Below, one piece after another: positions 1 through 52,984 of a stretch of DNA of 52,984 nt. The notes under the pieces were generated by a model, which ran no database searches, was not told where the DNA came from, and saw only the letters and a list, made by a program, of their open reading frames with translations. The position numbers and the translations under genes were made by a program. Origin of the DNA: Clostridia bacterium (GTDB lineage: Bacteria; Bacillota; Clostridia; UBA1381; UBA9506); contig JAFYXI010000035.1 of NCBI GenBank assembly GCA_017546245.1, positions 1 through 52,984 of the forward strand. The letters are read 5' to 3'. Numbering within the stretch: position 1 is the stretch's first letter; each line of letters starts with the position of its first letter.

Positions 1-89
1 GCGGATTGATTGTAGAGGCAGACGGAAAAATAATGGACTCAAGCCTTAAGAAGCATCTTAAGGATGTAAAGGATGTGATAAGCAAATGA
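1..89 (+). CDS. atpH: ATP synthase F1 delta subunit, C-terminal end (partial)
   Basis: The frame beginning at base 3 is open from the window edge and ends in TGA at 87-89. It encodes about 28 residues containing [19 protein letters not shown], which fits the last strand and helix of the F1 delta subunit, the stalk protein that ties F1 to the b subunits. The stop overlaps the atpA start in an ATGA arrangement, as expected for translational coupling in an atp operon. The identification rests on the short C-terminal pattern plus its position just before atpA; the rest of the gene is outside the window. Confidence 0.8.
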
Positions 90-1579
90 GTACTAAAACT
101 GACGAAATCAGCCAGATTATAAAAGAACAAATTAAAAATTACGAATCTAAAATAGAAATGCAGGAAACAGGTACTGTTATTCTTGTTGGTGACGGTATCG
201 CACGTGTATATGGCTTAAGAGCATGTATGGCGAGTGAGCTTTTAGAGTTTGATGACGGAAGTATGGGTATGGCTCAGAATTTAGAGAGCGAAACAGTATC
301 CGTTGCTTTATTATCTAACGAAAACAATATTCACGAAGGCTCTGTTGTGCGTCGTACCGGTAAGGTAGTATCCGTACCGGTTGGTGATGCACTCTTGGGC
401 AGAGTAGTTGACGCATTGGGTAATCCGATAGACGGAAAAGGACCTGTTGCTACAACTCAGACAAGGCCTATAGAGTCAGAAGCTCCAGGAATTATTGAAA
501 GAAAAAGCGTATCTGTACCGTTGCAGACAGGTATTAAAGCAATAGACAGTATGATACCTATCGGCAGAGGTCAGAGAGAGCTTATTATCGGTGACAGACA
601 GACCGGTAAAACAGAAATTGTTATAGATACTATAATAAATCAAAAAAATACGGGTGTAATTTGTATTTACGTTGCAATCGGACAGAAAAATACAGCAGTA
701 GTTCAGCTTGCAAACGAGCTTGCTAAAAACGGTGCAATGGAGTATTCGATTATTGTATCTGCATCTGCATCAGAAACAGCTCCTCTTCAGTATGTAGCGC
801 CCTATTCGGGCTGTGCGATGGCTGAATACTTTATGGAGCAGGGCAAAGATGTTTTGATAATTTATGATGATTTATCAAAGCACGCAATTGCATACCGCGC
901 ACTTTCGCTGCTTATAAGACGTCCGCCGGGACGCGAAGCATATCCCGGTGATGTATTCTATCTTCACTCAAGATTATTAGAGCGTGCTGCGTGTGTTGCG
1001 CCTGAATACGGCGGCGGCTCGATAACAGCTCTTCCTATTATTGAAACACAGGCAGGCGACGTTTCTGCGTATATTCCGACTAATGTTATTTCTATAACCG
1101 ACGGACAGATATTCTTGGAAACCGAGCTTTTCCACGCCGGAATTATGCCTGCGATAAACCCCGGTATTTCAGTCAGCCGTGTTGGCGGTTCGGCTCAGCT
1201 TAAGGCGATGAAAAAAGTATCGGGTGAATTAAAGCTTTTATATGCTCAGTACCGTGAACTTCAGGCATTTTCGCAGTTTGGAAGCGATTTGGATGAAGAT
1301 ACCAAAAATCGTTTAGCTCTTGGCGAAAGAATAGTAGAAGTGTTAAAACAAAAGAAAAATGCACCTGTACGTGTAGGCTGTCAGGTTGCTATCGTATATG
1401 CTGTTGTAAACGGATATTTAAATGATATTCCGGTTAATAAAGTGGCAGAATACGAGGAAAGACTTTTTGAGTTGTTAGAGGCGGATTACAAAAATCTTCT
1501 TGAACGATTTGAAAGTAACTTCTGCGACGATGAAGATATTGATATGCTTAAAAAAGCACTCGACGAGATGAAGGAGTGA
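86..1579 (+). CDS. atpA: F1F0 ATP synthase subunit alpha
   Basis: This is the non-catalytic nucleotide-binding subunit of the F1 hexamer, at the inner face of the cytoplasmic membrane. The 497-residue length is normal for the family. A beta-barrel N-terminal domain (about residues 25-95) is followed by the P-loop GDRQTGKT at 169-176 and, near residue 360, the alpha signature [17 protein letters not shown]. The C-terminal helical bundle is complete. The ATG overlaps the atpH stop. Gene order (delta, alpha, gamma, beta, epsilon) is the standard F1 order, and no strong terminator is seen before atpC, so all five should share one transcript. Confidence 0.98.
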
Positions 1580-1583
1580 TTTT

Positions 1584-2387
1584 ATGGGCGTAGATATTAA
1601 AAGCTTAAAAAATCGCATTAAGAGTGTAGATTCAACTCTGCATCTTACAAAAGCGATGGGGCTTGTAGCATCTGCAAAAATTCGCGGAGCAACAATAGCA
1701 ATGGGTAAAAGCAGAGAGTATGCCAAAGCATTAGATGATACCGTTTCGATGCTTGCATCTGCAAAATCCTGCGAAAAAAGCGAATATATGAAAAACGGCG
1801 AAAAAGAGAAAATATGCCTTATTGCAATTGCGGGCGACAGAGGTCTTGCAGGCGGATATAATTCAAATCTTTTTAAGCTGGCAGATTCGCAGAATGCAGA
1901 AAGAATTATTCCCATAGGCAAAAGAGCCTGCGAAAGATATGGAAGCGAGCAGGTTAAAACCGAGACTTTTTCGTACTCTGACGCTGCAGTTCTTGCGCAA
2001 GAACTCTGCGAGGATTTTAAAAACAGAAAATACGAAAAGATAGGAATTGTTTTTACCAAGTATCTTTCTATGATGACGCAGACACCTGAAATAGAGTGGC
2101 TTTTACCGCTTAGCAAATCAGAGAAAAAATCCAAAGCAGATATAATTTACGAGCCGGATGAAAGAACTGTTTTAGAAGCGGTAATGGAAGAATATATTGC
2201 AGGTAAAATTGTTTCTGCCGCAAAAGAAAGCTTTACCTGCGAAGTTGTTGCAAGACGTTTTGCTATGGATAATGCAGGTAAAAATGCAGGCGAAATGATA
2301 GACAGCTTAAAGCTTGAATATAACAGAGCAAGACAGGGTGCAATTACACAGGAAATAACAGAAATTGTTGCCGGAAGCGGCATGTAA
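1584..2387 (+). CDS. atpG: F1F0 ATP synthase subunit gamma
   Basis: The gamma subunit is the central rotor shaft of F1. The 267-residue product starts with the classic N-terminal helix (IKSLKNRIKSVDSTLHLTKA) and ends with the matching C-terminal helix, in which NRARQGAITQEITEIVAGS is the family signature. The middle holds the Rossmann-like part (IAGDRGLAGGYN). It is slightly short compared with the usual 280-290 residues, with the reduction in the middle domain. An AAGGAG site at 1569-1574 precedes the ATG, four bases after the atpA stop. Confidence 0.97.
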   Translation: MGVDIKSLKNRIKSVDSTLHLTKAMGLVASAKIRGATIAMGKSREYAKALDDTVSMLASAKSCEKSEYMKNGEKEKICLIAIAGDRGLAGGYNSNLFKLADSQNAERIIPIGKRACERYGSEQVKTETFSYSDAAVLAQELCEDFKNRKYEKIGIVFTKYLSMMTQTPEIEWLLPLSKSEKKSKADIIYEPDERTVLEAVMEEYIAGKIVSAAKESFTCEVVARRFAMDNAGKNAGEMIDSLKLEYNRARQGAITQEITEIVAGSGM

Positions 2388-4057
<1,670 letters not shown>

Positions 4058-4060
4058 TAA

Positions 4061-4098
4061 AAAGCAACAAACCGTTTAGGTTTGTTGCTTTTTATTTT
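4061..4098 (+). terminator. Rho-independent terminator of the atp operon
   Basis: A perfect 13-bp stem (4061-4073 with 4079-4091) around a GTTTA loop is followed by a T-rich tail. It lies four bases after the atpC stop and closes the operon. Confidence 0.93.
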
Positions 4099-4120
4099 TA
4101 TAGACAAATATATTATTAAA

Positions 4121-4149
4121 TTGACTATTTTGCCATTATGTTGTACAAT
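4121..4149 (+). promoter_or_regulatory. SigmaA-type promoter upstream of the decayed gene
   Basis: TTGACT (4121-4126) and TACAAT (4144-4149) are separated by exactly 17 bases. The match is close to consensus, yet no intact gene follows for 500 bases; the only coding-like stretch downstream is the remnant at 4244-4483. Confidence 0.6.
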
Positions 4150-4243
4150 GGATATATCAGGGCTTTTACTTTGTAAATAATAAAAGTGTTAATGGTTGTA
4201 AATGAGCTTAGCATTGTCCATAAAACTGCACCTAAAACTTTAA

Positions 4244-4483
4244 AGTTGCAATTTATCTAATTCTGTTGGAGATTTAATCTATGATGAAATAGGGTGGAAA
4301 CACTATGTGAGATTAAGATTCACAGGTCCTCTTGATGCCTATGCTACATCAACAACTAAACGGAATGCAGATAAGTTTTATAACTATAATCTTAAAAGTT
4401 ATAAGATGACAGAAATTATAGTTGAATATATGGATGGAACAACAGAAAAAGTTACTCAGTATCATGATGATATTCTTGGTTAG
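4244..4483 (+). pseudogene. C-terminal remnant of an unidentified protein gene
   Basis: The frame ending in TAG at 4481-4483 is open back to a TAA at 4241-4243, about 79 codons. It has coding-like composition, with readable segments such as WKHYVRLRFTGPLDAYATS and MTEIIVEYMDGTTEKVTQ. There is no ATG, GTG or TTG with a ribosome binding site near its 5' end; the only in-frame ATGs are late. I read it as the tail of a gene whose front was lost, possibly the gene once served by the promoter at 4121. The alternating beta-strand pattern resembles the C-terminal strands of a beta-sandwich protein, but I cannot name the family. Confidence 0.45.
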
Positions 4484-4510
4484 AATTTTCGGGAAAAGAT
4501 TATAAGCCAA

Positions 4511-4539
4511 TTGCATTTTTATCGTTCCGTTATTAAAAT
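4511..4539 (+). promoter_or_regulatory. candidate promoter for the acetyltransferase and following gene
   Basis: TTGCAT (4511-4516) and TAAAAT (4534-4539) have a 17-base spacer. It is the best candidate start point for the pair at 4653 and 5184. Confidence 0.4.
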
Positions 4540-4568
4540 TTAATACATAGTTTGCCGATAAGGAAAAC

Positions 4569-4600
4569 TGTAGGGGAATGGCGTCCTCGACCTCCCGAGC
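4569..4600. repeat. GC-rich imperfect palindrome, probably a dispersed intergenic repeat
   Basis: The stretch beginning TGTAGGGGAATGGCG and ending CGACCTCCCGAGC is far richer in GC than its surroundings and has GGGA...TCCC and CTCG...CGAG pairing potential. From memory it resembles short palindromic elements starting TGTAGGGG that are scattered between genes in many Clostridia. Only one copy was seen here, so the repeat status is inferred. Confidence 0.35.
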
Positions 4601-4652
4601 AAAAGAACAGAAACAGCAGGCTGGATTTTAACCCAAGAAAGAAGGATTGTTT

Positions 4653-5147
4653 ATGAAGAAAGCAGCAAACTATAAAATAAGAGAAATGATGCCGAAAGAC
4701 AATAAGGCGGTTGCAGAGCTTATAAGATATAATCTTAAAAATCACGGACTTGATATTCCGGGAACTGTATATTTTGATTCTGTTTTAGATAATCTTTGTG
4801 TATTTTATTCCAATAACGAAAAACGCGGATATTATGTGCTTGTTGATGAAAATGACCAAGTAATGGGCGGAATTGGTTTTGCTGAATTTATCCCGTTTAA
4901 ATATTGTGCAGAACTTCAAAAGCTGTATCTGGCAGATGAAGTAAAAGGTTTGGGTTTGGGATATAAGATGATAAGCCACGTTGAAAATAAAATGACAGAA
5001 AAGGGTTATAAGGCATCTTATCTCGAAACTCACAAAAATCTTAAAATTGCGATGCATCTTTATGAAAAATGCGGATACAAAAAGATAGACCGTCCTAAAG
5101 AAGTTGCACATGGTGCAATGACGGACTTTTACTATAAAAATCTTTAA
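4653..5147 (+). CDS. GNAT-family N-acetyltransferase
   Basis: The 164-residue product has the GCN5-related acetyltransferase fold. The N-terminal strand (YKIREMMPKDNKAVAELI) leads to a central strand-turn with the acetyl-CoA pyrophosphate loop in VKGLGLGYKMISHVEN (R/Q-x-x-G-x-G/A type), then a C-terminal part with YLETHKNLKIAMHLYEKCGY. It most resembles small-molecule or amino-acid-like acetyltransferases with a single domain; the substrate cannot be read. A TTG at 4647 lies in frame, but the GAAGG site at 4641-4645 is correctly spaced for the ATG at 4653. The next gene begins 36 bases downstream. Confidence 0.88.
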   Translation: MKKAANYKIREMMPKDNKAVAELIRYNLKNHGLDIPGTVYFDSVLDNLCVFYSNNEKRGYYVLVDENDQVMGGIGFAEFIPFKYCAELQKLYLADEVKGLGLGYKMISHVENKMTEKGYKASYLETHKNLKIAMHLYEKCGYKKIDRPKEVAHGAMTDFYYKNL

Positions 5148-5183
5148 TAAACTATAATATATAAAATAAAAGGAGACAGAAGT

Positions 5184-5981
5184 ATGCGATTAACATTAGA
5201 AGTAAAAAACAAAAACGGAGAAATTTTATCTTCAAAGAGCGGAGAAAATTATGCTGTTTTAGTATATGAATCTGAATATGCAGAGGGAGATACCCTTGTT
5301 TTAAAAAGCTCTGAAAAAGATGTTTATTTAATGTTAAAACTTGAAGATTCTATGAATGAAGAGTTTATTTATCTTACAAAAGATGAGCTTACATATCTTA
5401 TTCCGTTCGGAGAAAAAAGAATATCTTATTCGCCGAAGACTTTTATCGGTAAAAAACATGTATTAACTGTTAGAACAGCAACAAATGCAGAAATTTGCGC
5501 TAACAAAAATCTTGCCAGAAACTGCTATGACCAGCACGGCGATACCGGGTGCTATCCGCACGTTCACGCAAATGTTGAAACTCGCGGTGAGGCCATGTTT
5601 GCTGCAAAAAATGCTATAAACGGAAATCGTTGCAACACAAGCCACGGTGGCTGGCCTTACGAATCGTGGGGCATTAATATGCAGGATGATGCCGAAATAA
5701 CAATTGAGTTCGGCAGAACGGTTGAAATAGACAGTATGGTTTTGGTTACCAGAGCAGATTTTCCGCACGATAATTACTGGAAACAGGTAACCTTTACATT
5801 TTCTGATGGCAGCAACTTGGTTTATGATATGGAAAAATCATATGATCCGCATTGTATTGAGCTTGCCGAAAAGAAAAAGGTAAGCTGGATTAAACTAGAA
5901 AAGCTTATTAAAGACCCTGAGGAACCGTCACCGTTTCCGGCTCTTAGTCAATGGGAGGTTTACGGAACGGAAATTAAATAA
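5184..5981 (+). CDS. orphan carbohydrate-binding protein with a galactose-binding-like fold
   Basis: The 265-residue product has two parts: an N-terminal beta-rich domain (about 1-100) and a C-terminal domain (about 105-263) that looks like an F5/8 type C or related galactose-binding fold. Features include WPYESWGINMQDDAEITIEF, a strand typical of the jelly roll, and a closing SQWEVYGTE. No signal peptide, membrane segment or catalytic domain is visible, so as drawn it would be cytoplasmic. The start at 5184 follows AAAGGAG. It may act on a cell-internal sugar conjugate or be exported by an unknown route; function is open. The gene ends one base before yqfD ends on the other strand. Confidence 0.72.
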   Translation: MRLTLEVKNKNGEILSSKSGENYAVLVYESEYAEGDTLVLKSSEKDVYLMLKLEDSMNEEFIYLTKDELTYLIPFGEKRISYSPKTFIGKKHVLTVRTATNAEICANKNLARNCYDQHGDTGCYPHVHANVETRGEAMFAAKNAINGNRCNTSHGGWPYESWGINMQDDAEITIEFGRTVEIDSMVLVTRADFPHDNYWKQVTFTFSDGSNLVYDMEKSYDPHCIELAEKKKVSWIKLEKLIKDPEEPSPFPALSQWEVYGTEIK

Positions 5982-5982
5982 T

Positions 5983-7215
5983 TTACTCGCTTTGTTCATT
6001 TGCCTGAGGAAGAAGCTCTTCCTCGGGCTTTTCCATTTTAACTTTTTGTGCTATGTTTTCTATATATTCTGCAACGACTGTAATTTCTATTGTATCATCG
6101 TCTATAAAATTATACGATGGTGTTGTTTTTACAAGCTCTGAGTCGGGCAGAGCAGATAAGTCAATCTCTTCTTCGATTTTTCGTATTCCGTCGGCTATAA
6201 CAGCATCTTCAGAAAGCAGAGTATCAACTAGTTTTACTTCGTTAAAGGTATTAACCGTTAAAGTTATGCCTAAATAGTTTTTGAAAAGTGACAATTCGTA
6301 ATCTTTTTCTGTTTTTTCGTATTCTGTAAAATCAGGCTCGGGATTTTTATAAAAATTAATCCTTTTTCCGAACAATGTTAAACTGTATTTTTTTAATATG
6401 TTGTCTGTCTTTTCTTTCACTGTATGTATTTTAGAAAACGCCTTGGTAATCTCGTACCAAGTGCGCGCATAAATTTCGCCATCAGCATTTAAATACCGAG
6501 TAGGAACGTTACGCTCGCTCGAAATAACACCGCTTACTAAAAGCGAATTTTTTTGCACGGAATCACCTATTTTAACAACCGGCAAACCGTTTCTTACAAT
6601 CATAGAATGAATAACCCCGTCCTTTGCCGCAACTAAAGAACAATAATCGTCGGCATTAAAAATTTCGGGTATGGCTTTTTTTTCTTTAACACTTACAATT
6701 ATTTTAGAACCTCTTTTTTCTGCCCATAGCCATGATAAAGACGGTGTTTTGATAAGCATATCATTTTTTAGCTTTTTCTGGTCTATATTAAATCGTAATT
6801 TACCTATCGAAAGTCCGCACTCTTCAAGATTTTTTAGTATAACAGCTTTTGAAAGCTCATTATTTCCAACAATTTCTATATCCCATATAAAAAGATTTAA
6901 AGCCATAATTCCCAGCATAAAAATAATTATGCCGCCCAAAAGCATTTTACGGCCTTTGTGCTTATTTAAGGTTATCGGCAGGCCGCATTTTGCCAGAATT
7001 TTAAGCCGTACACCGGTTTTAGATGCACTGTGACGTAACATTTTAAAACCTCGTATGCTGATTTTAAGACGTATAGTGCTTTCTGACAGTCTTACAATAT
7101 CCCATACATATATTCCTCTTGCGGCACACACATTTAAAAAACGTTCAGGAAATCTGCCGCTTATCTGTACTACTAAATATCCTTTTAAATAACATATAAA
7201 TTGAGAAAATAACAT
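5983..7215 (-). CDS. yqfD: sporulation protein YqfD
   Basis: The 410-residue protein matches the YqfD family, made under SigmaE in the mother cell in Bacillus subtilis. The N-terminal region (KGYLVVQISGRFPERFLNVC) is characteristic, a single membrane helix follows at about residues 90-112, and an external domain with POTRA-like and beta-rich segments makes up the rest. An acidic tail rich in E and Q closes the protein. The ATG at 7213-7215 is preceded by AAAGGA. It lies 13 bases after yqfC, with which it forms a two-gene operon. The very end overlaps a terminator for the opposite strand. Confidence 0.93.
   Translation of the reverse strand: MLFSQFICYLKGYLVVQISGRFPERFLNVCAARGIYVWDIVRLSESTIRLKISIRGFKMLRHSASKTGVRLKILAKCGLPITLNKHKGRKMLLGGIIIFMLGIMALNLFIWDIEIVGNNELSKAVILKNLEECGLSIGKLRFNIDQKKLKNDMLIKTPSLSWLWAEKRGSKIIVSVKEKKAIPEIFNADDYCSLVAAKDGVIHSMIVRNGLPVVKIGDSVQKNSLLVSGVISSERNVPTRYLNADGEIYARTWYEITKAFSKIHTVKEKTDNILKKYSLTLFGKRINFYKNPEPDFTEYEKTEKDYELSLFKNYLGITLTVNTFNEVKLVDTLLSEDAVIADGIRKIEEEIDLSALPDSELVKTTPSYNFIDDDTIEITVVAEYIENIAQKVKMEKPEEELLPQANEQSE
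6002..6032 (+). terminator. terminator for the rightward genes, inside the yqfD 3' end
   Basis: A 12-bp stem (6002-6013 with 6017-6028, one G-T pair) with an AGC loop is followed by TTTTCCATTTT. It lies 20 bases after the stop of the gene at 5184 and within the last codons of the opposing yqfD gene, which there encode EEELLPQANEQSE. Confidence 0.65.
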
Positions 7216-7228
7216 ACAAAGCCGTCCT

Positions 7229-7519
7229 TTAACGAATAAATGAAATTGAAGATATTACACCCCTTATACAAACCGATTCATCGGTTATAGCCGTAATTTC
7301 AAGTTTTTTTCCGCATATTTTAATTACATAATCTTTGCAGTTAAGCTGAATTGATGAATCTAAGTATTCCAATACATTTTTATAGTTTTCTATTTCAAGT
7401 TCGCGGTTGCCGCCGGCGGTTATTCTGGGCAAATCAAGCAAAATATCTTCGGGAATAGCAAATGTATCAGATAAACGTTCACGAAACCTTTTGCTTTCTT
7501 TGTGTGGCTTTCGTTTCAT
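7229..7519 (-). CDS. yqfC: sporulation protein YqfC (YabP/YqfC family)
   Basis: The 96-residue product is a typical short YabP/YqfC protein. DTFAIPEDILLDLPRITAGG near the N-terminus and the final beta strands (VIKICGKKLEITAITDESVCIRG) are family hallmarks. In B. subtilis yqfC and yqfD are co-transcribed under SigmaE; the same order is present here. The ATG follows AGAGG with a six-base spacer. The gene diverges from ylbJ across an 80-base region that holds a palindrome. Confidence 0.93.
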   Translation of the reverse strand: MKRKPHKESKRFRERLSDTFAIPEDILLDLPRITAGGNRELEIENYKNVLEYLDSSIQLNCKDYVIKICGKKLEITAITDESVCIRGVISSISFIR

Positions 7520-7549
7520 AGCAAACCTCTTATATCGTCATTTCTTTAT

Positions 7550-7585
7550 AGTCATTATTATGCAAAAATAATCATAATAATGACT
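7550..7585. promoter_or_regulatory. palindrome between yqfC and ylbJ, candidate divergent sporulation promoters
   Basis: Perfect 13-base inverted arms (7550-7562 and 7573-7585) surround a 10-base centre. Each arm, read outward, contains CATAATAAT, close to the SigmaE -10 element (CATACAAT-like). In the rightward direction TCATTAT at 7552-7558 stands 14 bases upstream as a partial -35. The symmetry gives the same layout leftward. Both flanking operons are SigmaE-dependent in B. subtilis. The alternative is a dimeric repressor operator. Confidence 0.45.
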
Positions 7586-7597
7586 GAGGTGAGCGCT

Positions 7598-8704
7598 ATG
7601 ATAAAAAAGAAAATTCATTTTGTAACCATTAAATCAGGACTGCTTTATGCGGTGCTGATTGCTCTGATTATACTTATACTTTTAAATGCCAAAGCCTCAA
7701 TAGAGGCTGTAAAAGGCTCGCTTATAGTTTGCTATCAAACAATAATACCATCGCTTTTTCCGTTTTTTGTACTTAGCGGACTTTTAATTAACAGCGGATT
7801 TGTGCGTGTTTTAGGTTCGGTTTTAAATCCTGTAATACGACCCTTGTTCCGTGTAAGCGGAAGTGGTGCAATAGTTTTTTTAATAGGTGTAATAAGCGGA
7901 TACCCAATGGGTGCAAAAATGGTTACAGAACTTTATAAAAAAAGAATAATCAGTAAAACAGAGGGTAAAAGGCTTTTGCCGTTTTGCAACAATTCAGGAC
8001 CTTTATTTGTAATAGCTGCGGTAGGAATAGGTATGCTGAGGAGTTTAAAAACAGGGATTTTTTTATATTGTATTCATATATTATCGGCGCTTTTAGTAGG
8101 TGTAATATTCAGATTTTATAAGTCAGATGTAAATGGTTATACAAGTAGTTGTTACATAGAAAAAGAAAGCCATATTCAGATTGGAAAAATTTTTGCTGAG
8201 TGCGTATCAAACGGAGTTAATTCTATGTTGCTTATATGCGGATTTATAGCTCTATTTTCATCATTTTCTCAATGTATAAAACCTTTAATAGCAGGATTTG
8301 TAAAAAATGAGTGTATTAATCTGTTTATAAATGGATTGCTTGAAGTCACAATGGGAGCAAATGGATTAGCACAAAGCAATTTAGAATTTACTGAACAATT
8401 AATATTAATGTCGTTTTTGATTGGGTTTGGCGGAATATGTGTGCATCTTCAGGTTTTGGGCATAGTGTCAGATACTGATTTGGGAGTTAAAACATACTTG
8501 GCAGGAAAGCTTATGCACAGCTTTATTTCAGCAATAATTACTTACCTTTCACTCAAATTTATATCATTAGATACTGTAATGGTATGGAGTCAGGGAAATT
8601 TTGCTCCAAAAGAATTAAACCATTACCGGAGCTTAGTGTGGTCAGCAATAATCGTATTTGTATTAATTTTAAAAATACGTAAAAAGAAATTTAATCACAT
8701 TTGA
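7598..8704 (+). CDS. ylbJ: sporulation integral membrane protein YlbJ
   Basis: The 368-residue product is a polytopic membrane protein with about eight hydrophobic segments. The Gate-domain signature LIGVISGYPMGAKMVTELY and the NNSGPLFVIAAVGIGML segment identify YlbJ, needed for spore cortex formation in B. subtilis. An upstream in-frame ATG at 7502 would overlap yqfC and run through the promoter palindrome; the ATG at 7598 has GAGGTGAGC just ahead and is chosen instead. Protein topology and length then agree with the family. Confidence 0.93.
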   Translation: MIKKKIHFVTIKSGLLYAVLIALIILILLNAKASIEAVKGSLIVCYQTIIPSLFPFFVLSGLLINSGFVRVLGSVLNPVIRPLFRVSGSGAIVFLIGVISGYPMGAKMVTELYKKRIISKTEGKRLLPFCNNSGPLFVIAAVGIGMLRSLKTGIFLYCIHILSALLVGVIFRFYKSDVNGYTSSCYIEKESHIQIGKIFAECVSNGVNSMLLICGFIALFSSFSQCIKPLIAGFVKNECINLFINGLLEVTMGANGLAQSNLEFTEQLILMSFLIGFGGICVHLQVLGIVSDTDLGVKTYLAGKLMHSFISAIITYLSLKFISLDTVMVWSQGNFAPKELNHYRSLVWSAIIVFVLILKIRKKKFNHI

Positions 8705-8729
8705 TTTTAACAGTATTTTGTGCTATACT
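8701..8729 (+). promoter_or_regulatory. promoter of the MBL-fold/DUF3006 pair
   Basis: TTGATT (8701-8706), a 17-base spacer and TATACT (8724-8729) with a TGn extension. The -35 overlaps the ylbJ stop region. Confidence 0.65.
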
Positions 8730-8760
8730 TACTATTAATTAAAGGTAAAAGGAGATACAT

Positions 8761-9630
8761 ATGAGAAAGCTTAAAAAACGTGTAAAGTTTATTATAGGCA
8801 TAATTGCCTTGTGCATTTGTGCTGCCTCATATTTTAATACAGAAACCACAGTAACCGACAATGGTGATTTTGAATACTTACAAGATGGCCTAAGGGTTCA
8901 TTTTGTTGATGTAGGGCAGGCGGACTGTACATTAATAGAGATGCCCGATGGTACAACCATGCTTATTGATGCGGGCAATAATGATGACGGTGATGATGTT
9001 GTTTCGTATTTAAAAATGTGCGGTATAGAAAAAGTTGATATTTTGATCGGTACACATCCGCACGAAGACCACATCGGAGGACTGGATGACGTAATTAACA
9101 GTTTTGAAATAGGTGCAGTTTACATGCCAAAAGTTCAGTCAAATACTAAAACATTTCGTGATGTGCTAAATAGTGTAAAGCAAAACGACTTGACGGTGAA
9201 AACTGCAAAATCGGGTGTAAATATAATTTCTGACGAAGAATTTAATGTTAAATTTGTTGCACCGGTAAGTGATAGGTATGAGGAACTTAACAACTATTCT
9301 GCGGTAGTGCATCTTAAGTATAAAAATAAAGCTTTTTTGTTTACAGGAGATGCAGAAATTCTTTCTGAAAATGAAATAACAGGCGATATAAGTGCCGATG
9401 TGCTTAAAATTGGGCATCATGGCAGCAGCACGTCTACGGGAAAAGAGTTTTTTAACAGAGTTAATCCTGACTATGTGTTCATACCGTGTGGCGCAGAAAA
9501 TGATTACGGACATCCTCATAAAGAAACCTTGAAGCTTTTAAACTCGGCAGGTGTTAAAGTTTACAGAGCAGATACAGACGGAACTGTTATATTTGAAACA
9601 GACGGAGAAAACTTAAGGGTGGTGGAGTAA
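8761..9630 (+). CDS. exported metallo-beta-lactamase-fold hydrolase (ComEC C-terminal-like)
   Basis: The 289-residue protein has an N-terminal hydrophobic anchor or signal (about 10-25), then a complete metallo-beta-lactamase fold. It has the HPHEDH metal motif at 99-104, FTGDAE as the second aspartate region, and LKIGHHGSSTST as a downstream histidine region. GLRVHFVDVGQADCTLIEMP is the strand opening typical of the ComEC/Rec2 hydrolase group. The substrate may be nucleic acid or a phosphodiester, as proposed for the ComEC domain, but it is not shown here. The DUF3006 gene follows two bases later, a pairing seen widely in Firmicutes. The ATG has GGAG upstream. Confidence 0.9.
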   Translation: MRKLKKRVKFIIGIIALCICAASYFNTETTVTDNGDFEYLQDGLRVHFVDVGQADCTLIEMPDGTTMLIDAGNNDDGDDVVSYLKMCGIEKVDILIGTHPHEDHIGGLDDVINSFEIGAVYMPKVQSNTKTFRDVLNSVKQNDLTVKTAKSGVNIISDEEFNVKFVAPVSDRYEELNNYSAVVHLKYKNKAFLFTGDAEILSENEITGDISADVLKIGHHGSSTSTGKEFFNRVNPDYVFIPCGAENDYGHPHKETLKLLNSAGVKVYRADTDGTVIFETDGENLRVVE

Positions 9631-9631
9631 T

Positions 9632-9826
9632 ATGAGAGTCGTAATAGATCGCTTTGAAGGCGAATTTGCTGTAGCTGAAATGCCTGACGGCAAAATGGTT
9701 AATGTGCCTAAGGTTTTGCTGCCGGAGGCTAAAGAGGGCGATGTTATAGAGATTACAGTAAACAAAAACGAAACCGAAAAGCTTAAAAATGAAATTTCTG
9801 AACTTATGGAATCTGTATGGGAATAA
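9632..9826 (+). CDS. DUF3006 domain protein
   Basis: This is a 64-residue all-beta protein beginning MRVVIDRFEGEFAVAEMPDG, the DUF3006 pattern, with a charged helical end (KNETEKLKNEISELMESV). It has no export signal. The start lies two bases after the stop of the MBL-fold gene, with GGTGG in that gene's last codons as the ribosome binding site, so the pair is translationally linked. The function of DUF3006 is unknown; the conserved pairing suggests an accessory role to the hydrolase. Confidence 0.85.
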   Translation: MRVVIDRFEGEFAVAEMPDGKMVNVPKVLLPEAKEGDVIEITVNKNETEKLKNEISELMESVWE

Positions 9827-9865
9827 AAAATCAGCTGTGTATTGATGCACACAGCTGATTTTTTT
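9825..9865. terminator. bidirectional terminator between DUF3006 and serA
   Basis: A 16-bp stem (9825-9840 with 9849-9864) around ATTGATGC has an A-run on one side and a T-run on the other. It can stop transcription from both converging units. Confidence 0.92.
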
Positions 9866-9881
9866 ATTTTATGTGTTTTAA

Positions 9882-11048
9882 CTATTTTATGATTCTTACA
9901 CCGAGAACACCGTCGATTGCAGAAATTTCAGCAATCATATCATTGGTAACATCACCGTCAATATCCATAATTGTATATGCATTTTCTTTTTTGCTCTTGT
10001 TAAGCATATGAAGAATATTAAGCTGTTTTTCTGCCATAATTGTTGAAAAACGGCTTAGCATATTAGGAACGTTCATATGGGCAATTGTTACGCGTGTCTG
10101 ACCGTCGCGAGCCATTTCGCAGTTCGGGAAGTTGACAGAGTTTGTAATATTTCCGTTTTCTAAATAATCCTTAAGCTCGTCAGCCGCCATCATTGCACAG
10201 TTATCCTCAGACTCGGGAGTAGATGCACCTAAGTGGGGGATGGCGATAACATTATCCATAGATAAAACAGCATCCGACGGGAAGTCAACAACGTAGCTTG
10301 CTACCTTGCCTTCTTCTAACGCAACAGCCATATGAGCCTCGTTAACTAAAGTTCCGCGAGCAAAATTTAAAATTCTTACTCCGTCTTTCATAAGTGCAAG
10401 TGTTTCTGAATTTATCATACCTGCCGTAGAATCGTTTGCCGGAACGTGTAAGGTGATATAATCGCAGTTTGCGTAAATGTCGTTAATGTCGGTTGCTTTT
10501 TTTATGCTTCTTGATAAGTGCCATGCTGCATCAATTGTCATATACGGGTCGTATCCGATAACCTCCATACCCAGATTATGAGCAGCATTTGCAACCATAA
10601 CACCGATAGCACCGAGTCCGATAACACCTAAGGTTTTACCCTTAATTTCAGGACCGACAAACTGACCTTTGCCTTTTTCGACAAGCTTTGCAACCTCTGC
10701 ACCTTTGCCGTGTAAAGTTTTTGCCCATTCAATACCGCCGACGATATTACGTGACGAAAGCAAAAGACCTGCAATTACAAGCTCTTTAACAGCATTTGCA
10801 TTTGCACCCGGTGTATTAAACACAACAATACCTTTTTCGGTGCATTTTTCAATCGGAATGTTATTCACACCGGCACCGGCACGTGCAACAGCTTTTAAGT
10901 TAGAGCCAAGCTCCATATCGTGCATTGAAAAGCTTCTTAAAATGATACCGTCGGGATTGCCGCAGGTATCGGAAACTGTGTAATTGTCTGCGTCAAATTT
11001 ATCAAGACCGCAGGCAGCTATTTTATTTAAGGTTAAAATATCAAACAT
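9882..11048 (-). CDS. serA: D-3-phosphoglycerate dehydrogenase
   Basis: This enzyme oxidises 3-phosphoglycerate to 3-phosphohydroxypyruvate with NAD, the first step of serine synthesis. The 388-residue protein has a split substrate-binding domain. The Rossmann fold contains GKTLGVIGLGAIGVMVANAA, and catalytic-site segments include NFARGTLVNEAHM and IPHLGASTPESEDN. A C-terminal ACT domain (about 315-388) suggests serine feedback control. The intervening domain of longer SerA forms is absent. A GTG at 11055-11057 is in frame, but GAGG is best spaced for the ATG at 11046-11048. It follows serC by 14 bases in one operon. Confidence 0.96.
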   Translation of the reverse strand: MFDILTLNKIAACGLDKFDADNYTVSDTCGNPDGIILRSFSMHDMELGSNLKAVARAGAGVNNIPIEKCTEKGIVVFNTPGANANAVKELVIAGLLLSSRNIVGGIEWAKTLHGKGAEVAKLVEKGKGQFVGPEIKGKTLGVIGLGAIGVMVANAAHNLGMEVIGYDPYMTIDAAWHLSRSIKKATDINDIYANCDYITLHVPANDSTAGMINSETLALMKDGVRILNFARGTLVNEAHMAVALEEGKVASYVVDFPSDAVLSMDNVIAIPHLGASTPESEDNCAMMAADELKDYLENGNITNSVNFPNCEMARDGQTRVTIAHMNVPNMLSRFSTIMAEKQLNILHMLNKSKKENAYTIMDIDGDVTNDMIAEISAIDGVLGVRIIK

Positions 11049-11062
11049 TTTAAGCACCTCGA

Positions 11063-12145
11063 TTATTTATTGTTTTCTTCAAATTCTTTCATAAACTCAA
11101 CTAATGCCTTAACACCTTCAACCGGCATTGCGTTATAAATGCTGGCACGCATACCGCCAACCGAGCGGTGACCCTTTAAGTTAACAAATCCGCGCGCTTT
11201 TGCTTCTTTTATAAATTTGGCATTAAGCTCATCAGAATCTGTTACAAAAGGAACATTCATTAATGAACGGTCTTCTTTTTCAACAGTACCGCGGAACATA
11301 GAAGAACTATCGAGATAATCATAAAGAATTTTAGCTTTTTCCTGATTGATTTTGTACATAGCATCAATTCCGCCCAATTCTTTAAGCCATTCAAACACTA
11401 ACATACACATATAAATTGCATAGGTCGGTGGAGTGTTGTACATAGAATCGTTATCTGCATGAATTTTATAATCAAACATTGTAGGTGTACCTTCTAATAC
11501 AGAACCGATTAAATCTTCGCGTATAATAACCACCGTAACACCGGCAGGACCCATATTCTTCTGCGCTCCGGCATAGAGCAGACCGAATTTAGATACGTCT
11601 ATCGGCTCTGACAAAGCGATAGAAGAAATATCGGCAACCAACGGAACGTCACCGGTATCGGGAAGGGTGGTGTAACGCGTACCGTAAATGGTGTTGTTAT
11701 ATGTGATGTGGAAGAAATCTGCATCTTTGTCAAATTTTGAAGCGTCAAGCTTGGGGATATAAGAGAAAATTTTATCCTCTGAGCTTGCTATTTTATTAAC
11801 AGAGCCGTATTTAGCAGCTTCGCTTGCAGCTTTTTTAGACCACTGACCTGTAATAACAAAATCTGCCTTTTTTGATTTTTTAAACAGATTTAACGGAATC
11901 ATTGCAAACTGGCTGGAAGCACCGCCCTGCAGGAATAATACCTTGTAGTTATCGGGAATGTTCATCAACTCGCGAAGAAGAGACTCTGCGCGACCGATAA
12001 TTGCTTCGTAATCTGCGCTGCGATGGCTCATCTCCATTACAGACATTCCGCATCCTTCGTAATCAATCATTTGTTTTGCAGCTTTTTCCAAAACTGCTTC
12101 CGGCAGCATAGATGGTCCTGCCGAAAAATTGTAAACTCTGCCCAT
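11063..12145 (-). CDS. serC: phosphoserine aminotransferase
   Basis: This PLP enzyme converts 3-phosphohydroxypyruvate and glutamate to phosphoserine. The 360-residue protein opens with VYNFSAGPSMLPEAVLEKA, has the FLQGGASSQFAMIPLNL cofactor-binding loop, and carries the PLP lysine in LLYAGAQKNMGPAGVTVVII. The C-terminal GHRSVGGMRASIYNAMP holds the substrate arginine. Length and motifs are standard. GGAGG precedes the ATG. With serA it makes the first two steps of serine synthesis; the phosphatase serB is not in the window. Confidence 0.97.
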   Translation of the reverse strand: MGRVYNFSAGPSMLPEAVLEKAAKQMIDYEGCGMSVMEMSHRSADYEAIIGRAESLLRELMNIPDNYKVLFLQGGASSQFAMIPLNLFKKSKKADFVITGQWSKKAASEAAKYGSVNKIASSEDKIFSYIPKLDASKFDKDADFFHITYNNTIYGTRYTTLPDTGDVPLVADISSIALSEPIDVSKFGLLYAGAQKNMGPAGVTVVIIREDLIGSVLEGTPTMFDYKIHADNDSMYNTPPTYAIYMCMLVFEWLKELGGIDAMYKINQEKAKILYDYLDSSSMFRGTVEKEDRSLMNVPFVTDSDELNAKFIKEAKARGFVNLKGHRSVGGMRASIYNAMPVEGVKALVEFMKEFEENNK

Positions 12146-12191
12146 TGTAAAATACCTCCACTATATAATTTAAATAAACATGATACACAAT

Positions 12192-12220
12192 ATTATATAC
12201 CAATGAGTAGTTTTCGTCAA
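12192..12220 (-). promoter_or_regulatory. promoter of serC-serA
   Basis: On the minus strand, TTGACG (12215-12220) and TATAAT (12192-12197) are 17 bases apart. The leader to serC is short, leaving no room for a T-box or other riboswitch. Confidence 0.8.
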
Positions 12221-12333
12221 CAAAAAATCGCCTTTTTTGTCTATTTTTTAACGAAATTAGCAGGTTAATCTAATTTTTACATAAATTTTTTTATAAAAAA
12301 GTTAAAAAACCTATTCCTTTTTTAAAAATTATA

Positions 12334-12342
12334 TGATAAAAT
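12334..12342 (+). promoter_or_regulatory. extended -10 promoter of the ferredoxin gene
   Basis: TGATAAAAT, a TGn extended -10, lies about 50 bases before the ferredoxin start. No good -35 is visible. Confidence 0.45.
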
Positions 12343-12391
12343 ATATACCGTCGAGTATTAATGACTTAAAAATATTTAGGAGGTGCAACAA

Positions 12392-12562
12392 ATGGCATAT
12401 GTAATTAATGATGAGTGCATCAGCTGCGGCGCTTGCGCATCTGAGTGTCCTGTATCTTGCATCAGCGAAGGCGACGGCAAATACGTAATCGATGCAGATA
12501 CCTGCATTGAGTGCGGTAACTGCGCAAATGTTTGCCCGGTCAGTGCTCCTGTTGCCGAGTAA
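12392..12562 (+). CDS. 2[4Fe-4S] ferredoxin, clostridial type
   Basis: This small 56-residue ORF starts at an ATG behind TAGGAGGTG. It holds two CxxCxxCxxxCP motifs, with cysteines at residues 9, 12, 15 and 19 and at 38, 41, 44 and 48. That is the full ligand set for two [4Fe-4S] clusters. Such ferredoxins carry low-potential electrons in anaerobes, for example to pyruvate oxidoreductase and hydrogenase. The gene is a single-gene transcript with its own terminator. An acidic composition fits high solubility and high expression. Confidence 0.97.
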   Translation: MAYVINDECISCGACASECPVSCISEGDGKYVIDADTCIECGNCANVCPVSAPVAE

Positions 12563-12575
12563 TTTATTAAAAAAT

Positions 12576-12610
12576 AAAAATTCCGCAGATTAATTTCTGC
12601 GGAATTTTTT
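12576..12610. terminator. bidirectional terminator between ferredoxin and citrate synthase
   Basis: A perfect 14-bp stem (12576-12589 with 12596-12609) has flanking A and T runs, placed between two converging genes. Confidence 0.93.
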
Positions 12611-12622
12611 ATATGAATTAAA

Positions 12623-13981
12623 TCATTTTCTTTCTGATAATTTTACATATTCCTTGCGTTTTGATACCGATTTGTACGCAGGTCTTATAATCTTTCCTGC
12701 ATTGGCTATTTCTTCAATTCGGTGTGCACTCCAACCTGCTATTCTTGATATTGCAAACAATGGAGTGTAAAGCTCTTGCGGAAGATTCAGCATTCGATAT
12801 ACAAAGCCGGAATAAAAATCTACATTAGCGCTTACTCCTTTATATATCTTTCTTACTTTGCCTATAACTTCGGGTGCAAGTCTTTCTACATTTGCATAAA
12901 GCATATATTCTTCATCAAGACCTTTTTCGTGTGCAAGCTGTTCAACATAGCTTTTAAATATAACAGCACGGGGGTCGGACAGCGAATATACAGCGTGTCC
13001 CATACCGTATATTAGACCTGAATGGTCAAATGCATCTTTATTTAAAATCTTTTCTAAGTATGAACTTATTTCGTCGTCGTTGTTCCAGTCAGATACATTT
13101 GCTTTTATATCTTCAAACATTTGTACAACCTTTATGTTAGCACCGCCGTGACGCGGTCCTTTTAAAGAGCTTAAGGATGCCACCGTGGAAGAATAAGTAT
13201 CGGTGCCGGATGAAGTAACAACGTGAGTTGTAAAGGTGGAGTTATTACCTCCGCCGTGTTCTGCGTGAAGAACTAAGGCAAGATCAAGAATTTTAGCTTC
13301 TAAATCAGTAAACTTATTATTCTTTCTGAGCATACGCAAAATATTTTCAGCTGTTGAAAAAGTAGGCTTTGGTTGACGTATCACCAGACTTTTCTTTTTA
13401 TAATAATGTGAATATGCACGATAACTGTAAACCGCAATTAAAGGCATTTGAGCAATTAATTGTATTGATTGACGAATAACATTATCGATAGAAATATCAT
13501 CGGCATTATTGTCGTAAGAGTAGAGTGTAAGCACACCTTTAGAAAGTGCGTTCATTAAATCCCGGCTGGGAGCACTCATAATTGTATCGCGAACAAATTC
13601 GTCAGGCAAAATCATATAACTTGCCAGAACGTCGCGGAATTCTTTGTATTCTTTCTCATCAGGCAGTTTTCCGAACATTAAAAGATAACATGTTTCTTCA
13701 AAACCATAGCGGTCATCTGCAACAAAGCCATTTACAATATCTTTAATATTAATACCGCGATAAAACAGCTCGCCTTCACAAGGAATCATATCGCAGTCAA
13801 CTGTTGTATATGAAATTATTTCAGAAATTTCTGTAAGACCTGCTAAAACACCTTTTCCGCTTATGTCGCGCAAACCACGCTTTACTTCGTATTTGCTATA
13901 AAGCTCTGAATCAATTATGCTGTTAGAAAGAGCCATTTCGCGATATTTTGATATTGCTTCATTTCTTTTTTTGTCAGTCAT
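12623..13981 (-). CDS. gltA: citrate synthase (citrate/2-methylcitrate synthase family)
   Basis: This enzyme condenses acetyl-CoA with oxaloacetate. The 452-residue product has the family active-site segments: DLALVLHAEHGGGNNSTF, then GPRHGGANIKV, GLIYGMGHAVYSLSDPRA with the catalytic histidine, and NVDFYSGFVYRMLNLP with the aspartate. The N-terminal extension (first 35 residues) and the GGGNNST variant are typical of a Firmicutes subgroup. No other TCA-cycle gene is nearby, so it may feed glutamate synthesis by an incomplete oxidative branch. Use of propionyl-CoA cannot be excluded from sequence. GAGG precedes the ATG by eight bases. Confidence 0.95.
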   Translation of the reverse strand: MTDKKRNEAISKYREMALSNSIIDSELYSKYEVKRGLRDISGKGVLAGLTEISEIISYTTVDCDMIPCEGELFYRGINIKDIVNGFVADDRYGFEETCYLLMFGKLPDEKEYKEFRDVLASYMILPDEFVRDTIMSAPSRDLMNALSKGVLTLYSYDNNADDISIDNVIRQSIQLIAQMPLIAVYSYRAYSHYYKKKSLVIRQPKPTFSTAENILRMLRKNNKFTDLEAKILDLALVLHAEHGGGNNSTFTTHVVTSSGTDTYSSTVASLSSLKGPRHGGANIKVVQMFEDIKANVSDWNNDDEISSYLEKILNKDAFDHSGLIYGMGHAVYSLSDPRAVIFKSYVEQLAHEKGLDEEYMLYANVERLAPEVIGKVRKIYKGVSANVDFYSGFVYRMLNLPQELYTPLFAISRIAGWSAHRIEEIANAGKIIRPAYKSVSKRKEYVKLSERK

Positions 13982-14015
13982 GATAATACCTCGCTTTCTG
14001 ATTTGTGGTGCATTT

Positions 14016-14044
14016 ATTTTAAAATATTATAAATATAAAATCAA
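14016..14044 (-). promoter_or_regulatory. promoter of citrate synthase
   Basis: On the minus strand, TTGATT (14039-14044) and TAAAAT (14016-14021) are spaced by 17 bases. Confidence 0.6.
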
Positions 14045-14135
14045 GTAAATATATAAAAAATTAACAATTTAATAATTATTAATATTTCGTATTGTTACAA
14101 TAATATTATATTATACAATTATATCCTTAATTTGC

Positions 14136-14164
14136 TTGACTTTGCTTTTAAAATAGTATAAAAT
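14136..14164 (+). promoter_or_regulatory. promoter of the first surface-protein gene
   Basis: TTGACT (14136-14141) and TAAAAT (14159-14164) are spaced by 17 bases. It lies about 85 bases upstream of the start at 14249. Confidence 0.7.
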
Positions 14165-14248
14165 AAAATAGAGTATATTTATGTATAAGGACGAGTGTGT
14201 CTAAATACAAAATTTTATGATTATACATACATTAAAGGAGCTGTAAGT

Positions 14249-17200
14249 ATGAATTTGCACAAAGTAAAAAGATTTATCTCGGCAATTGTTGTATTGTCGC
14301 TTTTAATGACTGTTTTTCCAACGGCATTTGCTGCTGACAATTACAGCAAGTACACAGACTTTCCGACCGGATGGTCAAAAACTGCTATGGAGCACGCTGT
14401 TGATAACGGTTTGCTTGCAGGTCGCAGCGACAGCACAATTAATCCGCACGACAAGCTTACAAGAGCTGAAATGGCAACTATTATTAACCGTGTGTTAGGT
14501 GCGACCGTAAAAGCAGATATATCTAACTATAAAGATGTTGCACCTGAAAGCTGGTATTATTCAGAATTTGCAAAATCTGCAAATATGAAAAACTTTATCG
14601 GAACATCTGATACAACGATGCATCCGGATGAATATATAACAAGAGAAGCTGTTTTTACAGTAATTGCAAGAACTCTTGTTTTAGAAACGGATGATTATTC
14701 GTCTCTTAAAAAATATCCTGACGGAGAAAAAGTATCTGACTGGGCTAAGAGCGCAGCAGCTGTTTTTGTTGAAAAAGGATATATTCAGGGTAATGACGAA
14801 GGTATGCTTTGTCCGTCCTGCCATATAAGCAGAGAAGAGTTTGCTCAGCTTATGTATAACATAATTAAAACATATTTTACAGAAACAGGTACATATAACA
14901 GAACAGGTCATGACAGTACCCTTATAAGAGCAACCGGCACTACATTAAAAGATGTAACTGTCGAAGGCGACCTTATTATCGGTGATGGTGTAGGCAACGG
15001 AACAGTAAATCTTAAAAACGTTGTAATTAACGGACGTCTTCTTTGCCGTGGTGGTGAAAAAGCGATTAAGCTTGAAAAAACCACAGTAAAAGAAGGAGTA
15101 GTTGTTTACGATGTTAACGGCACAGTACATTTTGATAACTACCGTACAGAAGAAGTGTTTAAAAACATCAGAATGATTACACCCGCAACATTCCGCAAAG
15201 GCGGTGGCAGCGGCGGCGGAAGATCGCATATAACTGAAGATGAGCCTACATATCATACTGTATATTTCCACAATAGTGTCGATCCTGAGGTTGAGCCGTT
15301 TAAGGTTGCTAAAATTGATACCAGCCTTGAAACAGAGAAGAAAAACCTTGCTCACATAAATCTTTCTCTTGATACTGTTTACGGAAATACAGGCTCTAAA
15401 AAAGTAAATACATATACCAGAAGCTCTTTAATGGATAATAATATATTTGAAGAAAACGAATATTCACACGATGTAGAAAAAGAATATTTATACGAAGAAT
15501 CTGCAGGAAACTGGAAAGAATTTACAGAAGAAACAACTATTGATAAAGACATTCACGTTTATTACGGAGCAAAGCATCTTGTTTTAGAAGCTACAGTTCC
15601 TGTTATAGATTACCCTTATTCAATAGAGCTTGTTTATGATTCAGAGTCCAGAATTGCTGATTCATTAAAAGACGGACTTATAGAAACAGGTAACACACTT
15701 GCAAATGCAAGAGGAATTATAGATGAGAAAGTTGCAGCTTTATACTCGCAACTCAATTCATCAACCGGTATGGTAGATGCAAGCGGCAACATTCTTGATA
15801 AAGATTATGGTTTAAAAATTATAGATGTAATCGACTACGATCAGATTCAGGGCGAAGTTAAAAAATATATAGACGAAATGCTTAATGGCTCTGCAGATGA
15901 CTTAAAAACAGTTATCGGTCTTTTTGATATTCCTACTTTGGTAGACCAAATTGGCGGAAAAGAGCTTATAAGCCTTATCAGCATTGACAGTATTCGTGCA
16001 ATGCTTAAAGAGGAATCCTTTAAAGCAGAAGCAATCGGATTTATTCAGGAAAAAATCAAATCAGATTCAACTGTAATTGAAAGTGTGTTAGCTAACGACA
16101 CAGCCAGAGAGTCTTTAATAGCTAATGCAACTAAAAACAATGCTTTTATTGCTAAGTTGATGGATTATGATGCATTTAAAGCTGAAATATTGAATGTAAT
16201 AAAAACCGAAACAATCAAAGAACAGCTTTTAGCACAGCTTGCAAAAGATAATGTTAAAAATGAAATACTCAGCATAATTAAAAATGATACAGGCTTTAAA
16301 AACAGCATTACTGACGCGGACGATGCTACAATAAGAAAAATGCTTGTAGGTGCTGTTGCAGAACCGGGTAAAGTTTATAATGACAACGACAGCACTTACG
16401 AAACTATGTCAGAGTCTGCTAAAAAGGTAAGAGATGCAGTTGTTGATATTGTTAAGAGCGATCCGGAATATGCAGCTTATAAGGATGAAATTGAAACCTT
16501 ACATGCTTACGAAGCTATTATCGGTCGTTATGTAACAGGCAGAAACCTTATTTCCGGCATCCGTGTTACTCAGGATAAATTAGCGATGATTGATGCTGTT
16601 GTAATTAAAGTTATCGGAAAATATTTCTCTTCGGATGAAAATGCAATGAATTCTGATTTGAGTGCAATCATCGACGGTGCAATCATTGAACTTGCGAAAA
16701 AATATGTAAACGGTGAAGAAATTGTTGAAGGTAATGAAGACAGCGATGCACAGATTAAAGAAATAATCGAGAAAAACATTATTGCATTCATTAAAGATTA
16801 TTTTGCAGATAACAGCAGCTTAGCAAACGATCCGGAAATTAAAAACTTTGCAGAAAGCATTAAAACTGAGTTTGTTGAAAAAGCAAAGAAAATTGATGTT
16901 AATACAATTAAACAACCTATCGTTGAATTTGTAACAGATCCAAACAATGGTGATGTTATTGATACTTTTGTTGTGGACAATTATGATTCGATTGTAGATA
17001 CAGTAGATAATGCGTTTATCGAGAACTACATTAACACAATGTCTGCTGAAGAAGCAAATGAGCTTGTAAAGAAATATGCTACGGTAGATATGATTGTAAC
17101 ACACATTACAGATTTAACACCGGAACAGCGTATTGAGCTTTCTAAGAAAATTGTTAAAATGCTTGACAACTACAAACCGTATCAAGACTTTATGAACGCA

Positions 17201-18556
17201 TTTAAGAATAAGAAAGATGTATTTGAAATCAACAAATCAAATACACATTTCGTTAAAGCAGTAGGTCAGGCGATTTACGGATTTAACTTTGACGAAATTC
17301 TCGGAATCTTAAAATCAAAAGGATTCGAGCCTCTTATTAACGTTTTAGGCGAAGACATTGTAAGTGATATGTTTGTAGCATCTAAAAATGATTATTGGAG
17401 AGGTCTTGAGCCAATCGTTAATGCAATTGAAGCATCAGAAGATGAAAATGCAAAAGGTTACTATACCACAAGTATGAACGTTGTAATTAATATTCCGCTC
17501 ATTCTTCACGGTATATACGAAAACTATGCAGATGACTTCAAAGCTAAGATAGCAGCTAACGAAATTTATGATTATGATAAAAATATATCATTACAGAAAT
17601 TTGCAAAGCTTGACTGGTTTAACATCGCAATAGGATATGATCCGGCGCGTATAAATGAAACAACCGGCGCAACAGGATACTATATAAGAGATTATATGGA
17701 TTACTATTGTGCGATGGTAGATATGTTTATTATCTACGATGATGCACTTTGCTTCTATGATACTGAAAATTATGACGATGCAAAACTTGTAGAAGTTAAA
17801 AAGAGCTTGACCAAAGAAGTGCTCAATATGCTTGAAAATCTTAATAATCTTTCTGATAACATCGAGCAGGGCAAACCGATTAAGGGCGACTTTACATTAG
17901 AAGATTTAATAAATAAGGTTGATTCTGTAAAAGCATCTTTAGGCGGAAATGGTTCAGGACCTGTAGCATCAATCGCTCCGGTTATAGATAATATGAAAAA
18001 TATTCTTACCAACTTAGGCGAAGGTAATTTGCCAAACGGATATACCTTAGATGATTTAACCTTGATAACAGAAAGACTTAAAAATGTAATTAACGGTATG
18101 AACGAAGGCGAATACGAAAGAATTAACAGTGCATTTAAAGACGTTATTTCAGCATCTATGAAAAAGCTTACGCAAATTGTAAATGAACTTGATGCAAGCG
18201 GAACAATTAACGGTACATCAATTGAAAGCATAATGTCAAAAATATCGGCTCTTAATGCTATTTACAGCAAATATTCAAGCTACTTCGAACGACTGATTTC
18301 AGTTCTTGCAGATGCAGATCTTGGATCAATGGATATTCCGTTTGATTCAAAGGAATTAGAAAACATTATTTTCGGCAGAGAAACCGAGAATGTGTTTAAC
18401 ATCGACAGAGCATTAAATGCTGTAAAGAGCAAGCTGGGCGAAAATGAAAAAACAGGATACGACAGCGGAATGTATATAATTGATCAATATTCAAAAGTCA
18501 TTACCGGAAACGAAACCGATTTCAGCGTATTCTTACAAAGAAGATTTTATAACTAA
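14249..18556 (+). CDS. S-layer homology protein with a long helical repeat-like body
   Basis: This is a 1435-residue secreted protein. A signal peptide (1-29, ending TAFAAD) is followed by three SLH domains (about 35-83, 88-140 and 148-200) that should bind cell-wall polymer. A short beta-helix-like segment (about 205-312) follows, with TLKDVTVEGDLIIGDG and VNLKNVVINGRLLC, then a glycine-rich hinge near 317-325. The remaining 1100 residues read as mostly alpha-helical, with repeated helices of 15-20 residues (such as SLIANATKNNAFIAKLMDYD), and I recognise no enzyme or binding domain in them. The third SLH has an unusual CPSC. The start at 14249 follows AAAGGAG; an upstream TTG-like extension at 14195 adds no signal sequence. 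Likely an envelope structural or adhesive protein. Confidence 0.85.
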   Translation: MNLHKVKRFISAIVVLSLLMTVFPTAFAADNYSKYTDFPTGWSKTAMEHAVDNGLLAGRSDSTINPHDKLTRAEMATIINRVLGATVKADISNYKDVAPESWYYSEFAKSANMKNFIGTSDTTMHPDEYITREAVFTVIARTLVLETDDYSSLKKYPDGEKVSDWAKSAAAVFVEKGYIQGNDEGMLCPSCHISREEFAQLMYNIIKTYFTETGTYNRTGHDSTLIRATGTTLKDVTVEGDLIIGDGVGNGTVNLKNVVINGRLLCRGGEKAIKLEKTTVKEGVVVYDVNGTVHFDNYRTEEVFKNIRMITPATFRKGGGSGGGRSHITEDEPTYHTVYFHNSVDPEVEPFKVAKIDTSLETEKKNLAHINLSLDTVYGNTGSKKVNTYTRSSLMDNNIFEENEYSHDVEKEYLYEESAGNWKEFTEETTIDKDIHVYYGAKHLVLEATVPVIDYPYSIELVYDSESRIADSLKDGLIETGNTLANARGIIDEKVAALYSQLNSSTGMVDASGNILDKDYGLKIIDVIDYDQIQGEVKKYIDEMLNGSADDLKTVIGLFDIPTLVDQIGGKELISLISIDSIRAMLKEESFKAEAIGFIQEKIKSDSTVIESVLANDTARESLIANATKNNAFIAKLMDYDAFKAEILNVIKTETIKEQLLAQLAKDNVKNEILSIIKNDTGFKNSITDADDATIRKMLVGAVAEPGKVYNDNDSTYETMSESAKKVRDAVVDIVKSDPEYAAYKDEIETLHAYEAIIGRYVTGRNLISGIRVTQDKLAMIDAVVIKVIGKYFSSDENAMNSDLSAIIDGAIIELAKKYVNGEEIVEGNEDSDAQIKEIIEKNIIAFIKDYFADNSSLANDPEIKNFAESIKTEFVEKAKKIDVNTIKQPIVEFVTDPNNGDVIDTFVVDNYDSIVDTVDNAFIENYINTMSAEEANELVKKYATVDMIVTHITDLTPEQRIELSKKIVKMLDNYKPYQDFMNAFKNKKDVFEINKSNTHFVKAVGQAIYGFNFDEILGILKSKGFEPLINVLGEDIVSDMFVASKNDYWRGLEPIVNAIEASEDENAKGYYTTSMNVVINIPLILHGIYENYADDFKAKIAANEIYDYDKNISLQKFAKLDWFNIAIGYDPARINETTGATGYYIRDYMDYYCAMVDMFIIYDDALCFYDTENYDDAKLVEVKKSLTKEVLNMLENLNNLSDNIEQGKPIKGDFTLEDLINKVDSVKASLGGNGSGPVASIAPVIDNMKNILTNLGEGNLPNGYTLDDLTLITERLKNVINGMNEGEYERINSAFKDVISASMKKLTQIVNELDASGTINGTSIESIMSKISALNAIYSKYSSYFERLISVLADADLGSMDIPFDSKELENIIFGRETENVFNIDRALNAVKSKLGENEKTGYDSGMYIIDQYSKVITGNETDFSVFLQRRFYN

Positions 18557-18565
18557 TTAAGCAGA

Positions 18566-18599
18566 ATATCCAACGGGAGAATAATCTCTCGTTGGATAT
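18566..18599 (+). other. strong hairpin between two SLH genes, no T-tract
   Basis: A 15-bp stem (18566-18580 with 18585-18599, one G-T pair) with an ATAA loop sits between the two genes but is followed by ATTCGCATAAAA, not a T-run. It may be a weak terminator, a stabiliser of the upstream mRNA 3' end, or an RNase processing site. Confidence 0.55.
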
Positions 18600-18636
18600 A
18601 TTCGCATAAAAAACGTCGTACTTTTTGGAGGAAAAT

Positions 18637-19749
18637 ATGAAAAATAAAATTGTTTCACTAAGTTTAGCTGTTTTAATGATAATTTCACTTGCGGCTACTA
18701 GTGTGTTTGCAGATACAACTGCAAAAATTTCTTTTAGTGATGTTGATGCATCCACTCAAGACGGCATAGCTATTTATAAGCTGGCAGAAAAGGGTGTTAT
18801 AAACGGCAATCCTGATGGAACATTTGCACCCAATGGTAATGTAACAAGAGCTCAGCTCTGTAAAATGGTAAATATCATCTGGGGATTTACAGAAATGTCT
18901 GCAGAGGGTTTTAGTGATGTTACCAAGGACAAATGGTATTATACATATGTTATGATCGGTAAAAAAGCCGGATACATAAACGGTTTTGACGATGGTACTT
19001 TTAAAGGTGACAATTTTGTAACCAGAGAACAGGCTTGTGCCATTATATGCAGAGTTGCACAGCTTAAAGATACTGCTTTTTCAGGTGTAATATCTGACAA
19101 TGTTTCTGTTTGGGCGCAGGATTATGTTAAAAAAGTTCTTGCAAATAAACTTATATCCTTAGAAGAAGGAAATAAGTTCAGAGCAACAGATGCTATGAAA
19201 AGAGTAGAGCTTGCAAGAGTTTTAGTAAACTTTATTGACGACAAAACTGCAACCAACCAGGAAAATGCTGTTGATAAAAAACCAACAGTCGGCACAGTAA
19301 CAGGGGGTTCATCGGGCGGAAGCAGCGGTGGCTCAAGCGGAGGCTCGTCCGGTGGTTCGAGCGGAGGCTCATCGGGCGGAAGCAGTAAGCCTCAGGTTGA
19401 TTATTCCGAAAAGAATGAAGAGGTAGTTAAAAACCTTACAAGTGTAAAAAATGAGTTTGAAAATAAAAGAGAATTATTTACTCCGGCAGAAAGACAAATA
19501 CTCGACATCGTTATCGAGGTTATGGACGACGTTATTGATAAAAGCGATGAAAAAATAATTTCTACCAAAAACATATATTCTGACTATACTGCAGAAATAA
19601 TGGAAGCTCTCGAAATCTATCAAGGTCTTGATGAACATGGTAAAAATTCATTTGTATCAAAAATTAGCCAGATGAACGGCGAAGCCTTTAGCGCTTTAGA
19701 AGATTTTTTTGGTGTTGATATATCAGATGTTCAGGAAAAATTAGAATAG
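18637..19749 (+). CDS. SLH-domain surface protein with a GGSS linker
   Basis: This is a 370-residue secreted protein. A signal peptide (1-26, cut near VFADTT) leads into three SLH domains at about 28-75, 83-133 and 140-190. A seven-unit GGSS linker spans 223-250, then an acidic helical C-terminal domain of 120 residues (SYS-poor, rich in E, D, K) of unknown function. This layout suggests an anchor (SLH), a flexible spacer and a displayed helical head. The ATG at 18637 has GGAGG five bases ahead; the in-frame TTG at 18625 lies on that site. The LRR gene follows 39 bases after the stop, so the two are probably co-transcribed. Confidence 0.9.
   Translation: MKNKIVSLSLAVLMIISLAATSVFADTTAKISFSDVDASTQDGIAIYKLAEKGVINGNPDGTFAPNGNVTRAQLCKMVNIIWGFTEMSAEGFSDVTKDKWYYTYVMIGKKAGYINGFDDGTFKGDNFVTREQACAIICRVAQLKDTAFSGVISDNVSVWAQDYVKKVLANKLISLEEGNKFRATDAMKRVELARVLVNFIDDKTATNQENAVDKKPTVGTVTGGSSGGSSGGSSGGSSGGSSGGSSGGSSKPQVDYSEKNEEVVKNLTSVKNEFENKRELFTPAERQILDIVIEVMDDVIDKSDEKIISTKNIYSDYTAEIMEALEIYQGLDEHGKNSFVSKISQMNGEAFSALEDFFGVDISDVQEKLE
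19303..19386 (+). repeat. seven tandem GGSS codon units
   Basis: The 84 bases encode exactly seven GGSS units. Every 12-base unit differs in codon choice from every other, though units 1-2 and 6-7 share a near-identical run. It is a linker repeat at protein level and only an imperfect tandem repeat at DNA level. Confidence 0.9.
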
Positions 19750-19788
19750 ACATCGCAGCATGCAATTGAAGTTTAAAGGAGGATACTT

Positions 19789-22700
19789 ATGCAAAGTAAA
19801 AAATTATTATCAATGCTTCTTGTAATGATGATGTTAACAAGCAGTATAGGTGTGTTTGCGTTAGCAGAAGATGAAAGTGTTTTATCTCAGCCGATTATTG
19901 CAGAAGAGACAGTTGCCGAAGCTGAAGATGAGAATTTGTACGCGGAAGATTATAAGCCTGCAGCGCTTTTCTCAATAAATGATAATCCTACATCGGGAAC
20001 TGCTAATTCGGGCAAAATTTCGTGGTCACTTTCAGGTAATGGAATGCTCACAATTTCCGGCAACGGATTTACAGGTGATTTTAAGGATGCGGCTGCTCCG
20101 TGGAGTGCGCAAAGCCAGTATATAAAATTTATTTACATATCTGACGGAATTACAAACATTGGCACAAATGCATTTAAAGATTTATCTGATGCACAAAGTG
20201 TGTATATTCCTGAATCGGTTACAACAATTGGTATAAGCGCATTTGAAAACTGCAGTAAATTAAAAGAAATTTCGTTGCCTAAAAATTTAAGAACAATAGG
20301 CGCAAGTGCATTTAGTAATTGTACTAAAATTAAGAACATAACCATACCGCGCTACGTTACCTCCGTAGGCGAAAAGGCCTTTGCGGGATGCGAAAAGTTA
20401 AAAGAAATCTCTGTTGACAAAAACAACAGAGCATATATTGCATTAGATGGAGTTTTGTTTTATGATAACGGAACAATACTTGTATCTTATCCTGCTGCTA
20501 AAAACGACAATGAATATACAATTTCTTCTGGAATTAATGTAACAACAATTGCAGACTACGCATTTTACGGTAGCGATAAGCTTGAAAAGGTTAATTTTCC
20601 TTCAACTTTAAAAACCATAGGCAAGGGCGCGTTTACAGATTGTGAAAGCCTTACAAGAGTTTATATTCCTGCATCGGTTACAGATATTGCTCAAGATGCC
20701 TTTTTATACGGTTGTGATTCTTTAGAGGGTATTGATGTAGATGAGAATAACAGCGTATATTCAAGTGAAATGGGTGTTTTATTTAACAAAGATAAAACAA
20801 AGCTTATAAGATTTCCTGCTGCGTGTGAAGAACCGTGTAATAGTGGAGAGTATGTAACTCCTAAAACGGTTAAAATAATTGGACAGGAAGCATTTTTAGA
20901 CTGTCAGACTGTTGAAGTTTTATGGATGCACGGCTTGCTTGAAAAAATCGAAATGGCAGCATTTATGAATTTTGATTCGCTTCAGGAAATATGGTTTGAC
21001 GGAACAACAGAAAACTGGGAAATGGTCGAGATAGAGCCATTTAACGAAAAACTCGACGAGGTTTATATTGATTGTATGGTAGGTACCCTTGAAGAAAAAG
21101 CATTTAATGCTAAAGTTGGTGTAACCTATCATCTTGAAGAGTATGTTAATATTGAAGGAAATGAAGATGTTTTAAAAACCTTGGTTGTTTCTTCTTCAAA
21201 TACAAGTGTGGCGACTGTTGACGTAGAAAACAAAACATTGACGGCTATATCTGATGGTGAAGCAATAATTACTGCAGTAGCTATTAAAGATGGCGTGTCT
21301 TATGCTGTTTCTGTTAAGGTTATTGTATCTTCTGATATTACGGATAAAGAAGAGGGTAAATACTCACTTGTAGCAGGTGATACTTTAGACCTTAAAAAAG
21401 CATTAACCGTTCCGGAAATATTCTTAAATTCACTTACATGGAACACATCAAATTCAAAGGTGGTTACCGTAAATAATGGTGTTATCACAGCAGTAGGCAA
21501 GGGTTCGGCTGTAGTAATAGCAACGGTTAATGACCCGTCTATGTCTGCATATAGCATTCGTTGCGAAATTAATGTTGAGCCAAAATATACTGATGAAAAG
21601 TATTTTAAATTCAGTAATGGCACAATAACTGATTATACAGGAACTGATACCGAGGTTATAATTCCTCCTACAATTAATGGTATAGAGGTTAAAGCAATAG
21701 GTAATAATGCGTTTACAGATTGCTATAATGTAACTAAAATTGAGCTTCCTGAATCGGTTTACAGTATCGGAAACTATGCTTTTTATAACTGTACCTCGCT
21801 CTCTAATATCAATATGCATGAGGGAATTACACACATTGGTACAAGAGCATTTAATTATTGCAGCTCGCTTGTTAAAATAACAATTCCGTCAAAAGCAGAC
21901 TGCACATCGGCCGGCTTGTTCGAGGGTTGTTCACGTCTTAATTCGGTTACGTTTGCAAACGGAATAAAAACAATTTATCCTATTTTAAGAGGTTCATCGG
22001 TTAAAAATGTAGTTATACCAGGCACTGTTACAAAAATTAACGGCTATGCTTTTTACGGCTGTTCAAATCTTAGCAGTATAAGCATACCTAATAGTGTTAC
22101 AAGCATCGGTATTCATGCATTTTCTAACTGTTATAACCTTAAAACCGTAAGCATGGGCAAAAATGTAACAACTATAGGTGCATATGCGTTTAAAAATGCC
22201 TCTAAGTTAACCTCTGTTAATTTAAGTGCAGCGTTAACTACGTTAGAATATGGTGCGTTTAGCTATTGCACAAGCTTAACCGGCATCACAATTCCTGATA
22301 AAGTATCTTTTGTTGAATCAGATTTATTTTATGGATGTACCGGTCTTAAAACAGTTAAGCTTGGCGCAGGTGTAAAAGCCATTGGTTCTGCGGCATTCTA
22401 TGATTGTGGTAATCTTGAAAGTATTAATTTGCCAAACGGTTTATTAAGTATCGGTTACAGTGCATTTTATAAATCAGGTTTAAAATCTGTAACTATTCCA
22501 AATACGGTAACATCTATCGAGCTCCATGCTTTTCATGGATGTACAAATCTGGCAACAGTTAGTTTGAGTAGCGGTTTAACTGCTATAAAACAATATACCT
22601 TTGCAGCTTCGGGCTTAACAAGTATAACTATTCCGGATAATGTAAAAACTATAGATAACTATGCTTTTACTTCATGTAATAATTTACAAACTGTTCAGAT

Positions 22701-25700
22701 GGGTAAAAATGTTGCGACTGTTGCTGCTTATGCATTTAAAAACTGTAAAAATTTAAAAAACGTTAACCTTCCTAACAGTCTTAAAAAGCTGGGGTACAAT
22801 GCTTTTGGATACACCGGTTTAACTTCTGTTATAATGCCGGATAGCGTTACAACAATAGAAGATAATGTATTTTACGGTTGTTCTTCTTTAACAGATGTAA
22901 CTTTAGGAAAAGGTTTTGAAAAAATTTCATACAACTTGTTCTCTGGCTGTAGCTCGATAAAAAATGTTACATTATCAGAGGGCATAAAAACTATAATGTC
23001 AGGCGCATTCAGAAACTGCTCTAACCTTGAGAAAATAAATCTTCCTGACAGTTTAACATCAATAGGTGACAGTGCTTTTTGGGGTTGCTCAAAACTTAAA
23101 GAAGTAAAATTTGGTAACAACTTAAAATCAATAGATTATCAGGCGTTTGGGAATTGCCATTCATTACAAAGCATCAATATACCCGATTCGGTAACATCTT
23201 TATCTAATAATGTGTTTTATAATTGTACTTCGCTTAAAGATGTTACATTTGGTAAAGGAATTAAGAGCATTCCTAATTATGCATTCTATTATTGTAAGTC
23301 GTTAGAAAGCATTACTATACCTGATAATGTTACAACCATTGGTGAATATGCATTTGCAGTAATTAAAAATTTAAAAAATATTAATTTTGGAAATGGTGTA
23401 ACAAGAATTAAATATGCAGCGTTTGTAAGCTGTGATAGCATTGAAAGCCTTCATTTACCTGAAAACATTGCTTATGTAGAAGGCTATGCATTTGCTTACT
23501 GCTATAATTTAGAAAAGCTTCAGATAGATAATCCTTATTGCTCGTTTGGTTATAATGTATTTTATGACTGCTTTAAGCTTAACGGCTCATCAGAATGGTC
23601 AGCTACATATAAAGCTTTAAGTGAAGAGTATGTTGGTTATTTCCCGATGCAGATAGAGTATAATATAAGCGGAACTCTTATAAGCAACAAAAAAATTACT
23701 GTAAATTTACCAACAGGCTCATATTTGGTTGAAGGCTCAATGGAGCTTGACGGCGAGCCGTATACCAATTATGATGCTGATAAAGAATACAGAGTTACAA
23801 TACCGGTTGAGAATAACAGCGGTACGTTAACATTCTGTATAAAACCCGATACTTATGGAACAATTTCTACATCTGCAAGTATGTCTTATACTTCAATTAG
23901 CGGAAGTTATACTAAACAAATCGGTCAGGTCTATTTATCAATGCCCGAGATTACTGTCAATTCTGTTGACACAACAGGTAAAGCAGATGTAATTGTTGAA
24001 GGCATGGCATTACCTCGCGAACAGATTAATCTTTATGTTCAGGATGTTTATCAAAAAACTGTAAAAGCTACATCAACAGGTACATATAAAACTACTGTAA
24101 CGCTTGATAATCCTGAAAACTATAAAGACTATAAAATAACAGCAGAGGTATTTAAAAACAAAGGCACAAACTATGAACAAAGATTCGCTGCCGATAAAAC
24201 TGTAAAATATGTTGGCAATACCCCAAACTTAGAAGGCTTGATAATGTATTACGGACAAAACGGATACAAAAAAGAAACATACGATTTATATAATACCAAA
24301 ACAAGACCTGTTATAAGATGGGGAGATTATTGGTACGGCAAAAACGGCGGAAATTACAGTTATTCATTTGCTGTAGATATTTCTCAAAGAGATAATATTG
24401 ATAAGGTTTATGTTGTAAGCTCAAGAAGCGGCAAAAAAGAATACTTAGAGGCAGTATGGAGTGCTTATTCACAAAAATATGTAACATCAGGGTTCTTTGC
24501 AGGTGACTGCGAGTATATTCCGGGAACCTTAACCGTAGAATATACAAAGGTTGACAGTAAGGAAAAGTTTAAGCTTTCTGATATTGCTACATATTTAGAC
24601 TTTGAAGCAGAGGCATTCAGACCGTCGATTATGGATTATACCTCTGAAACATTTGGTGCAACAGTTTCGGTTTCTGATGCTTTAAAAGAGGTATTTGGTG
24701 ATGAGTTTAACATAACAAGCGAAACAGTCGAAGTTGATTTCTCTTACGTTACCGACGAAGAACTTTATCCTGATATAGTTGATTTTTATTCATATCCGGT
24801 AACATATAACAATACAGAATATGTATTAAACTTTGACTGCACAGATGCAAGCAATGCAATTATATATGTAAACGATTTGACAAATGGCACAAAAACAAGA
24901 TACACAATCAGCTTTTCAAAGACAGTTGACGAAAATATTACAGAGAATATTATGATTTCTGATATCCTTGATAAGCTTGAAAAATATTCAGGAAAAATCT
25001 TAGATATTTACAATATTAACGTCAACACAAATGAGCTTAACAATGCAGCAAGATTACTTGATGTTAATCAGGCTGACATGGATATAGCTCTTAAAAAAGC
25101 AGAAGAGTTAGAACTTAAAAAACAAATGTTTGTTCTTTCATCTATTGTGTTGTCTGCGTCGAGCATAGAAAATGTTTCTGCGCCGACTCGTGTTTTAGAT
25201 TGCATTTTAGGTGCAATTAATGAGGATATTGAATATTTCGAAGGCTTAAAGCTTCTCGGTTTATTTAAAATCGGTTCGGAATGTAAAATAAGATGGTTAA
25301 TCGACCCGAGCGGTTATGTGTATGAAGGTGTAACAGATAACCGATTAGAGGGTGTTACAGCAACAATATACTATGTTCCTGCTGATAAAGTTCCTGAAAA
25401 GGCAGACGGAACAAAAGACTATGCTAACATTAACGATGCTGATGCAGTTGTTTGGGATGCATCGGAGGCAGACCAGCAAAACCCATTAATTACCGGTGCT
25501 GACGGTGCATACAGATGGGATGTTGAAGCCGGCATATGGAGAGTTAAGTACGAAAAAGAAGGCTACGAAACAACATACAGTGAATGGCTTCCTGTACCGC
25601 CTCCGCAGCTTGATGTAAACGTTGGTCTTATATCGACACAGACACCTAAGGTTGAAAAGGTATTGTTAGAATCAGACTTTGCAACAATCACATTTAATCA

Positions 25701-26253
25701 GTATATGAAACCGTCTACTATTGGTAATATTAAATTTGGTGATGCAAAATATACTGTTGAATATGACGAAAGCAAAAAAGATATTTCGGGTAATGTACTT
25801 GCAAAAGAGTTTACATTTAAATTCGAAAACACATTGCCGCTTGGTAAAGATTATGTTGTTACCGTTTCTGATGTAGAGTCTTATGCAGATGTAAAAGTAG
25901 AAAACTACTCACAGACACATAAAACACCTTATTCTGAAATGGCTAAAGAACTTTTCTTAACCGGCACAAGTGTTGATGGTGATACTGTAAATGTTGAGTA
26001 CTTTAACAATGCTGATAACGTAAGTAAATCAGATAGCGGACTTTCGTTTAATATAATCTGTGCTGTATACGATGAAAGCGGCGCAATGGCAGACCTTCAG
26101 ATTCTGCCGGTTGAAAATGTTAAAAAAGGCGAAAGCATAAAGAAAGCCTTTACATTTATCGGCTCGTGGGCAGATTATAAAGTATTTACATGGTCTTCAT
26201 TTGCAGATATTAATCCTATACTTAACGCATACGACAGCAGAATTGCTCAATAA
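19789..26253 (+). CDS. giant BspA-type leucine-rich-repeat surface protein
   Basis: This 2154-residue protein is secreted (signal peptide 1-27). A first LRR_5 (BspA/TpLRR) block runs from about 110 to 435, with units like TTIGISAFENCSKLKEISLP. Two Ig-like BIG2-type domains follow at about 443-511 and 524-600, and a second, longer LRR block at about 605-1265. Then come beta-rich domains including an Ig-like one near 1385-1470. A carboxypeptidase-regulatory-like domain lies at about 1828-1945 (ITGADGAYRWDVEAGIWRVKYEK), and another Ig-like domain reaches about 2050. No LPXTG or SLH anchor is visible, so attachment is by another route or via partners. BspA-type LRRs often bind host or bacterial surface proteins. 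The ATG follows AAAGGAGG. Confidence 0.92.
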   Translation: MQSKKLLSMLLVMMMLTSSIGVFALAEDESVLSQPIIAEETVAEAEDENLYAEDYKPAALFSINDNPTSGTANSGKISWSLSGNGMLTISGNGFTGDFKDAAAPWSAQSQYIKFIYISDGITNIGTNAFKDLSDAQSVYIPESVTTIGISAFENCSKLKEISLPKNLRTIGASAFSNCTKIKNITIPRYVTSVGEKAFAGCEKLKEISVDKNNRAYIALDGVLFYDNGTILVSYPAAKNDNEYTISSGINVTTIADYAFYGSDKLEKVNFPSTLKTIGKGAFTDCESLTRVYIPASVTDIAQDAFLYGCDSLEGIDVDENNSVYSSEMGVLFNKDKTKLIRFPAACEEPCNSGEYVTPKTVKIIGQEAFLDCQTVEVLWMHGLLEKIEMAAFMNFDSLQEIWFDGTTENWEMVEIEPFNEKLDEVYIDCMVGTLEEKAFNAKVGVTYHLEEYVNIEGNEDVLKTLVVSSSNTSVATVDVENKTLTAISDGEAIITAVAIKDGVSYAVSVKVIVSSDITDKEEGKYSLVAGDTLDLKKALTVPEIFLNSLTWNTSNSKVVTVNNGVITAVGKGSAVVIATVNDPSMSAYSIRCEINVEPKYTDEKYFKFSNGTITDYTGTDTEVIIPPTINGIEVKAIGNNAFTDCYNVTKIELPESVYSIGNYAFYNCTSLSNINMHEGITHIGTRAFNYCSSLVKITIPSKADCTSAGLFEGCSRLNSVTFANGIKTIYPILRGSSVKNVVIPGTVTKINGYAFYGCSNLSSISIPNSVTSIGIHAFSNCYNLKTVSMGKNVTTIGAYAFKNASKLTSVNLSAALTTLEYGAFSYCTSLTGITIPDKVSFVESDLFYGCTGLKTVKLGAGVKAIGSAAFYDCGNLESINLPNGLLSIGYSAFYKSGLKSVTIPNTVTSIELHAFHGCTNLATVSLSSGLTAIKQYTFAASGLTSITIPDNVKTIDNYAFTSCNNLQTVQMGKNVATVAAYAFKNCKNLKNVNLPNSLKKLGYNAFGYTGLTSVIMPDSVTTIEDNVFYGCSSLTDVTLGKGFEKISYNLFSGCSSIKNVTLSEGIKTIMSGAFRNCSNLEKINLPDSLTSIGDSAFWGCSKLKEVKFGNNLKSIDYQAFGNCHSLQSINIPDSVTSLSNNVFYNCTSLKDVTFGKGIKSIPNYAFYYCKSLESITIPDNVTTIGEYAFAVIKNLKNINFGNGVTRIKYAAFVSCDSIESLHLPENIAYVEGYAFAYCYNLEKLQIDNPYCSFGYNVFYDCFKLNGSSEWSATYKALSEEYVGYFPMQIEYNISGTLISNKKITVNLPTGSYLVEGSMELDGEPYTNYDADKEYRVTIPVENNSGTLTFCIKPDTYGTISTSASMSYTSISGSYTKQIGQVYLSMPEITVNSVDTTGKADVIVEGMALPREQINLYVQDVYQKTVKATSTGTYKTTVTLDNPENYKDYKITAEVFKNKGTNYEQRFAADKTVKYVGNTPNLEGLIMYYGQNGYKKETYDLYNTKTRPVIRWGDYWYGKNGGNYSYSFAVDISQRDNIDKVYVVSSRSGKKEYLEAVWSAYSQKYVTSGFFAGDCEYIPGTLTVEYTKVDSKEKFKLSDIATYLDFEAEAFRPSIMDYTSETFGATVSVSDALKEVFGDEFNITSETVEVDFSYVTDEELYPDIVDFYSYPVTYNNTEYVLNFDCTDASNAIIYVNDLTNGTKTRYTISFSKTVDENITENIMISDILDKLEKYSGKILDIYNINVNTNELNNAARLLDVNQADMDIALKKAEELELKKQMFVLSSIVLSASSIENVSAPTRVLDCILGAINEDIEYFEGLKLLGLFKIGSECKIRWLIDPSGYVYEGVTDNRLEGVTATIYYVPADKVPEKADGTKDYANINDADAVVWDASEADQQNPLITGADGAYRWDVEAGIWRVKYEKEGYETTYSEWLPVPPPQLDVNVGLISTQTPKVEKVLLESDFATITFNQYMKPSTIGNIKFGDAKYTVEYDESKKDISGNVLAKEFTFKFENTLPLGKDYVVTVSDVESYADVKVENYSQTHKTPYSEMAKELFLTGTSVDGDTVNVEYFNNADNVSKSDSGLSFNIICAVYDESGAMADLQILPVENVKKGESIKKAFTFIGSWADYKVFTWSSFADINPILNAYDSRIAQ

Positions 26254-26264
26254 AAAAGCATAAC

Positions 26265-26303
26265 AAAACAACCTGCTTTGCAATGGCAAAGCAGGTTGTT
26301 TTT
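26265..26303. terminator. terminator between the LRR gene and spoIVA
   Basis: A perfect 17-bp stem (26265-26281 with 26286-26302) with an AATG loop and a T-run can serve both converging transcripts. Confidence 0.93.
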
Positions 26304-26330
26304 AATATGCAGGAAATTGCTGTTTTTATT

Positions 26331-27815
26331 TTATAATATAATACAAATTAATCCGCCCGAGCCTTCGTTTATAATTTTTTGTAAAGTTTCCTGAAGCTTA
26401 AGCTGAGCTTCATCGGGCATTAAATACAGTTTGTTGTGCAGTCCTTCGTTTACTAACTCGTGCAAGGATTTTCCGAAAATGTTAGACTGCCATATCTGTT
26501 TGGGGTCAGATTCAAACTCTTCAAGCAAATATCTTACCAGTTCTTCAGATTGTTTTTCTGTTCCTACAATAGGGCTGACTTCGGTTTCGATATCGGCGCG
26601 TATCATATGAATCGAAGGCGCAGAGGCTCTTAATTTTACACCAAAACGACTGCCCTGACGCACTATTTCAGGTTCTTCTAAGCGTAATTCATCAAGTGTG
26701 GGTGTAACTATTCCATATCCCTTTTGCTTAACCTCGTTAAGAGCATATGATATTTTGTCGTATTCTTTTTTTATAGCCGACATTTCACTTAAAAGTGTAA
26801 TTAATTTATCATCACCGTCAATGTCAAAGCCCGAAACTTCTTTGATAATGGAATAAAAAAGACTTGGCGGTACTGAAATATCAATCGTAGCTGTGCCGCA
26901 TCCTAAGTCGATGTTAGATATTTCGCAGCTGCTTATAAAGTCGTATTCGCATACAGCTGATAAAACATTTTCAATATCGCAAATTCGGTAAACATCGTGA
27001 ATAGATGATGATATGCAGTCATATATTCCTGTCTTAAGCCAATGTTCGCTGTTTAATGCGTCAATCCATTTGGGAATGTTAATGCCAATTTCTTTTACAG
27101 GGAATTGTAATAAAAGCCGCTCCATAATACCATTTATATCTTTAGGAGTAAGATTAACGCAGTCGGATGTTATAACCGGAACTGCATATAAGTTTTCTAA
27201 GTACAGACGCAGTTCTTCTGTTTCGGGTTTATCTGGATATTTAGTGTTTAAAAGCACGACAAAGGGCTTGTTAATTTCTTTAAGCTCAGCTATTACTCTT
27301 GCTTCGCTTTCGGCATAATCATCGCGCGCAATGTCGGTTATACTGCCATCGGTGGTTACAACAATACCAATCGTAGAATGCTCGCAGATAACCTTTTTTG
27401 TTCCGATTTCAGCGGCTTCGTCAAATGGCATCGGCTCATCGCTCCAGGGTGTTTGTACCATACGGGGGGCATCTTCTTCTAAATGCCCCTGAGCACCGTT
27501 TACTATGTAGCCGACGCAGTCAATCATACGTACTCTCATTTTGGCCGAGTCGTTATTGCCAAACGAAATCTCTACCGCCTCGTTAGGAATAAATTTTGGT
27601 TCGGTAGTCATAATTGTTTTACCGCTTGCGCTTTGCGGCAGCTCATCTTTAGCACGTTCCTGAGAATAAGTATTGCCTATTTCCGGAATAACCATGTGTT
27701 CCATAAAGTTTTTGATAAACGTAGATTTTCCTGTGCGCACCGGTCCTACAACACCTACATAAATATCTCCTTGAGTTCTTTGTGCAATATCTGCATATAT
27801 ATTGTATCCTTCCAA
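26331..27815 (-). CDS. spoIVA: stage IV sporulation protein A
   Basis: This ATPase polymerises on the forespore surface to form the base of the spore coat. The 494-residue protein has the P-loop GPVRTGKST at 24-32 in a TRAFAC-type GTPase-like domain, MRVRMIDCVGYIV as the switch region, and the C-terminal helical and anchoring part ending in GGLICIIL. It starts with a TTG (27813-27815) behind AAAGGAGG with a good spacer; the product then opens (M)EGYNIYADIAQRTQGDIY, which aligns with known SpoIVA N-termini. In B. subtilis it is SigmaE-dependent. I saw no convincing SigmaE promoter ahead of it here. Confidence 0.97.
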   Translation of the reverse strand: MEGYNIYADIAQRTQGDIYVGVVGPVRTGKSTFIKNFMEHMVIPEIGNTYSQERAKDELPQSASGKTIMTTEPKFIPNEAVEISFGNNDSAKMRVRMIDCVGYIVNGAQGHLEEDAPRMVQTPWSDEPMPFDEAAEIGTKKVICEHSTIGIVVTTDGSITDIARDDYAESEARVIAELKEINKPFVVLLNTKYPDKPETEELRLYLENLYAVPVITSDCVNLTPKDINGIMERLLLQFPVKEIGINIPKWIDALNSEHWLKTGIYDCISSSIHDVYRICDIENVLSAVCEYDFISSCEISNIDLGCGTATIDISVPPSLFYSIIKEVSGFDIDGDDKLITLLSEMSAIKKEYDKISYALNEVKQKGYGIVTPTLDELRLEEPEIVRQGSRFGVKLRASAPSIHMIRADIETEVSPIVGTEKQSEELVRYLLEEFESDPKQIWQSNIFGKSLHELVNEGLHNKLYLMPDEAQLKLQETLQKIINEGSGGLICIIL

Positions 27816-27930
27816 TGTGCGTGCCTCCTTTTATTAGTTTCCGCATTTTCAATATATTTATATTAGATGCTTGTATTTTTTATACCGATTTTATAAAATT
27901 TATTTCAAATATAAGTAAAAATGGCTTTTC

Positions 27931-27959
27931 TTGACTTTTATTTTAATGTATAGTATAAT
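27931..27959 (+). promoter_or_regulatory. promoter of the methionine module
   Basis: TTGACT (27931-27936) and TATAAT (27954-27959) have a 17-base spacer, nearly perfect SigmaA consensus. Transcription would start about 20 bases before metF, so there is no space for a SAM or cobalamin riboswitch. Confidence 0.88.
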
Positions 27960-27984
27960 TTTTATATGAAAAGAGGCGTTGTAT

Positions 27985-28851
27985 ATGAATTTAAGTAAGC
28001 TGTTTAAAAATAAAAAAACAGTATATTCCTTTGAGATATTTCCTCCTAAAAAGGATGGAGCGATTGATACTGTTTATGATACAATCGAGGCTTTGGGAGA
28101 TTTAAATCCTGACTATATAAGTGTTACATATGGTGCCGGTGGTGGAGTAAGAGGCAACAAAACGGCTGAACTTGCCCAAGCAATAAAAAGCAAGCTTAAA
28201 ATTGAGCCGCTTGCACATTTAACTTGTGTAAATTCTACTAAAGAAGAAGTTGATTCAGTTTTAGAAAACTTAAAAGCTCAGAATGTAAATAACATTTTAG
28301 CACTTCGTGGCGACATTGTTCCTGACAGCAAAGTACCTGACGATTTTCGTCACGCTTCTGATTTGATTAAATATATAAAAAAATGCGGCGATTTTGATAT
28401 TGCAGCAGCGTGCTATCCTGAAAAGCATTTAGAAGCAAAATCTTTAGATGAAGATATTGCTTACTTAAAAGAAAAAGCAGATTTAGGAGTAAGCCATTTA
28501 ATATCACAGCTGTTTTTTGATAACAATAATTTTTACGCTTTTATGGATAAAATACGTCAAAAAGGTATAAATACACCTGTTGTGGCAGGAATAATGCCTA
28601 TTACCAGCGCAGCGCAAATTGAAAAAATGGTTAATATGTGCGGTGCTAAAATTCCTGATTGCTGCCGTAAAATGATTGAAAAATATGGTGATAATCCGAT
28701 TGCCATGCGTGATGCCGGTATTATTTATGCCACAAATCAGATAATGGATTTGGTTGCAAACGGAGTAGATGGAATACATATTTATACTATGAACAATCCG
28801 TATGTTGCAAGAAAAATAACCTTATCAATCGGGAGTCTTTTAAATGATTAA
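27985..28851 (+). CDS. metF: 5,10-methylenetetrahydrofolate reductase
   Basis: This flavoprotein reduces methylene-THF to methyl-THF, the methyl donor for methionine synthesis. The 288-residue TIM-barrel protein opens with TVYSFEIFPPKKDGAIDTVY, has ISVTYGAGGGVRGNKTAEL, and NILALRGDIV for FAD binding. HLISQLFFDNNNFYAFMDK and the PVVAGIMPITSAAQIEKM end part also fit. AGAGG is correctly spaced for the ATG at 27985, not for the in-frame TTG at 27979. It overlaps the next gene by eight bases, first of a three-gene operon. Confidence 0.96.
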   Translation: MNLSKLFKNKKTVYSFEIFPPKKDGAIDTVYDTIEALGDLNPDYISVTYGAGGGVRGNKTAELAQAIKSKLKIEPLAHLTCVNSTKEEVDSVLENLKAQNVNNILALRGDIVPDSKVPDDFRHASDLIKYIKKCGDFDIAAACYPEKHLEAKSLDEDIAYLKEKADLGVSHLISQLFFDNNNFYAFMDKIRQKGINTPVVAGIMPITSAAQIEKMVNMCGAKIPDCCRKMIEKYGDNPIAMRDAGIIYATNQIMDLVANGVDGIHIYTMNNPYVARKITLSIGSLLND

Positions 28852-29494
28852 AGGTCTTGACGAAAATGAAATTTTGCGCTATATGGGTTATCCGTCAGGC
28901 TATAAGCCCGACAATAATTTGCGTAAATCTGTTAAAGAAAAAAGTGAGATTTTGTTAAAAACTGCAACGCCAAAAAGTGTTTATAGTGGTTTTGATATTG
29001 AATGCACAGAAAATGGTATAGCTTTAATTGGTTCGGATATAATTCTTTTGGGGAATTCAATAAAAGAGCATTTAAAATTCAGTAAAAAGTGCGTTATAAT
29101 GGCGGCTACATTAGGCGTTGAAGCAGATAAGTTAATTCGCAAAGCGCAGATTTCGTCTGTGAGCGATGCCCTGATTTTTGATGCGTGCGCTACCGCTTAT
29201 ATTGAAGCGGTTTGTGATGAAACAGAAATTGAAATAAAAGAAAAATTTGGCTCGGGCAATTTCAGATTCAGTCCCGGTTATGGTGATTTTCCGATTGCTT
29301 TGCAAAAAAATATACTGGCTTTGCTTTCGGCAGAAAAGAAAATAGGACTTTGCGCAAATTCATCTGATATGCTAACTCCTTCTAAATCAGTTACCGCTGT
29401 TATCGGTATTGTAAATGAATGCGTGATGAGAACAAATAAATGTGAGTTATGCCCTAATAAAGAAAGGTGTGCTTTTTCAAGATATGAAAAATAA
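28844..29494 (+). CDS. free-standing methionine synthase reactivation-domain protein
   Basis: The 216-residue product matches the vitamin-B12-dependent methionine synthase activation domain. The family signature FRFSPGYGDFPIALQ is present, as is the region ending in NKCELCPNKERC with four cysteines (29443-29470). In many bacteria this domain is the C-terminal part of MetH and uses SAM to re-methylate oxidised cobalamin. Here it is a separate polypeptide between metF and metH, with both junctions overlapping. The cysteine cluster could bind a metal, but this is unproven. The split matches metH lacking the domain. Confidence 0.92.
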   Translation: MIKGLDENEILRYMGYPSGYKPDNNLRKSVKEKSEILLKTATPKSVYSGFDIECTENGIALIGSDIILLGNSIKEHLKFSKKCVIMAATLGVEADKLIRKAQISSVSDALIFDACATAYIEAVCDETEIEIKEKFGSGNFRFSPGYGDFPIALQKNILALLSAEKKIGLCANSSDMLTPSKSVTAVIGIVNECVMRTNKCELCPNKERCAFSRYEK

Positions 29495-31871
29495 TATTTT
29501 AGATATACTGGGAAAAAAAATTATATTTTTTGACGGTGCGCTTGGCACACGAATACAAGGCAAGGGATTAAAGCTTGGCGAAATTCCTGAAATATTTAAT
29601 ATTAAAAATCCCGATGTGGTGCGTGAAATACATGCTGAATATAAAGCAGCAGGTGCAGATGTAATTACGACTAATACATTCGGTGCAAACCGATTAAAGT
29701 TAAAAAACAGCGGATTTGGCATAAATGAAATAATACCTGCAGCTGTAAAAATAGCAAAAAAAGCAGCAGGTGAGGATGGATTTGTAGCTTTAGATGTCGG
29801 TCCTATAGGTGAGCTTCTTGCTCCTATGGGTACGTTATCGTTTGATGAGGCGTATGAAATTTTTGCAGAGCAAATGATTTTAGGTGAAAAATGTGGTACT
29901 GACCTCATTTTAATAGAAACAATGACTGATTTAGCAGAAATAAGGGTAGCGCTTTTAGCTGCAAAAGAGAACACTAATCTGCCCGTATTTTGCTCAATGA
30001 GCTTTGAAGAAAACGGCCATACCTTTACAGGCTGCTCAGTTGAATCAATGGCAGCAACTCTTATCCCTTTTGCAGATGCAATAGGGATAAACTGTTCGCT
30101 CGGACCAAAAGAAATTTTACCTCTTGCCCAAAAACTTGCCAAGGTAAGTAAAAAACCAATAATTCTTCAGCCTAATGCCGGTTTGCCGAGAATTGAAGAC
30201 GGCAAAACAGTGTTTGATGTAACACCTGAAGACTATGCAGAACAAATGTGTGAGTTTTATAAATTAGGTGCGGCTGTTATGGGTGGTTGTTGCGGAACAA
30301 CTCCTGAGCATATTAAAAAAATGACAGAGTTGCTTTCGGATAAAAATGTAGTTTACCGAACGATTATACCGCAAACGGTTGTTTGTTCGCCGTCAAAGAC
30401 TGTTGTTGTTGATTCAACAAGAGTTATTGGCGAAAGGATTAATCCAACCGGTAAAAAGAAATTTAAAGAAGCTCTTTATAACAATGATATTGACTACATT
30501 CTTCGTCAGGGGATAGAGCAGGCAGAAGCAGGTGCAGAAATATTAGATGTTAATGTCGGTCTTCCTGATATAGACGAAGTGGGAATGATGCAGCATGTTG
30601 TTTCGCAGCTTCAGTCGGTGACTGATTTGCCTCTTCAGATTGACTCATCAAATGCTGAGGTTATTGAGTGCGGATTAAGAACATACACAGGCAAAGCTAT
30701 TGTAAACTCAGTAAACGGAGAGCAGAAAGTATTAGATAAAATACTTCCTCTTATTGCAAAATACGGAGCTTGTGTTGTTGGTTTGACACTTGACGAAAAC
30801 GGCATTCCTAAAAAAGCAGAAGAGAGATTTAAAATAGCAGAAAAAATAGTAAACGAAGCTGAAAAACGAGGTATTCCAAAAGAAGATATTATAATTGACT
30901 GCTTAACACTTACGGTATCGGCACAGCAGGAGGATGCGGCAGAAACCTTAAAAGCCGTGCGTATGGTAAAAGAAAAGCTTGGTGTAAAAACAATTTTAGG
31001 TGTTTCTAATATATCGTTTGGTTTGCCAAGACGAGATATAATAAACGAGATATTTTTAGCACAAGCTCTGGCAAACGGATTAGATTTGCCTATCATTAAT
31101 CCAAACAGCGAAGGGATGATGAAGGTAGTAGATGCACATCGGGTTCTTGCAAATGTCGATAAACTGGCAGAGAATTATATCGAAAAGTATGCAAACACCA
31201 CAGCGGGTGAGGTGAGTGTATCAGGAACAAATGAAAAATCCAGCGAAACTAAAACTGACGGATTGGTCGATGTAGTAATTAAAGGATTAAAAGACGAAGC
31301 GCGTGTTGCAACAGAAGAGCTTTTAAAAAATAATGATGAGCTGACTGTTGTAAATGATTATTTAATTCCTGCACTTGATATTGTTGGTGAACGATACGAA
31401 AAAGGAACGATATTTTTACCGCAGCTTATTTCAGCAGCTGAAACCGTTAAGGTTTCGTTTGATGTTTTAAAAGGACGCCTATCGGGCAGTAATGCAAAAA
31501 TAAGTAAAGGTACTATAGTTCTTGCAACAGTTAAAGGCGATATTCACGACATTGGAAAAAATATAGTAAAAGTTATTTTAGAAAACTATGGTTTTTCAAT
31601 CATAGACTTAGGTCGCGATGTTGCGGCAGAGATTATATCAGACTGTGTTAAAGAAAACAATGTTAAACTGCTTGGTTTAAGCGCGTTAATGACCACAACT
31701 GTTAAAAGTATGGAAGAAACAATCAAGCTTGTAAAAGAAGTTTCTCCCGATACAAAAATTATGGTTGGCGGAGCTGTGTTAACAGAGGAATATGCAAAGA
31801 GCATAAATGCTGATTTTTATGCTAAAGATGCTAAAGTATCGGCAGAAATTGCAAAGAAAATTTTTGAGTAA
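29484..31871 (+). CDS. metH: cobalamin-dependent methionine synthase lacking the activation domain
   Basis: This enzyme transfers the methyl group of methyl-THF to homocysteine. The 795-residue product has an N-terminal homocysteine-binding barrel (FFDGALGTRIQGKGL; zinc ligands in GINCSLGP and GGCCGTTPEHI). A pterin-binding barrel follows (VIGERINPTGKKKFKEAL, EILDVNVGLPDID). A B12 cap and B12-binding domain contain KGDIHDIGKNIV with the cobalt-ligand histidine. It ends near residue 795, where other MetH proteins continue into the activation domain; that piece is the preceding gene. The ATG at 29484 overlaps the preceding stop by 11 bases, so coupled translation is likely; no strong ribosome site is seen. 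Confidence 0.95.
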   Translation: MKNNILDILGKKIIFFDGALGTRIQGKGLKLGEIPEIFNIKNPDVVREIHAEYKAAGADVITTNTFGANRLKLKNSGFGINEIIPAAVKIAKKAAGEDGFVALDVGPIGELLAPMGTLSFDEAYEIFAEQMILGEKCGTDLILIETMTDLAEIRVALLAAKENTNLPVFCSMSFEENGHTFTGCSVESMAATLIPFADAIGINCSLGPKEILPLAQKLAKVSKKPIILQPNAGLPRIEDGKTVFDVTPEDYAEQMCEFYKLGAAVMGGCCGTTPEHIKKMTELLSDKNVVYRTIIPQTVVCSPSKTVVVDSTRVIGERINPTGKKKFKEALYNNDIDYILRQGIEQAEAGAEILDVNVGLPDIDEVGMMQHVVSQLQSVTDLPLQIDSSNAEVIECGLRTYTGKAIVNSVNGEQKVLDKILPLIAKYGACVVGLTLDENGIPKKAEERFKIAEKIVNEAEKRGIPKEDIIIDCLTLTVSAQQEDAAETLKAVRMVKEKLGVKTILGVSNISFGLPRRDIINEIFLAQALANGLDLPIINPNSEGMMKVVDAHRVLANVDKLAENYIEKYANTTAGEVSVSGTNEKSSETKTDGLVDVVIKGLKDEARVATEELLKNNDELTVVNDYLIPALDIVGERYEKGTIFLPQLISAAETVKVSFDVLKGRLSGSNAKISKGTIVLATVKGDIHDIGKNIVKVILENYGFSIIDLGRDVAAEIISDCVKENNVKLLGLSALMTTTVKSMEETIKLVKEVSPDTKIMVGGAVLTEEYAKSINADFYAKDAKVSAEIAKKIFE

Positions 31872-31878
31872 GCAAAAT

Positions 31879-31908
31879 AAAGGTTGCAGCCAAATGGCTG
31901 CAACCTTT
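31879..31908. terminator. bidirectional terminator between metH and ftsH
   Basis: A perfect 13-bp stem (31879-31891 with 31896-31908) with an AAAT loop lies between two converging stop codons. The T-run is short. Confidence 0.85.
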
Positions 31909-31912
31909 AACA

Positions 31913-33835
31913 TTATTCGTTTATTTCATTTGAATTTGTATTTGTTTCTTCGACTGAAGTTTCGCTGTCAGCATTTTCGATATTCTTCTCAGAATCACTT
32001 ATTAATTCTTCAATTGCAAATATGCGTTCAAAGTCTTCGCCGTCAAGCTTTTCAGATTTTAAAAGCTCGTTTGCTACGTTGTGAAGCTTAACAATATTGT
32101 CATTTAATATCTTCAGACAATTTTCGTAAGAAGTATCAATGATTTTTCTTACCTCTGCATCAATTTTAGCTGCAATCTCTTCGCTGTAATCACGGGCATG
32201 ACCGTAATTCATACCAAGAAATACTTCGTCGTTTTCTGAACTGAAGCTGATAGGTCCTAATGTTTCGCTCATTCCGTATTTTGTTATCATATCACGTGCT
32301 ATTTTTGTTGCACGCTGAATATCGTTTGATGCACCTGTGCATATATCGTTAAGCACAAGCTGTTCTGCTGCACGGCCACCTAAGAGTGTTAATATATTTC
32401 CAAGCATTTCATTGCGCGAAAGATGATTTTTATCCTCTTTAGGAAGCGAGAGAGTATAACCTGCAGCACGACCTCTCGGGATAATGGAAATTTCGTGAAC
32501 CGGGTCGCTGTCGGGAACAATCTTCTGAATAATTGCGTGGCCGGCTTCGTGATATGCGGTAATTTTTTTGTCTTTGTCAGAAATAACCTTTGATTTTTTC
32601 TCAGGACCTGCAATTACTTTAGTAATTGAACCTTCTAAATCTTCCATTTCAATTTTCTTTTTACCGAGTTTTGCAGCTAACAATGCTGCTTCGTTCATAA
32701 GATTTTCAAGGTCTGCACCGCTGAAGCCTGAAGTCGATTTTGATAAAACATTAAGGTCTACATCTTCTGCTAAAGGCTTGGCACGTGAATGAACCTTTAA
32801 TATTTCTTCACGGCCTTTTGCGTCAGGATAATTAACAACAACCTGACGGTCAAAACGTCCCGGTCTTAAAAGGGCAGGGTCTAATATATCAGGTCTGTTT
32901 GTAGCGGCAATTATAATAATGCCTTCATTAACACCAAAACCGTCCATTTCAACTAAAAGCTGATTAAGTGTCTGCTCACGTTCATCGTGTCCACCGCCTA
33001 AACCGGCACCGCGATGACGGCCAACAGCATCAATTTCATCAATAAAGATTATACTTGGAGAATTTTTCTTTGCCTGGTCAAATAAATCACGAACACGCGA
33101 TGCACCGACACCGACAAACATTTCAACAAAATCTGAACCCGAAATAGAGAAGAACGGTACTTTTGCTTCGCCGGCAACAGCTTTAGCAAGCAAGGTTTTA
33201 CCTGTTCCCGGAGGTCCTACCAAAAGCACACCCTTTGGAATTCTTGCTCCTAACTCTACAAATTTTGAAGAATCGCGTAAAAACTCAACTATTTCTGCAA
33301 GTTCTTCCTTTTCTTCGTCTGCGCCTGCCACATCTTTAAAAGTAACGTGAGTATTGCCGTTTTGAGCCATTCTGGCTGTGCTTTTTCCAAAATTCATCAT
33401 TTTGCCGCCGCCTTGTGCCTGGCGCATAAAAACAAACCAGAATAAAACGAATATGCCGACTGTTAAAAGAGTAGGCAAGAGTGACAGCCACCAGGGCATT
33501 GCCTGAGGTGCAGGAGTATCGAGTGATAACGTCCCTTCGTCCAGTTGTGCCTGGATTTCATTGCCTGCATTTGCATATAAAATAGCAATGGAGGGAATAT
33601 TTGCAGTACGCATACTTTTTTCAGGGAATTTCGGATCAGGAGTACCGATAACAATGGTAGCAAGTCTGTCTTCAATAACCATAGATGTTACCTGACCGCT
33701 TTTAATATTTGTTAAAAGCTCAGAATAAGTTATTGACTCAATTCCCGGTTGATAATTAAACATAAAAAACATAGTCAAAACGGCAGCGAATAACAAAATA
33801 TAAAATCCTATGCCGCCTAAATGTTTCTTTTTCAA
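31913..33835 (-). CDS. ftsH: ATP-dependent zinc metalloprotease FtsH
   Basis: FtsH degrades membrane and cytosolic proteins. The 640-residue product has two membrane segments near the N-terminus (about 8-25 and 106-126), the AAA+ domain with GPPGTGKT at 207-214 and [13 protein letters not shown], and the zinc protease motif HEAGH at 429-433. A glutamate and asparagine-rich tail ends it. The longer frame starts with a GTG at 33844, but AAGGGGTG sits directly on that codon; the TTG at 33835 has the same site at an eight-base distance and gives MKKKHLGG. Size and motifs are standard. Confidence 0.97.
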
Positions 33836-33889
33836 GTGATTCACCCCTTATGAACATTTGCAAAAATCTAAAATGTCAGAACTTTTCTT

Positions 33890-33918
33890 AGTCTAACACA
33901 AAACATATAAAAATACAA
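33890..33918 (-). promoter_or_regulatory. promoter of ftsH
   Basis: On the minus strand, TTGTAT (33913-33918), a 17-base spacer and TAGACT (33890-33895) with TG extension lie between hpt and ftsH. Confidence 0.5.
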
Positions 33919-33945
33919 TAGAAGTAATCTAAATTTAACGGTATG

Positions 33946-34488
33946 TTAATTATTTATATAACATTCAGGTTTTAATACACCTATGTACGGAAGATGACGG
34001 TATTTTTCGTCAAAATCAAGACCGTATCCTACAACAAACTCGTCAGGAATTTCAAATCCGGTGTAATCGCATTTAATGTCAGCTGTACGTCTCGAAGGCT
34101 TATCTAAAAGACTGCACAGCTTGATGCTTGCCGGATTGCGCAAAACAAGTTCATCTTTTAATTTTTTTAAGGTATTTCCTGTATCTAAAATATCTTCAAT
34201 TATTAAAACATGTTTTCCGCAAATATCCTGTTCCAAATCTTTTTTTATATTAAGATTTCCGCTTGAAACAGTTCCGTTTTCATAGCTTGAGACGATCATA
34301 AAGTCAAACGAAAGCGGCATGTTAAGATTTTTAACAAGATTGCCAAAGAAAATTACTGCGCCTTTTAAAATGCAAACACATACAATTTCTTTTCCGGCAT
34401 AATCTTTGTTGATTTGCTCTGCGATTTCTTTTACTTTAGCAGCAATTTCTTCTTCTGTAATTAAAATGTGATCGATATTTTTGTTCAT
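33946..34488 (-). CDS. hpt: hypoxanthine phosphoribosyltransferase
   Basis: This purine-salvage enzyme joins PRPP with hypoxanthine or guanine. The 180-residue protein shows the PRPP motif VLIIEDILDTGNTL, the SYENGTVSSGNLNI flexible loop, and a C-terminal VGYGLDFDEKYRHLPYIGVL. Length is normal. The ATG lies directly after the tilS stop, with CGGAGG inside the tilS end. The tilS-hpt-ftsH order is widespread in Firmicutes. Confidence 0.97.
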   Translation of the reverse strand: MNKNIDHILITEEEIAAKVKEIAEQINKDYAGKEIVCVCILKGAVIFFGNLVKNLNMPLSFDFMIVSSYENGTVSSGNLNIKKDLEQDICGKHVLIIEDILDTGNTLKKLKDELVLRNPASIKLCSLLDKPSRRTADIKCDYTGFEIPDEFVVGYGLDFDEKYRHLPYIGVLKPECYINN

Positions 34489-35859
34489 TTACATATCCTC
34501 CGTAAAAATAATTTCAAATATTTCTGTATCATTATTTTTAGCTGCAAAACGTTCATCAGCACGTTTTGAACTTACACATACTATATCATCGTCGGCTAAA
34601 ATAAGTGGTATTTTAGTCCTTAAAAAACGCGGAACTTTATTATCTACAAAAAAGTCCTGAAGATTTTTTTTGTGTCCAAATCCGGACGGATAGAAATAGT
34701 CTCCGTCTTTTTTAAATCTGACATATAATGACTTGTTTTTTAGTGCGTTGACACTTAAATACAAAGCATTATTATCCTTTTGTTTATTATAATTAGTTAA
34801 TTTTCGACAGGTAATAGTACCTATGTTTAAAATATGTGTTTTTCCGTTTAAGTTTAACGGATAACTGTTTTCGTCAGAAGGACTTTCTTTTATAATATAT
34901 AATTTATTATATGCAACATAAGCGCTTATGCCTTGACCGATAGAAACGCCGCTGTTTTTTTGTAATAAACATTTTTCAACATCAAAAATACGGGCGCAAT
35001 CAGGAGTAAATCCACCGGTAAGCTTTTGAATTGACAATGCTAAAAGGTGGTGTCTTATTATATCAGGTTCGTCATTTAAATCATTTATTAAAAAACATAT
35101 ATACTGTTTTTTTACAGTTGCTAAGTCGTTAAAACGATTTTGTACGACCTCTTGTATATAGCGGTCGGTATCGTTGTATAAGGTTATGTTACGCACAAGG
35201 CTTTGTTTAAATCCCTGATTTAATTCTTCCAGCTGCGGAATGAGAATATTTCTTATTTTGTTTCGGTGATATTCACATGATTTGTTAGAAGAGTCGTTAA
35301 CATATGTTAAACCATTATCGTTAATGTAATTTAAAATTTCGTTTTTGCCTACATTTAATAAAGGTCTTATAACGCGTCTGTTATTCATAAACGGAATACC
35401 GCTAAGACCGTGTATTCCGCTGCCGCGTATAAAACGCATAACAACAGTTTCTATATTGTCATCAGCGTGATGAGCAGTTGCTGTAAAAGAAATTGAATGG
35501 AGAGCAAGCAGGGACTCAAAATAAGAATAGCGAACATCGCGCCCTGCTTCTTCGATACTTTGTTTATTTTTTTCAGCTATTTCTTTTACATTGAATCTTT
35601 CGCAGTAAAAAGGAATATTATATTTTTGGCAAAGACTTTTAGCAAAATCTTCGTCGCGTATTGCCTCTTCGCCCCGGAGCATATGATTTACGTGTGCTGC
35701 ACTTATTGTCAGTTTAAACTCGTCGGCAACGGTCACCAAGGCGTGGAGTAGGCACACAGAGTCAGCTCCGCCTGAAAGAGCAACTAATATACTGCAATTG
35801 TTTATATTATATTTTACTAAGTTTTCTCTTACCGATTCAATTAAATAATTATGCTTCAT
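34489..35859 (-). CDS. tilS: tRNA(Ile)-lysidine synthetase
   Basis: TilS makes lysidine at position 34 of the AUA-decoding tRNA-Ile. The 456-residue product has the PP-loop SGGADS at 29-34, AHVNHMLRGEEAIRDE, and TATAHHADDNIETVVMRFIRGSG, with a C-terminal TilS domain (FKKDGDYFYPSGFGHKKNLQ). The start at 35859 is preferred as it gives a family-like spacing to the PP-loop; an in-frame ATG at 35874 would add five residues. Both overlap the end of dnaB. It is translationally coupled to dnaB and hpt. Confidence 0.95.
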   Translation of the reverse strand: MKHNYLIESVRENLVKYNINNCSILVALSGGADSVCLLHALVTVADEFKLTISAAHVNHMLRGEEAIRDEDFAKSLCQKYNIPFYCERFNVKEIAEKNKQSIEEAGRDVRYSYFESLLALHSISFTATAHHADDNIETVVMRFIRGSGIHGLSGIPFMNNRRVIRPLLNVGKNEILNYINDNGLTYVNDSSNKSCEYHRNKIRNILIPQLEELNQGFKQSLVRNITLYNDTDRYIQEVVQNRFNDLATVKKQYICFLINDLNDEPDIIRHHLLALSIQKLTGGFTPDCARIFDVEKCLLQKNSGVSIGQGISAYVAYNKLYIIKESPSDENSYPLNLNGKTHILNIGTITCRKLTNYNKQKDNNALYLSVNALKNKSLYVRFKKDGDYFYPSGFGHKKNLQDFFVDNKVPRFLRTKIPLILADDDIVCVSSKRADERFAAKNNDTEIFEIIFTEDM

Positions 35860-37183
35860 GCTGTCTGTCCACATCCATAAAACGTGTATATTTTCCTGCC
35901 CAAACCATTTTTACAGTTCCTGTTGAACCATTTCTGTGTTTTGCGATGATGCATTCTGCTATATTTTTTTGCTCCGTATCAGGATTATATACCTCATCAC
36001 GATATAAAAACAAAACAATATCGGCATCCTGCTCAATTGCACCCGATTCACGAAGGTCACTAAGCATAGGTCTGTGCTCTGAACGTTGGTCAGGAGAACG
36101 TGATAACTGTGATAAAGTTATTATCGGAACATTAAGCTCTTTTGCAAGAATTTTAAGAGAACGTGAAATATCAGACACCTCTTGCTGTCTGCTTTCTGCA
36201 CGAGTTCCCTGCATTAATTGCAGATAGTCGATCACAATAAGTCCTAAACCCTTTTCAAGCTTTAGTCTGCGGCATTTTGCGCGAATGTCGCTTACCGTAA
36301 CGTTTGTTGAATCGTTAATGTAAATCGGTGCATCGCCTAATGTATTTAAAGATGCAGCAATTTTTTCCCAGTCGTCTTCGTCAAGCTCACCGGTACGCAG
36401 ATGTTCGCTGTCAATAAGCATTTCGCCGCTTATTAAACGTGAAACAATTTGTGGGGCAGACATTTCAAGACTGAAAATTGCAACGGGAGCATTTCCTCTT
36501 ATTGCGGCATTTGCGGCAATGTTAAGCGCGAAACTTGTTTTACCCATAGCAGGACGGGCTGCAATAAGAATCAAGTCGGATTTTTGTAAGCCGTGCAGCT
36601 CTTTATCCAAATCAACAAGTCCGGTAGGCACACCGGTAAGTCTGCCTTTGTTCTGATAAATTTCGACAAGGTTATCGTGAGTTTGTAAAAGTACATCTTT
36701 AATATGTAAAAGTCCACGACTTTCTTGGTTTTCTAAAACATTAAATATAAGTCTGCCTGCTTCGTCGGCGACTGTTTGTGCACTTCCGGCAGGCGAGTAG
36801 CTCTGGTCTAAAATATCAGTTGAAACGTGTATTAAACGTCTGAGCATAGATTTATCTAAAACAAGGTCAATGTACTGTCTCAGATTTGCCGTAGTAGGCA
36901 AAGTTGTAGCTAAATAACTTAAATATTCAATGCCGCCTGAAACTTCAAGCTGATTTGCAGCTCGAAGTTCGGATGAAACCGTAACAATATCGACAGGCTC
37001 ACTACGGTCAAAAAGAGCTTGCATAGCTTCGAAAATCATACGGTTAGATTCAATATAAAAATCAGTAGAACGTAAATTTTCAAATGCTAAAATAATGCAC
37101 TCTTTATCAATGAGCATAGAGCCTAAAACTGATTGTTCGGCTTCTTTGTTGTGGGGCATTGTTCTTGGAATAACATTTTCCAT
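35849..37183 (-). CDS. dnaB: replicative DNA helicase DnaB
   Basis: This hexameric helicase unwinds DNA at the fork (named DnaC in B. subtilis). The 444-residue product has an N-terminal helical domain (EAEQSVLGSMLIDKECIILA), a linker, and a RecA-like motor with the P-loop ARPAMGKT at 209-216. It also shows VIDYLQLMQG and SQLSRSPDQRSEHRPMLSDL. No intein is present, and length is standard. It lies between rplI and tilS, as in the conserved yybS-yybT-rplI-dnaB block of Firmicutes. Confidence 0.97.
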   Translation of the reverse strand: MENVIPRTMPHNKEAEQSVLGSMLIDKECIILAFENLRSTDFYIESNRMIFEAMQALFDRSEPVDIVTVSSELRAANQLEVSGGIEYLSYLATTLPTTANLRQYIDLVLDKSMLRRLIHVSTDILDQSYSPAGSAQTVADEAGRLIFNVLENQESRGLLHIKDVLLQTHDNLVEIYQNKGRLTGVPTGLVDLDKELHGLQKSDLILIAARPAMGKTSFALNIAANAAIRGNAPVAIFSLEMSAPQIVSRLISGEMLIDSEHLRTGELDEDDWEKIAASLNTLGDAPIYINDSTNVTVSDIRAKCRRLKLEKGLGLIVIDYLQLMQGTRAESRQQEVSDISRSLKILAKELNVPIITLSQLSRSPDQRSEHRPMLSDLRESGAIEQDADIVLFLYRDEVYNPDTEQKNIAECIIAKHRNGSTGTVKMVWAGKYTRFMDVDRQHEA

Positions 37184-37212
37184 TTAAATCAATATCCTTT
37201 CAGAGGATTTTT

Positions 37213-37659
37213 TTATTCGGCAACCACATTTACTTTAACAGTTGCAGTAATTTCGGGATAAACCTTAACCTGAACATTTGTAATACCTAAAACCTTTATT
37301 CCATCGGGCAAAACTAATTTTTTCTTATCGACAACTAAATGATGCTGCATTTTAATTTGTTCAGCAACATCTTTGCTTGTTATGGAACCGAAGAGTTTTC
37401 CGTTATCTCCGGCTTTTGCCTTAAAATTAACGGTAATGTAATTTAGTTTTTCAGCTAGCTCCTGAGCTTGCTGCTTTTCTTGATTTTTGTGAAAAGCGGC
37501 TGCGCTTTTTTGTCCCTCTAAAACATTTATAGAAGATTTATCAGCAACAACAGCTAACCCCTTAGGAATTAGATAATTCTTTGCATATCCGTCAGAGGCA
37601 TTAACCAAATCGCCTTTTTTTCCGTGTCCTTTTACGTCTGCTTTTAATATTACCTGCAT
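37213..37659 (-). CDS. rplI: 50S ribosomal protein L9
   Basis: The 148-residue product has the N-terminal L9 domain (MQVILKADVKGHGKKGDLVN, SDGYAKNYLIPKGLA), the long connecting helix (about 45-80), and the C-terminal domain with GKLFGSITSKDVAEQI. Length is typical. GGAGG precedes the ATG. It is one of the gene markers that fix this block as the conserved Firmicutes order. Confidence 0.98.
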   Translation of the reverse strand: MQVILKADVKGHGKKGDLVNASDGYAKNYLIPKGLAVVADKSSINVLEGQKSAAAFHKNQEKQQAQELAEKLNYITVNFKAKAGDNGKLFGSITSKDVAEQIKMQHHLVVDKKKLVLPDGIKVLGITNVQVKVYPEITATVKVNVVAE

Positions 37660-37674
37660 AACTATAACCTCCGT

Positions 37675-39669
37675 TTAATTTGTAGTTTCTATATAATAAT
37701 CATCAATTGCAACAAGCAATCTTTGTTTTGCATCGTCAACAGAAACGTCATCGAGCTGTGCGCCTGCTATTGTAAGATGTCCGCCGCCGCCTAATTTTTC
37801 TAATATAACCTGAACATTTATTCCGCCTAACGAGCGTCCACTTATGTTCACGCCGTCTGCTGTTGTGTATAATACAAACGAGGCGGTTATTCCTTTTATA
37901 TTAAGTAATTCATCTGCTGCCTGTGCAACTAAAACATGAATATCTCTGTCTTCTTCAAAACAGGTGCTTATTGCAATGTTTTCACGAACTATTTCAGCAT
38001 TTTTTATAATGGACGAACGTTTAATATACGAGGTTAAATCCTGCTGGAACAGTGTTTTAATTGCAACGGTATCGACACCTTGTTTTCTTAAAAATGATGC
38101 AGCCTCAAATGTACGCACACCGGTTTTAAATGTAAAGTGCTTTGTATCAACTAAAATGCCGGAGTAAAGACACTCGGCTTCTAACTTGGTTACAGACATT
38201 TTATTTGATGTGTATTGCAGAATTTCGGTAATCATTTCGCAAGCGGAAGAAGCATATGGCTCGTGATATATAAGTGCGGTATGCTCAATAAATTCTGCGC
38301 CGCGTCTGTGGTGGTCAATAACAACTATTTGGTCTGTACGTGACAGCAAGGCTTCGTTTTCTACCAAAGAGGGCTTATGAGTATCGACAACAACCAATAA
38401 AGTTTCGCTTTTTACGTGTGCGCCTGCCTGCTGATTATTTATAAACAATCCGGAATATTCGTCAACGTTTTCAAAACGGGTAAGCATAGTGCGAACAGTT
38501 TGGTCGTATGATTCAAGCAGTATGTTTACAGGCTTGTTATGCATTTTACATATGCGATATATACCAAAGCTTGCACCTAATGCATCAATATCGGTATTTT
38601 TATGGCTCATAACAACTACATTTTCTGCATTTTGTATAAGTCCGCACAGAGCAAAGCTAACAACACGGGCTTTAACCCGGGTGCTTTTTTCGTGTTCTTT
38701 TGTTGAGCCTCCATAAAAACGAAATTGCTCGTTATCTTTAATAACAACCTGATCACCGCCGCGTCCCAGCGCCATATTAATAGCAGCCTTGGCAAATTCG
38801 CTGTTTTCCTGAATGTCAGAGCCGTTTAAGCCAATACCTATACTAACAGTTGCAGGAAGTGTGTTTCCCTCGTCGATACTTCTTATTTTGTTTAAAATAT
38901 CAAATTTATTTTTTATAAACTGTTCTAAGTATCTGTATTCAAAGGTTATATAATACTTATCCTTTTCGTATTTAATGAGCACACCGCCGTTTTCTCTTGC
39001 CCAGTCATTAATATATTTATAGAGCAATGCCTGAAGCTGAGGTACAGAGGTATTAGGTGTTGATTCGGTGAGCTCGTCGTAGTTATCGACGAACAAAAGG
39101 CATTCAAATGTCTTTTCGTTAATATATTTATTTTTGATATTTACAAAATCGGTAATCTCGGTAAAGTAGAGAATACATACATCCTGTTGTTTGTCATCGT
39201 GGTGTGAAGATAAACTTCCGGCCACTTTAAAATGACGAGTGCCTATAGAAATATCAGCAAGCAGACCCATATCTTTATCTCGCATGCTTTCAATTGGAAA
39301 TTCGGGTATAAGTTCGACAATTCGTCTGTCAAAAAGCTGTTCATGCGGAAAAATATCCTGAAATTCATTATTGTACCACTTAATTTTACCTTCTGCGTGG
39401 ACAATTATAGTTGGCAGAGAAAATCCTGCAAGAGAATTGCCCTGTGTAGCACCTGCGTTTAAGGTCATTTGCTCAAACATAGCGGTAATTCGTTTTTTTG
39501 CAAAGTGTTTTGATGTTAGTTCTATTATAAAAAGAACTAATGCAAACACTATTTCGGCAGTCCCCAGCCATTTGTTGAAATATAGAGAGACGAAGCCTAA
39601 AATCAGGATTATAAAAACATAATATGCGCCTGTTGAATACAGCTTTTCAGATTTTTTATTAGTATCCAT
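37675..39669 (-). CDS. gdpP: cyclic-di-AMP phosphodiesterase GdpP (YybT type)
   Basis: This membrane enzyme hydrolyses c-di-AMP to pApA, controlling potassium, osmotic and cell-wall balance. The 664-residue protein has two N-terminal membrane helices (about 15-55), a PAS-like domain (about 75-150), a degenerate GGDEF domain (about 170-310, ending in MALGRGGDQVVIK rather than a true GGDEF), then a DHH domain (SHKNTDIDALGASFGIYR, VVIDHHRRG) and a DHHA1 domain with GGGGHLTIAGAQ. All DHH metal ligands look present. GGAG precedes the ATG. Confidence 0.96.
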   Translation of the reverse strand: MDTNKKSEKLYSTGAYYVFIILILGFVSLYFNKWLGTAEIVFALVLFIIELTSKHFAKKRITAMFEQMTLNAGATQGNSLAGFSLPTIIVHAEGKIKWYNNEFQDIFPHEQLFDRRIVELIPEFPIESMRDKDMGLLADISIGTRHFKVAGSLSSHHDDKQQDVCILYFTEITDFVNIKNKYINEKTFECLLFVDNYDELTESTPNTSVPQLQALLYKYINDWARENGGVLIKYEKDKYYITFEYRYLEQFIKNKFDILNKIRSIDEGNTLPATVSIGIGLNGSDIQENSEFAKAAINMALGRGGDQVVIKDNEQFRFYGGSTKEHEKSTRVKARVVSFALCGLIQNAENVVVMSHKNTDIDALGASFGIYRICKMHNKPVNILLESYDQTVRTMLTRFENVDEYSGLFINNQQAGAHVKSETLLVVVDTHKPSLVENEALLSRTDQIVVIDHHRRGAEFIEHTALIYHEPYASSACEMITEILQYTSNKMSVTKLEAECLYSGILVDTKHFTFKTGVRTFEAASFLRKQGVDTVAIKTLFQQDLTSYIKRSSIIKNAEIVRENIAISTCFEEDRDIHVLVAQAADELLNIKGITASFVLYTTADGVNISGRSLGGINVQVILEKLGGGGHLTIAGAQLDDVSVDDAKQRLLVAIDDYYIETTN

Positions 39670-39686
39670 ACTATACTCCTTATAAT

Positions 39687-40676
39687 TTATTTATTGTCTT
39701 CGCCTTTTGATAAGCGACTTCTGTAATCAAAAATACCATCAAAAAGTCCGATTATTAAAATTATAAAAAACGGTAACATAAAAAGCATAGAGCATACAGG
39801 AATAAGAGCAATAAAAATTAATTTGCGTGTTGGTGATTTTACTCCTGATGCACGAAGTTTCCAACTGAAAAAGGTAAGACCGTATAAAAAGAATATACAG
39901 CTTAAAATCAATATAACATTTGTCATAGCATCTTTAAACATTCCTTCGGGAACAAAAGAGTTTAAAAAGAACACTATCAAAAACAATATTGCAAAACTTT
40001 TATCAGCCCGTTGCAAGTAAAAGGCAGGCCAAAAACTCATATCAACACGGCGTCTTGCCAGAAATGATTTAAATATAAGTGCTGTTATATATCCGACCGC
40101 TAAACTTATAATTATAAATAACGATGGTGAAAGAGTAAGCATCATTGAAGAAACAGCGCTGATAACAGTATTAAAAAGCTCATCTATTTCAGGTAAATCA
40201 GAATATACAGAGTCTAACGATAACATAGCCTGGTCTATAGATTGTGATATGATTGCCTCTATGTTCATCGCAGGATTACCGGCCAAATTTAAAATTTTCA
40301 TACCGGTTAACGTGCTTGCTAAATATAAAATAGCTAAAAAAATAACGGTTTTGTTAAATGAAAGTTTTAGGTTTGCTGAAAATCCTAAAGTAAGCCCCAT
40401 TAGTATTATCGGTATAATTAAAAGTAAGGCATATAAAAGAGCGGTTGTAAATACAGCACCGGATAATAATGAAATTACCAAAGGGATTAAAAACGTTATG
40501 CTGGTACTTGCAGCAACAAAACCGTAGTGCATTTTGACTGTCTGTGAACCTAAAATTACACTTATTAAAATTCCTGCAAAAAGTTGAATTAATCCGGTAA
40601 AATAACAAGAAATAAATGCCAATGCAACCAAAGATGCAGTTGTCATTAAATAATATTTTATATTCGAGCCGGTCAA
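39687..40676 (-). CDS. yybS: DUF2232 (YybS family) membrane protein
   Basis: This 329-residue polytopic membrane protein has about eight hydrophobic segments. The pattern (IQLFAGILISVILGSQTVKMHYG at the start) and position upstream of gdpP-rplI-dnaB identify the YybS/DUF2232 family, of unknown function and weakly similar to ECF-type transporter S components. The open frame extends to 40727, but the AGGAGG at 40684-40689 lies inside it as coding for LGGF; a TTG at 40674-40676 is spaced seven bases from this site and is the chosen start. Confidence 0.85.
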   Translation of the reverse strand: MTGSNIKYYLMTTASLVALAFISCYFTGLIQLFAGILISVILGSQTVKMHYGFVAASTSITFLIPLVISLLSGAVFTTALLYALLLIIPIILMGLTLGFSANLKLSFNKTVIFLAILYLASTLTGMKILNLAGNPAMNIEAIISQSIDQAMLSLDSVYSDLPEIDELFNTVISAVSSMMLTLSPSLFIIISLAVGYITALIFKSFLARRRVDMSFWPAFYLQRADKSFAILFLIVFFLNSFVPEGMFKDAMTNVILILSCIFFLYGLTFFSWKLRASGVKSPTRKLIFIALIPVCSMLFMLPFFIILIIGLFDGIFDYRSRLSKGEDNK

Positions 40677-40717
40677 AATAAATCCTCCTAAATTATCTGA
40701 TTGATTATATCTAATAT

Positions 40718-40746
40718 ATATTATCATATTTAAGCGAAAATTTCAA
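40718..40746 (-). promoter_or_regulatory. promoter of the yybS-gdpP-rplI-dnaB-tilS-hpt operon
   Basis: On the minus strand, TTGAAA (40741-40746) and TAATAT (40718-40723) with a TGn extension are 17 bases apart, about 42 bases upstream of the TTG start. Confidence 0.7.
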
Positions 40747-40807
40747 GGATAATATGGTAACATTTATAGTTATTAATACTAAAATTATATTAAATTTTAC
40801 AAAATAC

Positions 40808-40836
40808 TTGTAAATTATTTATTTTTCTGTTAAAAT
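40808..40836 (+). promoter_or_regulatory. promoter of walR-walK
   Basis: TTGTAA (40808-40813), a 17-base spacer and TAAAAT (40831-40836) with a TGn extension, ahead of walR. It diverges from the yybS promoter; about 60 bases separate the two. Confidence 0.72.
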
Positions 40837-40867
40837 AATGTTATCATGTGTGAGAGAAGGTTTTGTT

Positions 40868-41578
40868 ATGGAAAAAGATATGGAATTTGAACGTTTAGTC
40901 CTTGTTGTAGATGACGAGCAGCCTATTGTAGATATTTTAAAGTTTAATTTAGAAAAAGAAGGCTTTGGCGTAATTACGGCCAACGACGGCGAAACGGCAC
41001 TGCAACTGGCGTTATCTAAAAATCCTGATTTAATGCTTTTAGACATAATGCTTCCTAAAATGGACGGATTTGAGGTTTGTAAAAAAATCAGAGAAAAATC
41101 TAATGTGCCCATCGTAATGATAACTGCACGCGGTGAAGAAGTTGATAAAGTTTTAGGTCTTGAATTAGGTGCTGACGATTATATTACGAAACCGTTTTCT
41201 GTTCGTGAACTGTTGGCGCGTGTAAAGGCAAACATGCGCCGTTTTACAGTAGACGCTAAAGAAGAAAAAGAGGAAATTCTTAATATAAGCGATAATTTTT
41301 ACATTAACGTTTCTCGTTACGAGGTATGCAAAGAAGGTAAAGTGTTAGAATTAACTTTAAGAGAATATGAGCTTTTAAAATTTCTTGTTATGCAACCAAA
41401 CCATATATTTTCTCGTGAATCACTTCTGTCCAGTGTGTGGGGATACGAATTTTATGGTGACTTGCGTACAGTAGACGTAACCGTTAGGCGTTTAAGAGAA
41501 AAAATAGAAGATGACCCGGGTAATCCAACTTGTATTTTAACAAAACGTGGAGTAGGCTATTATTTTAAAAAGAATTAA
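40868..41578 (+). CDS. walR: response regulator WalR (YycF)
   Basis: WalR is the OmpR/PhoB-type regulator of cell-wall metabolism. The 236-residue product has a receiver domain with VVDDEQPIVDILKFNLEKEG, phospho-acceptor Asp59 in LLDIMLPKMDGFEV, and ELGADDYITKPFSVRELLARVKA with the lysine. A winged-helix DNA-binding domain follows (LREYELLKFLVMQPNHIFSR, RTVDVTVRRLREKIEDDPG). The ATG at 40868 has AGAAGG ahead; a TTG-like longer start at 40838 overlaps the -10 element. The gene sits with walK, walH and walI, which supports Wal rather than Pho assignment. Confidence 0.9.
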   Translation: MEKDMEFERLVLVVDDEQPIVDILKFNLEKEGFGVITANDGETALQLALSKNPDLMLLDIMLPKMDGFEVCKKIREKSNVPIVMITARGEEVDKVLGLELGADDYITKPFSVRELLARVKANMRRFTVDAKEEKEEILNISDNFYINVSRYEVCKEGKVLELTLREYELLKFLVMQPNHIFSRESLLSSVWGYEFYGDLRTVDVTVRRLREKIEDDPGNPTCILTKRGVGYYFKKN

Positions 41579-41589
41579 GGGTTGTTGTT

Positions 41590-43362
41590 ATGTTTAAAAG
41601 TTTACAATGGAAAATTGTTGCCATGTTTCTTTTATTGGTGCTTGCGCTTCTTACAATTGCAGGAACTTTTTTGATAATGTCTGTAACAGGATTTTATAAC
41701 AATTTGTTTGCCGAAGAAATGGATTCTGTTTTCGACCGCTCGTTTATAGAAGAACTTGAAGCCGGCGGCTCTGAGGATTATTTATCAACTATTATCAGTG
41801 CCCGCACGCCGCGAATGGGTGTTGATTCATACCGTAGTTGTTATATCATATCGGCATCAGACGGCTCGGTTGTAAAGACCTTTGCCGGTGGTAATGTTTT
41901 GCCGGCTGAAATAACTCCCAATATGATAACTGCTATGAGCGGAAGAGTTGGCAGAGAGGTTAGCAGCAGGCTTTCTTATATGGATTACGCAGTTCCGTTT
42001 AGATCAGGAGATAGCGGTTATATAGTTTATGTAATTGATTCAAAGGACGAATTGTCAAAAATTATAGGGCAGATATTCAATATTATTATTCAGGCTCTTA
42101 TGCTTGGTTTGATAATATCATTCGTGCTTGGTTATTTTTTATCTAAAGCAATTACTACACCTATTGTAAACTTAACAAAACGTGCAAAATTACTTTCTGA
42201 AGGTGATTTTGAAAATAAAATAGATGTTAAATCTAATGACGAGATAGGTCTTTTGACGCAGACCTTTAATGATATGTCGACAACTTTACAGGAAAATCTT
42301 ATAGAAATTTCTCGCGAAAAAAACAAAGTTGATGCGATGCTGTTAAACATGACAGACGGAATTATGGCATTCGATGCAGATGGCAGAGTAATTCATATCA
42401 ATCCTACTGCGAAAAAAATGTTTCATATATGTAAAGGTGAAGACCTTGACTTTGATTCGTTCTTTGCAGGTGTTGATGCAGACATAAAAATAGGCGATTT
42501 ACTTTATTTTAATAATGATAGAAAATGCGAACGTGATATTGATTTTGAATCAGTACATTTAAAAGCAAATTTTGTTGGTTTTGATGATGAAAAAGACAAT
42601 ACCAGTGGTATTTTGGTTGTTTTACACGATATAACCAAACAACAAAAACTTGAACAATCCCGAAGAGAGTTTGTTGCCAACGTATCTCATGAATTAAGAA
42701 CTCCGCTAACTACGCTTAAAACATATACTGAAACCTTGTTGGAAATGGTAGAAGACAGTCAAATGCCGCATAGGTTTTTAGAAACCATTTTAAATGAAAC
42801 GGACCGCATGACGCGTCTTGTCAAAGATCTTTTGGTTCTGTCAAGTCTTGACCATTCACAACATGTTAAAAAGACGGTTTTTCCTATAAAAGAATTGATA
42901 CAGGATGTTGTTTCAATAATGAAACTTGTTGCGAAGGAACAAGGGCATAAGCTTAGCTTTTCTTGTACAACGGCTTTACCGGAATTTTTTGGCGACAGAG
43001 ATAAGCTTGAACAGCTTATGTATAATATTATATCAAATTCAATTAAATATACGCCAAATTGCGGTAAAATAGAAGTTTTTGCAGGTAAAATTTATGATGA
43101 TGTCTATATTAAAATTTGTGATAACGGAATAGGTATTCCCGAAAAAGATTTAACGCAGATTTTTGAAAGATTTTATCGTGTCGATAAAGCAAGAAGCCGT
43201 GAACTCGGTGGAACGGGACTGGGCTTAGCTATATCTAAAGGAATTGTAGATGCGCACGAAGGCACTATTAAAATTTCGAGTGAAGTCGGAAAAGGAACGG
43301 AAGTGCTTATAACACTACCTGTGAAAGCAAAACCTGAAGAAGATGTTGAGTTAAACGGCTAA
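41590..43362 (+). CDS. walK: sensor histidine kinase WalK (YycG)
   Basis: WalK senses cell-wall state and phosphorylates WalR. The 590-residue protein has a membrane helix at about 8-30, an extracellular domain (about 31-160), and a second helix at about 163-185. A HAMP domain (about 188-240) and a PAS domain (about 250-355) come next, then the HisKA domain with VANVSHELRTPLTTLK (His367). The ATPase domain shows NIISNSIKYTPN, DNGIGIPEKDL and GGTGLGLAISKGIVDAH. The order fits WalK including the internal PAS. It follows walR by 11 bases. The last base of the gene lies just before four WalR-box-like half-sites. Confidence 0.92.
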   Translation: MFKSLQWKIVAMFLLLVLALLTIAGTFLIMSVTGFYNNLFAEEMDSVFDRSFIEELEAGGSEDYLSTIISARTPRMGVDSYRSCYIISASDGSVVKTFAGGNVLPAEITPNMITAMSGRVGREVSSRLSYMDYAVPFRSGDSGYIVYVIDSKDELSKIIGQIFNIIIQALMLGLIISFVLGYFLSKAITTPIVNLTKRAKLLSEGDFENKIDVKSNDEIGLLTQTFNDMSTTLQENLIEISREKNKVDAMLLNMTDGIMAFDADGRVIHINPTAKKMFHICKGEDLDFDSFFAGVDADIKIGDLLYFNNDRKCERDIDFESVHLKANFVGFDDEKDNTSGILVVLHDITKQQKLEQSRREFVANVSHELRTPLTTLKTYTETLLEMVEDSQMPHRFLETILNETDRMTRLVKDLLVLSSLDHSQHVKKTVFPIKELIQDVVSIMKLVAKEQGHKLSFSCTTALPEFFGDRDKLEQLMYNIISNSIKYTPNCGKIEVFAGKIYDDVYIKICDNGIGIPEKDLTQIFERFYRVDKARSRELGGTGLGLAISKGIVDAHEGTIKISSEVGKGTEVLITLPVKAKPEEDVELNG

Positions 43363-43365
43363 TAT

Positions 43366-43420
43366 TGTAAACTTATTCTAACAATTCTGTAATGGTATTG
43401 TAAAAAACATGTGTTATAAT
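43366..43420 (+). promoter_or_regulatory. WalR-box array and extended -10 promoter of the inserted secreted gene
   Basis: Four hexamers start at 43366 (TGTAAA), 43377 (TCTAAC), 43388 (TGTAAT) and 43399 (TGTAAA), each exactly 11 bases apart. The last two match the WalR consensus TGTWAH-N5-TGTWAH perfectly; the first pair has one mismatch. TATAAT at 43415-43420 with TG extension follows, but no proper -35 exists; the -35 position falls on the box, as expected for activation by an OmpR-type regulator. Confidence 0.72.
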
Positions 43421-43466
43421 TATCAAAAATAAGAATTATACATGTAGTTATATGGGGGTAATTCAA

Positions 43467-43943
43467 TTGAAAAACAAAATTTTAAGAAAGGTAATATGCA
43501 GTTTTGCGCTTGCGCTCATTTTGGCAGCTGTGTTTTCTGTCAGTGCATTTGCAACTCCTGACACTTTACCTGCTGATATAGCATCAACGAATGAAAGTCT
43601 GATAACGGTAAGAGCGCCGGAAACGACAACGATTTCGACAACAAATTCTAAATTGGCGATTTCTGCTGTTGCTGCTCCGGGAACAGTTGTTACAGTATAT
43701 CGCTATGATGTAGCTACTAATTTGTTTTACAAGGTTATGCTAGAAGATGAGCCGTTAGAATCTGTGGTTGGTTCTTCGTGGCTGTTTGCTTCACAGGTTG
43801 ATTTACAGACCGGATTAAATCAATTTATTGTTCGTGGTGCGATTGATGATGAAAACTTTACAATCTCTCGTTTCGATGTTAATTTATTGAACGAAGGATT
43901 TATGGACAGAATTAAAGGTGTTATATCCGTCATATTTAACTAA
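43467..43943 (+). CDS. small secreted protein of unknown function inside the wal operon
   Basis: The 158-residue product has a clear signal peptide (KNKILRKVICSFALALILAA, cut after VSAFA near 27). The mature part is beta-rich with an Ig-like feel: KLAISAVAAPGTVVTVYRYD, LQTGLNQFIVRGAIDDENF. It ends in an amphipathic NEGFMDRIKGVISVIFN. I recognise no family. An ATG at 43452 is in frame but has no ribosome site; GGGGGT at 43455-43460 is well placed for the TTG at 43467. The gene has its own WalR-type promoter and terminator, and splits walK from walH. I infer an envelope protein under WalR control; its role is open. Confidence 0.82.
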   Translation: MKNKILRKVICSFALALILAAVFSVSAFATPDTLPADIASTNESLITVRAPETTTISTTNSKLAISAVAAPGTVVTVYRYDVATNLFYKVMLEDEPLESVVGSSWLFASQVDLQTGLNQFIVRGAIDDENFTISRFDVNLLNEGFMDRIKGVISVIFN

Positions 43944-43958
43944 TAAATAGTTTTTATT

Positions 43959-43987
43959 TAGAGTGTCCGTTGCGACACTCTATTTTA
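43959..43987 (+). terminator. terminator of the inserted secreted gene
   Basis: A 9-bp stem (43959-43967 with 43974-43982) with a CGTTGC loop is followed by ATTTTAA. It would partly isolate walH-walI from upstream transcription. Confidence 0.75.
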
Positions 43988-44035
43988 ACATTAAAGGGAT
44001 ATATTATTTTTATATGAAAGGCGGGGGCTTTTAAT

Positions 44036-45535
44036 ATGAAAAGAAAATTAATATTAAAAGATGCATTCCTCGCGTTTTTAATTTGTTTAAATTTATTTTT
44101 GGTGTTTCAGATATGGTTTAATACTAATATGTTTTCTATTGATTCTATATCTGAGCCAAGTAAAATTGAAGAATTTTTAATTAAACCGGTCAAAAAGCTC
44201 TTTTCAAAAAGTAACAACGGTGCTTTTTCGGAAAATTTAAGAAATTTAATGAGACCTCAGCGAATTATTATTAACAAGTCAAACAGCAGAGCTGTTTTAT
44301 ATGACGAAAACGAAAGCTATCAGGAATTATTGGGATATACATATGAAATAATTCGGAGAATGTTTAACGGAAATATAAAAATAAATAAAACAGAAACAAT
44401 AAGTTTAGATGATTATTGTGCTGTACTAAAAAGAAATTCTGTGTATTTGGATTATGATAACTTTTGTGATTTTAGATTATTTTCTGCCGCCATATGCGGT
44501 GAGGCTAAAAATCAATTAAGTAACGATTTATCTGTAGTTCGCGAGTGTTTGTTAAGTCCTGCTGACAACACACTGAACAATATTGCTGTATATATTAAAG
44601 ACTACAAAACCGGCAATGTTATGAAGTATGTCATAGATGAAAAAAAAGATGTTTTAGAACAAATGCTCACATCCTATTTTCAGACACATAGTAAAGAAAG
44701 TACATTAAATTATTCTTTTGAACTTAATTTTCATAAGCAAGAAAGCGGAGACGGCTCGTTAGTAAGACTTGTATTTGACCCATTAATAATTTTTAATTTG
44801 GTATCATCTGATATACAAGGTGCAGAAACAAATAGCGAATTACTTTACAGATGGCCACAAATTCAAGATGAAAAATCAAATGAAATTTTAGGAGCATTTA
44901 AAATAAATCCTATGACAATGCGTAAGTACACGAATCTTACAAATGCTCGTGTTTTTGTTGAAAACGAAGCAACGCTTACTTTGAGCACTAATGGAATTTT
45001 AGAATATAAGACCATAGAAGGCGGGCAAGGACTTTTAATAGCAAATGATGAACAAAAAAATAATTTTGATATTTATAATGCAGTATCGGCTGCGGTGAAT
45101 TTTATATATCAAGTTAATGAAGAATTGCCTTATGACTTAATATCATCATTGCGCTTTAATTCTGACATTGTAAATGGAACAAATCAAGGAAGTTATACAA
45201 TAAGTTTTGATTTATATACAAATGGCTATCCTATACTTCAAACTGATCCTGCAACCGGCGAAAACACACATTGCATAACTATGAGAATAGAAAATGGATA
45301 TTTAAAATACTATCGTCAATTTATTCGTAAATATAATTCCGTTGACGAAAATTTAAGTGTTTCTCCTGTAATAAATGCTGTTGATGGTTTAATAGATGAT
45401 TTAAATTCTCAAGACGAACATTTAAATGTATTAAATGTTGGTCGCTGTTATGTTGATTCCGGCGTGGATAAAGCTTTAATACCTCAATGGAATATTAGAG
45501 TTGAAGGAATAGAGAAAATCTTAACTGTAAAGTAG
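44036..45535 (+). CDS. walH: WalRK regulator WalH (YycH)
   Basis: YycH is a membrane-anchored extracytoplasmic regulator of WalK. The 499-residue product has one N-terminal membrane helix (about 10-30) and a long extracellular part of mixed alpha/beta repeats. Low sequence conservation is normal for this family; the call rests on topology, length, position after walK and the partner walI directly behind. RPQRIIINKSNSRAVLYDEN and YRWPQIQDEKSNEILGAF are parts of the YycH-like fold. GGCGGGGG precedes the ATG. Confidence 0.8.
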   Translation: MKRKLILKDAFLAFLICLNLFLVFQIWFNTNMFSIDSISEPSKIEEFLIKPVKKLFSKSNNGAFSENLRNLMRPQRIIINKSNSRAVLYDENESYQELLGYTYEIIRRMFNGNIKINKTETISLDDYCAVLKRNSVYLDYDNFCDFRLFSAAICGEAKNQLSNDLSVVRECLLSPADNTLNNIAVYIKDYKTGNVMKYVIDEKKDVLEQMLTSYFQTHSKESTLNYSFELNFHKQESGDGSLVRLVFDPLIIFNLVSSDIQGAETNSELLYRWPQIQDEKSNEILGAFKINPMTMRKYTNLTNARVFVENEATLTLSTNGILEYKTIEGGQGLLIANDEQKNNFDIYNAVSAAVNFIYQVNEELPYDLISSLRFNSDIVNGTNQGSYTISFDLYTNGYPILQTDPATGENTHCITMRIENGYLKYYRQFIRKYNSVDENLSVSPVINAVDGLIDDLNSQDEHLNVLNVGRCYVDSGVDKALIPQWNIRVEGIEKILTVK

Positions 45536-45547
45536 GTGAGCATTACA

Positions 45548-46399
45548 ATGAATTGGGAACGCGCCAAAACAGTGTTGATTATATTTTTTCTTATTATAAA
45601 TATTTGTTTTGCCGGCATATTGGTTTATATGCGATATAGCGATGAAACATTATCTGAAGATACAGTAAAAACAACCGTTTCATTATTGTCGCAACACGGA
45701 ATAATAATTAAAAATGCAAATATAATTCCTAAACAAAAAATGAAAAATCAAAACTATAGCTTAACTACATTGATGTTTTCTGATAATAAACTATTAAAAA
45801 AATGGTTGGGCGATGGCTATAAATTATCTGAAGAAGATTCTTCTGCGTATTGTTTTACTTATCAAAATGCAAATAAAAGATTAGTTTTAAACAAAACAGG
45901 TATAGATTTTATAAACGATAAAAAAACTGTTTTGCATACTAAAAAGTCAGATAAAGATATAGAAGATTTTTTATCTGCAAGGCTAAAAGAATTTAACTTT
46001 AATAAAAAGGAATACTACTTTAGTAAAGTGTGGTTTGAAAATGGTTTATATCATGGTATAATATCTCCTTTAGCCGATAACACAAAAATTTTAGGTATTG
46101 AACTGGAAATTTCGGCAGATAAAGAGGAAATAATTAATATAAAGGGAAATTACTTTACATCTAATAGCAAAGAAGAATTTGATTCTAAAGGTCTGTTAGA
46201 TATAACAGCGATACTGGCAAAAATGGTATATTTGCCTGAAAAACCGATTTCAGAAATGACAGGAATATCATATGCCGGATATGTATCGGACATATATATC
46301 GAAAATAAAGAGGTAACAGCAGTTCCGGTTTATGTAATTGAATTTGCCAACGGAGTGATATATTATTATGATGCCCGTACCGGTGAAATGCTCGATTAA
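45548..46399 (+). CDS. walI: WalRK regulator WalI (YycI)
   Basis: YycI pairs with YycH to control WalK. The 283-residue protein starts MNWERAKTVLIIFFLIINIC, the typical short cytoplasmic lead and single membrane helix of YycI (which usually begins M-D/N-W). The extracellular part has a two-repeat PepSY-like fold with VPVYVIEFANGVIYYYDART at the end. The GTG at 45536 directly after walH is a poorer start; AGGTGAG is spaced seven bases from the ATG at 45548. WalJ and HtrA, often next in other genomes, are replaced here by obg. Confidence 0.85.
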   Translation: MNWERAKTVLIIFFLIINICFAGILVYMRYSDETLSEDTVKTTVSLLSQHGIIIKNANIIPKQKMKNQNYSLTTLMFSDNKLLKKWLGDGYKLSEEDSSAYCFTYQNANKRLVLNKTGIDFINDKKTVLHTKKSDKDIEDFLSARLKEFNFNKKEYYFSKVWFENGLYHGIISPLADNTKILGIELEISADKEEIINIKGNYFTSNSKEEFDSKGLLDITAILAKMVYLPEKPISEMTGISYAGYVSDIYIENKEVTAVPVYVIEFANGVIYYYDARTGEMLD

Positions 46400-46423
46400 T
46401 AATGTTACGAAAGGAGAAAAATA

Positions 46424-47695
46424 GTGTTTGTAGATATTGCTGAAATAAAAATAAAATCCGGAAATGGCGGAAATGGACTTGTTTCATTCCATCGTGAAAA
46501 ATATGTAGCTGCAGGAGGTCCTGATGGCGGTGATGGCGGAAAAGGCGGAGATGTAACCTTTTTAGCAGATGCACAGCTTTCTACGCTTATGGATTTTCGG
46601 TACAGAAAACAGTATAAGGCAGGTAATGGAGAAGACGGGCGTGCTAAAAAATGTTTTGGCAAGGATGGCGAAAGCCTTACTATTAAAGTTCCTGCAGGAA
46701 CTTTAATTCGTGATACTGAAAACGGCAGGATAATTGCAGATTTAAAGCGTGACGGAGACTCGTTTGTTGCAGCTAAAGGTGGAAAAGGCGGTTGGGGAAA
46801 TGTCCATTTTGCAACGCCTACAAGACAAGTTCCTAAATTTGCAAAACCGGGTCAAAAAGGTATAGAAAGAACCATTACATTAGAACTTAAACTCCTTGCT
46901 GATGTAGGTCTTATTGGCTTTCCGAATGTAGGCAAATCGACCTTACTTGCTTCGGTAAGCGGTGCAAGGCCTAAAATTGCAAATTATCATTTTACTACAC
47001 TTGAGCCAAATCTTGGTGTAGTAGAGCTTGGTGATGCCGGAAGCTTTGTTTTGGCAGATATTCCCGGAATAATAGAAGGAGCGAACGAAGGTATAGGTTT
47101 AGGACACGAATTCTTGCGTCATGTAGAAAGAACAAGGCTGTTACTGCATGTTGTCGATGTTTCCGGAATAGAGGGTAGAGATCCTATTTCTGATTTTGAT
47201 ATAATATGTGCAGAGATGGAAAAATTCAATGAAGATTTAGCTCAAAGACCTCAGATTGTTGTTGCCAATAAAACGGATATTATAACAGATGATTCACTTT
47301 ATAAAAAATTTTGTGATGAAATAAATAAAAGAGGCTTAATCCTTTTTGAAATATCGGCAGCGACCGGAAAGGGTACTCGTGAGCTTATGATGTATGTAAG
47401 CAGCATGCTTAAAGAATTACCGGTTCCGGAATTTTCTATTGAGGAAGATTTGATGGATGAAACTGCTGTAAACGACGAAGACTTTACAATAGAAATTGTT
47501 GATGGGATATATGATGTAAGCGGCTCAAGACTTGAAAAAATAGTTAACAGTACAAATTTTGATGATTATGAATCGTTGCAGTATTTTCAACGTTCGTTAA
47601 GAAATTTAGGTGTAATAGATGCACTTGAAGAAAAGGGAATTGATGAAGGTGATACTGTACGTATTTACGAAATTGAATTTGAGTTTATGAGGTAG
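46424..47695 (+). CDS. obg: GTPase Obg (CgtA)
   Basis: Obg is a ribosome-associated GTPase linked to 50S assembly and the stress response. The 423-residue protein has the glycine-rich Obg fold (about 1-158; KSGNGGNGLVSFHREKYVAA), the G domain with GFPNVGKST from about 166 and DIPGIIEGANEGIGLGHEFL, and the C-terminal OCT domain (about 345-423). The start is a GTG (46424) behind GGAG. Complete and typical. Confidence 0.97.
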   Translation: MFVDIAEIKIKSGNGGNGLVSFHREKYVAAGGPDGGDGGKGGDVTFLADAQLSTLMDFRYRKQYKAGNGEDGRAKKCFGKDGESLTIKVPAGTLIRDTENGRIIADLKRDGDSFVAAKGGKGGWGNVHFATPTRQVPKFAKPGQKGIERTITLELKLLADVGLIGFPNVGKSTLLASVSGARPKIANYHFTTLEPNLGVVELGDAGSFVLADIPGIIEGANEGIGLGHEFLRHVERTRLLLHVVDVSGIEGRDPISDFDIICAEMEKFNEDLAQRPQIVVANKTDIITDDSLYKKFCDEINKRGLILFEISAATGKGTRELMMYVSSMLKELPVPEFSIEEDLMDETAVNDEDFTIEIVDGIYDVSGSRLEKIVNSTNFDDYESLQYFQRSLRNLGVIDALEEKGIDEGDTVRIYEIEFEFMR

Positions 47696-47699
47696 AGCT

Positions 47700-48554
47700 A
47701 TGACTGAGTATATTAAATCAGCCCACGCAAAAATTAATTTATCCTTGGATGTTTTAAGCCGTCGTCCTGATGGGTATCACGAAGTTTCTATGGTTATGCA
47801 TCAGGTTGAGCTTGCCGATACAGTAAAACTGGTAAAAAAAGATGTAAAGTTGATAAACTTAACATCAAATTCTGCTCAAATTCCGTTGGATGAGAGAAAT
47901 ATTGCCTACAAAGCTGCTGAATTATTGTTCGATCGATTCAATTTAGATTGCGGATTTGATATTTATATTGAAAAAAACATACCTATTGCGGGCGGAATGG
48001 CAGGCGGCAGTACAGATGCAGCTGCTGTTTTGTGTCTGATAAACGATGCGTGTTCTTTGAATTTATCTAAAGAACAATTAATGAAAATTGGCTTGGAGTT
48101 GGGGGCGGATGTTCCGTATTGCATATTCTCAAAACCTGCTTTAGCAGAAGGGATTGGTGAAAAAATAAGTGAAATCAGCGGCTTACCTTCGTGTAAAATA
48201 CTGCTTGTTAATCCGGGTGTTGAGGTATCGACAAAAGAGGTGTACGAAACTATTGATTCATATCAAAATGATGAACGTGTTGATAATAAAAGCCTTATAA
48301 GCTGTTTGTCAGATAAAAATTTGCCGGGGGCTGTTTCTTATATGAAGAATGTTATGCAGCCTGTAAGCAGTAAAATGTGTCCGCAAATTACCGATATTAT
48401 AGAAAAAATCAGGAGTTTAGGCGCGATACATGCGATGATGAGCGGCAGCGGTGCTACTTGTTTCGGTATTTTTGACAAAAATGCCGATTTATCAGATGCA
48501 GAGCAGTTTTTTTTGGGGTGCTCAGTAAATGTAACGCAACCATACATAGGCTAA
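47700..48554 (+). CDS. ispE: 4-diphosphocytidyl-2-C-methyl-D-erythritol kinase
   Basis: IspE phosphorylates CDP-methylerythritol in the MEP isoprenoid pathway. The 284-residue GHMP kinase has AHAKINLSLDVLSRRPDGYH, the ATP loop PIAGGMAGGSTDAAAVL, and the C-terminal GAIHAMMSGSGATCFGIF. Length is normal. The ATG lies four bases after the obg stop, so the two are co-transcribed. Confidence 0.96.
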   Translation: MTEYIKSAHAKINLSLDVLSRRPDGYHEVSMVMHQVELADTVKLVKKDVKLINLTSNSAQIPLDERNIAYKAAELLFDRFNLDCGFDIYIEKNIPIAGGMAGGSTDAAAVLCLINDACSLNLSKEQLMKIGLELGADVPYCIFSKPALAEGIGEKISEISGLPSCKILLVNPGVEVSTKEVYETIDSYQNDERVDNKSLISCLSDKNLPGAVSYMKNVMQPVSSKMCPQITDIIEKIRSLGAIHAMMSGSGATCFGIFDKNADLSDAEQFFLGCSVNVTQPYIG

Positions 48555-48610
48555 TCTTGCTTTTATTGTAAAAAATTATAATGCTAAAATTTGTATCAGG
48601 AGTGATGTTT

Positions 48611-49237
48611 ATGAAAAAAATTCTTTTGTTATTATTAAGTGTGTTATTAATTGCAGGTATTTTTTCGGGATGTTCTGAGAAAAATGTATATGAAGGTGAT
48701 GTATACGCAGAGCTTAAGCTTGAATCGGGTGAATCGATAGTTATGCAGCTGTTTCCGGATGTTGCACCTATGACAGTTAAGCACTTTATAGAAAATATTG
48801 AAGAAAAGTATTATGACGGTAAAGTATTTCACAGAGCGATAAAAGGCTTTATGATTCAAGGTGGTTCTGCTGACGGTAACGGAGTAGGCGGAAGTGGCAG
48901 AACAGTTAAAGGTGAGTTTAAATCAAACGGAATAGAGAACAATTTAAAGCATACACGCGGCGTTGTTTCTATGGCACGCACAAGCGATCCTGATTCCGGC
49001 AGCGGTCAGTTTTTTATAATGCACGCAAAGGCATCGCATTTAGACGGACAGTATGCGGCTTTCGGTAAAGTTGTTGAGGGTATGGATGTTGTTGATAAAA
49101 TTGCCGAAATGCCTGTTGGAGGTCCGAATGGAGATGCATTGGAAACCAAGCCGGTTATAGAGTCTATCCGTATTATAGATGATTACACACCTAAGGCAAG
49201 TGCAGGGGCGGCTTCTGAGGCTACATCAAACAATTAA
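48611..49237 (+). CDS. peptidyl-prolyl isomerase (cyclophilin type), lipoprotein
   Basis: This 208-residue protein begins MKKILLLLLSVLLIAG and has a lipobox around FSGC, so it should be a membrane-anchored lipoprotein outside the cell. The cyclophilin fold shows FHRAIKGFMIQGGSADGNG, RGVVSMARTSDPDSGSGQFF and AAFGKVVEGMDVVDKIAEMP. It may fold exported proteins, which suits an organism with so many secreted proteins. Starts at 48581 and 48605 are in frame but the AGGAG at 48599-48603 fits ATG 48611. A short low-complexity tail ends it (SAGAASEATSNN). Confidence 0.94.
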   Translation: MKKILLLLLSVLLIAGIFSGCSEKNVYEGDVYAELKLESGESIVMQLFPDVAPMTVKHFIENIEEKYYDGKVFHRAIKGFMIQGGSADGNGVGGSGRTVKGEFKSNGIENNLKHTRGVVSMARTSDPDSGSGQFFIMHAKASHLDGQYAAFGKVVEGMDVVDKIAEMPVGGPNGDALETKPVIESIRIIDDYTPKASAGAASEATSNN

Positions 49238-49303
49238 TAAGAAATTTTATGTGTAAATTTTGTTAAATTTGGTTATAAATCCATATTTTTTAAAATTAGT
49301 ACT

Positions 49304-49331
49304 TGAATATTTTTGTTTTATGTTGTAAAAT
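49304..49331 (+). promoter_or_regulatory. promoter of gapA
   Basis: TTGAAT (49304-49309) and TAAAAT (49326-49331) with a 16-base spacer, about 45 bases ahead of gapA. Confidence 0.6.
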
Positions 49332-49377
49332 ATAATTTGTCAAAAAGATAACAAATATTTTTAGGAGGTTTTTTTAA

Positions 49378-50391
49378 ATGGCAGTAAAAGTAGCTATTAA
49401 CGGTTTTGGCCGTATCGGTCGTCTGGCTTTCAGACAGATGTTTGGCGCAGAGGGATATGAGGTTGTTGCAATCAACGACTTAACAAGCCCGAAAATGCTC
49501 GCGCATCTTCTTAAATACGATTCTGCACAGGGTAAATACGCTCTGGCTGATACCGTATCTGCAGGCGAAGATTCAATTACAGTTGACGGCAAGACCATCA
49601 AAATTTACGCAGAGAAAGATGCTGTAAATCTTCCTTGGGGCGCTCTTGATGTAGACGTTGTTTTAGAGTGCACAGGTTTCTACACATCAAAAGAAAAGGC
49701 TTCTGCTCATATTACAGCAGGTGCTAAAAAGGTTGTTATTTCTGCTCCGGCAGGCAACGACTTACCGACAGTTGTTTATAACGTAAACCACAACATTCTT
49801 ACAAAAGATGATACAGTTATTTCTGCAGCTTCCTGCACAACTAACTGTTTAGCTCCTATGGCAAAAGCTCTTAACGAATATATGCCTATCGAAAGTGGTA
49901 TTATGTCTACAATCCACGCATATACCGGTGACCAGATGATCTTAGACGGTCCTCAGAGAAAGGGTGACTTAAGAAGATCAAGAGCAGGTGCTGTTAATAT
50001 TGTTCCTAACTCTACCGGTGCTGCAAAAGCAATCGGTTTGGTTATTCCCGAACTCAGCGGCAAGCTCATTGGTTCTGCACAGCGTGTTCCGACCCCGACA
50101 GGCTCTACTACAATTTTAGTAGCTGTTGTTAAGGGCGAAGCAACTGTTGAGGGCATTAATGCTGCAATGAAAGCTGCTGCAACAGAATCATTCGGATACA
50201 ACGAAGATGAAATCGTTTCTTCTGACATCATCGGAAGCAGATTCGGTTCAATCTTTGATGCTACACAGACAATGGTTGTTAACATGGGCAACGGCTATTC
50301 ACAGGTTCAGGTTGTTTCTTGGTATGATAACGAAAACTCATACACAAGCCAGATGGTAAGAACTATTAAATATTTTGCAGAATTAGGCTAA
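49378..50391 (+). CDS. gapA: glyceraldehyde-3-phosphate dehydrogenase, type I
   Basis: This glycolytic enzyme makes 1,3-bisphosphoglycerate with NAD. The 337-residue product has the NAD fold ([19 protein letters not shown]), the active-site [15 protein letters not shown] with Cys153, and [20 protein letters not shown] at the end. Length is standard. AGGAGG is seven or more bases ahead of the ATG. Codon use is that of a highly expressed gene, and the gene has its own promoter and terminator. Confidence 0.98.
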
Positions 50392-50398
50392 AAACTAT

Positions 50399-50429
50399 AA
50401 AAGCCGGAGCGTTTTGCTCCGGCTTTTTT
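50399..50429 (+). terminator. terminator of gapA
   Basis: A 12-bp GC-rich stem (50399-50410 with 50416-50427) with a GTTTT loop is followed by a T-run. Confidence 0.95.
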
Positions 50430-50576
50430 GTATTTGTTAAGGTTATTTGCTTAAGTAAAGTTTTAAACACAATATATGGTAAAAGTATATGGTTAAAATC
50501 ACAATAAATGGTCGTTTTGCATAAAGTTTTATTTATTTTTTTTACAAATTTACCTATAAAATTTGCAAAATATAGA

Positions 50577-50605
50577 TTGACTTTATATGGCATAGGTGGT
50601 ATAAT
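50577..50605 (+). promoter_or_regulatory. near-consensus promoter of the secreted trio
   Basis: TTGACT (50577-50582), a 17-base spacer and TATAAT (50600-50605) with a TGn extension. It is among the closest SigmaA-type matches in the window and fits strong expression of the genes that follow. Confidence 0.85.
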
Positions 50606-50672
50606 AAATATGCATATGTATAAGTGTGTCTTTTTGAAGATTCCAAAGCTTGCGGAAAGGAGGAAAAAGGAG

Positions 50673-51794
50673 ATGAAAAACCTCTTAGTTATCAAAACAA
50701 TTTCGTTGATTATGGTGGCTTTGTTTGCGTTTGGCGGCATTACAGTTGCCGAAGAGCCTAAGCCTGTAACGGTTGAATTTTCTACGGTAGAAACCGATGA
50801 CGGAATAGTTGAGCTGAATCTGGCGGTTAAAGATGCAACGTTTATGGGAATACAAGCAGCGGTGCGATATAATACCGAAAGTCTTGCACCTGTAGATGAA
50901 GCCGGTGTCGAAACTGTCGATTTCAAAAAGTTCGCTACAAAATCCGAGCAGGCCGAGTTTTTTAATCCTGTAGGATTAGAGCTTGACGTTGAAAAAGGTC
51001 TTTTCGGTTTTACTCTATACATAATGCCCGGCGCAGAAGGCGAAGGAGTTAACGCATTAGGCGAGTACACTGCCGACGATAAAGGAATTAACCTTTACAC
51101 GTTCCGTTTCAAAAAAATAGCTGATAAAGATTATAATTTTGAAATTGCTTTAAAAGATGATGTTAAACCTTATGTCTCGGTTCTGTCAGAAGGTCTTATA
51201 ATAATGAATTATGCTGACGGTTCTTTAAAAGCAGATGTTTCGTTTATATACGAAGACAAAGAACCGGAGCACGTTACAATTCTTCCGACAATATCCAAGC
51301 CGATAATGAATGATGAAACTCGTAAAAAAGATGTTATATGCTTGCAGATAGGTAAAAACTTAGCTGTTGCATATGGCGAGAAAAAAGAGATTGATTCAGA
51401 AAACAAGCTTGTTGTTCCATACATCTCAGGCGATCGCACACTTGTTCCGCTCAGATTTGTTGCCGAAACACTTGGCGCAGATGTGTTGTGGGAAGATGGC
51501 TGGGACGGATGTGTAATTAAAAAAGGTGAAAAAGAAATTAAAATCACATTTGGTTCTGCCGAGTTTGTAGTTAACGGAAAAACAGTTACTTACGATGCTC
51601 CGATCGAAGTAGTTGAAGAAAGAACAATGGTTCCTATTCGATTTATTTCAGAAGAGTTTGATTGCGATGTTTATTGGAACGCATTAAACAAAGCAGTTGT
51701 TGTTTCACCGATAGACAATCCGTGGGTTGAAACAAGACAAGCTGAAATAACAGCTTTAAATGAAATGCTTGTAACAATTCTTTCTATTATATAA
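50673..51794 (+). CDS. secreted protein with cohesin-like and copper-amine-oxidase-N-like (stalk) domains
   Basis: The 373-residue protein has a signal peptide (about 1-27). A beta-rich domain of about 150 residues follows with a cohesin-like strand pattern (FMGIQAAVRYNTESLAPVDE). The C-terminal part (about 225-350) is the stalk domain known as copper amine oxidase N-like (RTLVPLRFVAETLGADVLWE; ERTMVPIRFISEEFDCDVYW). That domain is a common cell-surface module in Clostridia and does not imply oxidase activity. The ATG at 50673 follows AAAGGAGG; the long upstream extension to 50508 crosses the promoter and has no site. The cohesin label is a fold guess from strand pattern. Confidence 0.8.
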   Translation: MKNLLVIKTISLIMVALFAFGGITVAEEPKPVTVEFSTVETDDGIVELNLAVKDATFMGIQAAVRYNTESLAPVDEAGVETVDFKKFATKSEQAEFFNPVGLELDVEKGLFGFTLYIMPGAEGEGVNALGEYTADDKGINLYTFRFKKIADKDYNFEIALKDDVKPYVSVLSEGLIIMNYADGSLKADVSFIYEDKEPEHVTILPTISKPIMNDETRKKDVICLQIGKNLAVAYGEKKEIDSENKLVVPYISGDRTLVPLRFVAETLGADVLWEDGWDGCVIKKGEKEIKITFGSAEFVVNGKTVTYDAPIEVVEERTMVPIRFISEEFDCDVYWNALNKAVVVSPIDNPWVETRQAEITALNEMLVTILSII

Positions 51795-51876
51795 GTAGAA
51801 AAAGGTTCGGCATATAAAAATGTTTATGGTGTAATTTTTTAAATAAAAATTAAAATGAAGAGGAGATGGATTCAAA

Positions 51877-52701
51877 ATGAAAAAGTTTACACTATTGTTT
51901 TTGGTAGCAGCTATCTTAGCTTTTTCTTCTTTTGGTGTTGCAGCATTTGCACCTGAGAATGATAGCTATACCATCACCTACAATGTAGGTGCAGAAAACG
52001 CAGGATCTATGTACGGTATGGTAGCAATTTCCGGTACCGGCGACAGCGTTAGCACAACTAACACTGACGACATCGTTTACATCGATCAGGCAACTGCAGA
52101 TGCAGAAGGTAACATCACCTTTACAGCATTTGCTCCTATGGGCGCAGCTCCCAGTGATGCAGCTTATGTTCCAAGCACAGTATTCATTGGCGGTCCAAGC
52201 TACACCACAGTTCAGAAAATCGGTACTTTAGATGCAGAAGCAGCTAGCACATTTGCAATTACCGGTAAAGTTTCTGACACAGTTAGCAACGTTGCAGCAA
52301 CTGTTACTGTTTTAAACGGTGAAGAAGAAATTGCTGTTGCAGCAGCTGCTGCTGATGGCACATTCAGCATTGCGGTTGCACCGGGTACTTACAATGTTAA
52401 GTTCACAAAAGCTGGTTTCTGCTCATTTACTTATACTAACGTAGTTGTTGGTGCAGCAGACGTAGCTCTTGCAGCAGTTGATATGACAGCTCTTGCTGGT
52501 GATATCGCTGAGGGCGGTAACGGCGAAGTTAAGCTTCCTGACTTAACAGCTCTTCTCGGAGATTATAACCACTCTGGTACAGCAATTACAAATGCATTAG
52601 CTGACCTTGATGCTAACGGCGAAGTTAAGCTTCCTGACTTAACAGCTCTTCTTGGTGGATACAATAGTGCTAATATTGTTCAGGCTTACGCAGCAGAGTA
52701 A
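51877..52701 (+). CDS. secreted protein with carboxypeptidase-regulatory-like and dockerin-like domains
   Basis: The 274-residue protein has a signal peptide (about 1-24). An N-terminal beta domain leads to a carboxypeptidase-regulatory-like domain (about 125-205; ADGTFSIAVAPGTYNVKFTK). A C-terminal pair of dockerin-like repeats (about 208-268) follows, each containing NGEVKLPDLTALLG followed by a YN. The second has a full EF-hand-like loop DLDANGEVKLPD (D, D, N, V, D in positions 1, 3, 5, 8, 12); the first lacks the first two acidic ligands. The two share a 39-base identical DNA segment. No enzyme domain is present. GAGGAG precedes the ATG. No terminator lies before it, so it may share the transcript of the gene at 50673. 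Confidence 0.82.
   Translation: MKKFTLLFLVAAILAFSSFGVAAFAPENDSYTITYNVGAENAGSMYGMVAISGTGDSVSTTNTDDIVYIDQATADAEGNITFTAFAPMGAAPSDAAYVPSTVFIGGPSYTTVQKIGTLDAEAASTFAITGKVSDTVSNVAATVTVLNGEEEIAVAAAAADGTFSIAVAPGTYNVKFTKAGFCSFTYTNVVVGAADVALAAVDMTALAGDIAEGGNGEVKLPDLTALLGDYNHSGTAITNALADLDANGEVKLPDLTALLGGYNSANIVQAYAAE
52518..52652 (+). repeat. 39-base direct repeat encoding the two dockerin-like units
   Basis: Bases 52518-52556 and 52614-52652 are identical, 96 bases (32 codons) apart and in frame. They code for the conserved core of the two dockerin-like units. Confidence 0.9.
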
Positions 52702-52753
52702 TTATACTTGTTGTTTTAATGTTTAGTAAATTATTTTTAGGAGGAAACCTTTT

Positions 52754-52984
52754 ATGAAAAAGACCTTTAAAAGTCTGCTTCATATTATGCTTGCTCTTTT
52801 AATGGTTCTTAGCACTTGCGGAATTGTTTTCGCAGACGGAACTGCAAAAATTGATGTAAGCATAGTAGACGCATCAGATGATATAGATACAGGCGTTAAT
52901 AAGCTTGTATTTAAGGTAACAACACCTGCAGGAGATGCTGGTGTTAATGCAACAGGTATTGTATTCTCGTATGATACAGCAGTA
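52754..52984 (+). CDS. secreted protein with a cohesin-like start (partial)
   Basis: The frame is open from an ATG behind AGGAGG to the end of the window (77 codons). A signal peptide (about 1-27, ending GIVFADG) leads into a beta-rich domain with TGVNKLVFKVTTPAGDAG then GIVFSYDTAV, the same strand pattern as the domain in the gene at 50673. Too short to name with confidence; a cohesin-like domain is the best reading. The gene begins 52 bases after the dockerin-like gene. Confidence 0.7.
   Translation, partial: MKKTFKSLLHIMLALLMVLSTCGIVFADGTAKIDVSIVDASDDIDTGVNKLVFKVTTPAGDAGVNATGIVFSYDTAV

Follow-up and report, generated by a model that had tools for sequence, protein, structure and literature searches.

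An exported protein encoded between walK and walH behind conserved WalR-type sites, a probable feedback component of Wal signalling in clostridia

Introduction

Why should the wal operon of a clostridium carry, between its genes for the sensor kinase WalK and for WalH, a gene for an exported protein of its own, preceded by what look like the binding sites of the operon's own regulator? The question is raised by a 52,984-nucleotide stretch of DNA from a Clostridia bacterium (the window; GenBank assembly GCA_017546245.1, contig JAFYXI010000035.1), in which the gene, here called X, lies downstream of an array of four hexamers. A sequence-only reading of the window had taken X for an exported protein that breaks the usual walR–walK–walH–walI order, either a WalR-activated envelope effector or a feedback component of the WalK–WalH–WalI sensor.

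To our knowledge, WalRK has proved essential in every Firmicute tested. The system is pursued as an antibiotic target, and its signal and the limits on its output are known mainly from Bacilli. WalRK–WalHI of Bacillus subtilis and Staphylococcus aureus has the same order of walR, walK, walH and walI, a regulon of wall enzymes and boxes of the form TGTWAH-N5-TGTWAH; the clostridial locus differs in adding an exported protein with a predicted Ig-like fold and an internal promoter with a WalR-type box.

Results

The genes and sites considered are listed in Table 1. For the walR product the best NCBIfam model is YycF, at 326.7 bits and thus 13 below its equivalog cut-off (340), and for the walK product it is HK_WalK, at 456.7 bits against a cut-off of 725; the synteny of the wal genes supports the identification of the regulator as WalR. 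The walH assignment is secure: Foldseek matches the predicted model of its product to the WalK–YycH model 9a5d_B (E 9e-20) and to YycH 2fgt (E 6e-16), and 7 of 20 aligned walH relatives match Pfam YycH (PF07435). Pfam YycI (PF09648) is matched by 9 of 15 aligned walI relatives, with a best E of 1e-46; walI of the window has no match to YycI in Pfam and a weak one to PepSY only.

Table 1. Positions of the wal genes, the leader elements of X and the two further array sites of the same genome
Feature	Position	Strand	Remarks
walR, response regulator	40868..41578	+	Response_reg and Trans_reg_C; ORF listed from 40838, 40868 likely start
walK, sensor kinase	41590..43362	+	HAMP, PAS, HisKA, HATPase
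Array unit 1, TGTAAA	43366..43371	+	TGTWA type
Array unit 2, TCTAAC	43377..43382	+	YTTAA type in relatives
Array unit 3, TGTAAT	43388..43393	+	
Array unit 4, TGTAAA	43399..43404	+	flanks −35 position
Extended −10, TG-n-TATAAT	43415..43420	+	10 bp from unit 4 (relatives: 10 or 11 bp)
Gene X, exported 158-residue protein	43467..43943	+	signal peptide, predicted Ig-like domain, C-terminal helix
Terminator-like hairpin between X and walH	43960..43981	+	8–9 bp, weak T-tract; family-specific
walH (YycH)	44036..45535	+	identified by fold of predicted model and relatives' Pfam matches
walI (YycI)	45536..46399	+	tentatively assigned from relatives' Pfam matches
Array site L062, same genome	G000:C16:70362-70394		upstream of M23 peptidase with G5 domain
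Array site L063, same genome	G000:C20:5660-5692		upstream of PBP1A

Gene X begins with TTG, preceded by GGGGG. Its product carries a signal peptide and matches no family in Pfam or NCBIfam, as the earlier description of an exported protein of no known family had it. Structure prediction, which that reading had suggested, gave a confident AlphaFold2 model (pLDDT 89.5) in which X is predicted to fold as a single Ig-like domain, a β-sandwich, followed by a C-terminal helix. The closest solved fold is that of glucodextranase 1ug9 (Z 10.0 over 87 residues), and Ig modules score Z 8–10 against the model, the neighbours being Ig-type modules of carbohydrate enzymes, S-layer proteins and other proteins. 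The fold is widespread and by itself indicates neither function nor ligand. X shares it, as predicted, with bacterial Ig-like modules such as Glucodextran_B and Big, but differs from these in being a single free-standing domain that is tied to walH. Comparison with these Pfam Ig-like families gave weak matches only, below every gathering cut-off, including those of some X members to Glucodextran_B, and an X profile found no match among the sequences of solved structures. The X alignment (A4) has a mean column identity of 26%, and because conservation is this poor no fixed contact surface is obvious. A strongly amphipathic character of the C-terminal helix was considered and rejected as unsupported (median shuffle p 0.23).

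Homology search found X in 43 of 101 relatives' genomes, and a profile search of 391 genomes from the class found it in 98. Almost every locus read has it between walK and walH, and over 25 families, drawn from several classes, contribute loci with this walK–X–walH order. The order walR–walK–X–walH–walI is the norm in much of the class Clostridia and in related classes; weaker X matches in other classes of the phylum also lie between walK and walH, behind the same leader. The idea that X breaks the usual gene order in the window thus has to be given up, and a local insertion is ruled out, since X occupies the same position in so many clostridial relatives. At one locus (L064) an ORF of 266 residues (4762–5562, minus strand) lies between walK and X, with the array still directly before X.

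X is almost never found apart from walH. With a wider profile, X is present at E<1e-8 in 124 genomes, and walH in 124 of these 124 against 168 of 391 genomes overall, the two genome lists being compared by eye. Among the loci examined, no fusion of X to walK or to walH was seen.

In the leader of X, the sequence-only reading had seen four WalR hexamers in an exact 11-bp register, the last two matching the WalR consensus perfectly, above an extended −10. The register is borne out by the four unit starts in Table 1, the pair at 43388–43404 is an exact TGTWAH-N5-TGTWAH, and the TATAAT has TG before it, with unit 4 beside the −35 position; the second hexamer is instead a unit of YTTAA type and not TGTWAH. 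The pair alone is modest evidence, because the window contains four such pairs where 0.84 are expected by chance, and a comparative test was therefore needed. Together with a −10-like TANNNT at 10 bp, the pair occurs only 3 times in the organism's own 2.03-Mb genome. Further sites in the window lie at 19821 and at 52109; the latter falls inside the coding sequence of an ORF (51877–52701) and is probably due to chance. This ORF encodes an exported protein whose C-terminal part carries the repeated motif GNGEVKLPDLTALLG.

For the comparison, 87 distinct X–walH loci were picked by protein homology to X or WalH alone, with the motif unused, and scored for the core TGTAAY-N5-TGTAAH-N10/11-TATAAT, two mismatches being the most allowed. 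A score of at least 16/18 is reached in 85 of the 87 loci and in 0.06% of shuffled leaders; since many of the loci are related, these counts cannot be read as independent events, and the shuffles take no account of common ancestry. Units 1 and 2 are not part of the scoring and are conserved as well, TGT of unit 1 in 79 of 85 leaders and TAA of unit 2 (its positions 3–5) in 81 of 85, which points, without bias from the scoring, to a site made of four units. The consensus of the array reads TGTWA / YTTAA / TGTAAY / TGTAAH, followed after 10–11 bp by TATAAT. Leader positions outside the array carry little information and the neighbouring sequence is unconserved. The families with the array are distant, the identity of their X to the window protein often being 20–30%. 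The search of related wal loci that the sequence-only reading had proposed thus found both X and the array conserved.

A scan of 291 genomes for the exact core returned 68 sites in 66 genomes, against 1 for the reversed control. Between walK and walH, before X or a diverged exported protein, lie 58 of the 68, part of these placements being made from the coordinates of the class-wide X profile search. At two loci (L181 and L189) walK abuts walH and there is neither X nor array, and at one (L180) X is present without the array. L178, L179, L184 and L187 retain the array and an exported ORF, although X can hardly, if at all, be recognized there. The exported proteins at these four loci and at L196 are long and diverged, with N-terminal extensions; they replace or extend X at its usual position behind the array, and may be orthologues of X that evolve fast. 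The leaders of walR, read at 17 loci, lack the array (scores 11–15/18). Autoregulation of walR through a lax pair at 40828 was also considered and rejected, the pair being missing from 13 of 13 relatives in the family.

Elsewhere in the organism's own genome, the array with a −10-like sequence occurs in only two places, before the gene of a G5-domain M23 peptidase and before that of a PBP1A. Across the window's family the second of these sites is conserved (L206–L209, L212, L214, L222–L225), so that a class A penicillin-binding protein is probably under WalR control there. In 14 genomes of the family, the array sites accompany either X or PBP1A, apart from two that lie at a glycosyltransferase-like gene and one that has no called ORF. 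The two glycosyltransferase-like sites (L216 and L221) are perfect arrays before a membrane protein, a possible further WalR target. In other genomes, sites outside the wal operon precede NlpC/P60, Amidase_3 and murA-like genes, and the remaining ones precede proC and an ORF without family or, in one case, no gene. At L137 (G024:C20:40692-40724) a perfect core and −10 are followed by no evident protein gene, with a hairpin-like inverted repeat within 100 nt, possibly a small RNA.

The few array sites outside wal therefore fall mostly before peptidoglycan genes (PBP1A, M23, NlpC/P60 and amidase). WalR regulons are known to contain peptidoglycan genes, and the spacing of the array fits the WalR consensus, TGTWAH-N5-TGTWAH (PMC9210968). 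From this gene content and the consensus match we strongly infer that WalR is the regulator of the array and that the array would activate X; the earlier picture of a WalR-activated exported envelope component draws strong support from how well the array is conserved, from what the other genes behind such arrays encode, and from the controls. Direct repeats of similar hexamers at 11-bp spacing are common to several OmpR-family regulators, and binding by another of these, such as one of the PhoP or PhoB type, would explain the array's form. Such a regulator is very improbable here, because the site is always in the wal operon, with peptidoglycan rather than phosphate genes making up the regulon.

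The segment after X (43944–43995) has a predicted fold of −13.2 kcal/mol. The sequence-only reading had given X its own terminator and made it a separate unit: the hairpin is present, but its T-tract is weak and it is a trait of the family and not of the system. A similar hairpin with a T-run follows X in most loci of the window's family, so that X may be made alone there, and is absent in most other families. The gap from X to walH is no more than about 25 nt in many families, short enough for read-through, and WalH and WalI would then rise too.

Discussion

Our analysis suggests that X is, on balance probably, a fifth, conserved part of Wal signalling in clostridia: WalR-activated, exported and most likely feeding back on the sensor complex. 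The gene, the array, their conservation and their linkage are direct results of the computation. WalR~P would bind the four 11-bp-spaced units upstream of the extended −10 inside the operon and activate X. In most families the same promoter would probably also feed walH and walI by read-through; in the window's family the hairpin would favour X. Once exported, X would place its Ig-like domain in the wall or at the external surface of the membrane, and would most likely act on the WalK–WalH–WalI complex, either directly or by binding a wall ligand. The output of WalR would thereby control its own sensor, in a feedback loop with CpxP-like logic.

The export of X in vivo, the feedback and its sign are what we infer only. 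The feedback idea fits the genetics, in which linkage to walH is obligate and boxes of response-regulator type lie inside a two-component operon; such sites within a sensor operon, together with an exported product and the linkage to WalH, point to an action of X on the sensor complex. WalH is a partner of WalK and restrains it in B. subtilis (PMC7299342). A more specific form of the idea, which we put forward tentatively, is a clostridial feedback arm in which WalR drives X, with WalH and WalI, from the internal promoter, and X tunes WalK through contact with WalK, WalH or WalI or through a wall signal. Its retention in several classes would make this loop ancient.

The main rival explanation treats X as an envelope effector that sends no signal to WalK: activated by WalR, X would bind peptidoglycan or teichoic acid or restrain a hydrolase, and would sit in the wal operon for co-expression only. 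The other array-bearing genes encode wall enzymes, the structural neighbours of X include Ig modules of carbohydrate enzymes and some X members weakly resemble Glucodextran_B, all of which would suit an effector; the Ig fold alone gives no ligand, however, and regulon effectors usually move freely, whereas X stays with walH. We regard a pure effector as possible but rather unlikely. The lesser rival makes X a leader or passenger gene of a promoter that mainly raises WalH and WalI under WalR. The short gap between X and walH in many families is in keeping with this. Since WalK of B. subtilis is held back by WalH and WalI (PMC7299342), WalR-driven walHI alone would close a loop. Nevertheless, the two loci in which walK abuts walH have walH and no array, and in the window's family the terminator-like hairpin separates X from walH, and we consider this explanation improbable.

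Feedback through X would have partial parallels in known systems. IseA (YoeB) of B. subtilis is a secreted hydrolase inhibitor under WalR control, and is thus exported and in the WalR regulon, as X would be. Its gene is repressed by WalR~P (PMC7299342). Unlike X, iseA lies outside the wal operon, and no similarity between the two proteins was found, the X profile having matched no solved chain. CpxP of the enterobacterial Cpx system is, like X, a small exported accessory protein of an envelope two-component system; it is induced by its response regulator and inhibits CpxA, and the X locus carries the boxes of a regulator. The model of X is all-β and Ig-like, in contrast to the helical CpxP/Spy fold, and the bacteria and the signal differ. 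An interaction of CpxA with CpxP has been described (PMC4160245), whereas that of X with the kinase is a proposal.

The walA–walR–walK–truA2 operon of Clostridioides difficile likewise adds an exported accessory protein to a clostridial Wal operon. This protein, WalA, is a β-propeller lipoprotein encoded upstream of walR; there is no walH (PMC9210968). Wal operons have been reported without autoregulation, and induction of walR in C. difficile did not induce the native operon (PMC9210968). Because C. difficile has neither walH nor X, it could not have shown autoregulation of the X type, and X is for the same reason not universal. In open-access papers we found no clostridial Wal component like X, an absence that is no proof of novelty.

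With its nearly invariant WalR-type sites, this exported protein of many clostridia suggests that Wal signalling has an overlooked element, which probably serves feedback. Conserved from gut clostridia to related classes, X and its promoter would add a missing part to this signalling and would make Wal feedback testable in one step, and the array provides a sharp motif for defining WalR regulons in clostridia.
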